DNA of 64,000 nt from Scytalidium lignicola (Eukaryota; Ascomycota; Leotiomycetes): the NCBI GenBank assembly GCA_002812745.2, contig NCSJ02000203.1, positions 1-64,000 on the forward strand, written 5' to 3'. Numbering within the stretch: position 1 is the first letter of the stretch; each line of letters starts with the position of its first letter. Shown one piece after another: positions 1 to 64,000 of this stretch. The notes below the pieces were generated by a model, which saw only the letters and a list, made by a program, of their open reading frames with translations, did not search any database and was not told the DNA's origin. The translations under genes and the position numbers were made by a program.

Positions 1-623
1 TTGGGTAGGAAGGAGCGGTGCTCGACGTAGAAGTAGCGGCCGGCGAGGTCGACGGGGCAGATGCGCAGGTTGGTGATGAAGGCGTTGTAGATCTTGTAGT
101 CGGTGTAGCTGTCGAGGCTGTCGATGCGATTGAGGCCGAGCTGGGCGCCGATGCTGTCTTGGTCTTTGAGTTTGAGTTTGTCAAAGTGTTCGTCGAGAGG
201 GAGGGGTTCTTCGGTGACGGGTGGTGGTAGTGGTTGTAGTGGTGGTAGTGATAGTTCGGATTTGTCGGACAGGCTTCCTAACCCTGCGTTTTTCTCTTGC
301 GCCGACTCTGAAGCTGTATCATTGTAGCTGCTGGTGTTCGTATTATGATTGGTGAGTCTTTCCGAGTCGATCCGGGGCAGAGGACTGGGACGCTTTGCGC
401 GCGATGCCAGCGACTTGAGGGAGGAGGTACGCGAAACAGCGCGGCTTTTGGACTGGCTTCGTCCATAATCGAGACTGGTGCGCGGTGTGCCATCGAACCT
501 GGCGTCGAGACTGTTTCGCGCGGGGAGGACGTGGTCGTCGGGGGGGTCCAATTCTCGGAAATCAATCTCAGCGCTGTTGCGGATGGCATACTGGACGTCG
601 GCGATGCGATCGTAGATCGACAT
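1..623 (-). CDS. conserved hypothetical protein, N-terminal part (runs off the left edge)
   Basis: An uninterrupted minus-strand frame of 207 codons begins with an ATG at 623-621 and leaves the window without a stop. The product starts MSIYDRIADVQYAI. A long Ser/Arg/Pro-rich, probably disordered stretch follows (about residues 40-140, including PLPPLQPLPPP-like runs). A more ordered part after it contains DSYTDYKIYNAFITN and GRYFYVEHRSFLP. The disordered-then-ordered layout and the start context support a real gene, but I do not recognise the family. A TATA-like run lies about 150 bases upstream (776-784). Overlapping frames on the other strand have low-complexity, unconvincing products. Confidence 0.6.
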   Translation of the reverse strand, partial: MSIYDRIADVQYAIRNSAEIDFRELDPPDDHVLPARNSLDARFDGTPRTSLDYGRSQSKSRAVSRTSSLKSLASRAKRPSPLPRIDSERLTNHNTNTSSYNDTASESAQEKNAGLGSLSDKSELSLPPLQPLPPPVTEEPLPLDEHFDKLKLKDQDSIGAQLGLNRIDSLDSYTDYKIYNAFITNLRICPVDLAGRYFYVEHRSFLP

Positions 624-1542
624 GATTTGATTTCTAGTGGCAAAAGTGTCGAGTCGAGGGAGGGGCGAGAATGGAGAAGAAGTGGGTAAGAATCAATTGC
701 TGTACTGCAGCGGCATGGCGGGGCGAGAAAATGTCATCGTCACTCTTGTCACGGAACGGGCGGGTACAGCCGTGGGTATATATACGCAGATATACAGAGA
801 GAGAAAAGTACTTGTCCGAGGTACTGTATAGTTCGCACTAGTTATATCAAGCTTGCTTCTAGAACTTCATATCCCACTTCCGGATCTGTCCACGCCCCTT
901 TTTCCCTTTTTCTCTTTCTACGCAGGTCGAAAACCCTATCGCCGCTGAGGTCATGGTCTGGACCTTTTCCCTCTCTCTCTCTAATCTCTCTCTCATTATT
1001 GGGTACGTACCTCTTCCGTGCATGTGATGATTGACCCAAAGCGGAAGGCGGTGCGAGCCCAAGGGACCGACTGCACGTGGATTACGTCATCGCGGGGTGT
1101 TGCCGGTCCCTGACGCAGAGGAAGGGGAAGGGGCAAGGTTGTGAAGAGGGATGGGAAAATGATTCACGATGACCATTGTAAAGCATCTCTGGACAAAGAT
1201 GATAATAGCATCTAGTGAATATAACACTTCTAGATGCAGGAGTGAATACTCTTGTTGGGCTAACAGGACATTTGCAGAGAGTCACGTGGCAGTACGCTTA
1301 AGGTGCGTAAAGACATAGGATAGCAACATCGTACGGTAAGAACTGGCAGAATTCACTTAGAACCAAGGAACCAAAGCACCAAAGAACCACAGTTAGATTA
1401 TTATGCAACCAGGTGATTCTACGTATTGGATCAGCTTATCTATTTATTCCAGATGTTGGAGTTGCCGGCAGATTCACTGTTTCGTCTCGCACCCCGTGTT
1501 CCCTAACATCTCTATCCATTTAATTACCTCGATCAAGCAAGA
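624..1542. other. intergenic, promoter side of the left-edge gene
   Basis: No convincing coding frame. A CACGTG element and an ATTACGTCAT (CRE-like) site lie close together at about 1074-1092. They could be regulatory but are only single matches. Confidence 0.3.
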
Positions 1543-2296
1543 ATGGCCAACCAGGAGCAAAACGCGACAGAGCCTGAGGTGCCAATGACTATTGAGGAGA
1601 TGTAAAACAAATATCCACGGAAGAATGCCGACGCTGCTTGTTACTCACGTAATTATAAGGTGTATGTTATTCTGCTTCTGATCCAGACTTTGGACTGACT
1701 TCTTATGGTTGATAGGGAACGTCAGAAATACATACAGCAGCTTCAAAAGCAGACTAATGACGCAACAAACCCCGAGATTATGAAGAATATTCTGGAGGAC
1801 TACATCAAGTCAACACCACCTGAGCCACCGTAAAACCTCTTGTTCCCAAAACGAATATACCGTACACAACTGACATATAGTATAGCATCGATCCGACTGA
1901 GCCTCAAGATCTAGATGATGAAGTCAGGCGGCGTATGCGCATGATCAAATCCATCGATTTCAAAATTCTCGATGAAGCACATAGGATAAATCGCGAGGCT
2001 ATACTCGAAGCCTATCGACAGAAGAAACTCAAGGTAGACGGACAAGTCACCTTTTGGTATAACGGAAAAATGGTGATGGGCCCATTGCCTCAGAATAATA
2101 TCACACTGCAAGATATCTATGATTTGAGAGATAAATGCATCCAGCAATATGGCCCGGGTAGGTTTTGGGAAGAGAATGTATGTCTTCCCCTTATATGGTA
2201 CTTGAGAAATGGAAATAATTACGGCCTCAACAGGATATAAGTCTGATTATGGGAATTAAAGAAGGTCTGCCAGGAGCAAGAACTTTATACCCTTAA
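1543..2296 (+). pseudogene. four-exon hypothetical gene interrupted by an early stop
   Basis: Exons 1543-1661, 1716-1829, 1886-2177 and 2234-2296 are joined by three introns of 54-56 nt with GTATGT/GTAAAA/GTATGT donors and AG acceptors. Together they give a consistent frame of 195 sense codons. Codon 21 (1603-1605) is TAA, directly after the TIEEM residues; the frame before and after it looks coding and the three introns keep phase. The product is charged and helical (ERQKYIQQLQKQ; IDFKILDEAHRINREAI) and has a conserved-looking segment WYNGKMVMGPLPQNN. I do not recognise the family. Either the stop is a nonsense mutation or the true start lies in an unrecognised exon. The next gene, on the same strand, holds a retropepsin-like DTGSD motif, so a degenerate gag-pro origin is possible but unproven. 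Confidence 0.45.
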
Positions 2297-2410
2297 ACTC
2301 ACATGCGGTTTGCCTATTGAATGGCATGAATTTTTGCTAATATCAAGCACACTTCAAACACTACACCACCTTGTGCTCTCCTTTCACACAATTTGTACCT
2401 GCAAACCAAC

Positions 2411-2891
2411 ATGGGCAACATATCGTGAGTTATCTTTTTTAATATTGCAAAATTTTATTTCATTGATTCCGATGTTGTCAAAATAGTATTCAGTCAATGT
2501 CCGTCTTGTTGGAACGCAACAGAGTATAAGGATCAATAATGTATTAAATGATACAGGCTCAGATATCTTGGAAATGTACCAGAATGAAATCCAAGCCTTA
2601 AACGGCCCGGCGAATTATGGTTACATGGGCGCTCCGACTCCAATTCAAACGGCCAATGGTTTGGTCAATAGAGCCATAATAACCCTCGAGGTGCAACTCG
2701 TAAAGGCTGGAACACCAGTGGGAGGCTTCTATAGGACCGAAGCCATGATTTGCCCAGGCGCACCAACTGGTCCTCGTTGCTCTGGGATATTTTTACGACA
2801 AAACTTTTTCACGTCGACCAGTCCGTATAACAACATTCTATATGTGTCTGACTACAAGACTGGGGTCGTGAAGCCTCTCCAAAGCACTTAA
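2411..2891 (+). CDS. orphan retropepsin-like aspartyl protease domain, start uncertain
   Basis: An open frame from about 2487 to the TAA at 2889-2891 encodes one domain. It has a leading beta-strand segment (VNVRLVGTQQSIRINNV), then NDTGSD, which matches the D-T-G-S/A active-site motif of retropepsins and their cellular relatives. A glycine-rich middle and a SGIFLRQNFF...YVSDYKTGVV tail end it. An ATG in good context at 2411 is followed by GTGAGT at 2425 and an acceptor at 2485-2486, but that splice puts the frame off by one base. Either the start exon lies elsewhere or the gene carries a one-base lesion. No reverse transcriptase or integrase adjoins it, so it may be a domesticated or relic protease-like gene. 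The assignment rests on the motif and secondary-structure pattern alone. Confidence 0.45.
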
Positions 2892-3574
2892 TTATTTCGG
2901 TAAGTCATTTCGCACGTGTCACAGGTGTATTTCTGACTAATTTGAATACATTGCCTACGGAGGAGACAGAAGATTGTACAATTAGACGAGTCAGAAGGTT
3001 GTATTTTTTTTTATACTATGGATGAACGTTCTTTTATCGAAGATTACTAGGTACAGCACAGCATGCATGTTGAACAGAAACGTTACATTGACCAGGCGTA
3101 AAAAGAGCACCTTAAAGCTTAATAAGACGTACTTAGTCTCTGTCAACTGCTACTTAGATTGCTCACAAAAATTTGTGATAATATAGTTTGAGAAATTATA
3201 TTGTTTTAATCAGATTGCTCATTCGTATGTTCATTATGTGTTTATATGATGGAAATATTTAAATTTTGTTTATACCAAGGAATTTGAAAACAAATTGCCG
3301 ATTTTTGTAAAATATAAAAACTAGAATCAATTCGCTAAAATGAATCCTGAGTTGCTAGTGCAAGAGCAATATACGGTTGTGCTATTGAAAGTACGACAAC
3401 ATCACCAATTAGGCACTCAATTGAGTCATGCAATAGGCTTTAGTGGTAATTTACCAGGTTCCTTAGGTTGTCTAAGGCCTCAATCTGGTCAATAGTTTTT
3501 TTTTATCCTTGTTCTTTAATATTTCTGTCTTGGCACTTTGCTTTCGACAAATGCCTGTCGCCTACCTAAAAGCT
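2892..3574. other. AT-rich intergenic region
   Basis: No coding frame supported. Contains A/T runs and serves as the shared 3' flank of the protease-like gene and of the NLR-like gene on the other strand. Confidence 0.4.
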
Positions 3575-6500
3575 TTACGTTCGTCTCCTAACGACTTTTA
3601 TTTCCTTGTCACTTGGAGAGATAGACCGCTTGCTACTAGTCAATGGCGGCGGATTGTCAAAGTTTAGCGCCAGATTACGTTCGATGGGTTGTGGATTTTG
3701 AAGGTGAAGACGGAAAGATGGTAGAGGATTAAAGCTCTGATCCCACTGGGATGAGTGTAATTCGTCCCAAATACTCGTTTCTAATTGTGCAGATCCGCGT
3801 GCTGTTGAATAGATATCTGGAAGCTCTTTGCTTTCCCGTAGTTGATGAATCAGAATTTCCCAATTGGTGACAGAGAACAGAGCGCGGCTTAGCAACATGT
3901 CAATATTCTTCTGGGCCTTCAATCTCGCTGTCCCTAGAAAGTGTCCCGCTCCATGTTCCAACAAGATTTTGTAGACTTCTAGCCACTTCCGCCATTCTTC
4001 ATCGCCGGATATTGTAAAGTCGTACGGTGGAATGGCGAGTGCAGCGTGCCAGATTGTGAATGGCTTTGCTGAGCTGTCGGTAACCAACATATTCGGATCG
4101 GCTCCATGGTTAAGCAGAAAGGCAATCATTTCAAGATCGGGGGCGGTGGATGGTAGCCAATGCCACGTTGGTAGCCAGGTAACAGCGTCCAGAAGTAGTG
4201 GATATCGTTCGTCCTGGTAGACACAGTGATATTTCGGTTTTCCTGGTATGTTTTCCGCAGGTACGACACAACCCTGCTCGAGCACGCTGCCCATGACGTA
4301 GCTTTTGATCCCACAACGCGTTGAAATCGATAGAAAATGACAATTGAAGGGAACATTGGGATTGTGCGCGGAATTTACACATGCCCAACCCACGTTGTTC
4401 GATCTGAAGGGAAAGACATTGTGAGTTGAATATTGCTGAGAAATAGCTGTACAAGTGTTATCAAACTCTTCCATCAGATCTCGGAGTTGCGCATGGCCCT
4501 CCTGTTTGACACCTTTCGCGTACTGAAGAAATTCGCTCATCTGAGACTGAAAAAAGGAAGGGGAATGTTTTCGTCTGCCTTTGATGACGCTCAGAATACC
4601 GATGCAATGTCTTAGATGAGCGTCATAAGCGTTCATCTCGAAATTCAACCGAAGTTTCGTAATCCAATGGTCATCAACTGAACTGACTTCAAGAAGCCCT
4701 TTGCAGCGGCTATTGATTCTGCGCCGCATGGTCTCATGTAGAACGCGTACCTGGTTGATAGAAAATGGTTGCATATCTCTCTTGAGTACTGAAAGGAAAG
4801 AGTCGTCTTCGTCCGCACAAGCGAGCGTCAAGAGATAGGGTGGCGACAAGCTCACCTGAACGAACTTGAAGAGTTGTGCAGCATGTTCCAGATAGAACGG
4901 ATCTAGGCTAGAGAGCATTTTGTCGTAGAGCTCTTCCAATTCCGGTGGAAGTGCATCAAGCCGCTTTTGCAAATCAGAAATGCGGTCTCCATAAGCCATT
5001 CCTCCAAGTATGGAGGCAACCACAAGCCGGACCCACAAGAAAACTCCTGACGACTTGCTGATGATGTTTTCCACGAGTTGAGCTGCGTAAGCAGGCTCTC
5101 TCTGGTGAAGGAATTTGAATCCTTCTTTTTCCTCCATGTGTAATGATACATATTCCTTCATGTCTTGATACGTGAGGTGCTCGGGCATGAGGGAGGCACC
5201 GTGTTTGAAAGCATCTTCAAACTCAACCCAGGGTCGGCTTGCCACACAGAGCTTAATTTGAGAATTTGTGATCAGATCTTTGAAAAGATCAATGAGGACA
5301 GCGTGGTTACCATCAAATTCGTCTAGTCCGTCGACAAAGAGACACATTCGAGAAGTTTTCGTTATTTGAGATGCTGTCTCCCTTAGCATTTGGCCCAACT
5401 CATCCTCGGACCAATCCAAAGAATCGATATTGAAAAGATGGAGTGTTTCCCATCTCTTAGGGGCAACGGCTGGTATCAGTTGAGGTTCATGCTCCAATAG
5501 CTGAAATAGGAGGGTGCGAAAAAGTCCTGATTGTTTCCTTTGTTCTGCGATGCTGGAATTCCAAAAGTAGAAACTTGCTATAACTAGCTGCTCTCCTCGA
5601 GCCCATGGCTGAAGAAATTCAACACAACGAGACTGGTTTTCGGTAGGGGAATCGGTAGCTCGTGTGTTTTTCTCACAAACGAATTTCATTAGGGTTGATT
5701 TTCCAGATCCCGGCTTTCCTGTAATCCAGTAAAGCTGAGAATCGGATTGTAGCCAGTCCTTGAAGTTGTCCCACTTTCTTTCGTTGTGTGGACTGTCATT
5801 AAAAATCCACCGGAATGTCGAGCCATATGCTTCTGAGATTCGGCCTTCCCGGTCTTTCATATCTGTATAATACAGGCTGGCGAGAACCCTTTTTTCGAGA
5901 ATCGCTTGTCGGGACTCATCCATGGACGGTGAGAGAGATGTCCTTATCGATTCAGAACTGGAGTCACGGATGACAGCACGTATCTCCTGCTGCAGCTGTA
6001 GCCTAGTATCTCCTTGTCTTGTCTCATCCAACTTTGAAGTCACAAAGTTGAGAAAAGGAATTGCAAATCCACTGTCGATAGATTCTGCGTTTTGCGAGTC
6101 GTGAGAGATGGAATTTACCACGTCGAGGATCTCTCTTTGATAAGAGATGCTTTTATGTGCCAGGTCCCTATGGAGAGTTAGCGGTGGACCTCTGTTGGGC
6201 CACAGCCTTACCGAAGAGAAGCAAGAATATGAAGGATTAGTTGACTTCGAAATTGGTCAACTCTTCCCTTCAGAGATTGAATCTCATCTTCCTTCCAGGA
6301 AAGCTTGAATGCGGCCTTCAAGGCGGCGCGCTTCCTGAAACCCTTCTCACGTTTCCCAAAATCCCTGTCTTTCTCTTTCTGCCTCTTCTCATCTTCTTTT
6401 TGCCTCTTTTCATCCTCCTCATGCCTCTTCTTTACTGTTATCATAGGTTGCAATATCTTCTCAAGCTGAGCGGCAGCCTTCTGACACTCTTGAGCAAGTT

Positions 6501-6717
6501 GTGCTAGACCGGTCTTGGTGGCAGGTTCTGGAAATGACTGAAGCTCCTTCAAGACATTTTGTAGGTCAGAATTGATCGTCTCAACGTCAGGAGCGTCGTC
6601 ATCAGTGGTCGAGGCTGCCTTATAGAAGCTCCAGAAGTTGCTGGTAACCCGAACGCCAAAGTCAATGAACTGGACAATATTGGCTGCCAAGCTGAAAGCA
6701 GCGATGGCTTCTGCCAT
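3575..6717 (-). CDS. NLR-like STAND protein: fungal N-terminal domain + NACHT NTPase + C-terminal ankyrin-like part
   Basis: Two exons (6717-6212 and 6167-3575) separated by a 44 nt intron with a GTAAGG donor and CCATAG acceptor give about 1,032 residues. The chosen ATG starts MAEAIAAFSLAANIV, the usual opening of the helical N-terminal domain of fungal NACHT proteins. A strongly charged coiled coil with EDEKRQKE repeats follows. The P-loop GKPGSGKST lies near residues 319-327 and the Walker B segment LFVDGLDEFDG near 445-455, followed by the winged-helix region. The part around NAYDAHLRHCIGI resembles the helical domain that follows NACHT in many fungal NLRs. The C-terminus has ankyrin-like pieces (AFLLNHGADPN, ILLEHGAG). 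Such proteins act in fungal self/non-self recognition and cell death by ATP-dependent oligomerisation. No HET, HeLo or lipase effector domain is visible, and I infer rather than see an effector role for the N-terminal helices. No lesion found. Confidence 0.9.
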
Positions 6718-7815
6718 TATGACCCACTTAGTGAAAGGAAATTCAGTTTTTGAGGGATCAAGTCTAGGAAGGCTGTCGGGTGGGGTTGGTTCGTCCAAAT
6801 TACGGAGGGAGGCTCTACCTGCATCACCATCGACGTAGCCGCCATATGCGGGTAGCTCAGCCTGATCCCATGATGGAACTTTGCGACGAGGTCGAACTCC
6901 TTATTGGACACTTGACGGATGGAAGTACTTATGGGGTTCAACAGGATAGAGGACTGTAGTTACTAATGAGGGGCTAGACGGTTCAGCCGTACGTATAGCG
7001 TTCTTGGTGGCTATCTCGAGCTGAAAAAGAACAGTCTTGACCGCCTTTGATCTACTTCGATGAATCGTTATTAAACACAGCTCAACCCACCCATCAATTT
7101 AATATGTAAGTTATGTACTTTATTATATAAAATTTCGATATCAAAACAATCTGCCCGCAACGTCATAACTACATAAGGAGTTGTTCGGGAGCACGGCAAC
7201 AAATTACTCTATGCACGAGTCGTCAACCTTCAGTAATCAAATATCATTACATATTATAAACTGGGGGTAGCTAATACTAACACATGGAGGATAGCTGGCG
7301 TTGTTCGTACTTTGGCTATTGCCACCTAAGGACTACCTTGGCTTCGAGTATCTAGTTGAGCTGAAATGAGCGCAATTAAGGACCTGGATTACTAGGTCCA
7401 GGGCATGTCGAAGGGAAACCAAGAGAATTCGACACCTCGGCAGGGGGACTTGATTGAGCATTCAGCGCACCTAAATCACTAAGTATTTGCCGAGCTTCTG
7501 TCAGCATAGTACCATCTCTCGTTGTATCCCCTGGAATGTTCTGCGATGGAAAGGCAAATTGCAGGAAAAGTCACCAACAGTGAAGCTTTATCACATATAA
7601 TACTTATGCAACGGCTGTTATAGATTCTTCAAGATAACTATTTTGGAATCTGCCAATAATTACTATTCCATTTATGAGCCTTAAGCATAGGGGCTACAGT
7701 CATTAGGGTAGGAGCGTCAACATCTCTCTGTGCTCATTCCCGCTTAGCCTTCATGATATGCACGGACATCCTATATCACATCCGTTTATATCTCTTCTAA
7801 TATGGTTTTATACAC
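6718..7815. other. intergenic with one unassigned open frame
   Basis: Promoter side of the NLR-like gene. On the minus strand, 7570-7376 is an open frame without ATG that ends in a Pro/Ser-rich tail (PAEVSNSLGFPSTCPGP, then TAA). It could be a last exon of an unrecognised gene or chance. No partner exon was found to its right. Confidence 0.3.
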
Positions 7816-9751
7816 CTAGATATGGTCAAGGTTGATATTCCCACCTGTTGTTGCATCCGTATAACAGCTGCGCAATATCTCCAATAAATTTGCCTGTTGG
7901 CCTTTATGGGCTCTCTGAAAAGCCAGAACCTTTCCTAGCACTGCATTTTCCCAACTACATTCGGCTCGTAGAGGGCTAAAATATTCCAGACGACCCTGTA
8001 ACCATTCACGATGGATAGGGTCATCCGTCTCTATGGCTACAATAAAAATAGGCCAGTGCACCCGTAGCAGTAACCGTGGGTCTACTGAGTGTTGTTTATG
8101 TAGAATTTTCAGAATTCTTGAGGTCGCTTGTCGATGCATTGACGTGGGTGAGGAGTTCGGATGTAGGAGACGGCGGTGGTAGATGATAAGTCCGTAGAAG
8201 AGACATGCAGCGAAGTAAATTGTGTCCAGCGTGCGGCGTGCGGAAGTTGCTCCAGCGAATTTAACAGTGATGAGGAGGTCAGAATATCTCTGGTTAGAAT
8301 CATTAGTGTCGGTATAAGACTTTTTCCAAGGCCCTTTAGTCTTGGAGAAACATATGAACCTTACTTCACCGATTGCCCTAATTTCCGCAGATAAAGTCTC
8401 TGGAGAGATACGGGTGCCACCAATATTTTTATTATTTCCTATTGCTAAATTCCAGATCTGCTGTCGAATTATGTGGCTATGATGGATGAGTTCGAGACCC
8501 CGATGGTTCTCGATATCGTCCAATATCTCATGATCCGGATACCTCGATCCCCAGAAACATCTAGCCCAAATACGCGCACATTGGTGCAAGTAATCGGGAT
8601 AGAAATACGGATTTTGAAACTCATAAAGAAAAGGAAAAAGGCAACTCTTGAGGCCCATTGGTTGACAATTAATTTCGATGTATCTGAGGCTATTAGAATA
8701 TGTTGCTATTCAATGAGAAATTAACTAGAACACAACTCACAAGATCCAGATCAGTAATTGGGCCAGTATTGGGAAATGAAATTTTTTGTTCTCATCATCA
8801 GGATGCCCTAAATCAAACGACTCTTCCTCTTCCAAATCAACAATTTCATGTTGCATCCTGAAGATTTCGGGATGAGCCTTCAGCAGGGTTACCACGCCGT
8901 GGAGATGCATTTGCAAGTGAGATACCGAATGTCCAAAGAGCGACTCATAGATGATCATCAAGAACATGATGGCAAAAATCATCTGTACATCAGAACGAGA
9001 GATATTCGGATCGACGTGTGTGAGCAAGTCACGAAATTCCCGAACTGCCAGACCGTAATAAGAGCGACCTTTATCTTCTTGGCCATCTCGATCATGGTGT
9101 CGAGATTTATCTGTCGCAGCAATAGCTAGGATCATCCGCATTATAATCTTACTTGTTGCAGCTGGGGTTTTGTAAATATAGTTGAAGCAGCTCCAGTCCC
9201 AACCCTTCATGAAGAAGAATATTGGTGATGAAGATGGGAAATATTGGAAGTATTCTTGATCATTATCTGCTAAAACCAAAGAATTTGCACATATCCGTTC
9301 TCTTGGGCTATTCAATGGAAAGATTAGGCGGGGCGAAAATGAGTATAAGCCTTCAAACGATAATGGCGAAGACGAGGACAGCCTTTGTTTGAAGATGCCT
9401 GCCTCTTGACTGGTTGAACTGAGGTAGCTGTTAGTATTCCACAGTACCTCCAACTGTTGGTCCACATTGTCGCGACCCCTCCGACATGAGACTAGCTGCC
9501 ATTGGGAATGTCTGTGTCGACTAAGTCGTCGAGCCTGTCCAGGGACGCTACGTTTGACACGGCCACCCCATTCACATGAAAGATGCAAGCCGGTACACTT
9601 GCTACAAACCGGTTGCTGCTCATCACATTTCACTTTACGCCGACGACATGTTCGGCAACCTATCCAAGGGAGATAGTAGCTTCAGTATTGTTCAGTGCTG
9701 CCAAGAGGAGGTCTTACCGTTCTTGGATCGCGCGGCGTTTCTCCCAGACAT
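7816..9751 (-). CDS. Zn2Cys6 (C6) fungal transcription factor
   Basis: Three exons (9751-9718, 9659-8741, 8689-7816) with introns of 58 and 51 nt give 608 residues. The first intron splits the zinc cluster: exon 1 supplies MSGRNAARSKNG and exon 2 continues CRTCRRRKVKCDEQQPVC followed by KCTGLHLSCEW. All six cysteines of the Zn2Cys6 binuclear cluster are present at the extreme N-terminus. The rest is the helical regulatory region found in fungal C6 factors, with LQMHLHGVVTLLKAHPEIF typical of the Fungal_trans_2 group. It is likely a nuclear, sequence-specific regulator. Its target is unknown; the amidohydrolase and permease to its right are candidates by proximity only. No lesions seen. Confidence 0.88.
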
Positions 9752-10341
9752 GGGTTTGCAAGACGTGAAGTGAAAAGATCCCTCGCGAATCAGTGTCGTA
9801 GCGGCTCAATCAGTCCCACAATCCAATTTCATCAATCACTGGACGTAAGTACAGATGTGTCTTCAGGCGACGTGAAAACGGGGCTGTTATTTGATCTCAA
9901 GCGGCCACCCACTTTCGTGATAGTTAATGCCCGGACATTAACAGTTAGATAAGATAAGCACAACTTATTACGGCATTTACGAGCGATTTCACATTTGCCA
10001 AGCAAGCCGAAAATGTATGGGATAAGTCATCACGTGGCCTCACTTACCGATTTCAGGAAATTTCACGGACCTTCGAAAGCGGAGATAAAAGATCTAAGCC
10101 TGTATCATACAGATAAGAACATTCAGCGATGTTACAAATGGTTATAATAGCACCATATTCTACATTCTGTCTATTTTTATTAACGATACAACACCATATT
10201 TATTTGGAAGAGCCAAGTTTACGAGAATTTCTCTTCCGCTAGTTATATCTTGGTTTGCATTTTTGCTACAGTCAAAACGGCTAATTTTATGATTGCGTCG
10301 TTGATAATAAATTATTAATTGACGATGTTAGACCAGTCACA
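9752..10341. other. promoter region of the C6 factor; 3' flank of the M20 gene
   Basis: AT-rich, no coding frame supported. Several GATAA-type sites occur (for example AGATAAGATAAGC near 9947-9959), compatible with GATA-factor control but not diagnostic. Confidence 0.35.
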
Positions 10342-11813
10342 TCACAGGGTTGAACGAATAGAACCGCTCTTATCAGCGATCTCGCTCTCCCATTGTGTCT
10401 TAGCTGCTTCGTAGAGATTTTCCTTGGTCAGCATGTCCCAGCCCACCAGAGCCAGCGATTTGCCCGCGACAATGGCTTCGCGATGTGCATCATCAGTTGC
10501 AGCAGCAGCCGCGAATGATGGGTGATGAGGAAATGAACCTTCTGGTGCAGGGATACCAAACACGGTATGGAGCGTAGGAACAACATAGCTAACATTACCT
10601 TTTCAAGTTGTCAATGGGTGGGCTATTGATTGCGGGTAATTAGCACTTACCGATATCCGAGGATGCCGCCAGCACCTTGTCGAGCTTCTTCGCAACATCG
10701 CGTTTATACTGGGCCATGTGGACCTGATACCGATCGCACAGTGTCTCATTCAATTTGATGTCCGCGTACAGTTCATCTCTGTCATACCAGTCAACACCCT
10801 GGATCTGGAGACAAGCTCTAATACAAAACTTACTCGACGATTTGTACCTCGCAGCCAGTTGCTAATGCTGCTGCCTCAAGGCATCTTCGAACCCGTGATA
10901 CCAGTTTATCCAGTCCATTGAGAGTAGGACTGCGAGCCTGCCAGACACATTTCGTGTATGCTGGGATTATGTTCGCTACTTTTGGGCTATCGACGAAAGC
11001 ACCGTGAATTCGTTCATCCGGCAATATTTGTTGCCGCAAAACAGAAACATTATTATATGACAAAACCAGCGCGTCCAGAGCGTTCACACCCTCCCATGGA
11101 TTTCCGCCGGCGTGGGCATTCTTGCCGGTAAAATCACATACCAGCTTCTTTCGAGCATTCATCAGTACCCCAGCAGCTCCATCAGAAGCGGCCCCCGGAA
11201 TAAGATTCTTAGTGCCCCCATGACTACAATAACCGTTAGTTTTCCTATGGGTTGTCCTTCTTTATTCGGACCAGATTGGGGGATAACAAACGCCATCAAA
11301 GATATATCAACTCCCTGGTATGCTCCAGCATCAATTAATTTTGCCTTTCCACCACCATTCTCCTCAGCTGGCGTTCCTAGCAGCTGGACTCGGCCTGGAA
11401 TGCGGTATTTTTTTAATAGAGATGTCAAAGATAGAAACGCTGTGATACTGCTGGTAGCAATCAAGTTGTGACCACAGGCATGACCGATGTCAGGTAATGC
11501 GTCATATTCTGCATTGAAGTTGATGAGACGACCACCAGATCCAAACCGTGCCTCAAATGAGGTCTTTAATCCATATGCGTGGCGCGTCACATCGAATCCT
11601 TGTTCCTCCAAGAAGTCACAAATCAGATCATGAGCCTTGTGCTCTTCCCAGGCCAGTTCTGGATTTTCCCAGATCTATATAGGTCTGATCAGTAAGTCTT
11701 GTTGAATAGAGATACGATTCAATTACCGTTTGGTTGATCTGGCGAAGGCGTGTCTCAAGGGCTTCGACAGAAGTATCTACTACCTCTATTTCGTTGTGTT
11801 CCGCAACTGCCAT
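10342..11813 (-). CDS. M20 family metallo-amidohydrolase (aminoacylase/PM20D2-like)
   Basis: Five exons (11813-11727, 11674-11292, 11223-10834, 10778-10651, 10598-10342) with introns of 52-68 nt give 414 residues, the normal length for this group. M20 signatures are in order: AEYDALPDIGHACGHN with the metal-binding His and Asp; GTPAEENGGGK with the catalytic and metal Glu pair; MAHGG; the dimerisation-domain motif GKNAHAGGNPWEG; and a late FPHHPSF segment that supplies the last metal-binding His. The family hydrolyses N-acyl or dipeptide amide bonds with two zinc ions, usually in the cytosol. The second intron uses a weak GTTTGT donor but keeps phase and family sequence. No lesion. The neighbouring Dal5-type permease on the other strand suggests a joint role in uptake and breakdown of a nitrogenous amide (inference). 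Confidence 0.9.
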
Positions 11814-12691
11814 CGAGAATATTTTAGAAAAGGTAATTATATAGGTCTGACTAAGAGGTTCTTCTCTTGCTATATAGCGGATAACACATCAAAAGTCGGA
11901 AAACTGCTAGATATCATCCTTATATATCTCGATCCATTTCTTTGTTTAACCTCGGATCCCCGACTATTTCGTTAATATAGTCTACGACCCATCTAGTGCC
12001 AGATGAGGGGTAACCTGCCGTGATTACCGTTCCAATCGTAATTGATGGATCCATGACCCCTTTGACCGTTTAATACTCTTGGATGTTTGGTATTCGAATC
12101 ATCTCGGCTCACTCGATGAGCTAACTGACGCATCACCCCATATTGATGAGATAGCTAGATAAGCAGTAAACAATGACACATTGGAGAGGCGATTTCTCTG
12201 ATAGTTTAGTAACCCCCAACTACTTTTATTTCCCATCTATCAACTGTGGTATGATAGCGAGCAGGTTTTCATGATACGAAAAATCCCCATTCCCCATGTA
12301 GCCAATCACAACAGGAGGGGTACCTCTGCGAATTGCCGATGTGCATTAACGGGAGCCAATCATGAATGTTGAATTGCCGACAACCCAAAGCTAAACTGCC
12401 GATAGAGAGCTCTAGAATGTTGACAGTGTCTTATATCGAGAGTTAGGGGGATCATCAGTTCAATCATGATATGTGATACGCAAAATTACCGTGGAAAACT
12501 ATCCGAAAAGAGGAGAGAGTACGTATTTCTCTACATCGAGTAAATATTGATAATACCAGCCAATACATTCCTAGATACCTATCTTCTTATCAGCTTGCCT
12601 TTCTCGAAGCAAGCAGTATTTATTCAATGCTCTTCAACCATATTGTTCTTTAAGTTTCCTTATTGAATACATTCTTAATATTAACAATAAG
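11814..12691. other. divergent promoter region between amidohydrolase and permease
   Basis: The two genes are transcribed away from each other across this 0.88 kb. It contains repeated GATAA/TTATC-type words (for example around 11876 and 12160), compatible with nitrogen regulation by GATA factors. No coding frame seen. Confidence 0.4.
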
Positions 12692-14565
12692 ATGGACAAG
12701 GCGACCACTCATGAGAAATCCCCAGAGGTGGAAATATGTGATGCGAAAGAGCTAGTGCTGGGGAACGCGAACAATCTTAATAAAGATGCCGACCTCCATC
12801 AAATTTTGGAAGTTCATGCGACTCTCGAAGAACAGCGTAAGGTGCTGATGAAGATTGACTTACTGTATGTGTGAACTTTTCTGTAATATCGCAACGAATG
12901 ACTTAACAATAGCACAGTATGATTCCTCTCATGGGTTTTTGCTACATGCTTCAGTACATGGACAAGCTTGCAATTAGTCAGGCAACACTTCTTGGGCTGC
13001 GCCAAGATCTGGTACGTCATTAATCGCATTTACTGGTGAAAAGAAAAATCAGGTTGACAGGTATAACCCTTGTAGAGCTTGCAAGGCGATCAGTACTCCT
13101 GGTCGTCAGCCATTTTTTACTTTGGATACCTTGCATGGAGCTTGCCTGTATCTTATCTCATTGTACGCTTTCCGTTAGGAAAATATCTCGGGGTATCAGT
13201 GTGAGTATCCGGGCTTTCGGTATTCCAGCAAGACATTCAATAACAAAAACCAAAGCTTTTTCTGGGGTGGTATCCTCATGTGCCATGCAGCTGTAAAAGG
13301 ATTTGCCGGCCTCATGACAGTTAGGTTCTTTCTTGGAATTGGAGAAGCAGCTATTGCTCCTGGATTTGCTATGCTTACGGGCATGTTCTACACGCGAAAG
13401 GAACAGCCACTACGGTATGTATAATATTTGCCGTTGTGCACCATCCAGAGAGCTGACTTATTATAGGCAAGCAGCTTGGTTCCTTGGAAATGCCATTGCC
13501 AACGTAATAGGAGGTGTAGTTGCGTACGGAATTGGTAAAATATCGATCAGTAGCGGTTTGGAACATTGGAAGCTTCTCTTCATTATACTGGGATCGGTTA
13601 CCTCCGCTTATTCCTTAATACTTATTGCTTTCTTGCCAGACTCGCCTCTCAACGCACTATTCTTAACAAGAAAAGAACGGATGATTGCTGTCCAACGGAC
13701 ATTGTCCAATAAAGTTGGTGTTATGGATGAAGGCAGATTTTTGTGGAATCAAGCCTGGCTGGCTCTACGGGACCCTCAGACCTTGTTCCTAGTTCTATAC
13801 ACATTCTCCATCAACCTTTGTAACGGCGGCCTGACCAGCGTGAGTACATATTGTGTGGAGCACTTCCTTATAAAGTTGTCTTTGACTAATAGATACAGTT
13901 CGGTGGGATCATCATTGCAGGATTTGGCTTTTCAGATTTCAAAGCTCTATTACTCCAAATGCCACTAGGAGCAACACAGGTTGTTTTCTTGATCCTAACA
14001 TCCGGGTTTGCGACGTTTGTTCCCTCCACCCGTATTGCCATCATGATCTTCAATTGCACCGTGTCCCTTATCGGATACCTTCTCATCTACAAACTTGGCC
14101 CAGATGCGCAAGCTGGGAAGATGGCTGGACTATGTCTTGGAACTGCTTTCGCCACCAACATCCCTCTCTCACTAAGTCTTATTAGTTCCAATGTGGCGGG
14201 TTTCACCAAAAAGAGTGTTGTTAGCGCAGCTTTGTTCGCGGCATATTGTGTAGGCAATATTGCTGGGCCTCAGTTCTTCCTCGCCTCTCAGGAGCCTACA
14301 TATATCGTAAGTTCTGACTTCTTTCCTGTTCTTCAAATGTGAGCACTGATGCCTTTCCTGCCAGACCGGTATGACAGCCTGCCTTGCTGGAGCTGCCTTC
14401 GGTATATTCTTTCTTATCTGTCTACTTCTATATTATATCTGGGAGAACCGCCGCCGGGATGCCCTATACGGGAAGCCCAATGAACTTAGCACTGGTGAAG
14501 AATTGCAGGATGAGTTGGCGAATATTACAGATACTGAGCTCCACAGTTTTCGATATGTTCTTTGA
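12692..14565 (+). CDS. MFS anion:cation symporter, Dal5/allantoate permease type
   Basis: Seven exons (12692-12864, 12918-13011, 13076-13200, 13256-13414, 13467-13839, 13899-14306, 14365-14565) with introns of 52-64 nt give 510 residues. Family marks are visible: KIDLLMIPLMGFCYMLQYMDK at the first helix, LQGDQYSW before helix 2, PLGKYLG, VRFFLGIGEAAIAPGF, the QAAWFLGNAIAN segment, and the late NVAGFTKKS and AGPQFF motifs. Twelve hydrophobic helices are expected. Dal5-group carriers import organic anions such as allantoate, ureidosuccinate, nicotinate or dipeptides with protons at the plasma membrane. The divergent M20 amidohydrolase supports an amide or dipeptide substrate (inference). No lesion found. 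Confidence 0.92.
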
Positions 14566-15997
14566 AGTTAATACGATTATTGTTGATGGCATATCGTTAT
14601 AAAATGGGATTCAGCAGTTAGGTTATAGCTGGTCCGAGTTGTAACTAGATCCTATATACAAGGGTGTTTAATGTTCACTTGACCAAAAGAAAAGACAGAG
14701 AATAAAGGAAATTCCATTGCATTAAGTGTTTGCAAGCAGGATACATTCAATAGTAAAACAGGCTAGAAAGATGATCTTGACGCGTTAGGGGCACCGTAGA
14801 TAGGACTCATGAAAGAGATAAAACTGAAAACAAATCCATTACCGGCTTACTTTCCACAGCTTCACAGAGGCTTTCATAACAAGTCACCCCTAATTGACCT
14901 AAACTCATGAAATGTAGAGAAAAGGTCATTTAGTAAGGGTATCTGATTGTACTAGTTGACACTGGAGACTATCACTCTATTTCTCAATAAGCAATATTGT
15001 TCTTAAATACTTCATGCAACTGTGTTATTTTGCCATAAACTATACCAGACCATTAAACGTAGCTCTTAGTTAAATCATAATGCTCCTACAAAGGACTCAC
15101 CAACCACTTAGAAATTGCGAGTCTATTAGCTTTCTGTATATCCAGGAAGATTTTATAGGTCTTCCCCACAAAGGTGCAGGGCATGTATTATTATACTGTT
15201 AGATTCAGCACTTACTTATGTATTATAACAGAGAAGTGACTTAGATTAATAGAAATAACTTCATGTAACGTTTATAACTGGTAGTCTCGAGCTCTTGCCA
15301 TATCGAATAAGATTACCATGTGTTACTGGCCGTGGGGAGTAGAGACAAGGAGAAAAGGTAAAATCATTGCTCTTTGGGGTGTGGACGCAAGATGTGCACA
15401 TTGACACACCGTGCATGAGTGCATGAGTGCGCTCCTTTTACCTGCCTATTGTTACGCGAACAGCAACTTAGGGGACTGTAATTCCTGCAAGATGGAAGCA
15501 TGCCTGCTGATATCACTGGCCACTAGTTCTTAGTTTTAAACCACCAATTTACTTCATACCTCTGAATTGTGTTGGGATACCTGCGTCGACACAGCCGCTC
15601 ATTTTGTCCTTGTCCACAAACCTTTGGCTGAGACACCGACACCGCAAAATCTGAGGAACGTCTCTGCACGAACGTGCACCTGACCTATATATATAGCTTC
15701 ACACTGACTGGTGCGGTAGATAGCGTGTTAGAGGAGTCGAGATACAATGTAATAATCTCGTATTTGGGATTGGCCAATCAGGAAAGACGTGGTTACCTAT
15801 ATTAGTTTTAAATTTGACAAATCCTCATATCTTTTGGCTTGCCTTATTAAATTGAAGCATTGTGGCCCTGATTGGAGGTGTCATTTCCCATCCGTTATCT
15901 ATATCTTTGGTGAAATGGTCCAAGAACCGTTGAAGGTCGTCAATACATTCGACAACCACACGATTCTAATCACGATGAACCCTCTGCTTTTACAAGA
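14566..15997. other. 1.4 kb intergenic, nothing recognised
   Basis: No coding frame or repeat that I can support. A TATATATA run lies near 15688. The missing 3' part of the P450 relic (heme-binding Cys region) was looked for here and not found. Confidence 0.4.
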
Positions 15998-17592
15998 CTA
16001 GGTGGTTGGTAGCGAAAATTTCCCACCGTCCGAGCGCCCACCAACTATTACCACTCCATCAGACAGAGTGATATTTTCCCGCGTGATTCGTTGAAAGGTG
16101 ACTGTTTTACACTTAAAACCCCACTGCTTCTATGTCATGTAAGGGAAAGATGTTTACTCACGAGTCAAGTGTCCACTATGCCTCAGCGTTTCCTTGACGA
16201 AACTATCCATTTTCTGCAGCTGCGCCATACTATCCATTGTCCATTGGCCTCCCACTTCTCTCAGCGTCTCCTCAATCTCCTGCCTCAAGATCTGCACGTA
16301 CTCAGGCTGCGTAGCAAGATTGAATATGCAATTCGTGATCAACTGGGTTGTTGTATTCACGCTCAGAGCCCCGATGAGGAGCTGCAGAATGGCACGCAAT
16401 TGTGGATCGTTTTTATCTTTGGGGTCATTCGTGTCGTTCCGGAGCCATTCAATCGAGTCGTGTGGCTTTTTGTGTTTGTGATCGCGGTTCTTCTCAGCGG
16501 CAACTCGCTCGGCTAGGATAGGGGCCAAAATGTCTTGCGCTCGACGGTTACAGTCCCAGACGCTGCGGAGTTCGGGAATGAAGAATTGAACCACGGGACG
16601 CAGGAAATCAGGGAAGACTCGAAGCTTGGCTGACGATATGAAGATGTTTTGGGTGTACTATTAATTCCTTCTATTAGTAGGCCTCGTTTCGGTGCCTGTT
16701 TTTCACTTACATTAGTATTTATATCAATCCATTCATCATTTTCTTGAAGGCCGTTTCCGATGAGAGTCTTTGTGTTGATTCGACTCACGATTCTCAACGT
16801 ACGTGGAATACACCTTGACCGGAGTCCAATCTACAAGTAAACTTCATTAGACTACGTCAAGACTGAGCACGGAAGGATATTCGTACCTTTGCATTCGGGA
16901 AATTCCAGAGGGATCAGACTGGAGGCGTCTTCTCTTGCATCCACGAACATGGTAGCTAGAGCGCAAGATCAATTAATCCAAAGNTTTTTGATACGCNAAA
17001 AATGTCGTGAAGAGGATGGCAATACAACTCACGTAAATACTTGGTCAGATCTTTGTGAATGCCCTTTTGCACGTAGTCCAATTTCCATTGTTCGACTGGC
17101 AATAGGTATGGCCCAAGAAAGAACTATCGACACGTTACTTAGTGATGATATCCAGGCGAAGAAATTGTGAGCTTATCGTACAACCCGCAATGCAGATGGG
17201 AACTTTGTGTCTGGCAACATCTTCACTTCATCAATATAACGCGCTGGGAGGACAAGCTGGTTTCCTTGGCTTGTCCATATTTGGAAAAGAGTCTTGGGGA
17301 ACTGTGCCGTGGTGAGTAAATTGGAGAACGAAGAAAGAATCGTAGGTGATATCTTGCTTTCCTATATGCCTCTCGGAGCGCGTATGGATTATCGTATGAC
17401 CATCGTTTCCTGTAATTTCCCGCGGCCACCGTCTCTGGGGTATATAAGGGAATAGATGAATTTTTGTCTGGGCGATTGGCGAACGACCGTATTGCTACGA
17501 GTACAACTGATGTGAGAACAGAGGCAATTAGAATAAGTGAGAGAGAGCTTCTAGAAGCNAAAAAATTCCTGTAGGTAGCTTCCGAGAGACAT
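15998..17592 (-). pseudogene. cytochrome P450 relic, frameshifted and truncated before the heme site
   Basis: Seven exon blocks are readable: 17592-17358, 17301-17185, 17123-17033, 16955-16887, 16830-16711, 16657-16162 and 16101-15998. The N-terminus has a membrane anchor (SLSLILIASVLTSVVLVAI) and then the PLYTPETVAAGNYRKRW region. The I-helix stretch (GALSVNTTTQLITN), the K-helix ExxR as KETLR, and TRENITLSDG follow. After that the frame runs into unrelated sequence and stops. The PERF region and the FxxGxxxCxG heme-ligand loop are absent. Other damage: intron 1 begins GC rather than GT (GCAAGA, 17357-17352), and one extra base near 16790 separates CKDWTPVKVY from LRIVSRINTKT. The n at 17559 must be ignored to keep exon 1 open. 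The family resembles fungal P450s of terpenoid or alkaloid pathways. It cannot be an active enzyme as it stands. Confidence 0.85.
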
Positions 17593-18407
17593 ATCGTTTG
17601 TTTTAAGTGAAATTTGAAAAGATTTGTACAGAACAACTTCGGGTTCAGTAGAGCAATGTGCTTTGGAAAATGGGCAGAATGCGAAAAGGTTACTATTGTA
17701 ATTCCAACAAAGGGGGCACGAAGCACTTGATATTAAACAGCTGTATCTCCTTACATAAATTATCTCCTTCCTCTCTCTCTCACTCATACTTCCTTGCCGC
17801 TATATGTGCGAGGCGTGGAGAACAATGCCGGCATACGCCTCGGCTCTACATTACTTTCCGCCGTTTCTCATGTTGCTTTCCTAGTTTCCTCCCGTCATGT
17901 ACGTGTAAGGCGTAAAGCGTGTAATCCGGAGATATACGAGTATCCTAGTTACAGCTGTGAACTGATAGATAACCCCTTTGGGCCAACGGTGGGTGATATA
18001 ATCGAATCGAATCGAATCAAACCATATAAGCCGCGCACTCGCTCGTTCTTCAGCCAGATGAAGAAAAGCGACTACCTACTTTATAATGCACGCCGCACCT
18101 TAGCCTTCGCTTTCTCCACCAGTCAAACACGGAGAAGAAGCTACAGTGCGCGCCGCACACTCGCCTAGCTTATTTATGTTGACTAATACAATCCTCCTCC
18201 ATAAGATGCAACAATAGGCAGACAACGCGTTGTTGGTTCTTTTTAAGGAGTTGGAGGCGGCGTCGATAAGAGATAGAGTAGATTTTAAGCCCCTTCCGTC
18301 CTCCATTTACCTCCCGTGTTATATGTGGAGGTATACATACTATCGCACCCGGTTTCCCGCTCCCGAATAAACCCCTTTGTTCTTCTTCCCCCCCTACATT
18401 GTACAAC
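17593..18407. other. intergenic with short repeats
   Basis: A TCGAA pentamer is repeated at 18001-18017, and two related GC-rich words (about 18087-18110 and 18146-18168) repeat a GCACGCCGCAC-like unit. Open frames here have no family resemblance and are judged spurious. The 3' half is the promoter of the bZIP-ankyrin gene. Confidence 0.35.
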
Positions 18408-19601
18408 ATGCGTATGATAGAACGCCGCCGTGAGCAGAACAAATTGGCCCAACGCAGATTCCGTCGTAAGTACGAAGCAGACCACAAGGCAACAGTGAAA
18501 AAAACAATGAGGGGTAGACAGTCGTCGTGGCGTCGTGAGGACGACTCCTCTGTCCGATATTCTATATTCTATATCCTATATCCTATACTCTCCTGGTTTG
18601 AGACTGACTTGTGATTTTCGTGCATGCAGAGAGGTATCAAGATAATGGGAATGGGAAGAATGTCAGCCGCCAACATGCGCAGGTGCCATTGCCGTCGATA
18701 GAGACAGCACCGTTGTCGCGGCCACCACCACCATCAATCCTGTCTACTGAGATACTCACGCCAAAGGGCAGCTCTGTGCACGTCCCGGCCTCCTCCTCCT
18801 CCTCCACTTCCACTGCTTTCACCACCTCCAGCACCTCCACCACAGAGATGCTTACGCCGATGAGCAGCTCCTCCCACCCCTCATCGACAAAGTCCCCCGT
18901 CCCCCCCCAGATACTGCTCAGACCCTCTCCTCAACTGCTTACGACTGACTGATATGAACAATATGAACAACCTCGATGGCTCCCGCTCACCTCTCGAGCT
19001 GGACTCAATGACGACAGCCTCGCTGAGCAGCATGCTGACAGAACAACCCTTCCTCCACAACAATATCCACGACCTTTCGCCGTACAGAACGCAGCAGAGC
19101 TTCGTGGAGAGTGTAAGAAGCGGAGACAGCCAGGGGGTCAATACGGGCTGGGCCAGCTCACTACATATAGCGGCGCAGAAGGGCCACGATCGGATCGTGC
19201 GCGTGCTACTACAGCACAGCACCGAAAGCATTGTCAATGTGCCGAACAGTGAGGGTCGGACGCCACTGATATGTGCCACCATTGGAGGACACAAGGACGT
19301 GGTCGCACTTCTGCTGGCAAATGGGGCGCTTTTGAGTTGCGTCGATCATTTTCACCGTTCCGCCATTCATTGGGCTGTCGTACACCGACGCGATTCGCTG
19401 TTGAAACTCCTGCTCAGTCATGGTCAGGGCGAAAAGCAGACGCCGGCGCGGACGGTCATCGACGGGTACGACCTTAGTGGACAGACGCCGTTGCATCTGG
19501 CCATTGACGAGGATTTCGAGGACGGCGTGCGGTTGCTGCTAGAGTACGGCGCCAACATGAACCTGGTCGCGCGGAGATCGAGTGTGGGGACCTTGAGTTG
19601 A
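18408..19601 (+). CDS. bZIP-type basic region fused to ankyrin repeats; frame broken at a C8 tract
   Basis: Exon 1 (18408-18465) encodes MRMIERRREQNKLAQRRFR and is spliced (164 nt intron, GTAAGT...GCATGCAG) to 18630 onward, which completes a bZIP basic motif (NKLAQRRFRQRYQ). A long Ser/Thr/Pro-rich linker follows. At 18895-18905 there is a run of eight C; with it as written the frame ends at TGA 18950-18952. The ankyrin half (18954-19601, one base out of register) has at least three repeats: ASSLHIAAQKGHDRIVRVLL, GRTPLICATIGGHKDVVALL and GQTPLHLAIDEDFEDGVRLL. Both halves join without stops if one C is absent, so a homopolymer error is likely. bZIP-ankyrin fusions are predicted nuclear regulators in fungi. 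If the tract is real, only a short bZIP protein would be made. Confidence 0.7.
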
Positions 19602-20874
19602 GGAGGAGCGCAATGTTGATCGACATGGAGCGCTCCTTTGTCGTCTCCTCGGTCCACTTCCTTCCCTTCTACACCCTGCCCGTTTCCTCAACCTATCTTC
19701 CTCCGTCACCCTTTCGCGGAAGAGACTCGTGGTTATAGACGAGACTTGTTCTGCTGAGAATGCGCCCTCGAGATGTCGTGAGATCATCCAGTCTTCCTTC
19801 ACTAGAGGAACGCAGCCACGCAGCCGCGCAGCAAACGAGAAATTAAAACAATGAAACGGATAACGGGTAACGGAAAATAAGATATAGGGAATGGGAGATA
19901 AGACAATGGGTGTTTAAAGGCCTCACACTTTGCTGCGATTATAGACTAGATAACAGCGGCTACAAAGCACTGAATCTATCTCTAGAACATAGACTTTTGT
20001 TAGCCTACTAGGTCCGTGTATGGTGTATATAAAATTTCTAGACAGAATAAAGCTCTCCACTATCGTCTATGATAATTACTATTCAGACTCTCAACCTATC
20101 TTTAGCTCGATCACTACATAAACTATAAGCTTTGACCCTAACAACTTTATTCAAAAAGTAGGCTAGTCCCGTACATCTTGTTCGAAACTAGATTAAAACT
20201 AGGTTAAAGCCAAGATTTCTGCTTTTCGAAAATTATTATATAGCCTGAGGACTTGGGAGCCTCGGGACTCTATACCTACCAAGTGTTTAGCTTAGTATTA
20301 GCTAGCCACTTGTGTGTCCAAGCTTTTAAGATTCTTTTGCTCTCAGCTGTCTTCTCTCTCGATTTGATAATCCAGTCTTGGCTTGTTCGTTTCTTTAAAT
20401 ATTTTTCTACTTTCCCGTCCGTATACCAAGTAAGCAATTACTGTCAGCGATGTGCTTGTTTTCGCTAAATACCCACTAAGCTCAAAGGAAGGATATCGGT
20501 GCAACTCCGAGCGAGCGTCATGCACAGCAGGTTGGGATCCGATTAGAATCTGACATTGATAAGCTATGTGCGTGTGGTGTTGCGGGGCGAGTTCCTAGTC
20601 CTACGGAGAAAGATGTTCAATCTCCCTCCCTCTTGTAGCGCTTACTAGTATGCTGATAAAGGTGCATAAGTAAGCTAAATCGGGCCGAGCCGAGCCGGAC
20701 CCTAGCTTTAGCTAAAGATGTACGCTTACCCGCTAGTGCCCGCTCGGGTAGATTATCAGCCCGATGGGATGCCAATAGAGGCGAAGGCTTGAGGAGTGCT
20801 TGATTATATTCTGCTGACCGGTGCAATTTGCCCGGCGGGTCAATAGAGGCTTCACCTTAAGGGGTGATTGATTA
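19602..20874. other. intergenic, AT-rich 3' flank
   Basis: No supported gene. Near 20796-20872 there is a word family (ctgctgaccgg, tcaatagagg, accttaagggg) that recurs at about 21030-21135 and 21885-21990, so this is decayed repeat DNA. Confidence 0.35.
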
Positions 20875-21025
20875 CTCGCCATGTTCAGAAGTCTGTTGTA
20901 GCCCGTGCGTACAGGCTAATGTTAAACCGGGAATTTGAATATAGGAGCCGAAAAGCACCTGCAAAAAAAATCGGCGAAAATTGGCCCGTGGGCACGGGCT
21001 ACAACAGACTTCTGAACATGGCGAG
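20875..21025. mobile_element. 151 bp Tc1/mariner-like MITE (hairpin element with TA target duplication)
   Basis: Perfect inverted repeats of 34 bp (20875-20908 and 20992-21025, starting CTCGCCATGTTCAGAAG) enclose an 83 bp centre without coding capacity. The element is flanked on both sides by TA (20873-20874 and 21026-21027), which matches the TA target duplication of Tc1/mariner-type elements. The perfect arms suggest a recent insertion or gene conversion. No transposase of this type is seen in the window. Confidence 0.75.
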
Positions 21026-22217
21026 TATATTTTGCTGACCGGCGTAATAGTTGTAATGGATTGTATTATTATTATCTCGCAATGAAGTTAATTACGTATA
21101 AGCGTCCGTCGAGCTAATAGAGGGTTCGCCTTAAAGAGTAATTTTATTTATTTACAATCATACTCTTTATTCGGCTGTTCCTAATCGGGCGTTTGTAGAG
21201 ACTTCTCGGGCTACAGTACATGGTTTCCTCTACTAATATTCTCATTGTTTTGCTATTCTTTTGTACTTGTATTGTAATATAAAATCGTGCTGTTAGTAAG
21301 GGAATAATCAATAGTAAATGGGCAAAGGACAAAGTTTTACTCAAAAGTTTAAACTTACGCTACTCAAATTCTCATATACCTATTACTCTATAGTTTAGTC
21401 TATCATCTCCTTGTATTGTACTATCGATTATGACTTTTATTCTCTAGTAAGTTTATCCCTCATTTTGATGTTTGTTTTTAAGGAATTAGTTTACCTATTT
21501 TTTGTATATAAAATTATTTATTGATATGTTAACATGTCAACAACATATTATGCAATCTTTGAATTTGTAAACAATTGTCAGGCAAGAAAATAGGTTTATT
21601 ACGTCCATTTCTATTATAAAGGTATAATATGTATCAAAAAGGCTAAGGATTCCTTTTGAACCCTATAATGCAAGTGTTATCTCTATCTGTAGTGTTTCGT
21701 GAGGTTCGAAAGGTTGTGTTTTGACGTATTGATGTGTAATATTGATTAAAGCCTTGGAATAGTTGTGTAATCGAAAATCAAACGGCAAATCAATCGTATG
21801 AATGCTCAATCTTGGCTCTACAGACAATGCTGTAAGTTCGTAGCCCTCACCGCGTACAGGTGTTGAGTCTCGAGGGCCCTTAAAGGGTAACTGATTACAT
21901 CCTGCTGATGTGTAATAGCTCTAGTGGATTGTATTATTGTTATCTCGCAATAAAGCCAACGGCCGTAAAGATAATTACATATAAGCGTGCGCTGTTCGTA
22001 ATATGTTATTGATTAGAAAGGGAATAATAATATAAGGAAATTCTTAATCTCTTGACTATTTTAGGAAAGGGGGAATAGAATATTCTGATTGGCTAACCTG
22101 TCCAGAAGATTTGCGATATTAATATTTCAATTCGCTTATGAAACTAACACTTAGGGACACTGTAAACTACCACGGCGTTGATATTCGAATAGATAGATTT
22201 GCTTGCACTTCACTACC
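21026..22217. repeat. degenerate dispersed repeats upstream of the P450
   Basis: Segments around 21031-21135 and 21885-21990 share blocks such as tggattgtattatt, tatctcgcaat and taagcgt with several substitutions between them. They look like two decayed copies of one repeat. The last 100 bases are the P450 promoter region. Confidence 0.4.
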
Positions 22218-23996
22218 ATGGACTTTTCTTGGGCTAAAGATGGCACGATCGACCCCAAACTGCTATTGGGCGTCGGCGGTTTGATTGTTGCCCTTATTGT
22301 GTTTGTTCTTTCAAACAGAACAGAAAAGATAGTAGGTATACCAGTGATGACAGGATATGGCTTGGATCATGAAAGAGCAATGATGGAAGGCGCTTTGAAG
22401 GTAAGTGTCACGACCAATATTCTTGTGAGCACCTCCTCACTGAATCCTACTTTTTGCAGTACCCGACAACTCCTTTTGTTGTCGAGACCCAGCGACCTTT
22501 TGTGATAATACCGCCAAATTGTTACGAGGAGATCAAAACCCTCCCACAAGAAAAAGCAACCCTTTGGGAGATCCAGAAGAAAGAAATGGGATCAGAATTT
22601 ACTGGCATCTTCCAGCATAATCCCGAACTCGCTCTGGCGCTGAGATCGGATCTGAATCGAAATCTAGCGAACACTCTCAACAAGGTGGAAGATAAAATAA
22701 GCTGGGTTTTGGAGAAAGAGCTGGGACACCCCAAAGACTGGAAGAGCTTTCATCTGCACAATTTTGTTGTTCTTGTGGTCGCACGAATGGTCGCGGGCGT
22801 CTTTGTCGCGCCACGCTTCACCCGTGATGATGAGTGGAATCACCTGTCACTTCGACTCACAGTAGACCTTCTTCAAGCTAGAGATGCTATCAAGTGGTGG
22901 CCCACGTTCCTACAACCCATTGTTGGACCATTTCTTCCAGAGATACGAAAAGCCAATCGGTATATATCAAGGATGGCTGAAATGTTGAAACCTGTCATCA
23001 CCAGCTGTCTCTTGGAAACTTCCGGAGCCACAACACCACTCTATGATGATAAAAGAAAAGTTTTGGAAACCGAAGATGGGGAGGTCGAAGAAGGGGAGGA
23101 GGGAGGATCGTTCGTGTCGTGGATCCTCAAAAGACTGGACACTACCGATCCGCTAGTTTTAGCAAGAGTTCAAGTGAGTTGTAAGTACATATGTCCTCTG
23201 CCCGTGACTATTAAGTGGATGAACCGAGAATCTTACTCTCTATGAATAGTGTCTTTCGCTTCTATCAGCACTACTACAAACGCCCTTACCTTCATTATCC
23301 TGGACTTGGCTGCGAGACCCGAATACACACAACCATTGAGAGATGAAATCGAGGAAGTGATTGCACAGGATAATGTAGAAGAAGACGAAAATGGCGTTTT
23401 GAGGTTCAAGCAGTCGAGTCTGGCAAAACTTTGGAAGCTGGACAGCTTCATGAAGGAGAGTTCAAGATTGTCCAAAAACGCTAGTAAGTTGACTCCTACA
23501 ATAATCAAACACGCAATGCTGACATTGGATGTATCAAGTCACCACTCTACGCCAGGCTATGGAGCCCATAACGCTTTCCACTGGGCATAGAATCCCGAGG
23601 GGAACTCGTTTTGCTTTCGGTGCGAGAGCTGTCCAGATGTCTCCCCAATCACAAACTTTCTCTCCGGAGTACAACCCGCCCGAGAACAAGCCTCCACACG
23701 AGTTCGACGGATTTAGGTTCTACCGCCTCTGCAAGATGGCTGGAAAGGAGAACAAGCATCTCTTTGTGACGGTTTCACCCGATTCACTGACTTGGGGCTA
23801 CGGAAAGAATTCTTGCCCTGGTCGATTCTTTGCCGACACCGAGATAAAGGTGATTTTGATCGAGCTTCTGAGGAAGTGAGACCTTCGAGTGGCCGATCCG
23901 ATGAAAACCAATACCGAGACTGTGCGGAAAGTACGGGAGCTTTTCATCGTGGCGCCCAAGACTGCAGAAGTCGAGCTGAGGCGAAGAAAGATGTGA
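22218..23996 (+). pseudogene. cytochrome P450 with a premature TGA near the C-terminus
   Basis: Exons 22218-22400, 22460-23180, 23250-23483 and 23539-23879 (introns of 55-69 nt) encode a microsomal P450. It has an N-terminal anchor (LLLGVGGLIVALIVFVL), TTPFVVETQRPFVIIPP, and an I-helix segment SFASISTTTNAL. The K-helix region reads KESSRLSKNA, so the canonical ExxR is kept as ESSR, and the heme loop is WGYGKNSCPGRFF with Cys in place. A TGA stands at 23877-23879 after ELLRK. The same frame then continues 38 codons of typical P450 tail (DLRVADPMKTNTETVRK ... LRRRKM) to a second TGA at 23994-23996. P450s of this group usually have an aromatic residue where the stop lies. The shorter product keeps every catalytic element and might still fold, or the stop is a recent mutation or error. 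Confidence 0.8.
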
Positions 23997-24603
23997 GAAT
24001 CTGGAGAGGGTTCTAGCCGGCCACGGTAATCTCTCATGATGGTCACCTTATCTATGAAGCGTTCTGGCAGTTATAGATGCATTTACTTTTCTGTGATGGG
24101 ACCGAGCTTGGCTTGCCTATGATATTGCATTCATGATGCTTTACAAATGAGTCGATATCTTCTGTAGTTGTGAGGAATAGATTATGATACGAGACCCATG
24201 AAGATTTCAAATTATCGCTCTTCAAGTAGATGCACAAGCCATCCAGAGCTGACTTCGAACCATTTCTCTATCTTACAGCACTGGCGTATGATATTTTGAG
24301 ACCGGGAGCAAGCTTGGCCTTGAATGACAGATCGGTGTCCCCAGAAAACGCTCGGGAATGAGTCTGTCAACACAATATCTCTATCAAGGTCAAGTGTAGA
24401 CTGAGCGAGTATTTTTAACGAAAATACTGAGTTGTGAAGAGTGTGCCGAGGTTTAATTTAATTATTAATGCTTATTACAAAATTTTATAAATATACATCT
24501 GGGTCATCTGAGTCTATATATATATGGCATCACCCTAGAGCAGCGGAAGTGCCCCAATAACTTCTGTATGGTCTTAGTCTCATTTCTAGATCAGGTCATA
24601 CTT
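23997..24603. other. intergenic between convergent P450 and MFS genes
   Basis: No coding frame. A TATATATATA run lies at 24517-24527. It is the shared 3' flank of both genes. Confidence 0.4.
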
Positions 24604-26747
24604 CTAAGCTTTTGAAGCTTCCTTCTTCTTTCTCAAATCTTTCCATCCCATTCCCCATGCGAAAATGAAGCAGCTAGCTGCTAATCCTGCTGCCATATAG
24701 AAAACGCGATCAATACTCTTGGCGTAAGCGATCAATACACCCTCAAGATCTGCTCCGGAAACAAAACTTCGAAATCCAGTAGCCCCAGCATCAATGACTT
24801 CTGTAGCATTGACCAAAGGTGCGTATTCGTGGATGAGATTTCCAAAACTATTGCTGTATATAGTTTCTCCGAGACTGAGGAATAAGGCTGCTCCAAACGA
24901 TTGGCTGAACGTGACAAGCGCCATGGCGAGGGGGATCTGTTTGGGTGGTACAGTTTTTTGAACAGAGAGGATTGGCTACCAGAGAGAAATAATGTTACTA
25001 GGTGGGCACTAGGATTAGTGATGGGAAATATCAAGCATACCATTTGAATTCCGAGACCACGACCAACCCCATAAAGGATCTGGTATCCAATCCACTTGCC
25101 CACCGAAGTGCTAGGTGAGAAGGTACCAAAAAGGCCACAACCAACTGATAACAAGACTGAAGCGAAGAGAGCTACTGGTATGGTGTAGCCCACTGTGTTG
25201 ACTGTTGAAGCATTAGCAAACGTGTGATACGGGAAACAACGTTCTTACCAATGGGACCTGACGATATAGCGGCGAAGACGTGAGCTACAATCATTGCCAG
25301 AAGATATATACCACTCTTTATTGGAGAAACGCCCTTGACTCCCTGGAAATATACTGGGACCCAGTAGGAAGCGAGGTATAAGTTACTCATCATCAATCCA
25401 TATATCATACAGCTCGTCCAGACGGTTCTCATGCGGGCTATTGACATGGGAATCATGGCTTCGTCGCCTTTATGGTAATCCCAGACTAGGAAAACAATGA
25501 ACATGGCCCCAGCGCCGCAAAAGAGGCCAATGATCCGAGAATTGCTCCAAGCGTATGTAGTACCACCGTACTGACAAGCAAGTAGCAGCATAATGAGAGC
25601 AGGAGCGAAGATGGCAAAGCCCAGAAGATCGAGGTGTGTATGTAGTGAGCGAAAGACGGACATGGGAGGAGGCCTCGGGTGTTGTTGGGGAATGCGGACA
25701 AGAATTATCAGCGCAACCACCACGCCACCGACGGGAAGATTGAGGTAAAAACCTAGCACATTTAGCATGCTCCAGGCCCCAGAGTAGGAAAGCGAGTGGG
25801 AGACCTACACCATCTCCAAGTGGCGAATTCTGTCAACAGGCCACCAAATAAAGGACCGCTGGCTAGGCCAAGTTGCGCAACTGAAGTAGTATCAGTATAT
25901 GACAATCAGCTCAGATAGTGGTAGACTTACTACCCATCACAATCCCGGTTAGAGCTATAACCATTATCAGCTCTCCAGTTACATATGTTCAAGAAGGCAT
26001 TGGGACATACTTGGTCTTCTCTCCATAGGGACGCATTCCGAGATGATAATCAGGGAGCCATTGAACATGCCCGAAGCTCCTGCGCCTGCAACTACTCGTC
26101 CCCCGATCAACATATTCGAGGAGTTCGCAACCCCGCAAAGCAAGGAACCGATTTCAAAAAGGATGAAGAAGGTCAGAAATGTCCACTAAATACGATAATC
26201 AGTGAGCAGAGAATCAAGAAAAGGGAGCAAAATGGGTACGTGAAACCCGACGTACTTTGGGCTTGAACTTCATATATATCTTTCCAGTAAGTGGTTGAAA
26301 GACTGCGCTGCAAGCATGTCAGTCTCGCGTTTACTCATGGTACCCGTTTCACTCAGAGCTCGAATCCTTCACGTACCTTCCCAGCTGATATGCAGCTCCG
26401 TACCATCCAATGTCATTCAGGGAATGGAAATCATCGGTGATGCGAGGAACAGCAGCGACGATAATAGTCCCATCGAGAAGCATGAGAAAGAGAACTAAAG
26501 CCACGGCGACCATGATGGCCCAAAGCTGAAGGCCATGAGCCCACACGGGCTCTGGATTTTGATCCTGGACGAGAGGCACGCTGGCGGCCTTTTTTGCTTC
26601 TGCGCTTTGGTTACCATCAAGTTCACTGTCGAGCTTTTCATGTTGGATGGAAGACGTCGAGGACGGATCGTCGTCCCTCTTTTCTAAAACCGGCACATCA
26701 GATGGCTGCTGCGAAGGAGCTTCTATTGGAGCTTCTATTGATGCCAT
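24604..26747 (-). CDS. DHA2-type MFS multidrug/toxin efflux pump (14 TM)
   Basis: Eight exons (26747-26377, 26307-26256, 26185-26011, 25954-25931, 25880-25809, 25752-25249, 25192-25041, 24975-24604) with introns of 50-70 nt give 573 residues. The start [14 protein letters not shown] opens a hydrophilic N-terminus. [20 protein letters not shown] is the first helix motif of the drug:H+ antiporter-2 family. [27 protein letters not shown] and [15 protein letters not shown] carry the antiporter motif region, and [13 protein letters not shown] is the hallmark loop of this family. The C-terminus ends in a Lys-rich cytosolic tail. Members export mycotoxins and fungicides at the plasma membrane. With two P450s and a hydrolase nearby it may be the exporter of a decayed metabolite cluster (inference). 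No lesion. Confidence 0.92.
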
Positions 26748-27197
26748 TTTTACCCCAAAATCAAAGGTCGGATTATCAGAGTGACTGGTGTTGTCTAGAG
26801 GAGGAGGTAGTAGAAGAGAGAGTGTGGAAAGGGTCAGATTGAGCTTCGTGACAACGCTAATAAGGTAGTAAAGCAATAATTAATTGTTTTGATTAACAAT
26901 CGTCCCTTGCTAGAACCGTAGATGGCTAATTCGATTCAAGCCATGCACGGCACAATGTTACAGCGTCGGAGCCTCACAAGAGTCACGGGGTGTAATCGTG
27001 CATGTACTCGCGTTCCCCCGCCCCATGTCAAATGCGACGCAAGGGGAGCTAAGAGCTTCATATTTGCAAAAACTCCATAATTGCAATTCTCTATTCTTTA
27101 ATTCACTGGTGTTGCGGCTAGATGTCACACTATATTTGTTCAGTCGTGTTTACTTAATTCCTTCTCCAGAGATGAATGAAAGAGTAATACCTGAGCT
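26748..27197. other. intergenic, promoter of the MFS pump
   Basis: CT-rich and AT-rich tracts, no supported gene. Confidence 0.4.
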
Positions 27198-28600
27198 CTA
27201 CGGCCAGTATTTCCTGATAAATTCAAGGCCTTCTTGGATCCACTCCTCCTTCCCATCACGTGTAGCCTCGAATCCATGATCTCCGGGTTGAAGACTCAGT
27301 AACAGGGGAACATCAGGAAGAGTCTGCTTTAATTTCTCAACAAATCCTATGGAGCACAGCGGGGGAACCTAGACATTATTGCCGGATTATCAGCCTTTTG
27401 TTTTCAACGAAAACATGCGTGTTCAAAGCGTGGAAAAAGAAGTCTCGACTCATCACTTACCACAGAGTCCTGCAAGCCATGTATGAGCCATACTATGTGA
27501 AACGCGCAAAGTTAGCAATGCATTCCCAAGCATTAAGAGGCGACGACCAAAGGACAAATAAGATTGCCCTTCCAAAGAAGAAAAGCGTAGAAATAGTTGC
27601 CAGGTGATGATTCTTGAGATCAATCAAGAATTACCCATTTTATGGATCGATAGGCTCCAGATCAGCAAGCTACTGCTGATCTGTATTCTCTTTGCCGAAT
27701 AATCACAAATATCTGCTTACTCGGTGGCATTGTCTCTGCCCTGTCCAACACCTTCATTACGTCCACTTCCTCTTTTCCCCTTGCTCCAAGCCAACGGCCC
27801 AGGTATGCCTGTTGCAAAACGCAAGTCAAAAAGTCCCACATTTCGATGACATTCCCGCTTGCTCTCACTGTCTGCAGTTTGATGTTCCTCACGTATGTCC
27901 GGACGATACTCTCTGCTTTCCCTGGTGGTGGGGGACTCCTTCCTAGAATCTGCCTAGGTCCAAGAATGCGGCAATAAGGAATATCTGTATTCAAAGAGCC
28001 GCCCATAGAAGCAATAAGTTTGATTTGTGAGAGTTCGGGGAAGAGGAGTCCAGATTGTACCGCCAAGTATCCACCTGCAGATTGTCCGGTGCGGGCCAGA
28101 CGGGTGAGGTCTGGGGACGCATTCCAGATCGTGGTGAGCGTTGGCAGTGTGTTGTGCAGCCACCGCCAGAAGTCTTCAACGTCCTCGAGGACTTCGGCAC
28201 CAGTCGCCTCAGGAAGGAGACGATAGTCGGGCGCTATAAAGATAGCAGAATTAGTGAGACAAATGTCGAGAAGCCTTGAGAAATCTACTCTAAAATTAGT
28301 ACAAATTATCACCTTAAGAAGAAACAAAGAATAAAAGGTGCCTGAATAGGTGTTCGAAAATGAACTTCATAATAAATCCAGGATGTAAACTCGAACCTAC
28401 CATACAGGAAGCCATCCTTCATATAGGCGGTCTCCTACCACAAATCCACCGCCATGCCAGTTCACGATGGTGGCATAACTGTCTCTAGGCTTTGATTGTA
28501 AGTTTTTGGGTACTAAAATACTTGTTTTGAGGGCGTGGCCATGGACAGTTTTGAAGTCAAAGTCGACCCTATCAAAAAGTTCGAATTTGCTAGACGACAT
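27198..28600 (-). CDS. hormone-sensitive-lipase-type alpha/beta hydrolase
   Basis: Four exons (28600-28401, 28274-27721, 27492-27461, 27368-27198) give 318 residues. Introns are 126, 228 and 92 nt, longer than elsewhere in the window. The oxyanion-hole motif is NWHGGGFVVGD, the nucleophile elbow is TGQSAGGYL (GxSAG), the acid lies in IHGLQDSVVPP and the His in QPGDHGFEA, so the full Ser-Asp-His triad is present. The small third exon carries the catalytic Asp and is easily missed by annotation. The family hydrolyses short-chain esters, including acetylated secondary metabolites. No signal peptide, so cytosolic. It sits beside the DHA2 pump and two P450s. Confidence 0.88.
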
Positions 28601-28913
28601 AGTGGGAAGCGACTGGTGGGGAGAAGAATATTGATAAAAAGGTTAATAAAGCAAAATAGAATAATCTTGAGATGTTGTCTAGGAGCTGTATCAATTATCG
28701 CATATCAATAATAAGAAGAGAAGTAATCCATAAGCGTGCCGCGGTAAAATGGTATTACAATGCGTTAAAAAGAAGCCGATGATTATATAATTCTAATTAA
28801 AGCATAATATTAAAGCTCCAAGATAATGAAAATGTAAGCATAAGCATGCAGATGATCATACGCATAGAGGAACATGCAAGGAACTAAAAACCCGTTAGCA
28901 AGCTGATTATATA
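28601..28913. other. AT-rich spacer before the transposon
   Basis: No gene seen. It ends in TATATA, which also follows the right end of the element (31443-31448). Confidence 0.4.
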
Positions 28914-29070
28914 TGTTCCAGCCCATACGCCAACTCCGCCCGTTGGCCAACTGACTAGCCAGTTGGCCAACGGTCTAGCCCATACACCAATATTACGGTT
29001 GGTGTATGGTCTAGCCCATACGCAAACCAATATTACAGTTGGTGTATGGTCTAGCCCATACGCCAACCAC
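28914..29070. repeat. left terminal inverted repeat of the GINGER-like element
   Basis: 157 bp, pairs with 31286-31442. It is itself built of palindromes: a GTTGGCCAAC-centred block (28941-28972) and two CATACACCAA...TTGGTGTATG blocks, which may be transposase binding sites. Confidence 0.85.
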
Positions 29071-29282
29071 TTCAACTTTTTACCCCACAGTAGCGGTGTA
29101 GCTTTAAATGTAATAGATTTCTTCTACTTTACAACCTTCAATTAGGTTATTCTCCATTCAATATAGCTTTAATTGAATCAATTAACCCTTTTCCTAATGA
29201 TGTACACTTTGCCTTTCAAGAATATATATATAGCGAAGGCTATACCAATAAGGAACGAATCAACCCAGAACACTAGCAAAGA

Positions 29283-31215
29283 ATGCATATCTTTTTAGAC
29301 AACCCAAACCTTAAACCAGAGAATCGAGCGGATACCAACCTAAAACACAGAGCACTTACTCAATTTGAGCTCAAGAACCGTCAATTATATCGATTGCCTG
29401 ATTCACACCATCCAGAACCAAGATATGCTATACAAGATAGTAAGGTATTTGATATTATTGCACAAGAACATATCAAACTCCTTCATGCAGGACGAGATAA
29501 AGTATAGCCAGTAATTGAGCAAAATTACTATAAAATTAAACGTGGTGAGGTTGAATAGATATTCAAAAGATGTAAAAACTGTTCTCTGAACAGGCCATCT
29601 GCTATTAAAACTCCTCTTGAACCTATTGTTTCTGAGAGAGCTTAAGAACATATTCAGGTGGATTTGATTGATATGAGGCATGAACCATCTGGCCAGTACA
29701 AGTGGATATTGCATATCAAAGACCATTTTACCAAATATTCACAATTATATCCACTTAAAAGTAAAGAATCAATTCCAATTGCACAAGCATTTGCCCAATT
29801 TATCATAACTTTTTTNACCTCCTAAAATAATTCAATGCAACAACAGCAAAGAGTTCAAAGGTGCCTTTCTTATCATATTACGCAAATATAATATTCGAAT
29901 AATCAATGGAAAGCCTAGAACACCTCAAACTCAAGGTCTTGTTGAACAGGCAAATGGAGTAGTTGAAGCTAAAATCAGAGCTTGGAAAATGGATAATGGT
30001 TCAACTGAATGGATTGATGGATTAGTGGAGATTGCTCTAGCAATTAACATTCAAAAACACTCAACAATTAATTGTACACCTGCTGAATTATTATTCAGAG
30101 ATCATAGCACTTATATTGATTGGTTGGACAGTCAAAAACGCAAAGATCTTACAATTGGAGTGTTTCAAGAAGATCCTAATCAACCTCCAATATTTGAGAG
30201 TGATATAGAACCTGAATTACCAATTGATCCACAATTGTTATCTTTAAGCAATTCAAGGGTTAATATTGATATTCAATCACAATCACATTCTCAAATTACC
30301 ATGCGTATTAGCCCTGAAAGTAGCTCAGAGATCAATGTACGAATTACTCCACCAATCAGGGATTCTCCTGAACAGTGGTATGACACTGAAGCCAATATTC
30401 AAACCAGCATTGAAGTTGACTCTCCTATGACTACAACTACAGCTACAGCTACAGCTACTATTGCTACAGCTACAGCTACTATGGCTACAGCTACAACCAC
30501 TATGGCTACAGCTACCACAGCTACTACAGCTGCTACGGCTACTACAGCTACTACATCTACTACAGCTACCACAGCTACTACAGCTACAGCAATTCAATCA
30601 ACAGATCCAGTGATCNAGAAAGCTCAACAATCAACACAAAAAGCAAGAGTTAGAATGGTAGAAAAGTACTCGAAAAAACACGATATTCAACACTTTGATA
30701 TTGGAGATATTGTTTCAATCAAAGTTCCAAGAGAAGATAGAACAGCTACTGATAACCGACGGTTATTTGGACGAATATTAGATGAACTACACTCTCATAG
30801 ATATAAAGTTATTACTCAATCAGGAATCATTAACCGGCTAATGCCAACTAAGGATTTAAGGGTGGTTGATAAAAGCCTTTGGCCAGATATTACCATTCTA
30901 GAAAGCACAAAACAAATCACTTTAACTTTGGCAGCTAGGGAGGCATCTACAAGCTAACGAATTGGGATATCATGCCAATGTAAAGGTCAGTGTAGTACTA
31001 AAAGGTGTCGTTGTTTTAAGGAAGGCAAAGATTGTACTGTACACTGTCATAAAGATGAGCATGATTGTGGAAGGTTATCAAGGCTAGCTATTCGTACAGA
31101 ACAAGCTTTAATTGAACCTGAAAGCTCTAATTCTAGGAGAAAGCGAGCAAGGGCAGATACTGTAGGTAATGTTGTTAGTTTAACTGGCCTTGGAGTAGCA
31201 ATTGATTTGGATTAG
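29283..31215 (+). pseudogene. integrase-type transposase with CXC tail, multiply broken
   Basis: The frame opens MHIFLDNPNLKPENRAD. It carries an H-x-H/CxxC zinc-binding region (EHIKLLHAGRDKV ... CKNCSLNRPS), then an rve integrase core with VDLIDM (first Asp), the CNNSKEF segment and GLVEQANG (Glu). A low-complexity Thr/Ala stretch and a chromodomain-like DIGDIVSIKVPRED region follow. The tail, after a TAA at 30955-30957, reads CQCKGQC...KRCRCFKEG, a CXC DNA-binding motif. In-frame stops are TAG 29505-29507, TAG 29556-29558, TAA 29643-29645 and TAA 30955-30957, each one C-to-T step from Gln. The second catalytic Asp of the DDE triad is Asn (AAC at 29839-29841) and the next Gly is Ser, both G-to-A changes. 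The n at 29816 adds a base that breaks the frame. Both change types are what RIP-like mutation would leave. The enzyme is dead. Confidence 0.8.
30427..30594 (+). repeat. ACT/GCT trinucleotide-rich low-complexity tract inside the transposase
   Basis: Imperfect (GCTACA/ACTACA)n array coding a Thr/Ala-rich linker with scattered Met and Ile. It is likely length-variable between copies. Confidence 0.7.
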
Positions 31216-31285
31216 CAATTGATTAGCAATTAAATAGCACTTGAAATAGCTCAAATTGTAAATAAATCAGTAGCTGAATTAGTAG

Positions 31286-31442
31286 GTGGTTGGCGTATGG
31301 GCTAGACCATACACCAACTGTAATATTGGTTTGCGTATGGGCTAGACCATACACCAACCGTAATATTGGTGTATGGGCTAGACCGTTGGCCAACTGGCTA
31401 GTCAGTTGGCCAACGGNCGGAGTTGGCGTATGGGCTGGAACA
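31286..31442. repeat. right terminal inverted repeat of the GINGER-like element
   Basis: Inverted copy of 28914-29070; contains an ambiguous base at 31417. Confidence 0.85.
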
Positions 31443-31576
31443 TATATAATTCTGGCCTAACGAGCTGGTAAACCTGGCGCTCGAGGGGATACACTAATCA
31501 GATTTCTTCGCTTAAGCTTATGCATGTGCATAAATGACTTCATCCCTGGCGGTCGAGGGGATAATTTTGTTGTAAA

Positions 31577-31974
31577 TGTTCCAGCCCATACGTGAATTCC
31601 GCCCATTCATGAATCGCCTAGGCGATACGTAAATAAACACCTTATTTTCTACTTTTTTAAAGTAAACTCCATATATTTCTTTTAATATTATATGATAATT
31701 AAATTCTAGAGATTTCAAGCTTTAAAACGATATAAACTTTTTTNATAATTAAGCTGTTATTTAAGGTATAAATATCTTTAACTAATGTTGTATTAAGAAT
31801 TATTATATAATTTTTNATATCGTTTTAAAGNCTTGAAATCTCTAGAATTTAATTATCATATAATATTAAAAGAAATATATGGAGTTTACTTTAAAAAAGT
31901 AGAAAATAAGGTGTTTATTTACGTATCGCCTAGGCGATTCATGAATGGGCGGAATTCACGTATGGGCTGGAACA
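31577..31974. mobile_element. 398 bp MITE related to the neighbouring GINGER-like element
   Basis: It has inverted repeats of about 157 bp (31577-31733 and 31817-31974, differing by ambiguous bases) around an AT-rich centre without coding capacity. Its tips, TGTTCCAGCCCATACG, are identical over 16 bp to those of the 28914-31442 element and then diverge. TAAA flanks both sides (31573-31576 and 31975-31978), a clean 4 bp target duplication. It is therefore a non-autonomous element probably moved by the same kind of transposase. Confidence 0.85.
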
Positions 31975-33299
31975 TAAATCATATCAAATTTCGCTAATTA
32001 AACTTTATGCTCAATGGCATGTTGCATAATTAACTAAACTATTAAAATTAAAGAAACCTTATCATAAAAGTATAATTTGTATAAATCTGCATAAGTGACT
32101 CCAGCATATGCTCAATTATCGGATTAATTCTCTGCCCCTGTTGAACTTGCTCAAAAATTAATCCGGCCCCCTCCGAGGTTTAGTCAGACGTCACCCCCGT
32201 TGAACTGTAGCCCGATCAATACGCTACAGCCAATAATCAATCACACAGGCTTGTACTGAGTTCGCATTATAAAGAAGTCGGCTCACTTCATATTTGAAAT
32301 TTCTATTGTGATGATTTATCATTATGGTATACACGTATTGAGAATTCAGAAGTAAAAATAAAACAGAGAAGCGGATTACGGAGGTACTTTCGCCCTGCAT
32401 ACCATCCATAATTATTACATGCATAACACTTGCAGTCCAGTGATTAATGCGGGCGGATATAAGAGATAGGAGATAATCCGCAACGTTCATACAGTAAACT
32501 AGTCAGTCATAATCCTGCTTACAACTCTTTATCAATTTAACTTGACTACCCTGGGGTGATCCGTTATTTTGCAGAAATCCGATGCTGACGTACCAAAAGA
32601 GTAAGACCTTCATACTGTAATATTGTAGACAGTAAAGGCGGCGGCATCTAAGCCCCGGATATAGACCACCTGAAACGTTGAACCACCACGCGCAACCATT
32701 GTTACCCTCCCACGCGGCCCTAACTCCACATATGAATCTTCGCATCCTATTCCGTAGTATCTGGTGGATACTGTACCTTATTAACTAGCTCACGGCCAAC
32801 GTGCTCATCTTGGTTGAGAAGCACAAGTGACGATGACGCCGATTACACCCATGCACCGTCTTGGCATGCTACGCTGCTAGTGAGATTAGATAGAGCTGCA
32901 GGAATTGAGCCCATAGCACAAGCCTCTTCCGCTGTTTGCAGTGTTTCTGGGGTGCTGGATTCGGCCAACGTTAGAGGGTAGTTGAATTAAATTATTTTTA
33001 TAATGGATTTATAAGCAATGCTAAGAGAAGGATTTTGTAGTTGTGATGTAATCTTCACTTGATGAACTAGTTATTACACTTCGTTAGTCAATTATCAGAC
33101 ATATAACTAACGTTTGGCTGCCATAAGTCTGTGTACTGTACAGTACAACTCGTCGAAATTTTGTGCAAAACACTAATTACCTTATGAGAAACCATCTACA
33201 GGATTGTTTCTAAACACAATGAAAAACAATTCTAGAACTGCTCAAAAGTATCGTTCAAATCAATAGTTCGAAGCGTTTCTTAATCCGGCTTTTCATGTA
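31975..33299. other. AT-rich, gene-poor stretch
   Basis: No gene supported. Short related phrases occur (cccctgttgaactt at about 32134 and cccccgttgaactgtagccc at about 32192), suggesting old repeat remains. Confidence 0.35.
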
Positions 33300-33507
33300 C
33301 GGAGGGGTACGAGAAAAGATTGGTCCACCCCTGCTAGGCGGTAAGCCGGTATACCACGCTGCTTTATTTAAAAATGGTTACAATTCGCATATTAAGCCAG
33401 CGAAAAGTTAGCTTTATTTACCTAAAAAGATACGAAATTTCCGAATATAGCTGGCAGAATCATTCGTTAAGCGAGGGTGGGCGAGTCTTTTCTCGTGCCC
33501 TCTCTCG
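33300..33507. mobile_element. degenerate mariner/Fot1-like MITE candidate
   Basis: Imperfect inverted ends of about 40 bp: the left starts CGGAGGGGTACGAGAAAAG and the right, read inverted, starts CGAGAGAGGGCACGAGAAAAG. TA flanks both sides. No coding content. Confidence 0.5.
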
Positions 33508-34312
33508 TACACAAGTCTTATGGCTGATGGATTTGAAGGCGTGTCCGGCCGGTTGATGGCTGGTCTTCTACTGTAATAAGGCCGCGAGTCGGCCGATGCT
33601 GCGAGTTTATCGCAGCTTCTTTACTGTACTGTAAGACCGGCTGTGCTTGCTGAGATTTACGTGTGATTATAGCATCGAAGGCTTAGCTGAAGTCAGCAGT
33701 ACCGTATTCTAATTCATCCGGAAAGGAAAAATCAGCGCATCGACTCGGCCCGCCCAACTACGGAGTTTCACATATGCAGATTTGCGCCAGTGGGACCACT
33801 AGTCGTGTTACGGTAACTAAACTTATCTGAAGTCCGTTTTCTCCCTACTCCTATATTTACATTATACGGTGGGGTGCAAAAAAGCCTGAATCCGCCCCTT
33901 GCTAGTGCAATGCGAGTTTTTAGGCCCAAAATGGCCAAAGGGGTGTCCTGATATGAATACAGTTACAGGGCATGTACCGTCTAACATTACGAGCTTGTAC
34001 AGTAGTAGTGGTGATCAAAGAGTACAAATTAGCTTTGTTATCAATGCCATTAATGATTACTGTAGTTAGCATGAAGGACATATACTACTGACCTAGGATT
34101 GCATGGCTGTCGGTTTTGTACTTCCTTATACTCTGTAAGCAAAAGTGGGTGCGAGTTGGCACCCAAAACTTATAAAACAATTATGCAAGAAGATAAATTA
34201 TGATACTGTCGGGACTATAGTATTACTGTAGTACGTTTAAACTTTGAGTTTAAACGTCTGTGTGACTTACAATTCTAGTTTAATTTAACTTTGAAAATTT
34301 GGAAGCAGTTTT
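33508..34312. other. gene-poor stretch with a lone element end
   Basis: At 33867 a TA is followed by CGGTGGGGTGCAAAAAAG, closely similar to the left end of the 33300-33507 element. No opposite end is recognisable, so this looks like a solo or broken copy. Otherwise nothing seen. Confidence 0.35.
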
Positions 34313-36020
34313 TTATGCATATTCAATAGTGGAAATGATAGTTATGTACACGCATAACAAGTAAGCAAAGACTCTTATGCTTTTCATTCCACCCAGAGTG
34401 GTGTTAGTGACATGCACTCGTTTCTGAATTGCCTCTACCCATGTTTTCTGAGCTGATCCTGTCCTTGGTCCCAAACTCACAGTAAGAAGGGTGCAAACTT
34501 TCAATAGGGGTTAGTTTACAGGCATATAAATTGGCCGTAGTTGAAGTTGTTGAGGGAAGACTATGACATACTTATGGTGACAACAATCGGGCCTATACAT
34601 CCCCAGCCTAACTGAATCTCAAGTAACCATATTGCTAAAGCGACCACAATCAACCCTGCCCAAGTCTCATGGATGAACGCTAAACCACCATCAATCCGCT
34701 CAATATCAGTACTCATCAAGGTCAAAGCGGCAGATCCTTCAAGATCAACAGTGCTCAAGTTCAGGGTTTGATGATAGATCATTGAAACGAGGCTTCCTCG
34801 GACCATTGTTACAAAACGGTAAACTCTGTGCTGACTTAACGTAGTAGCAATCTAGGCTATTCTTTAGATTGTTTTCGGACATCATTAGAACGAGCAGCCG
34901 AAGCACCTACCGCTAAACCAACATAAACCAGTGTAAAGGCACCAAGTAGTCCATAACCAATGTTTCTTGTATCCTCCGTTTTAGGTTGATCAAACCACTC
35001 TGTAGTTCTTTGTATCAATAATGGTTGTGCAATTGTGAAGCCAATTAAAGATAATCGTGCAGGCACGGCTCACAGCAGCGGCCATTTTAACTCCCATATT
35101 AAGCTTCGAAGCAGACTAGGCCGGCGGTTTTTCTTGTCTGTAATCATCTAAGCTTAGCATCTGAGTTATTATACCTTTCCAAATAACGATCTAAACTTAC
35201 TTGTCCAAGCTTTCTGCAATCTTTTGGATAAATATTCTGTGGTAAGATATGTATCCAAAGCAAATAGATCATCCATACCCAGTGTACCTTTGAAAAATAA
35301 GGGGTTTACCCACCAGAAAAAAGCTCGACTAAGTATGCCGCTTCTTTCTTCAGGTGAATAAGACCCATGGGCAGGCTTTGGTTGGATCTCTCCAAGTATC
35401 AGAGTAGGAAGCTTAAACGCCACAATCAGCGACGAGAGTAAACCAAGACCGTGATTAGGCTGTATCAACCATAACGTTCTAGTCCTAGCTATATCAATGA
35501 GAAGAGATATGCACAAGTAAGATGTTAATAGCGTCGACGCGCGGTTGGAGTAGGTGTGCTCCACATGTGATAAATAAAAGCTTCCCAAAGCGGTGACAAC
35601 TATTAAGGTTGCTGCAGGTATAGAAGCTCGAGATTTCAATGTTGAGCCTTTAACCCAGAAACAGAGAGATATTATCTGCAGTATTATAAGGACTGAGAGA
35701 GTTATCTAGACCAGTCAGCTATCATTACTCTCTGAGCATTGTAGCTTCAATGTGAAATTTATACTTCACAATATGACGACAGCTCAAATAGGTAAACAAC
35801 TCACCAGTCTAAATATTTGCAACAAGTCTGTAGGATTCTTCTTTGTGCCCCTCTGCAGGTAAGATATCCTAAGAATCAACAGAAGAAGGAAAATAATCGC
35901 CGGCGCAATAATAAGGATAGTGTCCTCAAACAATAATGTGAAATCGAATCTATCGCATTGGTTGTCAACAGCAGGCCCAAAAGTATTTTCTGCCTCTCTG
36001 CATGATAGCGACGACATCAT
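34313..36020 (-). pseudogene. ABCC (MRP-type) ABC transporter, 5' third only
   Basis: Five exon blocks (36020-35805, 35705-35175, 35132-34911, 34851-34572, 34497-34313). The start has FGPAV...CDRFDFTLLFEDTIL, typical of fungal MRP transporters, then TMD0 helices. The linker IQPKPAHGSYSPEERSGILSRAFFWWVNPLF follows, then the first half of TMD1 (MVRGSLVSMIYHQTLNLS, ALTLMSTDIERI, GPRTGSAQKTWVEAIQKRV, TLGGMKSIR). The homology then ends. Neither nucleotide-binding domain is present in the window, so about two thirds of the protein is missing. In addition TGA at 35072-35070 interrupts KWPLL-AVPARLSLIGF. One intron is only 42 nt. A dead fragment of a vacuolar or plasma-membrane drug-conjugate pump. 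Confidence 0.85.
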
Positions 36021-36954
36021 TGGAAGAGATTGGTAATCAGACTAGAAGAGTCGTGATTGAATCCAAGGAGTAGGAAAGGAAATTTGGCACTCCTATCCAA
36101 AGCCTCCGGTCCGGTAAGCTCCAACTAGGATGTAATGAAACATTCCATAGTTGTTCTAGGCCGAGAGTTTGCAAATTGAGAGAAACTGCTCAACTAAGAT
36201 CAATAACAAACTATGAACAAGACTAGAGGAATTGATCCAGCAAGAAGACGATGGCTTAGTACAGTGGGTCAGAGTGGGCCAGGTGCGGTGGCACCACCCG
36301 TTTTGAAAGGCACTCGTAAGCCATACCCACAATGATTGGACCCTATCTTAGACATCCTGTACTCAGTTGCACCACCAGTATTTAGCCCTAATAAAATAAG
36401 TGGAGGCTCCTTATGTTGCATAGTATCAACCAGTCTGACACAAAGTAGAGAAACTCTCGCTACATCACACCGCACTTCTCATGCACAACGAGAAAGCTGA
36501 AAGAGGAGTGAAGGTCTAGATGGGAAAAAAAAGTCATACTTATCATATTAGCGCTTTTTATATAATTGTTAAGTAAAGTAAATCGATATTGCAACGTATG
36601 TTTTAAATTATAGACGAAGAATTTTGGAGAATCACAGAGTGTAAAGGATAAGGACCTGTTTGGATTCAGTTTATAAAGCCCCTATTTTCCTCCTTAATTA
36701 CGATGTTATGTGAGCATTTCTGACAAGATCAGTTCGGTCCCGAACTTTTGAGTTTGCTATAGTTAGTATAGTTAGTATACGATAAAATAGGTGTAAAATA
36801 TAAAAATTAACAAATGTTGCAATATTTGGAGTTTACGGATGCCACTTCACAGTGTTCTTACGGTTGCCTATGCTAGGGCTTACGGATAGGGTTTACGGTA
36901 GGCTACCACTGTAGGCAACTATAGGCACCCTACGGGTGCCTGTACGACCGTAAC
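36021..36954. other. intergenic and repeat-like DNA
   Basis: No gene supported. At 36830-36950 short words (ttacgg, gcctacagt/aggcaac) recur in both orientations, resembling a decayed element next to the LTR-like unit. Confidence 0.35.
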
Positions 36955-37073
36955 TGTTGACCATAACGGTTTTACGGCCGTAACTCTCTGTATATATAGA
37001 ATCTGCTGTAGTTGTAGACTCCTTAAGCAATCAATACAATAGTGGTTCTGTATTCCTGCGTTTCCAGTCAACA
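36955..37073 (+). repeat. LTR-like unit (possible solo LTR)
   Basis: 119 bp bounded by TGTTGA...TCAACA (5'-TG...CA-3' with a 6 bp terminal inversion), with an internal TATATATA (36993-37000) and a CAATACAA word downstream, as in short retrotransposon LTRs. No target duplication, primer-binding site or partner LTR was found, so the call is weak. Confidence 0.3.
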
Positions 37074-37984
37074 ATGCTAAATCAACTGCTATCTGTATAC
37101 AGTAGACAGGCGCAGATATATAAAGAAGAGCTTACGACCACCAAAATATTCACCAAGATGTTTGGTTTTATTTACATTACATCACCTTCCAACAAAATCA
37201 TCTCGACAAGTGGGTTAACTCAATTGCGGATACTCTTAGTTAAGACAACTAGGTGTATGAAACAGGTAATCTGCTGGATATCAGTCCTCGCCCATAAAGA
37301 TCACGTCATCTATAGAAGATATTGAAGATAGCGTCCTATTACTCACACATTTAGATATATTATTTCATTAAAAATATATCTTTTAAACTAATTTTTTAAC
37401 AAGATAATCTAATCATTTTAAACCAGGTTGCAAGAGGCTAGATAGCTAATATCTCTCCACCATGACAACCATTACCCCACATCACTAATTCAACAAAATC
37501 GTGATGGCAAGAGCCATCACGCTCTAACCTGCTTAGGGAATATTGGACAAAGTAAACCTTTGAGAAAAAGAAAGAATTTATTTTATCAAATGAGTAGATT
37601 ACATTTAAGAGGACCAGATGACTGTAGCTTACGTGAAGTTATCGAATTTTGATATGGTTTTGGATAGGTCCCGCACATCATTATAAGTTTTATTAGTTAG
37701 CATCAGCGCTGATTCCAAATCAAGATCAAAATTCTAGGTTTAGTTAGTCATCCATAATTGCGATGTGAGAATTGTTACGTCTGGCTTTATTAAGCAGCAT
37801 TGACCTAAATCATCCCCGAAGAGGATTTCACCATAATCATCCGTTTTAACTTCCTGCATAGAAAATTTAAACACATTGTAACTCAAGTAGACTATGTTAT
37901 ATCACGTCAAGCAGGTAACTGAGTCTTGATATTTTATGTAATATTATTAACTACAACAATGAGCAACGAAGTATGCCTTGACTC
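37074..37984. other. AT-rich intergenic
   Basis: Short frames without family resemblance. Nothing supported. Confidence 0.35.
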
Positions 37985-38617
37985 AAGTAAGAATTTGGAG
38001 CTATTCTAACCCTAGAAAAGGAAGACGAAGTCCGATATAAGCCCGGAGCTAGTAAGAAGTTTGTTCGAACCCAGAGCACTTTCCGAAATATCATCTCCAA
38101 AGATCCTAACTCGAAGTTCCCTGCCGAGAAAAATCAATATACACTTTACTTCACTCCAGGTTGTCCATGAGTAATGTCTCTCTATATCCTCTTACTATAT
38201 TAAGTATAGAATACAATATCTTAAACTAAACCCCGATAATCACATCGTACGACCATTGTGCATGCCATTAAACGGTTAGAGGACATCATCGACTTGTATT
38301 TTTGTTATAATATCATAGGAAAGGATAGTTGCTATTTCATTGATGATCCGGAGGAAGCAGCAAAGTCTAGCAGCCTTGCAGAAGATCTACTTTATAGCCT
38401 TAAGAAAATGAAAAAACTATACTTTAAGGCTGACTTAAACTATACAAGTTAATATACTGTACTAGTTCTCCAAGATAAAAAGACACACACTCTAGTAAAC
38501 AATGAATTTAGCAAGATTATTCGAATGTTATATACTGAATTCGATTACTTTCTTCCTGAAGCCAATCATGAGATTAATAGACCTATTATACAATTTCCAT
38601 TAGTACCGGAAGAGTAA
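37985..38617 (+). pseudogene. ECM4/omega-type glutathione transferase (S-glutathionyl-hydroquinone reductase-like) fragment
   Basis: A first block up to 38170 reads EDEVRYKPGASKKFVRTQ, STFRNIISKDPNSKFPAEK and QYTLYFTPGCP. It matches the start of fungal ECM4/GTO proteins, where the catalytic Cys lies in a CPWA motif. Here the Trp codon is TGA (38168-38170). An intron-like gap follows. A second block (about 38249-38617) continues with RTTIVHAIKRLEDIIDLYF, then after TAA (38450-38452) YTVLVLQDKKTHTLVNNEFS, KIIRMLYTEF and FLPEAN, the GST domain strand and helix order. The frame ends at TAA 38615-38617 and the whole C-terminal helical domain is absent. Such enzymes reduce glutathionyl conjugates in cytosol or mitochondria; this copy is dead. 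Confidence 0.7.
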
Positions 38618-39524
38618 TATAAGTAGTCTACTATGTTATGGTTTTACAAAGGAAGAAAGAGCAGGTATAAGTAGGTGAAGAGGCAATATGAGGGAGAAGA
38701 TCCGTTGGCTTACCCTATTCACATTAGTATTCAGCTGAGGTATGTACATCCGTGCTACTCTGTTCGGGGCTGCATTGACGTCAGAATTAGTAAAATGTCC
38801 TGTAGATATAGTACGAGGTAACAAGTGATATTCTTAATATTTTCTATATTAGATACTTAGATCAGATATTTGCGGCCGCGGTTGGGGAATCTTGACCCAA
38901 GATTCTATTGGCCATTTCGTAAACTGCGGACCGCAGCTCCCCGCAATCTGTAATGACACTCTACGTTCAGTTGTTGCAAGGTCCCTACTCCATATAAGGA
39001 GGTGGCAGTGTCCACACAACTCCACACAAGTCCTAAGGAGTTTAACGGGAGACTTGTAATGGGCCACTTTTTGGCATTGCATCCAATAGCCCATTGAGAA
39101 AGCTAAAAAAAAAATTGGAGTTGAAATCTCGAATGCGGAAGCTGCTGTGGCTGTAACAGAAAGAAACAAGGCTATGTTCCCTAATGTCAAATATTCATGT
39201 CTACCACGTCAAGAGCCTCTAACTTTGTATAATCAATTCGCTACGCCCCTCATCAATAACTCAGTCCTTTTTGTATCTAGTTCGTTCTCTTATCAACATC
39301 CGTGATACGACAATGTAGTTACTGTAGATGAATGAACAGATGAAAAGTGGCTGTTGAACTTATATACTTCATGAGAGACGAATATGTAAGATATAGTACA
39401 GTAATTATGTTCTATTGCTTTACGCTTTGAAACGGGAATCCCAGATCTTAGCTTCTGATACTACGGCATAAACGGAATAACAAAGTCACATCGGTCTCCA
39501 CTGAAGGACCCCAGGAGCTTGTGT
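38618..39524. other. no supported gene
   Basis: A minus-strand open frame (39190-38849) with a hydrophobic start lacks an ATG and was not accepted. Otherwise nothing seen. Confidence 0.3.
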
Positions 39525-39575
39525 GGCCTCCATTTTTACTCGTTTTCATGAGGAATGCGAGTAAAAATGGAGGCC
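39525..39575. repeat. perfect 18 bp inverted repeat (hairpin)
   Basis: GGCCTCCATTTTTACTCG at 39525-39542 is followed after 15 bases by its exact reverse complement at 39558-39575. No TA duplication immediately outside. It could be a transposon tip pair, a structured RNA element or a footprint. Confidence 0.7.
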
Positions 39576-39607
39576 GCATAAGCGAATGGCCAATGACCAG
39601 TAGTAAA

Positions 39608-39862
39608 CTATACCATATTTAATTCGACATTCTGTTGATCATGGTCTGTGCCAAGTAGGTATTGTGATGAGACAGCTGGTACTGTCCAATTTAGTTCCTT
39701 GAATTCAATAGGGAGGTTGTTCAAACTGCGTCCCTGCTCTAGAGATACGTCACTCTTGATATGTAGAAAGTTGGGTTCATTGTTTCTCCTCACCGCTTCA
39801 CCTTCCCGGTTTCGTGTCTTTAGTTGAACATATTCCGGCCCGTTTGAGAACCCCAATCTCAT
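39608..39862 (-). CDS. small hypothetical protein, doubtful
   Basis: 84 codons from ATG 39862 to the stop at 39608, divergent from the beta-glucosidase gene. Hydrophilic product (GPEYVQLKTRNREGEAVRR), no recognised domain or signal. It might be the tail exon of a lost gene. Confidence 0.25.
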   Translation of the reverse strand: MRLGFSNGPEYVQLKTRNREGEAVRRNNEPNFLHIKSDVSLEQGRSLNNLPIEFKELNWTVPAVSSQYLLGTDHDQQNVELNMV

Positions 39863-40012
39863 TAAGGACTAGATTGATAATCTCTGTTCAAACTACCTCG
39901 GTCTTGAGATCAAGATCTAAGGGTTTATGTTTAAGATCTCCATGGCCCTTGGGCTATTAAATACTGGCTCTCTTCCCATGAAATACTTCATATCAATCCT
40001 CTACATCAAGAC

Positions 40013-41788
40013 ATGACTTTAACTACACTCGTTTTTCTCAGCTTGGCGCTGGAAGCAATAGCCACTTGGCCTGGTGGCTATAGCTCTTTTACTTTCACTG
40101 CACAAACAACTACACGCTATGCTACACCCGTCAAAAGTCCCTTACCAAGTCAAACTTATGCTCCTCACTTGAAGGAACTATCAACCTTACTACCACCAAG
40201 CTTAACATACACCACATATTCCCTAGATCCTACAGCTACAGTGGGTGGAAAATATGGACAATCAGCATATGCAGCCCTGTGGAAGCCGCTTACATACAGC
40301 AACACCAATCTCCCTTTTACAGCGACTGTCTCTCCAACGCCGGTCCCGACAAGCTTATTATTCTTTCCTCCGGCTCGATATGAACCATGTTCTAGCTCCT
40401 TAAATTGTTTGAATGCTTATTATCTACCTGAAGATTTTGTCTGGGGTGTTGCAAGTAGTTCATGGCAAGTCGAAGGTGGGACGATGTCCGAAGGCCGAGG
40501 ACCTTCTTTTCTAGATCAGAGAGGAGCGTTGCCTCGGCCAGCTGAGAATCCAATGAACGATTCAGTAGTGAGCGATATGCACTATTTTCTTTACAAACAT
40601 GATATCGCCCGTCTCGCGGCTATCGGAATCCCTTACTATTCATTTGCGATTTCCTGGCCAAGAATAGTACCATTTGGTGTCCCGGGTTCCCCAATTAACC
40701 AGCTTGGACTCGATCACAATGATGATGTGATTGAGACGTGTCTCTCATATGGTATCACTCCCATTGTCACACTCACTCACGCAGATATACCTCTAGTCCT
40801 TGGTAGTTCTGCAGACCTTGGGTATTCTAATGAGAAATTCGTGGACTCTTTCCTCTACTACGCAAAAATTGTCCTTGCTCAGTACGCAGATCGAGTACTT
40901 TACTGGGTTACTATCAACGAACCGAGTGTCTCTTTCGGTCTTTATAGTGCACATCGTAACATCCTAATGGCTCATGCCAAAACCTCGCGTTTCTACAAAG
41001 AGGAAATCTGCGGTAAGGGGAAGGTCACGATCAAATTTGGATACATTGCTGGAATACCCCTGGATGTAAAAAATCACAGCCATGTGGAAGCCGCACTGTG
41101 TTATCAAGATTTTATGCTCGGGATTCAAGGTAATCCCATCTTCCTTGGGCAGGATTACCCACAAAGTGTGAAGTCCACTGCGGATATCGGGCTCACAAAC
41201 CTCTCCTAAGAAGACCTTCAATACATCCATGGTACAGCAGGTTTTCTATCATTGGATGCATACGATGCGTTTTTTGTTTATCCTCCACCAAACGGTATTG
41301 AAGCCTGTGCCTCTAATTCCTCTGATCCCAGCTGGCCGGTCTGTGTGCTCATGACAAACGTTGGAGAAGGTGGCTGGCTTAATGGAGATGGATTAAACGA
41401 CTATGCATATATCACACCCCAATATTTCCGGCAGGCGCTCAAGTATCCCTGTGAGACCTTTCATCCAGCAGCCATTGCCATCACTGAGTTCGGATTTAAT
41501 TCATTTATGGAATATGCGAGGGCTTTTGACGCTCAGCGGTATGACTATGAGAGAACAGAATACTACTACGGATTTCTGCATGAAATGTTAAAGGCTACAT
41601 ATGAGGACGGTATCAATATTATTGGGGCAATTGCATGGAGTATTCTGGACAACAATGAGTTTGGCACCTATTCGCAGCAGTATGGTATGCAGTATGTGAA
41701 TAGGAGTAGCTCGACTCTGGAGAGAACATACAAACGGTCTATGTTTGATTTCGTCGACTTTTTTCATCGGGTAATCAGAAAAACTTGA
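40013..41788 (+). pseudogene. secreted GH1 beta-glucosidase with one in-frame stop
   Basis: An intronless frame of 591 codons is interrupted only by TAA at 41207-41209. The start MTLTTLVFLSLALEAIATWP is a signal peptide, followed by a Thr/Ser/Pro-rich segment. The TIM barrel begins at LPEDFVWGVASSSWQVEGG, and SFAISWPRIVPFG lies on an early strand. The acid/base Glu is in WVTINEPSVSF (about residue 303) and the nucleophile in AITEFGF (about 492, ITENG in most relatives). After the stop, EDLQYIHGTAGFLSLDAYDA continues exactly where GH1 proteins read (S)EEDLKYINGT. The TAA could come from CAA by one C-to-T change. The usual YHWDLP motif is altered to THADIP, so substrate use may differ from classical beta-glucosidases. 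Without the stop it would be a full enzyme. Confidence 0.85.
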
Positions 41789-42533
41789 GTATGGCTTGAA
41801 CAAGGGGTTTTCTAGCAACTCAACTCCCCTAGTCATTATTACTCGGCGTAGTAGCAGTGGGCTTAGGGCGGACTTAAACGGACGTGATTCAACTAGAGAA
41901 GCATTTAACTTTTAGTATAGCTAGTAAAGGTTATACAATTTATGTATTATTAGACAATAGCAATGTCAAGTTAATTCATATCAAAATTATAATTTAACTC
42001 TCGAAACAACAATACCATAAGAGAGGTAGTTATATAAAGCCCGTCTACTAGTCCATTTACAAGCCTATATGAAGCTTGACAGCGGAGATATTCAGCTGTA
42101 AAAATAAAGTTGCATAAACAAATAATTTTAAAGAATTCCTCAGTATTCTGTTTAACGCCGAGATCTTGAATTTTATTTTTCGTAAATTTTCAGCCTAAAA
42201 ACTGGGTTAAATATTAAAGCTCATTGGTAGATATTCAAACCAAGATCGTGTTGTGTCTTGCCAAGTCCATCCTTTATGGAAATTTCTCTCAAACTTGCTC
42301 ATCCAAACTTCTCAAATTAGCGCACCATATCTACTATGCCCATTCTAATGGAGACACATTTCTAATGTCACTCCATCTGTCGTACCATACAATTGCACTG
42401 CACTTATAAGTTTTCAACTTTGGTTCGAGGTCAAGTTTCAAGTCATACGCTTTTATCTCACTAATATTCATTATTAGAATTATCTACATTGAGTTTATCG
42501 ACACTTGAAGTCAACTACTGGCAATATACTGAG
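41789..42533. other. intergenic
   Basis: AT-rich, no gene supported. The final 100 bases are the promoter of the copper transporter. Confidence 0.4.
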
Positions 42534-43279
42534 ATGGATATGACAAGTCCTACTTCAACAACTAGCTCAGCTTCTGCTACTAGTACCATGGAAATGAGCA
42601 TGGGCGGCGGTTCCTCCTGCAAAATAGATGTCAGCATCCCGTATATAATACTCGATAACAGTTCTAATCACGCATTCTAGATGCTATGGAATTGGTATAC
42701 TGTTGATGCCTGTAATACTTGTTTTCCTTCACCATCGTTTAAAATTGCTTACTCTTGTTTAAGGTTTCATTTCCCGCTCATGGCATATAACCTCCAAAGG
42801 AATGTTTGCAGGTTCGTGTATCGGTGTCATCCTCCTTGTAATGTCTCTTGAATTCCTACTAGAGCATCAAGAGAATATAATCGATATCTTGCCCAACGAG
42901 CTAGGCGTATCCAGAAGAATCACTCAACTCCGGTTGAGACATTAACCGGTTCAACATCGAAGCTCCTAGCGACAATTATCAATTCTAACAATTCATTCGT
43001 CTCTCGAATACGCCCTAGTATTTTCCAGCAAACCATCAAATCTATATTACATATGCTCCAATTTGCGGTTGCATATTTCATAATGCTTTTAGCTATGTAT
43101 TACAATGGATATATAATTATCTGTATTATAATAGGGGCTTTTCTAGGAGCTTTTGTCTTCAGCTGGGAGCCAATATTGCTAGAGTAAGTTTCTTGCTTGT
43201 TGTTTGCCTACAATATAATAACTTATCAATCTCCAGCCGTAGCAGTGCACAGGAAGAAGCAACAGTTTGTTGCGGATGA
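42534..43279 (+). pseudogene. Ctr-family copper transporter with a one-base deletion
   Basis: Exons 42534-42629, 42681-42711, 42764-43185 and 43237-43279. The N-terminus is rich in Met and Ser (MDMTSPTSTTS, MEMSMGGGSSCKI), as in copper-binding Ctr ectodomains, and [21 protein letters not shown] leads into TM1 (MFAGSCIGVILLVMSLEF). At about 42857 the frame shifts by one base: LEFL is followed, in the next frame, by TRASREYNRYLAQRARRIQK, TM2 and TM3 (MLQFAVAYFIMLLAMYYNGY; IIGAFLGAFVFSW). The last exon gives a TVCCG end like the copper-handling Cys tail of fungal Ctr proteins. Introns are intact (51-52 nt). It would import Cu+ at the plasma membrane if the base were present. Confidence 0.8.
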
Positions 43280-43859
43280 ATAAATGGAATAAGATGGATA
43301 ATTATGAATTGTAGGGAATGGAGCTTTCGATATTTGGGATAGAATTTTCATACTTAGCGCGTTGATAAAAGTAATCAAACCTGTACTTAGTGAAGTATAA
43401 TTGAATAGCATAACCATTCCCCTCACAGATTATTACAGGATTACTATTAAATACGCATTCATCTATGTCTAGTAAGCCACTAAAGGGAGACTTCCAACAT
43501 CAACGAGTTGAGAGAGCTATGGTATCAATCTTATAATTTACCTCCGCCTTGCAGCTTCCTTACTACTGGTTAGAAAATATGGATCGGAGGGATTATGTTA
43601 CTCAGAATATATTAGTCTGGAGATATAGAACGGCAGACCAATCATAGTGCTAGAGGTACCGGCTGCGCTTTATTCTAACCAATCAGAGCACTTTCTATTT
43701 TAGGCTTAGTTCAACGGCGTGAATTCAGCTGCAGGGTATATATTGTAGAGAAGATTTCTATACTATAAAGTAGAATCCACCTCGTCAATAATTTATATCT
43801 TACATTTGTTAGCCCAATTGTCCATTTCCCATTAAGATTAAATCCCTTCTCTACCTACA
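43280..43859. other. intergenic
   Basis: No gene supported. A TATA-like run at 43739-43746 precedes the aminotransferase by about 115 bases. Confidence 0.4.
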
Positions 43860-45510
43860 ATGTTATCAACAAGAGGAGCTAGACTTGCAGCAAGCTAAGA
43901 TATACCATGGCGATTTCCTCCTGGCAGTGACAATCGTTATGACCCCATCACTAACCCTTCTGGAGTGATTCAGTTTACTACAGCTGAAAATGTAAGTGGT
44001 AAATATTAACAAATAGACAAAGTTATGTGCTCATATATCTAGTATCGTGTACATGGAGAGTTAAGCCGATTTGTTAAAGAAAAGGTGCTTCAGTACTTTC
44101 CTACTACCCAAGTATCATACTCCTTCATATTTTTAATGGACTGAAAATGGTGTTAATGCTCAAACCAATTCCACTTTAGGTTACCATTCCAGACCTTGCC
44201 TTTGCATATCAGTTTAGCACTATGGGTGGACCTCGCTTTCCCATGGCCATGGCAGCTCATATAAATGAGTATTTCAATCCATTTTCTCCGGTGAAACCAG
44301 AACACATTATTACTGGAGCTGGCTTGACAGCAATTCATGAAATGATAGCCCTTAGTCTGGGCGATCCAAGAGATGGAATTTTAGTCAGCCGACCAATGTA
44401 CAGTCGTTTTGAACTTGATTTCGGTAATACTGCTGATCTCCACATTGTGTATGCAGATATGGATGGCGTTGATCCATTTTCATTATCTATTGTGGAGAAA
44501 TATCAGACAAAGTTAGATGAATCAGCACGAGCAGGGGTAAAAGTCAAAGCCTTATTGATTGTTAACCCACACAATCCTTTGGGTACTTAGGCGCTACAAA
44601 AGTTTCATTATTTTGATCTCTTACTAATCTATGCACACAGGACAGTGCTATCTACCATCAACATTACGTGCGTTGATGAAATTTTGTGAGAAGAACTCGA
44701 TACATTTGACTAGTGATGAAGTTTATGCTCTATCTGTCTATGACACAGACTCCGAGGATAGTCTCAAATTTACCTCGGTTCTCTCTATTGACCCTACAGG
44801 ACTGATTAATATAGAAAAACTGCAAGTCTTTTATGGGATGAGTAAAGTAGGCGATTTATTTAAAATAGGCAATATCAATGACTTACGAAAATTCAGGACT
44901 TTGCTGCGGGTCTCCGTTTAGGTTGCTTGATAACACAAAATACACTTCTCCACAAAGCTATTTCTGCTAATGCTAGATTCCACGGCCCATCAGGAATGGC
45001 GATAGCTGTGGGGACAGCGATATTAGAAGATGGAGAATTTGTCGCCTCGTTCCTTCAGTTATGCCATACTAGCTTAAGAGAAAGTCGCGCGTACATGACA
45101 AAGATACTAGATGAAGCAGGAATAAAATATCATAGTAAAGCGTCAGTTGCCAGGCTAAGTACAATCCAGCTTCTTCTATGTACAATGACTAACAACTACT
45201 AAACAGAAATGCGAGGCCTTTCCTCTATGTCGACTTAAGCCCCTGGCTTCCTCCAGCAAATGATGTAACTGAGGGAGAGAATGCCAAGATTTTGCCTTAG
45301 CACAAAAGCTCCTAGATGGTGGAGTGGGTGTTCAGCCCTGTGAGGAGCATGACGAATTAAAAGGACACTTTAGACTTGTCTTTAGTCAGAAGAAAAATGT
45401 ATTAGAAGAAGGTTTAAAACGGTCAGTACTGAAAACTGAATTAGAACCTATATCTAACTCACATAAATAGATTGGTTACTGTTCTCGGAAAAGCACCCCA
45501 CCATTCCTAA
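43860..45510 (+). pseudogene. PLP-dependent class I aminotransferase, ACC-synthase-like, two lesions
   Basis: Seven exons (43860-43991, 44043-44084, 44180-44582, 44641-44846, 44897-45141, 45207-45421, 45471-45510) follow the family from end to end. MLSTRGARLAAS is followed by TAA at 43896-43898, then DIPWRFPPG. The body contains GGPRFPMAMAAHIN, HIITGAGLTAIHEM, IVNPHNPLG, HLTSDEVYALS (PLP-binding Asp region), YGMSKDFAAGLRLG (Schiff-base Lys), NARFHGPSGMA and FRLVFS (substrate-binding Arg). Within exon 6, near 45288, one base is missing between GENAK and FALAQKLLDGG. All splice sites are intact and only these two changes prevent a protein of about 430 residues. Relatives include fungal ACC synthase-like and secondary-metabolite aminotransferases; substrate unknown. 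Confidence 0.85.
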
Positions 45511-45680
45511 CATATTAGTTGCTGGTGAATGATCCACCCTATATCTATATTAAACAGTCATAAATTTCCAAAAACTATGCCTGAGAAGATAATACGATTT
45601 GAATATACTGTTCCCAGCAAAGGATATTATGGAAGATATTAGACCATCTCGATCACTCAATTTCAGATAACTTAATATAT

Positions 45681-47467
45681 CTATGTCATGAAATTTGCCT
45701 CCCATATATCCTTGCATCCTTTCATACAGACAGCTTCTAACACCGGAAGGCTATTAAGACGCATTAAAACGTCGTCCCAAGTTATGATATTGCTAGATAA
45801 ACATGTAATCCGGAGATTCATCAAGAACCATGTTTTATAAACAACGTCACTAGCAGCAAAGGTGCCGATCAAAAAGATCCAAAGCATCTCCGAAGGGAAC
45901 GATTCTACTAGTGAGGGTAAGTCTGTAGTCTCTAATACAGACCTCAGTCGGATACATAATCGTCCACGAATCCTTCCTCCGACTGGAGTTTGACGTAAAT
46001 TCGTATAAATATACAATAATGCAGCATGAATGAGAACAACAGGGATTTTGACTTTCTCATATAAAACATCCGTAGCTGACTTGTTGGCTAGCCACGACAA
46101 AATTCTGTGTTCGATAATATACACTCTATCCGGATATGAAACATCCTAGGGTATTTCATCCGAGTTAACGTTATTTAAGAACAGAGCGAGCCTATGGAGA
46201 TTTTGTAACATGTCTAGGACCTCAATGCAATTCTGTGCAGTGACTGAAGATCTCAGTTTGTCTCCAAATGGGATAAAGAACATCTCTAGAACACTTTCGG
46301 GTAAGAAATGCGATACTGGCAACAGGTCATCGAATCTTTGAAGAGGGAATATGGGTATATGGTTGAATGTCGCTAACTCTAAAAGGTCGGACCTATGATT
46401 TAGAACTTAACAGTATAATCTAGCAACAATAGATTAACGTACCACAATACCATTCTCCGTAAAATCCCGTCAAGCTCAAGGCTGTTAAGGCCACCTTTCA
46501 GTTCAACCATTCGTTTCAACCCTTCCATATGGATACGAGCACTAGAGGAAGATCCATTTAAGTTCTGTAAATATATTAAAACCTGGAATAACAACAATAT
46601 ATGAATTTATTCACCTCAATATTAGCCAGGCAAGCTACTGTCGCGATCATTGATGGCCTCGTTTGCTTTGATAGAACGGACAAGTTATCGTTAACTGCTG
46701 ATATTGCTTTCGAAAGGAAATATAAACTTTCCGAACTGTCACTACATGTAATCTGTGCCATTCTAGAAGCTGAAAATGATAGAGTCATGTATAGCCAAGC
46801 TGGCTCATCGAAACACGACTTTTCGTAATGTAATGTGGGATCCGTATGTACGGATGTGCGAATGGATGTGGACAAATCTATTGAAAAAATTTGAGCAATA
46901 AAGAAAAACAACAATACTGCAGAAATAATTCAATTATGACTTACTATACTGCAGCAACATGAGCACTCGTGGGGACGAAGGAATGCACAAAGCATTAAAT
47001 GGATCTAGGTAACCATCTAAAGCGGTGCATAAAATGTCCCGGTTGGGAATCAGGCTGAGCTCTTGATATCCTGTCATAGGGGCTTTATCTAATTCTTCAT
47101 TGTATGGAGTGAACTGCCCGTATATATCCTCTAGAATGCTATCGGCATAAGGGAGAAATGCGATGCTTGACTCTAATGGAGTATTTTCTACCTTAGTATT
47201 ATTTGAAGATCGTAATTCATGACTAGTATCCGCATAATTATTCTGCAACTGCACGATGACCGATCTGTAGTCCGGCCTTCGGGTTTAGTGAATAGGCCTT
47301 TGCTTGTTTTGCCTCTCCTTTCTCTCCTTTCTGTATTTTTTGATCACATGAGATTTTATCGCCTTGGTAACCGTTGAATCAACTGTGCTGGGATCCCCAC
47401 AGCTAATAATAAATGGGAGTCCATCATTTAGCACATAAGTTGAAGTACTTGAATTGCTATCTGTCAT
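45681..47467 (-). pseudogene. fungal transcription-factor-like regulator (no zinc cluster), two in-frame stops
   Basis: Blocks 47467-46945, 46877-46615, 46582-46443 and 46392-45681. The N-terminus MTDSNSSTSTYVLND, PFIISCGDP and the basic AIKSHVIKKYRKERKERQNK match fungal regulators that carry an SHVM-RRREK-like basic stretch before a Fungal_trans_2 domain. That domain is recognisable (LYMTLSFSASRMAQ, HMEGLKRMVELKGGLNSL, LRRMVLW, IHAALLYIYTNLRQTPVGG). TAA at 47287-47285 and TAG at 46148-46146 interrupt otherwise continuous frames; both could derive from Gln codons. The second intron would be only 32 nt, suspiciously short. Likely a dead or decaying nuclear regulator. Confidence 0.65.
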
Positions 47468-48730
47468 ATTCACTATATTTTATGAGCCAAAGAGACACCG
47501 TGAGTTGGTCCGTATAGTGACTCACATGTGTTGTTTAACAGGTTTCCTTAGATCATTCTGAACAATCACTTCTACCGTGACATATACCTGGATAAGCCAA
47601 GCTCTCAAGGCAACTCTTTTTATTGGTTGCGGTGTTTCTGAAATTGCAAATTATGTCAAAGCGTTAATTGTCGTAGAGGAGCAACTTTGAATACGTCGGT
47701 CGTTTTGTGAGTTAATTATTACTAAGTTTCACCCTAGCCAATTACAAGTGCAGGTAAAAATTCTACTAACACTAATGAAGCGACATAGAACTAAGTTAAA
47801 GTGTTTTAAAGTTTGTTTCTTCCAATGGGTCCATTATGGTAAGGTCTTTTTATTGCTCTGTATCTACTTGATCCGCTACCAATGCAACTTGCTTGAGGGT
47901 TTCGTCGAAAGAGACGAAAACTAGGAATATTAGCTATGTCAAACTAAGGAAATTCAAGTAGATTTCGATGTATAACCACAAATGTAGTGTGACATATTCG
48001 GTAACTTTTCAGTTTAAGTTACATGGGCCCCAGTATATCAGTACCTCTGTCAGTCAGATTATCTCAATCTCAAACAAAACTGATAATTAGCGGAGATAAC
48101 ATAGTAACCTCCGAGATTCTCTCTTTAATGCCTTAAGGAGGCACAGATATTAACAAGATACCGATATATAGGTTGAACGCCAAGAGCTCCTATTGCTCGC
48201 CAAGAAGTGCANTTTTCCTAATTAGGAAATTACCAATCAGAATTGATGGCATTCTTCAACCATCTTTTTATATTTACGTCCTATTTCTACGAGTAGACTA
48301 CACTTCGTTGGACATAACGCATCTAATCAAACAATTTGTTCAATAAATACCAGCTAGATTTGACTAGGCTTGAGATTGGAATGCAAGCGGTTGTTAGCAG
48401 CGCTACATAACTTTTGCTTAGGGACTCTAGGCTAGTTGCCACCTGTGCGTCATCAAGGCTTATAACAGTAGTATTTTCGGCGCTACAAGTCTTAACTCCT
48501 AGGGCTATGTGACTGTGCAACTATTTTCCCTCTTGTTTGCCAAGACAGTGCAGTGTCCCATTTGGGAGTAGTTTCTTATACTGGACATTCTGAATATTTA
48601 TAAAAGTTCCTACCTGCAGTCATTTCGTTCTCTCTCCCTCGTTCAACTACGCTCATAGTCATTTCTATATCAAATCTTGGGTATTAATCACTCTGATAAG
48701 TTCGATTACAACCACTATAATCCTTTTCAC
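47468..48730. other. 1.26 kb intergenic between divergent genes
   Basis: No supported gene; one ambiguous base at 48212. Acts as promoter region for the regulator relic and the SDR. Confidence 0.4.
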
Positions 48731-49962
48731 ATGGGGCTTCGGAGTACAATGAGTGCCTTCTTCTCTCAAAGCTTCCCACCGAAACCTACATTCACTGAGA
48801 AAGAATTAGGTGACCTTACTGGAAAGGTCAGTGACGAGATAATCATTTTCTTAACAAATAACTGTAGATTCTAACTGCTGTCTTATAGGTTCTAATCATC
48901 ACTGGAGGTTATTCTGGAGTAGGATACCAGCTTGCCAAGATTGTGTACGCAAAAAATGCTGTGGTATATATTGCAGGCCGCCGAGAGAGCGAAGGCCGGA
49001 AGGCCATTGACGAGATAAGATCAGCATGTTCAAATTCAAAGGGAAGACTCGAGTTTCTATCTCTAGATCTGGCAGACCTTTCGACTATCAAGAAAAGTGT
49101 CGATACGTTCCTTGCGAGGGAGAATAGACTTGATATTCTTTGGAACAATGCAGGTTTGATGGGAACTTCCAAGGATATGAAATCTGAACAGGTACGGAGT
49201 TATTTCACCGAATTACTATCTGGAAGTAATCTATTCTAATACTACTTTTCTAATTCTAGGGTCATGAAATTATCCTTGCTACTAATTGTATCGGACCATT
49301 CCTGTTCACAAAGCTCCTCCATCCCATCCTTGCTTCAACAGCCGCATCTGCACCAGCCAGTTCTGTTCGCGTCATTTGGCTTGGATCCATTGTCATACAA
49401 CTGCAAGCCCCGAAGACAGGAATGGATACAGATAATCTTGATTATAAGAAGAAATCCGAGGACGATGCAACACGATATGCCATTAGCAAGGCAGGAAATC
49501 TGTTTATCGGTTCTGAGTGGGCACGACGCAATGCCAAAACTGGAGTGATGCATTTGGTACGTGCATGAATTTGTTAATCTGTATGAACATTTACTAACTT
49601 TGAATCGAAGACTCTTAACCCTGGAAACCTTAAAACTCCACTCCAACGTAACATGGGGTGCCTTGAGCGCCATATAACTGTAAGTTAATACGTCCACTAA
49701 TAGGACTATTTAAACGTCATCTGACCCACCCCAGAATATGATGCTGCATGACCCAATTTATGGCGCTTACACGGAACTCTGGGCTGGATTATCACCATGC
49801 GTTCAGCCTAGTGATAGCGGACGATATATTATTCCTTGGGGTAGATTCGGTGATATCCGTGCGGATGTTACTGCATCTTGTAAGACCACCCAAGAAGGAG
49901 GATCAGGCAAGGCAAGCCAATTCTTTGATTTTTGCGAGAAGGTCACAAGAGAATATTGTTAA
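48731..49962 (+). CDS. short-chain dehydrogenase/reductase (retinol-dehydrogenase-like)
   Basis: Five exons (48731-48826, 48889-49191, 49260-49556, 49611-49679, 49735-49962) with introns of 54-68 nt give 330 residues. An alternative in-frame ATG at 48749 (MSAFFSQSFPPKP) may be the true start. The Rossmann motif is TGGYSGVGYQLA (TGxxxGxG), with AGRRESEGRKA following strand 2 as in NADP(H) enzymes, and LDLADLSTI and NNAGLMG after it. The catalytic Ser is in VIWLGSIV and the Tyr-Lys pair in YAISKAGN. Length and C-terminal tail match fungal SDRs annotated as retinol or WW-domain oxidoreductases. No lesion is seen, in contrast to its neighbours. Confidence 0.88.
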
Positions 49963-50200
49963 GTCATAGAAATACACTGTACAACTCTACATAATATATA
50001 TATTGTAGGATATTGATTCTTATATTGTTTAGAACTAGATAGGTTTAACTTCACTGATCGGATAGTTATATAATCATTAATATACGGCATTCAGCTTTGT
50101 TTTGCAGAAATTTTCAACAACCATATATTTGTCATTTACTCCTTGCTGTCTTGGTTCATACATACCAGCGATCCTTCAATCATCTTCTATCCATTACCAG

Positions 50201-51257
50201 TCTTCATCCTTCATCTCGAATACTTTAGAGAGCTCAGCCCCATGTTTATAGCACAACTTCCCATCCATCCAAAGCTCCCCTCCAAACGCCTCACGAACCT
50301 TCTTGATCATATCCCTCACCTGCTTTACTATCTGAGGATCATCCCATGCAACCAATATATTCTCCAACCAAGCTAATATCTGTTCGTTGAGCAGCCACTT
50401 ACTCCACTCCGTCTCAAAAACAATCTTTCTTTTCGGGCCCGCTCCTCTAATGGGCTGCGTATCCTAAATGACCACAGATAACTGCCTTTCAAATGATAGA
50501 GAGGAAAATTGTGAAAACGAGTAGAGATTGCTATTTTTATAATAGGGGGACAAAAGTATCCTTTTGGATTATGGTCTCCGTATCTGTCAGTTTGGTATAG
50601 TGTAGTATATTTGGAATCCCTGGCTGGGGGAGGAGCCCGAAAAGGCCTCTCGTTAAAAGTTGATGATTTTTGGTAAGGTTGGTTTTTGGCTACGCCACGT
50701 CGCGTAGATAGGGTGAGCAGACCTGAGCAAAGCTGAGCCGGGCCTGAGCAAGGCGGTACGAGACATAGGGATGGGAAATGGAAACATTTCCGTGGTATAA
50801 CAGATATATCACCGATATTCTGGCCATTTGCTTCGGCGGTGGCTGTAGCAATAACCACATCAACGGTAGATGTGCCATCAATCGAAAGATACTCTGTATT
50901 TACTCCGATCCACTATTACCAGGTCAACACATATATCCGATTCTCCCAGGCTCGACATCCCTTTGTGGTTGTGTCAGCCATCGTAATGTATTGTGTTTCG
51001 GTGCCGTAAATTTCCCCAATATAGGTATCTGGGTCTCCCAGATCTGATTCGACCGGATTGATCCCAATCTGTCCCGCACTGGTAGGGACAATCGCATCAA
51101 TCCCAAATCTATCCCGTTCCTTAACCGTCGGAGTCACATGTGCTTTGTGTGGGTGAGCCATAATTAGAGAAGCGTACCCATAGCCAACCAAACCCAATAG
51201 TAAACATATTAACGCAAGTAGAGCTTGCATCGTAAACTTGATGAGTGTCTGTGCCAT
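50201..51257 (-). CDS. uncharacterised frames, possibly one decayed gene
   Basis: Starting at ATG 51257, a frame encodes a membrane-anchored product (MAQTLIKFTMQALLALICLL, then a lumenal part with DTYIGEIYGTETQYITMAD). It meets TAA-TAG (about 50920-50915), after which the same frame stays open (LSIDGTSTVDVVIATATAE). Separately, 50466-50201 reads as a clean last exon after a TTTAG acceptor, with an amphipathic, charged product (WSKWLLNEQILAWLENILVA, QVRDMIKKVREAFGG) ending in TAA. I cannot prove these belong together and do not recognise them. Confidence 0.3.
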
Positions 51258-51300
51258 GTAATACGTAGAGACAACCAGGAACACCAGCAAATCTTAAATT

Positions 51301-51667
51301 TTACAGATTTCTGAGGATATCTAGCATTGACCCAGAATGATATACGGCTCCCATACCGGGCAACCATGCTAACACTCTATATGTATTGAGGAATTCGGCG
51401 ACATGCTTCCCATATCTAGTGAAGAATCCAGCTGCTGCGATACCGGTGTCTGTTTTGCCGGCAACAGCGAGCAATGCACCCTGGCGTACGATACGGGTAA
51501 ATGAATCTGCAAAGCACAGCTAGACATGCGGCATTATCCTACCCCAACTAGACTAGAAAAGTAAATAAATAAGGCCTACTTATAACGAGAAGCAAGACGA
51601 GTGTCACCAGGTCTCTCCCTCCATTACCATAGGTTGAACAACCCTTGAAGACAGACTGCCCTGTCAT
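51301..51667 (-). CDS. 97-residue hypothetical protein
   Basis: Two exons (51667-51580 and 51506-51301) with a 73 nt GTAGGC...TTTGCAG intron keep frame. The product starts MTGQSVFKGCSTYGNGG, then a hydrophobic helix (DLVTLVLLLVINSF), then RQGALLAVAGKTDTGIAAAG and a Gly-rich helical tail. Not recognised. The clean splice and codon flow support a gene; the short length keeps confidence low. Confidence 0.45.
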
Positions 51668-51936
51668 AGTTGCATTTTTATGAGGAATTATTCAGCTTTA
51701 TGAATGCAGCGTGGAAAGGTGCAAGCTGCAAGCTGCAAGCAAATTAACTCGAAGAAGGACGGACTTGGATCTTAATAACTAGCTAGCGCGGGCGCTTACT
51801 ATAAAGTCGCCTCACGTGCGGGTGACAGCAAATTAACCCGCAGCACACCTTTCATCTCACACAATCCGACATGTATGCTGTGAAGGTTACCCAAACCCAA
51901 CTATTTTCCATCTCTCATATCTTTTTACTTTAAATC

Positions 51937-52992
51937 ATGTTATCTTTGCTTTTACCGAGATGGCTTATCTCTCGCGCTCTTGACCGGCAATGTGGTACTC
52001 GACGGGGTCGGTCCGACCTCTACGATGATTACCCCCCAGATGCCCGCATTGACTTTTTGGGACGTCATCAATTGACACGGCCTTCATCACCAAGCGTTTT
52101 TGGAAACAATCTCAGTGCAAAAACTGTGTCTATTCTTACCCTCCTCCCGTTGGAGGTTCGACGACAGATTTGGGAAGCTGTCCTTGGAAGTCATACATTT
52201 CATCTGGAAATCCAAAGCGGCAGGCTTGTAGCTGAGTACTGCGTCTTTGTAGACTTAACCTGCGAGATATGTCGTGGTGATTGTCGAGATGGGTTTACTG
52301 GTCACTTTCCAGCAGAGATAGGCCAACTATTAAACCTTTTGTTAACTTGCAAGCAAATGTAAGTATTATAACGTGTTATACATTCTAAATTCTTCTCCAA
52401 ATATTCAACCTAGAACTTGCTACATTGTGTTAAAATATGGTGTTTTTGCTAATAACAAGCCTTCTGCAGATATACAGAGGCTATTAATTATCTTTACTCG
52501 TCGAATACTTTCGTGACATCAGATTTACGGATCATCGAATTGCTTCCTGTGATTCTTCTTCCACAGCGCATCAACGCCATTCATTCGCTTCGCTTCCTTT
52601 GGCTCCTTCCATATAGTCCACCTCTGGGAGTACCTCCTAGCTACACTGGGTCGGGGTCTGACCAATACATTCGCAGTGAAACACGATGGAAGACGATATG
52701 GCATAATATCTCTGCAATGCAAAACTTACAAAGTCTTCATGTAAAGCTCGTCGTAAATTCGTTTTTTTGGAAAACCATAAACAAAGAGAGCGCCAAAATA
52801 TTATTGGAGCCCATTACAAAGGTAACGAATCCAAAGACCTTCGTCATAAGCCTTCCTTTCCCAGCTATGGAGGAAAATATGCTACCCGAAACTAAATATT
52901 ATTGGTCAGCCAAGAATGGTTGGGAGGGTATAGATCCATGGGAAGAGTTACCTTGTACCATCCAAAGAAATTATACTCGGAATGATGTTTGA
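51937..52992 (+). CDS. DUF7730-type fungal protein
   Basis: Exons 51937-52358 and 52470-52992 (intron 111 nt, GTAAGT...CTGCAG) give 314 residues. The segment ILTLLPLEVRRQIWEAVLGSH followed by HLEIQSGRLVAEYC, a CEICRGDC cysteine cluster, and LLLTCKQIYTEAINYLYSSNTF is the standard order of the fungal DUF7730/F-box-like family. The function of the family is unknown; a substrate-adaptor role is sometimes suggested by the F-box-like helix. The C-terminal half (SLRFLWLLPYSPP, MQNLQSLHVKL) resembles the strands that follow in relatives. No lesion. Confidence 0.8.
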
Positions 52993-53261
52993 AATGTTTA
53001 GATATATCACACTTTAGAATTTATTATTAAATATGGGCTATCTCATTTTAGGTACTCAGGAATTCGTAGGTAACCAAGAAAGTAAACCGGAAACACATAT
53101 TACCTTTTGTTCGAATTGGGAGCTAACCGGAAACGTAAATACAAGTAAAAATTTCTCCTTTAAGCTTAACATCAACATCTACTTTAAGTTATCCCCCTAA
53201 TATTCTAGCTAAATAAGCCCATCCAGATTTAAATAAGCTAATTTCGCCGTCTTTATTATTA

Positions 53262-53804
53262 GGAGCCCGAAGCTTAAGTTGTCGTAAATGTACCCTCTTC
53301 GCTGATGTTGCAGAGAAGCCGCGCGGTCGACCATTTCTTGAATGGGAAATTATAGGTCTTGAGATCAAAAGAAAAGAGGGAATAAAATTCGAGAGAATTC
53401 AGATAATTCTTAATGGATACGAAAAGATTCTCAATGTTGCGAGCAAGCTTCACGATGCAGGAATTGAAAAGGTGTGCCGCCAAGCCATTCAGGATCTTCG
53501 AACAGGGCTTTATCGACCCTTCATTGCGTTAGAACATCATAAAACTTCACAGCCTCTGACTTCCCAATCTAAGAGAATATCAGGAGAAGATTCGCCTTCC
53601 ATACCATTACCATCTGCCGAGACGGAACAAGAGACACCATAGATTTATGATGTTCTTGCCACTTCGGGTCCTTTGAAAGCTCCACTGCACCACATTTTGG
53701 AGGACTTCTATTTCCTTTTCCTACATCCTAAGAATCTCCTTGACTTAATTAGGCCGTTTACTTTAACAAATTCTGGCCCAAGAAATGAGTTTTTCCCTCT
53801 CTAA
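53262..53804 (+). pseudogene. degenerate hypothetical reading frame
   Basis: An open frame after an AG acceptor runs CRKCTLFADVAEKPRGRPF, then EWEIIGLEIKRKEGIKFERI and other charged helices, and meets TAG at 53640-53642. It then continues IYDVLATSGPLKAPLHHILE to TAA at 53802-53804. No start codon or upstream exon identified. Composition is coding-like but the family is unknown. It adjoins, and might be the 5' part of, the hydrolase-like relic. Confidence 0.35.
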
Positions 53805-53821
53805 AGAATCTGTTCCGTCTT

Positions 53822-54783
53822 ATGCTTGGAACTGGTTACCAAGTTTTTCTTCTCGGTCTTTCTCCAATCCCTCTTTTCTATCCTGTACATTTATTCATCT
53901 TGACTATCTTCCCCATCTTTGTCATAATCCACGAGCTCAATATTCTATGGAACGACAAGAGTATATATTACTCCAGCAGGGATCTTTCGCAGTACCCATC
54001 TCATCCTAATGAAAGTTGAATTTTCTTCGGTGATAGCTTTCTTAGGTATTTATTCTCAGTGTTTATAAGCCACCACTTGGACTAACACATCAGGAAAAGC
54101 CCCTGGTTGGAATCCAACCTCGACCAATTATCCCTCATATTCAGACGCAAGATCAAGAGAGTTAATCAAACTTTGTAAGGCTAGATTTCGTGTTATTTAG
54201 ATGGACCTAAAGCTAATAGAGATTCCTATAGTCACGGTGTTATCTTCGATCTCCTCCACCTCATAATTCAACGATCCTTTCCTCATAGTATAAATGCTGT
54301 CCGCAAGGCTACGAAGTCTGTATCAAAGATATTATGGATCCAAAAGTCACCAAAATCACACTAATACTACACGGATAAGGAGGTAGAGTTGAAAGCCAGA
54401 TACTAGACTTACTTTTGCTGGAGATCCACGAGGACTTAATTTCCAAACTAGAGATCTATACCTTTGGAAATGCTGTTAACCATTTTCATAACCCGGTTCG
54501 GGGCAAATTCAGCATTACAAGTTCTTCAGATAGGCAAACACAGGTCAATACCCATCAGAGAAGAATTATTCGCCATATTGAGCATTATGTTAATACCGGC
54601 GACCCTCTAGGCACCTTTGGTGTCTCGAATTTCATGTCTTATGATCGTGAGAACGTCACATTTTCTGACAAACTGTTCAAGCGTGATGCCACGGGTCATT
54701 TACTGAATCAGAATTATCTCAGCAAGATGTTTCCTCTTGATCCGAAGACCTTAGAGGTGTTGAATATCGGGCATGATGGCTAG
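53822..54783 (+). pseudogene. alpha/beta-hydrolase-like fungal membrane protein, decayed
   Basis: Successive pieces in different frames match one uncharacterised fungal family: hydrophobic helices (LFYPVHLFILTIFPIFVIIH), FFGDSFLRYLFSV and YKPPLGLTHQEKP, a PRPIIPHIQ piece, DPKVTKITLILHG followed by TAA (54376-54378) and GG, then LEIYTFGNAVNHFHNP, RHIEHYVNTGDPLGTFGV, and TGHLLNQNYLSKMFPLD to the stop at 54781-54783. In relatives the LILHSQGG motif is the nucleophile elbow; here its Gln is a stop (CAA to TAA). At least two frameshifts also occur. Clearly non-functional. Confidence 0.65.
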
Positions 54784-55553
54784 AGCAGGCTATGACATTA
54801 CAGAAATGGATTTGCTCCTAATAATCAATTAGACGATTCTGAGGGGACTTGGAACTCCATTAGTTTACCATTATAAAAACATTTAATACAACAAAGAAAT
54901 TGCAACCAGAATCTGAACCGTGGTAATTCCATTTCTGTCTTCGAACCTGAGCTCTTGCTGCTTTTGCCCGAACTCGTGTAGGTGTGCCTAAGCTAAGCTG
55001 CAATAGTTTCAACTTGCATAATTAAGTGGCAACATTTTGTCGGCTATAACTGCTAATGCAAGGCCTCGCAGCTAAAATAAACTCTGCCTATCTTATATAG
55101 GCAGGTTGTAACTAACCACTGTAACTTATTTCATGAACTCTTTGTAATCATAAATATTATTACTTGTCCCCTTGCCTGGCAAACTATAGCTAATTGTATA
55201 GAAATACGTAGATAAGTATGATATACAATAGAATTACTAACACAATTCTCGATCTCACTGACATTTGAAAAAGAGAGAATTAATGACTCGAGTCGCATTA
55301 AACCCTAATGCACAGGGGCATATGAGAGTAATCTAACCGAGTCACTCGGCATAAAAGGGTGCTATTTCCCGCCCGTAGCCCTCGCTGCAATGTTGTAGGT
55401 TCAGTGCCGTGCCTACTTACCACGGTATAGAGCTCTATTCTAAAACGACTCTTGTCTATCCGACAATGAACAATTAATGTACAACCATTGTCTACCTTGA
55501 CCAATCACCTTCTTCTCAGAGTTCAACTTTATTCTCCCCTCGAACACGCAAAA
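54784..55553. other. intergenic upstream of the peptide cluster
   Basis: No gene supported. The 3' end is the promoter of the first UstYa gene. Confidence 0.4.
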
Positions 55554-56441
55554 ATGGCGAAGTCCCGAATAAACCAGTTCCGGATATGCTTTGTTTCATT
55601 AGCACTAATTGTAACACTACTTATCGTAACATTTCCACTGTTAAGCAGTCGGTCGCTGTCCTCAATATTTCTCGACCTAAAATCAACACCAGCAAAGGCG
55701 GATGACAAGCACGCGCACAAGACGATATACAACCCCGGAGAAGAAGTTCTCAAGGACACCTCTAGGTCCCAGAAGAACGGAAATCCCAAATTTCTCTTCG
55801 AGTTTCGCGAGCGTCCCGACATAGAGTCATTAGACAGCAAGTTTGACGAAGCATGGCATAACACGATGAACACACCCCTTGGCGGGTTTCTGCTGGTCGA
55901 ACATAATGAAACATATTACCGCGGGTGGGGGGTTAGCATGTTCCATAGCATCCACTGCCTAGGGATGCTACGAATGTCTTTTCAAAATTATTTCGGGCTT
56001 GCCGACGGGAATAGTGACCATGGGGCTCATATTCATGGACATGGATCTGCAGGACGGCGCAGTATGGCAAACTTATCCATGATAGATGAGAGACAGCACG
56101 TGGAACACTGTTTGGGGTATATTGGCAGAGTGAGTTCTCTCCATTCCCCTGTAGCTGACCTGATATTGTACGAATGAGTGTGAAAGCTGACTACATAATT
56201 TTTCTTCTTCATCTTCTAGGCACTGCTCTGCAATGGCGATGATACCTTAGAGCCACCATTTGGAAAGTTGGACTCCGAGGGCAATGTGTTATGGAGTGCC
56301 GTTAGTGGGGAAGGACACCAACATTCATGTCGGGATTCGACTCTAGCTTGGCAGACCGTGTTTGGTTCTGAAGAGCAACCTGTTAAACCGTTCGAATGGT
56401 CTCCAGGTGATACTATTCAGAGTATATTTGGAAGAGACTGA
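55554..56441 (+). CDS. UstYa-family oxidase 1 (cyclic-peptide biosynthesis)
   Basis: Two exons (55554-56129, 56220-56441) with a 90 nt intron give 265 residues. The start MAKSRINQFRI leads to a single membrane helix (ICFVSLALIVTLLIVTF), as in UstYa (DUF3328) proteins. The two diagnostic HxxHC motifs are present: MFHSIHCLGMLR and RQHVEHCLGYI, followed by the conserved CNGDDTLEP region and a Trp/Cys-containing tail (SCRDSTLAWQTVF). UstYa proteins are metal-dependent oxidases or cyclases that close rings on ribosomal peptides such as ustiloxins. Between the motifs lies a His-rich insert (DHGAHIHGHGS), unusual for the family and a possible extra metal site. Located 4 kb from the precursor gene. 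No lesion. Confidence 0.9.
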
Positions 56442-56590
56442 AAACATTTTATATACTACGGCTGTACCTCACTAGATAAAGTAATAAAATTTTACGAGTT
56501 GAGGAAATAACACTAATTTTATTATTATACTATCCATTTTCAGACTGTATGTTCTGTACAGCGCTGCATGGTTTTTCAACCTTTAACTAT

Positions 56591-57676
56591 TCAATGAAAA
56601 TGCTCAACTCGATAATCCCCAGGCCTCGGAAGTAGGGTAGTGTTCGAATCCAGCTTTGTCATGTGTAGCATCATCCAGTCGTGAAGTGTCTCAAAGTCGC
56701 GGCAGGTGTGAACACGACTAAACTCTGGATCCGTCTGGCCATCATCTCCGACCCAATAAAATGGAACGAGGCCGACATCAGAGGTGCACATTATCCGCTG
56801 CCGCAGGTTGTCTATACAATGATCTAGGAGGAGGAGCGTGCAATGTTAGCCGTCTTAGGTAGAATAGAAATGGTCCATGAGTATTCTCACTTACCAACAT
56901 GGATTGCAAGATCCCTATCGGGATGCTGAAATTCTCCCATGCCTTGCTTGCGATAATAATCATGGTTGTACCAGGTCGCCTTGCGAAGTAAATTCTATAA
57001 GCCATAAGTCAGTCATACCACGCTGTAGAAAACAAAATAGTTCGTGCACAAATGAAAGCACTTCCATACCAGGCAATGCAGCTGATGAAAGACTTCAAGG
57101 TCTGCAGGAATTCCTTTCAGGTAACCATGATCTGCACCGCCAACAAGGTGAATGTGATCAGTTGTTAAGTCAGACTCTTGCTCCTGATCCTCAGGTATTA
57201 GAAGAAATCCAACTGTCACAACATTAGTATAACAACATAGCTTGTATCAGCAAGGAAGGAAGTGAATAGTATGTACAATTAGCTCCTGCAAAGTCCCACG
57301 CAGCATCTGTCTTAGGAGACGGAGGATTGCGGTATCGGCTCCCTTGGCTAAAGAAGGTCGAGTCAAACTTGACTGTTCTTGTCTTGAGGTTCAGATCTCG
57401 AAGCATCGGTGTCAGATGGGGGGGTTCTGCAACAGATGCCTGACCACGGCATTGCGGTCTTGTGGAGTTGGTGATCCAATACGTAAACAAATTCGTCACA
57501 CAGAGCAGTGCCGTGATGCCTATAGCCATCCCGTACCATGACCAACGTGAACTCCGAGTTGTCCTTGGAGCTGCTGCGTATAGTCCAGCCTCCTCTGAGA
57601 GAAGGTGTCCATTGTCGGCTTCTTCGAGATCCGACAAGCTCTCAGTATCAACATCGTCTTTCTCGAAACTGGACAT
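56591..57676 (-). CDS. UstYa-family oxidase 2
   Basis: Four exons (57676-57277, 57212-57070, 56994-56895, 56823-56591) with introns of 64-75 nt give 291 residues. An acidic cytosolic N-terminus (MSSFEKDDVDTESLSDLEE) precedes one membrane helix (MAIGITALLCVTNLFTYWI). FHQLHCLNLLRK is the first HxxHC motif and HVDHCIDNLRQ the second, spaced as in UstYa/UstYb proteins; the tail has HTCRDFETLHDW. It converges with UstYa gene 1, their 3' ends only 150 bp apart, as common in dikaritin clusters. Two UstYa-type proteins usually act together as a pair in these pathways, so 1 and 2 may form one (inference). Confidence 0.92.
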
Positions 57677-58684
57677 TGTTTTCTTTTCTTCTTTATTAAT
57701 TTTTTTGTTTTGGTTTTGGTTTTCAGTTGAAACTAGCTATGACTGAGAAGTGAGTTGGTTAGGTGGAATAATTCTGTACCAGCGACGAACTCCCCGACTT
57801 GCGGGATTACGGCTTGCTCACTATTAACTAAATGAGGCAGCTGTGAAGGTACTGCAGTGAAGCAATCATACAGCACTAGCAAGAGAGCAACTCACTTGCC
57901 CATATTAGGTAATAATACTAGTCAACTCCTAGGTTTGTTTCATTGAAATGGGTTGCTCTTACTGTACAATACTAGTAAATCTAGATAAGGTGTTGTGAAG
58001 AGGACCACTTCGCTCACTAATGGCAGGAGATTCTACTCCGCCCGGCTAAGCTTGAAATGGCACTAATAAGCGGATGCGGTTATGTGTGGACTTTACAACC
58101 GTACTCCTAATAAGCACTACTTCACATCCGCTAGTGCTGCCGTTAGCAACCGTTAGCAACGCCTAAAATGGCAGCTCCCGCGTTACGTGACTCCGACTTT
58201 TCTGTCTGTGCGCACGCCACTTGATGCAATTCAATGCCGCTTTATTGATACTTAGTATTTGGCATACTCCCTAGACTCTGTAATAGCCACTTACATTCAC
58301 TGCTTTATACATTGTCTAGACATTTGTTTAATTAATTCCTGGAGGTTTTTCATGTGTAAATGATTCTTGGACTTCCTTGATAGTATTTAAATATGAAATT
58401 ACTACTAAAGTACGCGCAAATATGGAAAGTAAACCTCCATACACTATACCCATCGATGTGGTGGAATAAGAAGACCAGGGCCCTGTTTTGGCAACCATAT
58501 GGAGTTGATCCAGCTTCATCTTTATTTTGTTAAGTGGTAGTGATCATTTGAACTACACAATGCTTGGTTACTATTTTCAAGTGCTATAATTAGTCCCTCA
58601 TCTTGATCGTGATGGAATTAGACACAATAAAAGTCGATAGACGCTGGATTTCTGAATCTTTATCACACGATATTGTGAAGACAA
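57677..58684. other. 1 kb intergenic
   Basis: Promoter region of UstYa gene 2 with a poly(T)/GTTTTGGTTTT tract just upstream of its ATG. A short minus-strand frame at 58519-58328 has a hydrophobic segment but no family match and was not called. Confidence 0.4.
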
Positions 58685-59403
58685 TTATTCTAGAATTATC
58701 GCCGAACCTGCCCAAGGTGTATTTCTACACCGATAGAAGCCAATTTCCACCTCATTGACCGCGTCCTCTCCTTCCCTCCCTTCCGTAAGCTGATCAGCAC
58801 AGTGACTTGTGTGATGAAGGCTGATAGTCTTATTGTCAATGTACGGTTCCTGATTGTGGATGGCGTACATGACCTTCCGCCACTGGAACAGGCAGTGTTC
58901 TCCATGGTAGATGTGTGTGAAGATCTTCACATTTCTGCCCTGCCAAAGTGATTCCGAATCAACCTCGTTCTGCTTAACGGATTAGATGGTATACCAGAAC
59001 TACTTTGTGAGTGGAATAGGGCAATTACAATCAAGTCCTTCTCGAGGTACCACTTTCTATCTTCAAAGACCGGATATCGATCGGATAGCTCTTGGTAAAC
59101 GCACTGCCTTGGCATCCAGCCATAGAACAATGGTTCCATTACACATCCGCGTCGCATCGCTTCTTCACTTGATCTTCCACAGTGATTCCAATCTTCTTCT
59201 AGCGCATCCCGAGGCCCTCGTGTTACCCTGAGCCAAACTCCTGCGTTTACCGCAATGCCGACAAGGACGAGCAAAGCCAACACGCTGGCAACAATTTTGC
59301 TCCGGCAATCCGTGCAATCCAGTTTTCTTCCTTTTCTATGATGCTTTAAAGCTCCTACCTGTTCATATTGAATGTAGTCGCGAGTTTCATCTTTATGCTC
59401 CAT
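58685..59403 (-). CDS. UstYa-family oxidase 3 (divergent subgroup)
   Basis: Two exons (59403-59029, 58969-58685) with a 59 nt intron give 219 residues. An upstream in-frame ATG at 59532 exists, but MEHKDETRDYIQYEQVG is the usual kind of start. The cytosolic part ends in a CTDCR motif, the membrane helix is KIVASVLALLVLVGIAVNAGVWL, then a cysteine-containing CGRSSEEAMRRGC and FYGWMPRQCVYQELSD. IYHGEHCLFQWRK and HHTSHCADQL are the two HxxHC motifs. This variant belongs to the UstYa-related group with a FYGWMP-type segment often found in other metabolite clusters. Its role may be a different oxidation from that of the pair at 55.5-57.7 kb. Confidence 0.88.
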
Positions 59404-60395
59404 CTGTCGACCAAGAGATAAGTTGAAGAAATGTCGAGTAGGATGAAGGGTGGGAAAGCAATGAGTATGAGGGGGAGGCAAAAGATTGAAAATCCTAAGA
59501 GCATAGCATGGAGGCGCGGCGACAATAACCAAATCTTACGAACAGGAGAGCGAAGGGTAAGAGGGAGTGAAACTTGTAACCAGGTGCAGGGGGCAGACAG
59601 AACTCAATACTTATCGTTTATCGTTTTAACCTAGGCTTTGAGCATTAACCCTGCTCGGTAGGTCATACTTATAAAAGTATACTAAATGCAGCAAGCAGAA
59701 CTTGCCTTATTGATAATAATCTCCACTTTAACCTTTTGTAAATTCTTTAGACTTACTGGCCCCTGCTGTCAGACAAGGGGATAATTCGTAGCTATGCAAA
59801 GTGCTGACCGATATCGATTTGTGTGATAACATTCTGCCGAGACCTCCGGATTACCCTTACTAGTGCTGTATTAATATGCGTTAAGTCCTTGGGTAGATGC
59901 TACATCGACTCCTAAAAGGCCTCCCAATCTGATATACAGCAGTCAAGAGTTCGCTAGCGTAGAAATTGATAATCAACACCTGCCACAATTGGCCAAGTGC
60001 TGACAATACGTGCAGATATTTCGGCAGATTTTGGGTGTTTAAGTACTCACACTTTGTGTGCTGTTAGAATCTATCTCATTACAGTGTTGTCTCGTAATAA
60101 CGAGCTGCTTGTTGTAGTTAATGACTCCTCTAGAACCTGTTATTCTATTCTCTTCTATGTATCGCATGTAACGTCAACGTACTGAGCGAGCTTCCTTATT
60201 GAGGAGGGCCGAGCCTTGGCTAAGGCAGTTTATAATCCTTTAGAATTACTTGTTTCTGAGTTAGAACATAGAATAAATAACTCTTTCATCCTTCTTGTTC
60301 CATTCAGTTCAGTTCTATTCACAGAAACTCATCCTCAAACGTTACCAATCACACTTGTTTACTCGGTTCATTATTTTTTTCTCCNAAAAAAAATC
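59404..60395. promoter_or_regulatory. intergenic region holding the precursor-peptide promoter
   Basis: No gene seen. A TTTATAAT TATA-like word at 60229-60236 and a C/T-rich stretch from about 60283 to 60384 (typical fungal core-promoter and leader composition) precede the precursor ATG. There is an ambiguous base at 60385. Confidence 0.4.
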
Positions 60396-60660
60396 ATGAA
60401 GGTCACACTTTTCGCTCTTGTCGCCCTTTTTGGGGCTGCGTATGCTGCACCAGTTGCACAGAAGAGTGGTATGAAATGTTACCCCAATTATAAATAATGT
60501 ATACTAAAGTTGTTAAGATGCTGTGGAGAAGCGTGAACAGCTCCAGAACTTGTTTTATGTTCCCGCGGGAGCTGAAGGTGATGCTGTGGAGAAGCGTGAA
60601 CAGCTCCAGAACTTGTTTTATGTTCCNGCGGGAGCAGAGGGTGATGCCGCAGCTAAGTAG
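60396..60660 (+). CDS. secreted RiPP precursor with two Kex2-bounded repeat units (dikaritin-type)
   Basis: Two exons (60396-60468, 60518-60660) joined by a 49 nt intron (GTATGA...GTTAAG) give 71 residues. An N-terminal signal peptide (MKVTLFALVALFGAAYA, cut near AYA-AP) is followed by a short spacer and two 21-residue units. Each unit contains DAVEKRE, with Lys-Arg for Kex2 cleavage, then LQNLFYVPAG and an acidic end; a short DAAAK closes the protein. The DNA units (63 bp, 60518-60580 and 60581-60643) differ only at wobble positions and one ambiguous base. Signal peptide, KR-bounded repeats and a core with Phe-Tyr beside UstYa genes is the layout of ustiloxin, phomopsin and asperipin precursors. 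The core here is not one I recognise. Possible product: a Tyr- or Phe-crosslinked cyclic peptide; bioactivity unknown. Confidence 0.88.
60518..60643 (+). repeat. two tandem 63 bp precursor repeats
   Basis: In-frame tandem repeat, period 63 bp (21 codons). Near identity between the units implies recent duplication or gene conversion; copy number may vary among strains. Confidence 0.9.
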
Positions 60661-62929
60661 TCAAGATATTTAGCTAATTAAAATGGACAATTTGGCAGGC
60701 AAAACATCAAGCTTACGTCACTATATATGCAAAATATATGGCCAGCTGCGCCTTTGTCTCTACTTATGACCTGGCTTTTTATCTACGGTTATATGTGCAT
60801 CTATTGTCTTAACAAGTCCCTAAAGAAGTGCTTTAATTATCGGCCAGCTTTAACTCCACACAAAACTGCCGATGCTGGCTATTTATTACACAGACTATTC
60901 CTACCCGCCAGAGCTTGAAAAGCTTTACATGTACGGGTTATAGCTTTAGTAATATTTAGGCTCTAAGTGCCTGTAATAATAATGACTCTTAACATTACAC
61001 TCCTTATAACTATAGTATAGAAACTGTTATCAGCAGGTTCATAAGACTAATCCTAACTAACACTTAAACGCTAACATTTAACCATAAACTGATAAATACA
61101 TAATTAGAGTTATTGTAATATTACGTATACTAAAGTGTGATTTTGCTTATATTCCGTTATTGTGGTGGTAGTTGCCGACATCAGCGACTTTGTTAGATTT
61201 TGCTTAACTGTATGTAGATTTAAGTCTAGCCTAATTGTTCCTTATATTTTCCTTGAGTGTTGTGTTCCCGTACGAGCGGTAGGTAATTGCTGTAGGCGGC
61301 GATAGGGGACAGGCACCATATCAAGGCAATACAAATGGATGTAATTAATCAAGTGCATTCGTATTCCCCCGGGCGTTTCATAATGGGAAATATGTCATTG
61401 CACGAGAGTGGCCTATTTCTATCGTGAGATTCCATATATCTGTGTTGCCATGGACTGCTTCGATCTCAGCTCTAAAAGATCACCTCATCATCGTACCTAC
61501 GAGATTTTATGAACATTCTGGCATACCAGAAGTTATCTTTATCATCTTTTTTCAATACGATAGAATATATTGTAAAAGAAGGAGCCCAGTTATATTATAA
61601 TCATCTTACAGCCTATGCCAGTTGTACTCACTCACTATGAAAGCTCCGCCACCTTTTCCTAAAAAAGCAGGAAGTATGACATAAGGTTCTAATTATTTTG
61701 AATTTAAACTCATTTATAAGTTAAAATTCTGTAAAACTATTTTTTATTACTTAATTATTATCGAGTTGTACGGTCAGAACGTACAGTAGCGGTACAACAG
61801 AGTTTGATGAATATTGTATGATATCTCATCTTTTTTCTCCTGATCTACCAAACATTACTATATTCGTGTCCCTGAATACGTAATCTAATATTGTATATAT
61901 GTAACTATTGTTGCAATTAAATAATCCTGTTTTGCAATTTATTTTTTATTCACAATATTGGTAGGTTTTCATAATAATGTTATTAAATCCAGAGTCAATA
62001 ACCGATAGTTATTAGCTTTAATTCGATCAATTCGATCAATTAATCGAATTAAAACTAAAAACTATATATATATAACCAACAGCTGTTGGCCTATAGGTTT
62101 TACAGGTTCTACAGGTTTTACAGGCTCTACAAGCTTTACAGGTTTATAAGATATTAACTTCTTAACCAATAAGAAACTAATGGCTAAAGGTTGTTAATAT
62201 AAATAGATTGATTTGATTAATTCAAGTGATTTGATTCAATTTGCAATATTCCAAGCTAATAGCTGTAAATTATTGGCCTTACAATACAGCTTATATTATA
62301 GCCAAATTTTATGCCAATGGCCGAAGGTTGTTGGCTCCAATTACTTCGAATCGACCAATTTAATTATAAATCAGGGAGCACCTACGAGCCTAGGAGAGCC
62401 TGTAGCTACAGATCAGGGAAAGTTTTCGGAATTTTCGGAATCTTTAGAGCTTACAGATCAGGGAAAGTCTACAAGCTTGGGAGAGCTTTCACAGCCTCCA
62501 CAGCCTTCAGAGCCTTCAGAGCCTACATAGCCTACAGATACGGGAGCCAACGGCCGAAAGGCGTTGGCGTATTGGCATATAATATATATTATAAACTATA
62601 TAAAATATATACAATACGTCAAATTAGGTGGTAGTTGAGTAGTTTACAGATTGTATATCATGTGCAATAAGGGTGCGAAGCACCCCCTCTGCGAGCATAG
62701 CGAGTAGCAAGCGAAGCTTGTGATAATATCTTAGATATGACATCTATTAAATTTAAATTATATTACTTAAAAATACTTAGAATATCTAATCTATAAAGAG
62801 ATTACTATTCTAATTAGTCTTATAATATATGACTAGACAGCAGGTATTGTTCTAGCATCTAGGCTAAGCTATCTTGGCAAAGCTAGACCGCCAGCATTTG
62901 CAACTGGGATTATAGGCACGAGAAAGGCC
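60661..62929. other. 2.3 kb AT-rich region with short repeats
   Basis: No gene supported. From 62098 to 62150 a tacagg(t/c)tt(c)tac-like word repeats six times, and a related series (cagatcaggg, gcctacag) lies at 62370-62540. At 62671-62720 a GC-richer hairpin (GGGTGCGAAGCACCC) is followed by GCGAGCATAGCGAG and AAGCGAAGCTTG words, like transposon ends of other fungi. Confidence 0.4.
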
Positions 62930-63740
62930 TTATCCAGAAGGTGTATATAAGCTGTCGAAGTTCTTATATCCTATGCCCTTGACGAATGTCTGAAGCCATG
63001 GGCCCTGCGTCTTTGCATCCGCAAGCTCCCAGTAGAGTTTCGCATGCGCCTCTCCGTCGACCCGGTACTTGGCCGTTCCGTCGGCCTTCCGTTCGTCGCC
63101 ATAATAGAATCTACAAATCATTTAGTGTCTTCGCGAGGGAATCTAAGGGGATAGATAGCCTACTTGAATCCACGATCTTTATATGCAGCAGCAGCAGCAC
63201 GGATCATGTGCGCGCCCGCCGACTTGCCCATGCCTTGGCCAAGAAATGATGGGAGGATTGTAACGTTCAGAATATTTCCTGTGTAGATGAATGTTCTTGA
63301 CGCAGAATCCGAGAGCTGTGAAAAGCTTAGGGCAGCCTGTTGTGCGGCGATAAACGCACTGGTGACATTGATGGCTGTGTCTCGATTGAAAGCAGCCAAT
63401 GGGAGGGCGAACGGGTCATTAGCGGGGGTGAGGGTTGAGGCGCTGACTGATCTCTTTAGAAGGCGTACAACTGCATCCTTAGGTATTAGAGCTTACCATT
63501 GTACACAACTACACTTGGGATGCCCAGCACTTTTTTAACTTTGGTGAAGGCATTGACAACATCATCGGGGTTGGCGAGATCACTCGTGATATTCAGTTGT
63601 TTGTCTGTGCTGTCTGCCTCTCTCAGTGACCGAGCTGCGAGGGCAACCTTGTAGCCTTTCGAGGCAAAAGTCCGAGCGACAGCCTGGCCGATATTTGGTC
63701 CTGCTCCGAAGATGAGAATGACTGGAGATGTGCTGGTCAT
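62930..63740 (-). CDS. short-chain dehydrogenase/reductase
   Basis: Three exons (63740-63497, 63446-63164, 63110-62930) with introns of 50-53 nt give 235 residues. The Rossmann motif is VILIFGAGPNIGQAVAR (GxGxxIG variant of TGxxxGIG), then LAARSLREAD after strand 2. NRDTAINVTSAFIAAQQA follows, then RTFIYTGNILN at the Ser strand. The usual YxxxK is not clear: the stretch after it reads FLGQGMGKSAGAHMIRAAA, with Lys but no Tyr four residues earlier, as in some SDRs annotated only as Rossmann-fold proteins. It could be a cluster enzyme, given the precursor 2.3 kb away, or unrelated. Confidence 0.82.
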
Positions 63741-64000
63741 GATGTTGAGCGCAGGGAGAAGAAGTCAGGAGTAAGTGCTGCCCAGCAAGAAGCTTTTCAC
63801 CTGCTATATATGTTGGCTAGTGGATTCTTGCGTATCCAGGCTATCACGTAATCCAAATGTTTTGATACTTGTCGAAATATGTACAGGGATTCGGTGCCGC
63901 GAGAATTCTGCGGGCCGGGTTTATAATTAAAATCTACTGGAGCGGACGTCTCGTAGACTCCGGCAGGGTTTATAATCAAATTAAAGATCTACGGAGCGGA
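63741..64000. promoter_or_regulatory. promoter of the SDR with a direct repeat
   Basis: GGGTTTATAAT(T/C)AAA...ATCTAC.GGAGCGGA occurs at 63917-63946 and again, with a 6 bp insertion, at 63966-64000. It may be a tandem regulatory unit or a repeat continuing beyond the edge. Confidence 0.4.

Follow-up and report, generated by a model that had tools for sequence, protein, structure and literature searches.

Our results indicate that Scytalidium lignicola, a mould of soil and wood, probably harbors a dikaritin-type RiPP cluster without a tyrosinase, in which an [F/Y]YVPAG peptide core is oxidized by binuclear-copper enzymes. The cluster lies in the window (the whole 64,000-nucleotide stretch of DNA that was analyzed) and is compact, as originally predicted, with two UstYa oxidases, a Kex2-type repeat precursor, and signs of conservation (Table 1). 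The cluster itself is of a known kind, and its unusual element is a recurrent third gene family, represented here by g3.

Table 1. Features of the putative RiPP cluster in the window
Feature	Position	Strand	Description
g1	55554..56441	+	UstYa/DUF3328 oxidase, 265 aa; exons 55554-56129, 56220-56441
g2	56591..57676	-	UstYa/DUF3328 oxidase, 291 aa; four exons, 57676-57277, 57212-57070, 56994-56895, 56823-56591
g3	58685..59403	-	HxxHC protein of a separate family, no Pfam UstYa match, 220 aa; two exons, 59403-59029, 58972-58685
g3-precursor intergenic region	59404..60395		992 bp, genes divergent; candidate shared promoter
Precursor gene	60396..60660	+	71 aa; exons 60396-60468, 60518-60660
Repeat unit 1	60518..60580	+	63 bp; ...DAVEKR-EQLQNLFYVPAGAEG
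Repeat unit 2	60581..60643	+	63 bp; N at 60627, the third base of a Pro codon

Gene models confirmed the three predicted genes, each encoding a hydrophobic helix along with a pair of HxxHC motifs, namely, HSIHC131 and HVEHC182 in g1, HQLHC176 and HVDHC213 in g2, and HGEHC148 and HTSHC179 in g3. The introns of these genes and of the precursor gene are all GT...AG and preserve the frame, all four open reading frames are open, and g1, g2, and g3 each carry all six motif residues. The hydrophobic segments score 2.7 in g1, 2.5 in g3, and only 1.7 in g2 (Kyte-Doolittle, 19 residues). The 71-residue precursor with two KR-bounded repeats that had been noticed less than 1 kb from g3 is likewise intact.

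Against the Pfam UstYa family (PF11807; curated cut-off, 25 bits), g1 and g2 scored 64.3 and 183.3 bits, respectively, both over the cut-off, and PF11807 is annotated in 55 of 55 of their relatives. A sequence search of the PDB with g2 and with a g2 profile returned nothing useful. Judged from their sequences, g1 and g2 are UstYa/DUF3328 proteins. The original prediction had counted three UstYa proteins; g3 gave no UstYa match in Pfam at E values up to 1 and no family over cut-off, and the Pfam-based count is therefore two.

The precursor is identical to the NCBI hypothetical protein B7463_g8833. Its N terminus is signal-like, with a hydrophobicity of 2.0 (Kyte-Doolittle, 19 residues), a signal peptide being judged here by hydrophobicity alone, and is accompanied by two KR-bounded repeats of 21 residues. 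The two 63-bp units differ at 3 positions, one of which is an N, and a second N lies 11 bp upstream of the gene. The assembly is a draft whose Ion Torrent reads measured 140-260 bp (PMC6256649), and since such a short-read draft has an N within repeat 2, the real repeat count may exceed two. A protein search found one further relative, P0002, which is 48.6% identical, has YVPAGAEG in common with the precursor, and contains three YYVPAGAEG units with two EKR sites between them, giving a conserved core of [F/Y]YVPAG. This core had been described as unfamiliar, and no relevant main text in the literature searched contains it: YVPAG, FYVPAG, and YYVPAG gave one match, an unrelated one, in main texts, and the available part of PMC6339444 holds nothing matching the core.

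Thirteen other g3-family loci are found in the S. lignicola genome, 10 of which fall in the zone up to 10 kb from a UstYa match, which makes up 1.3% of the genome. Members of the g3 family in this genome thus lie close to UstYa oxidases at a rate far above that expected from uniform placement. KR-bounded repeats are also present at three of these g3/UstYa clusters (C340, C44, and C365). A repeat match at C635 (L025), degenerate and without a signal peptide, was set aside as a precursor.

These loci bear on whether the precursor is instead a linear Kex2-processed peptide, similar to a signal or pheromone, that stands beside a UstYa cluster with another substrate. We consider this unlikely. In the available sections of the survey of Umemura (2020), the Kex2 repeat proteins number 7878, of which 6120 have no DUF3328 gene nearby, and P0002, the sole precursor homologue found, lies on a 2498-bp contig and was not seen beside relatives of g1, g2, or g3, both of which would suit a linear peptide. 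However, the precursor gene is 992 bp from g3 and divergent from it, an arrangement repeated with a g3-family gene at C340, and repeat precursors stand beside g3-family and UstYa genes at C44 and C365 too. The repeat also contains Tyr, as do 65.6% of DUF3328-associated repeats versus 38.2% of others in the same sections (PMC7329392). The precursor resembles the surveyed proteins encoded near DUF3328 genes in its putative signal peptide, KR-bounded repeats, and neighboring DUF3328 genes. As 1758 of the 7878 are near DUF3328 genes, clusters of UstYa and repeat precursors are not rare; the survey demanded at least three repeats, and a two-repeat precursor therefore falls outside its rule. The Scytalidium types named in the available main text are G-2, mostly classed as pheromones (121/138), and G-3, with a di-His motif (PMC7329392).

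Pfam annotation is empty for all 65 g3 relatives, and one of them, P0003, had no match in NCBIfam. All 25 sequences that were aligned (g3, 18 relatives chosen from the 65, and 6 paralogues) retain the double HxxHC; the Trichoderma chlorosporum relative P0006, which was left out of this alignment, reads HGEYC, and the C340 paralogue, taken as a single ORF, has the first motif only. In a structure model of the T. semiorbis relative, whose mean pLDDT is only 69.0, a transmembrane-like helix spans residues 36-67 and helices 146-162 and 175-186 hold the two motifs. By the motifs and this model, g3 shows the DUF3328 superfamily pattern of HxxHC(x)nHxxHC carried by two helices that follow a single membrane helix. 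Comparison of the g3 family with UstYa by hhalign gave a score of 33.3, which none of 200 column shuffles reached (best, 24.5); the probability was 36% with an alignment confined to the motif region, and 13.9% and 2.2% with smaller profiles. We place g3 in a separate HxxHC family, which is perhaps remotely UstYa-like.

Assignment of g3 to the superoxide dismutases was considered and rejected. Sod_Fe_N matched in Pfam (E, 0.006), and the g3-family profile matched 1xre_A (E, 0.00047) and, more weakly, 11 other superoxide dismutase entries in the PDB. The matches span some 30-45 residues at the metal motif, and we take them to reflect a resemblance between metal-binding helices rather than membership. 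A PDB fold search with the g3-relative model gave 5 matches up to an E value of 10 and none at 0.001 or better. The viral contigs scanned for g3 yielded 54 pattern matches and no relatives. The names IPR053008 and PTHR35896 are absent from the literature searched.

Relatives of g1 and g3 in Trichoderma and Xylariaceae are 52-63% and 60-71% identical, respectively, and those of g2, from Trichoderma only, are 65-83% identical; these values include 63% for g1 (to a Trichoderma protein) and 72% for g2 (to a T. harzianum protein). Linkage on the same contig was judged from equal size of the longest contig, not from viewed DNA. By this measure, nine contig sizes recur among relatives of g1, g2, and g3 (Trichoderma, Xylariaceae, Dothidotthia, and metagenomes). 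All three relatives share one contig only (4,589 bp). Relatives of g3 and g1 share four (19,700 bp in T. chlorosporum, tags V8C35DRAFT_326250 and V8C35DRAFT_326248; 1,223,730 bp in Xylariaceae sp. FL1272; 13,764 bp; and 28,845 bp), those of g3 and g2 share two (9,883 and 969,135 bp), and those of g1 and g2 share two (60,852 and 64,116 bp). These shared sizes indirectly suggest a conserved cluster. In Hyaloscypha variabilis F and T. harzianum, members of the trio are on contigs of unequal size, and the g3 family extends beyond the trio, with 7 of 65 g3 relatives sharing a contig size with a g1 or g2 relative.

The HxxHC motifs are kept in most aligned relatives. In P0079, P0069, and P0071 a motif is missing wholly or partly, possibly through annotation, and the T. 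chlorosporum g1 relative P0084 has a broken motif, HVEHY. Because the g1 and g3 motifs (P0084 and P0006) are both broken in T. chlorosporum, the cluster may be decaying there. It is very unlikely that the S. lignicola cluster is itself the silent or decaying remnant of one that was formerly active. Although these broken motifs, the patchy distribution of relatives, and the N within the precursor gene and the one 11 bp before it would fit a relic, the four frames are open here with six motif residues per enzyme, and most aligned relatives retain the motifs.

Dikaritins have DUF3328 as their class-defining enzyme (PMC12048977, available part), and g1 and g2 are of this type; a secreted precursor with a repeated core between Kex2 sites is also present, secretion being judged by hydrophobicity. 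The definition of Ding (2015), as given in the same part of PMC12048977, includes a tyrosinase, for which 11 matches were found genome-wide and none on the contig of this cluster (C115). Of the original dikaritin-type reading, the cluster of two UstYa genes and a precursor stands, the third UstYa gene does not by the Pfam test, and the cross-linked cyclic product stays putative. As described in the available sections of PMC6514808, the asperipin-2a cluster (aprA, aprY, aprT, and aprR) is similarly small, with a DUF3328 oxidase, a repeat precursor, a Tyr core, and no tyrosinase, but it has a single DUF3328 protein where ours has two and g3 besides, a different core, and a transporter and a reductase, whereas no transporter was matched here among the scanned ORFs. 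Like ours, the ustiloxin B cluster (ustA, ustYa, ustYb, ustQ, and others) combines two proteins of the UstYa type with a repeat precursor for Kex2 processing; unlike ours, it needs the tyrosinase UstQ and has 16 repeats and further tailoring genes (same sections of PMC6514808). In the available part of a Trichoderma RiPP paper, the legend of cluster 55 lists no DUF3328 gene (PMC7099791).

Among 10 ORFs scanned at 44-64 kb, 5 matched no family and none matched a methyltransferase, transporter, or peptidase. A Kex2-type proprotein-convertase P-domain match is located elsewhere in the genome (C80). An SDR ORF (63163-63764) lies about 2.5 kb beyond the precursor, with no tie to the cluster established. 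Farther off, at a distance of about 40 kb, are an MFS match and a match to an M20 peptidase.

The trio might also act on another small molecule, much as DUF3328 enzymes modify the non-ribosomal peptide cyclochlorotine, with the precursor irrelevant. A precedent is CctR, a DUF3328 enzyme from a pathway to a non-ribosomal peptide (PMC12435403), but no NRPS or PKS match was found in Pfam among the 19 flanking ORFs scanned (a subset of all), and we regard this as extremely improbable. CctR is a binuclear-copper, O2-dependent enzyme, and AprY is likewise copper and O2 dependent (PMC12435403). The cluster enzymes resemble CctR and the DUF3328 copper enzymes in having HxxHC(x)nHxxHC, one membrane helix, and a lumenal catalytic domain; CctR, unlike the enzymes proposed here, hydroxylates a non-ribosomal peptide (PMC12435403), and g3 differs from it in its set of conserved Cys residues and in having no Pfam UstYa match.

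In the dikaritin-type pathway that we favor, the precursor would enter the secretory pathway and Kex2 would cut after each KR, the sites of which are seen, to release EQLQNLFYVPAGAEGDAVE... or a C-terminal variant, each with the [F/Y]YVPAG core. In the lumen, UstYa dimers of g1 and g2 would use O2 and a binuclear copper centre bound by the two HxxHC motifs to introduce one or two oxidative cross-links. These would most likely join the Tyr of the core to the beta carbon of a side chain, as published work on CctR, AprY, and asperipin suggests. With its conserved motif residues, g3 is taken as a third copper protein that could act on the same peptide or serve g1 and g2, and general proteases may trim the acidic tail. 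The product would thus be a cross-linked peptide. The computed [M+H]+ values are 2049.9763 (linear), 2047.9607 (minus 2 H), and 2045.9450 (minus 4 H) for EQLQNLFYVPAGAEGDAVE and 2092.0345, 2090.0189, and 2088.0032, respectively, for EQLQNLFYVPAGAEGDAAAK; for FYVPAG the values are 653.3293 (linear) and 651.3137 (minus 2 H).

The cluster is therefore a concrete one with a predictable product mass and a core absent from the literature searched. We tentatively raise the possibility that g3 belongs to a second and so far unnamed HxxHC family, whose members regularly accompany UstYa enzymes in fungal peptide clusters, either as an independent type of binuclear-copper peptide oxidase or as an accessory from which UstYa enzymes receive Cu(I) or electrons; the authors of the CctR study postulate an accessory that supplies Cu(I) or electrons to them (PMC12435403). 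Should the g3 family prove catalytic, or a source of copper or electrons, it would bear on which accessory serves the newly defined UstYa copper enzymes. It would then also give genome miners a second hallmark of fungal RiPPs and help them find clusters, among them two-repeat ones that a three-repeat rule misses.

All four genes of the cluster, namely, the UstYa genes g1 and g2, the HxxHC protein gene g3, and the precursor gene, are intact and have canonical introns, and a protein search identified the precursor as B7463_g8833 (NCBI) of Scytalidium lignicola with 100% identity. The genome report on S. lignicola DSM 105466, an oak leaf litter isolate with a draft genome obtained by Ion Torrent sequencing, describes the species as a saprotrophic opportunist (PMC6256649). 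The gene models confirmed exactly the double HxxHC motifs originally noted for g1, g2, and g3. The designation of all three products as UstYa proteins holds for g1 (64.3 bits against Pfam UstYa) and g2 (183.3 bits), whereas g3 is unmatched by this profile.

We aligned g3 with 18 proteins chosen from 65 relatives and 6 of its 13 paralogues. The motif residues H148, H151, C152, H179, H182, and C183 are conserved in all 25 sequences, as are C87 and C101; among sequences reaching these positions, C75 (24/24) and C207 (23/23) are also invariant. P0006, the Trichoderma chlorosporum relative left out of the alignment, has HGEYC. When the g3-family profile was compared with that of UstYa, the alignment covered just the two motif regions, with a score of 33.3 (best of 200 column shuffles, 24.5) and a probability of only 36%, which fell to 13.9% and 2.2% with smaller profiles, against 98.9% for the g1 family versus the g2 family. 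In AlphaFold models of a g3 relative and a g2 relative, both of low confidence (pLDDT 69.0 and 63.8), a membrane helix is followed by a strand, two successive motif helices, and a second strand. We regard g3 as UstYa-like in build, and its membership in UstYa is unproven.

Searches with three family members revealed 13 g3-family loci besides g3 in the genome. Separately, 54 exon-level UstYa matches were collapsed into 38 positions. Ten of the 13 loci lie within 10 kb of a UstYa position, and such zones make up 1.3% of the genome (binomial, 3e-17, assuming uniform placement, treating neighbours as independent, and considering search-scored candidates only). Counted by contig, the figure is 7 of 9 (2e-12, again for uniform placement and search-scored candidates).

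Dibasic-bounded repeats were sought in 188 kb (19 stretches) around g3-family loci, which were chosen loci rather than random regions. Four ORFs were found, three of them convincing (contigs C340, C365, and C44; see the table). Ten codon-order shuffles of this DNA gave none, but since any tandem repeat is broken up by shuffling, this control is weak. The C340 ORF has four units and a signal-like N-terminus, and the gene order there, UstYa(-), g3-family(-), precursor(+), UstYa(+), resembles the uninterrupted run g2(-), g3(-), precursor(+) in the window. The C44 and C365 ORFs likely have an upstream exon. No repeat ORF was found in 40 kb around the two loci without near UstYa matches (C157 and C628) or in the remainder of the window and the end of its contig, C115. 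Among eight UstYa loci scanned, one (C188) had a repeat ORF.

Features located in the window and elsewhere in the S. lignicola genome
Feature	Location	Strand	Remark
Short-chain dehydrogenase (SDR) ORF pair	window 63163-63764		~2.5 kb past precursor; Pfam scan of one ORF of the pair
Tyrosinase match ~3 kb from UstYa match	C228:8933-9655 and 12427-12657		Genome searches
Retrotransposon integrase-like ORF, low-complexity Thr/Ala stretch	window 29809-30954		Judged by eye
ORFs resembling pogo/Tc1-type transposase, downstream of cluster	L019/L020, C115:69120-70795		Judged by eye
Repeat ORF, four PPYHPNIDV-type units between KR sites	L001, near C188:93708		Close to genome's best UstYa match
Second cluster: two UstYa genes, g3-family gene, four-repeat KR precursor	L034/L035, C340:26163-30891		g3-family gene and precursor divergent, as in window
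KR-bounded repeat ORF beside g3-family and UstYa genes	L031, C44:87201-87920	minus	No start or signal peptide in ORF
KR-bounded repeat ORF beside g3-family and UstYa genes	L028, C365:4281-4667	plus	No start or signal peptide in ORF

Among 5.8 billion proteins, the g3 query (E up to 0.001) yielded the 65 relatives from 214 candidates, and the g1+g2 profile (E up to 1e-5) yielded 55 from 5814, with g1 the best match in 25 and g2 in 30. Identities in Trichoderma and Xylariaceae sp. FL1272 are 52 to 63% for g1 and 60 to 71% for g3; for g2, found in Trichoderma only, they are 65 to 83%. Shared contigs were judged from equal sizes of the source contigs in the relatives' entries, not from their DNA, and nine instances were found. 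Relatives of all three genes share the contig size 4,589; the others pair g3 with g1 (sizes 19,700; 1,223,730; 13,764; and 28,845), g3 with g2 (9,883 and 969,135, the g2 relative at the latter being only 35% identical), or g1 with g2 (60,852 and 64,116). The g1 and g3 tags of T. chlorosporum differ by two, which would leave space for one intervening gene, as in the window. These are good but indirect indications that the g1/g2/g3 cluster is conserved. Against this, 58 of the 65 g3 matches have no partner on an equally sized contig, the entries from Hyaloscypha variabilis F and T. harzianum list unequal contig sizes for the members, and T. chlorosporum has one broken motif each in g1 (HVEHY) and g3 (HGEYC).

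The precursor has a signal-like N-terminus followed by APVAQKSDAVEKR, EQLQNLFYVPAGAEGDAVEKR, and EQLQNLFYVPAGAEGDAAAK, in this order. A search at E up to 10 (73 candidates, ~39 to 124 residues) matched only the precursor itself and P0002, a 78-residue ORF on a 2498-bp JGI contig, probably from a metagenome. P0002 contains YYVPAGAEG three times with two EKR sites between units, so that the two sequences have in common [F/Y]YVPAGAEG and a tail towards EKR. In its own genome, the precursor matched only its own two exons.

The DUF3328 protein CctR is an O2-dependent oxidase that is anchored in the membrane, forms dimers, and has a binuclear copper centre; for the cyclase AprY, dependence on copper and O2 has likewise been reported (PMC12435403). 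Because of this chemistry, together with a Kex2-type P-domain match on contig C80 and the absence of tyrosinase matches on the precursor's contig, we infer that the core Tyr would be cross-linked without a tyrosinase, in an asperipin-like manner. An ustiloxin-like arrangement is possible at C228. The closest Pfam-matched ORFs among those scanned are DUF7730 ORFs (51.9 to 53.0 kb) and the SDR (63.5 to 63.8 kb); the SDR ORFs may encode a reductase of the cluster or have nothing to do with it.

In the available part of Umemura's survey of Kex2-processed repeat proteins (KEPs), 1758 of 7878 KEPs are near DUF3328 genes and at least three repeats per KEP are required (PMC7329392), which places the two-repeat precursor outside the rule as given there. 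Since, in addition, the core string does not occur in the main texts of the relevant literature searched, we place the locus among the dikaritin-type clusters, as a variant. Its unusual part is the recurrent g3 family.
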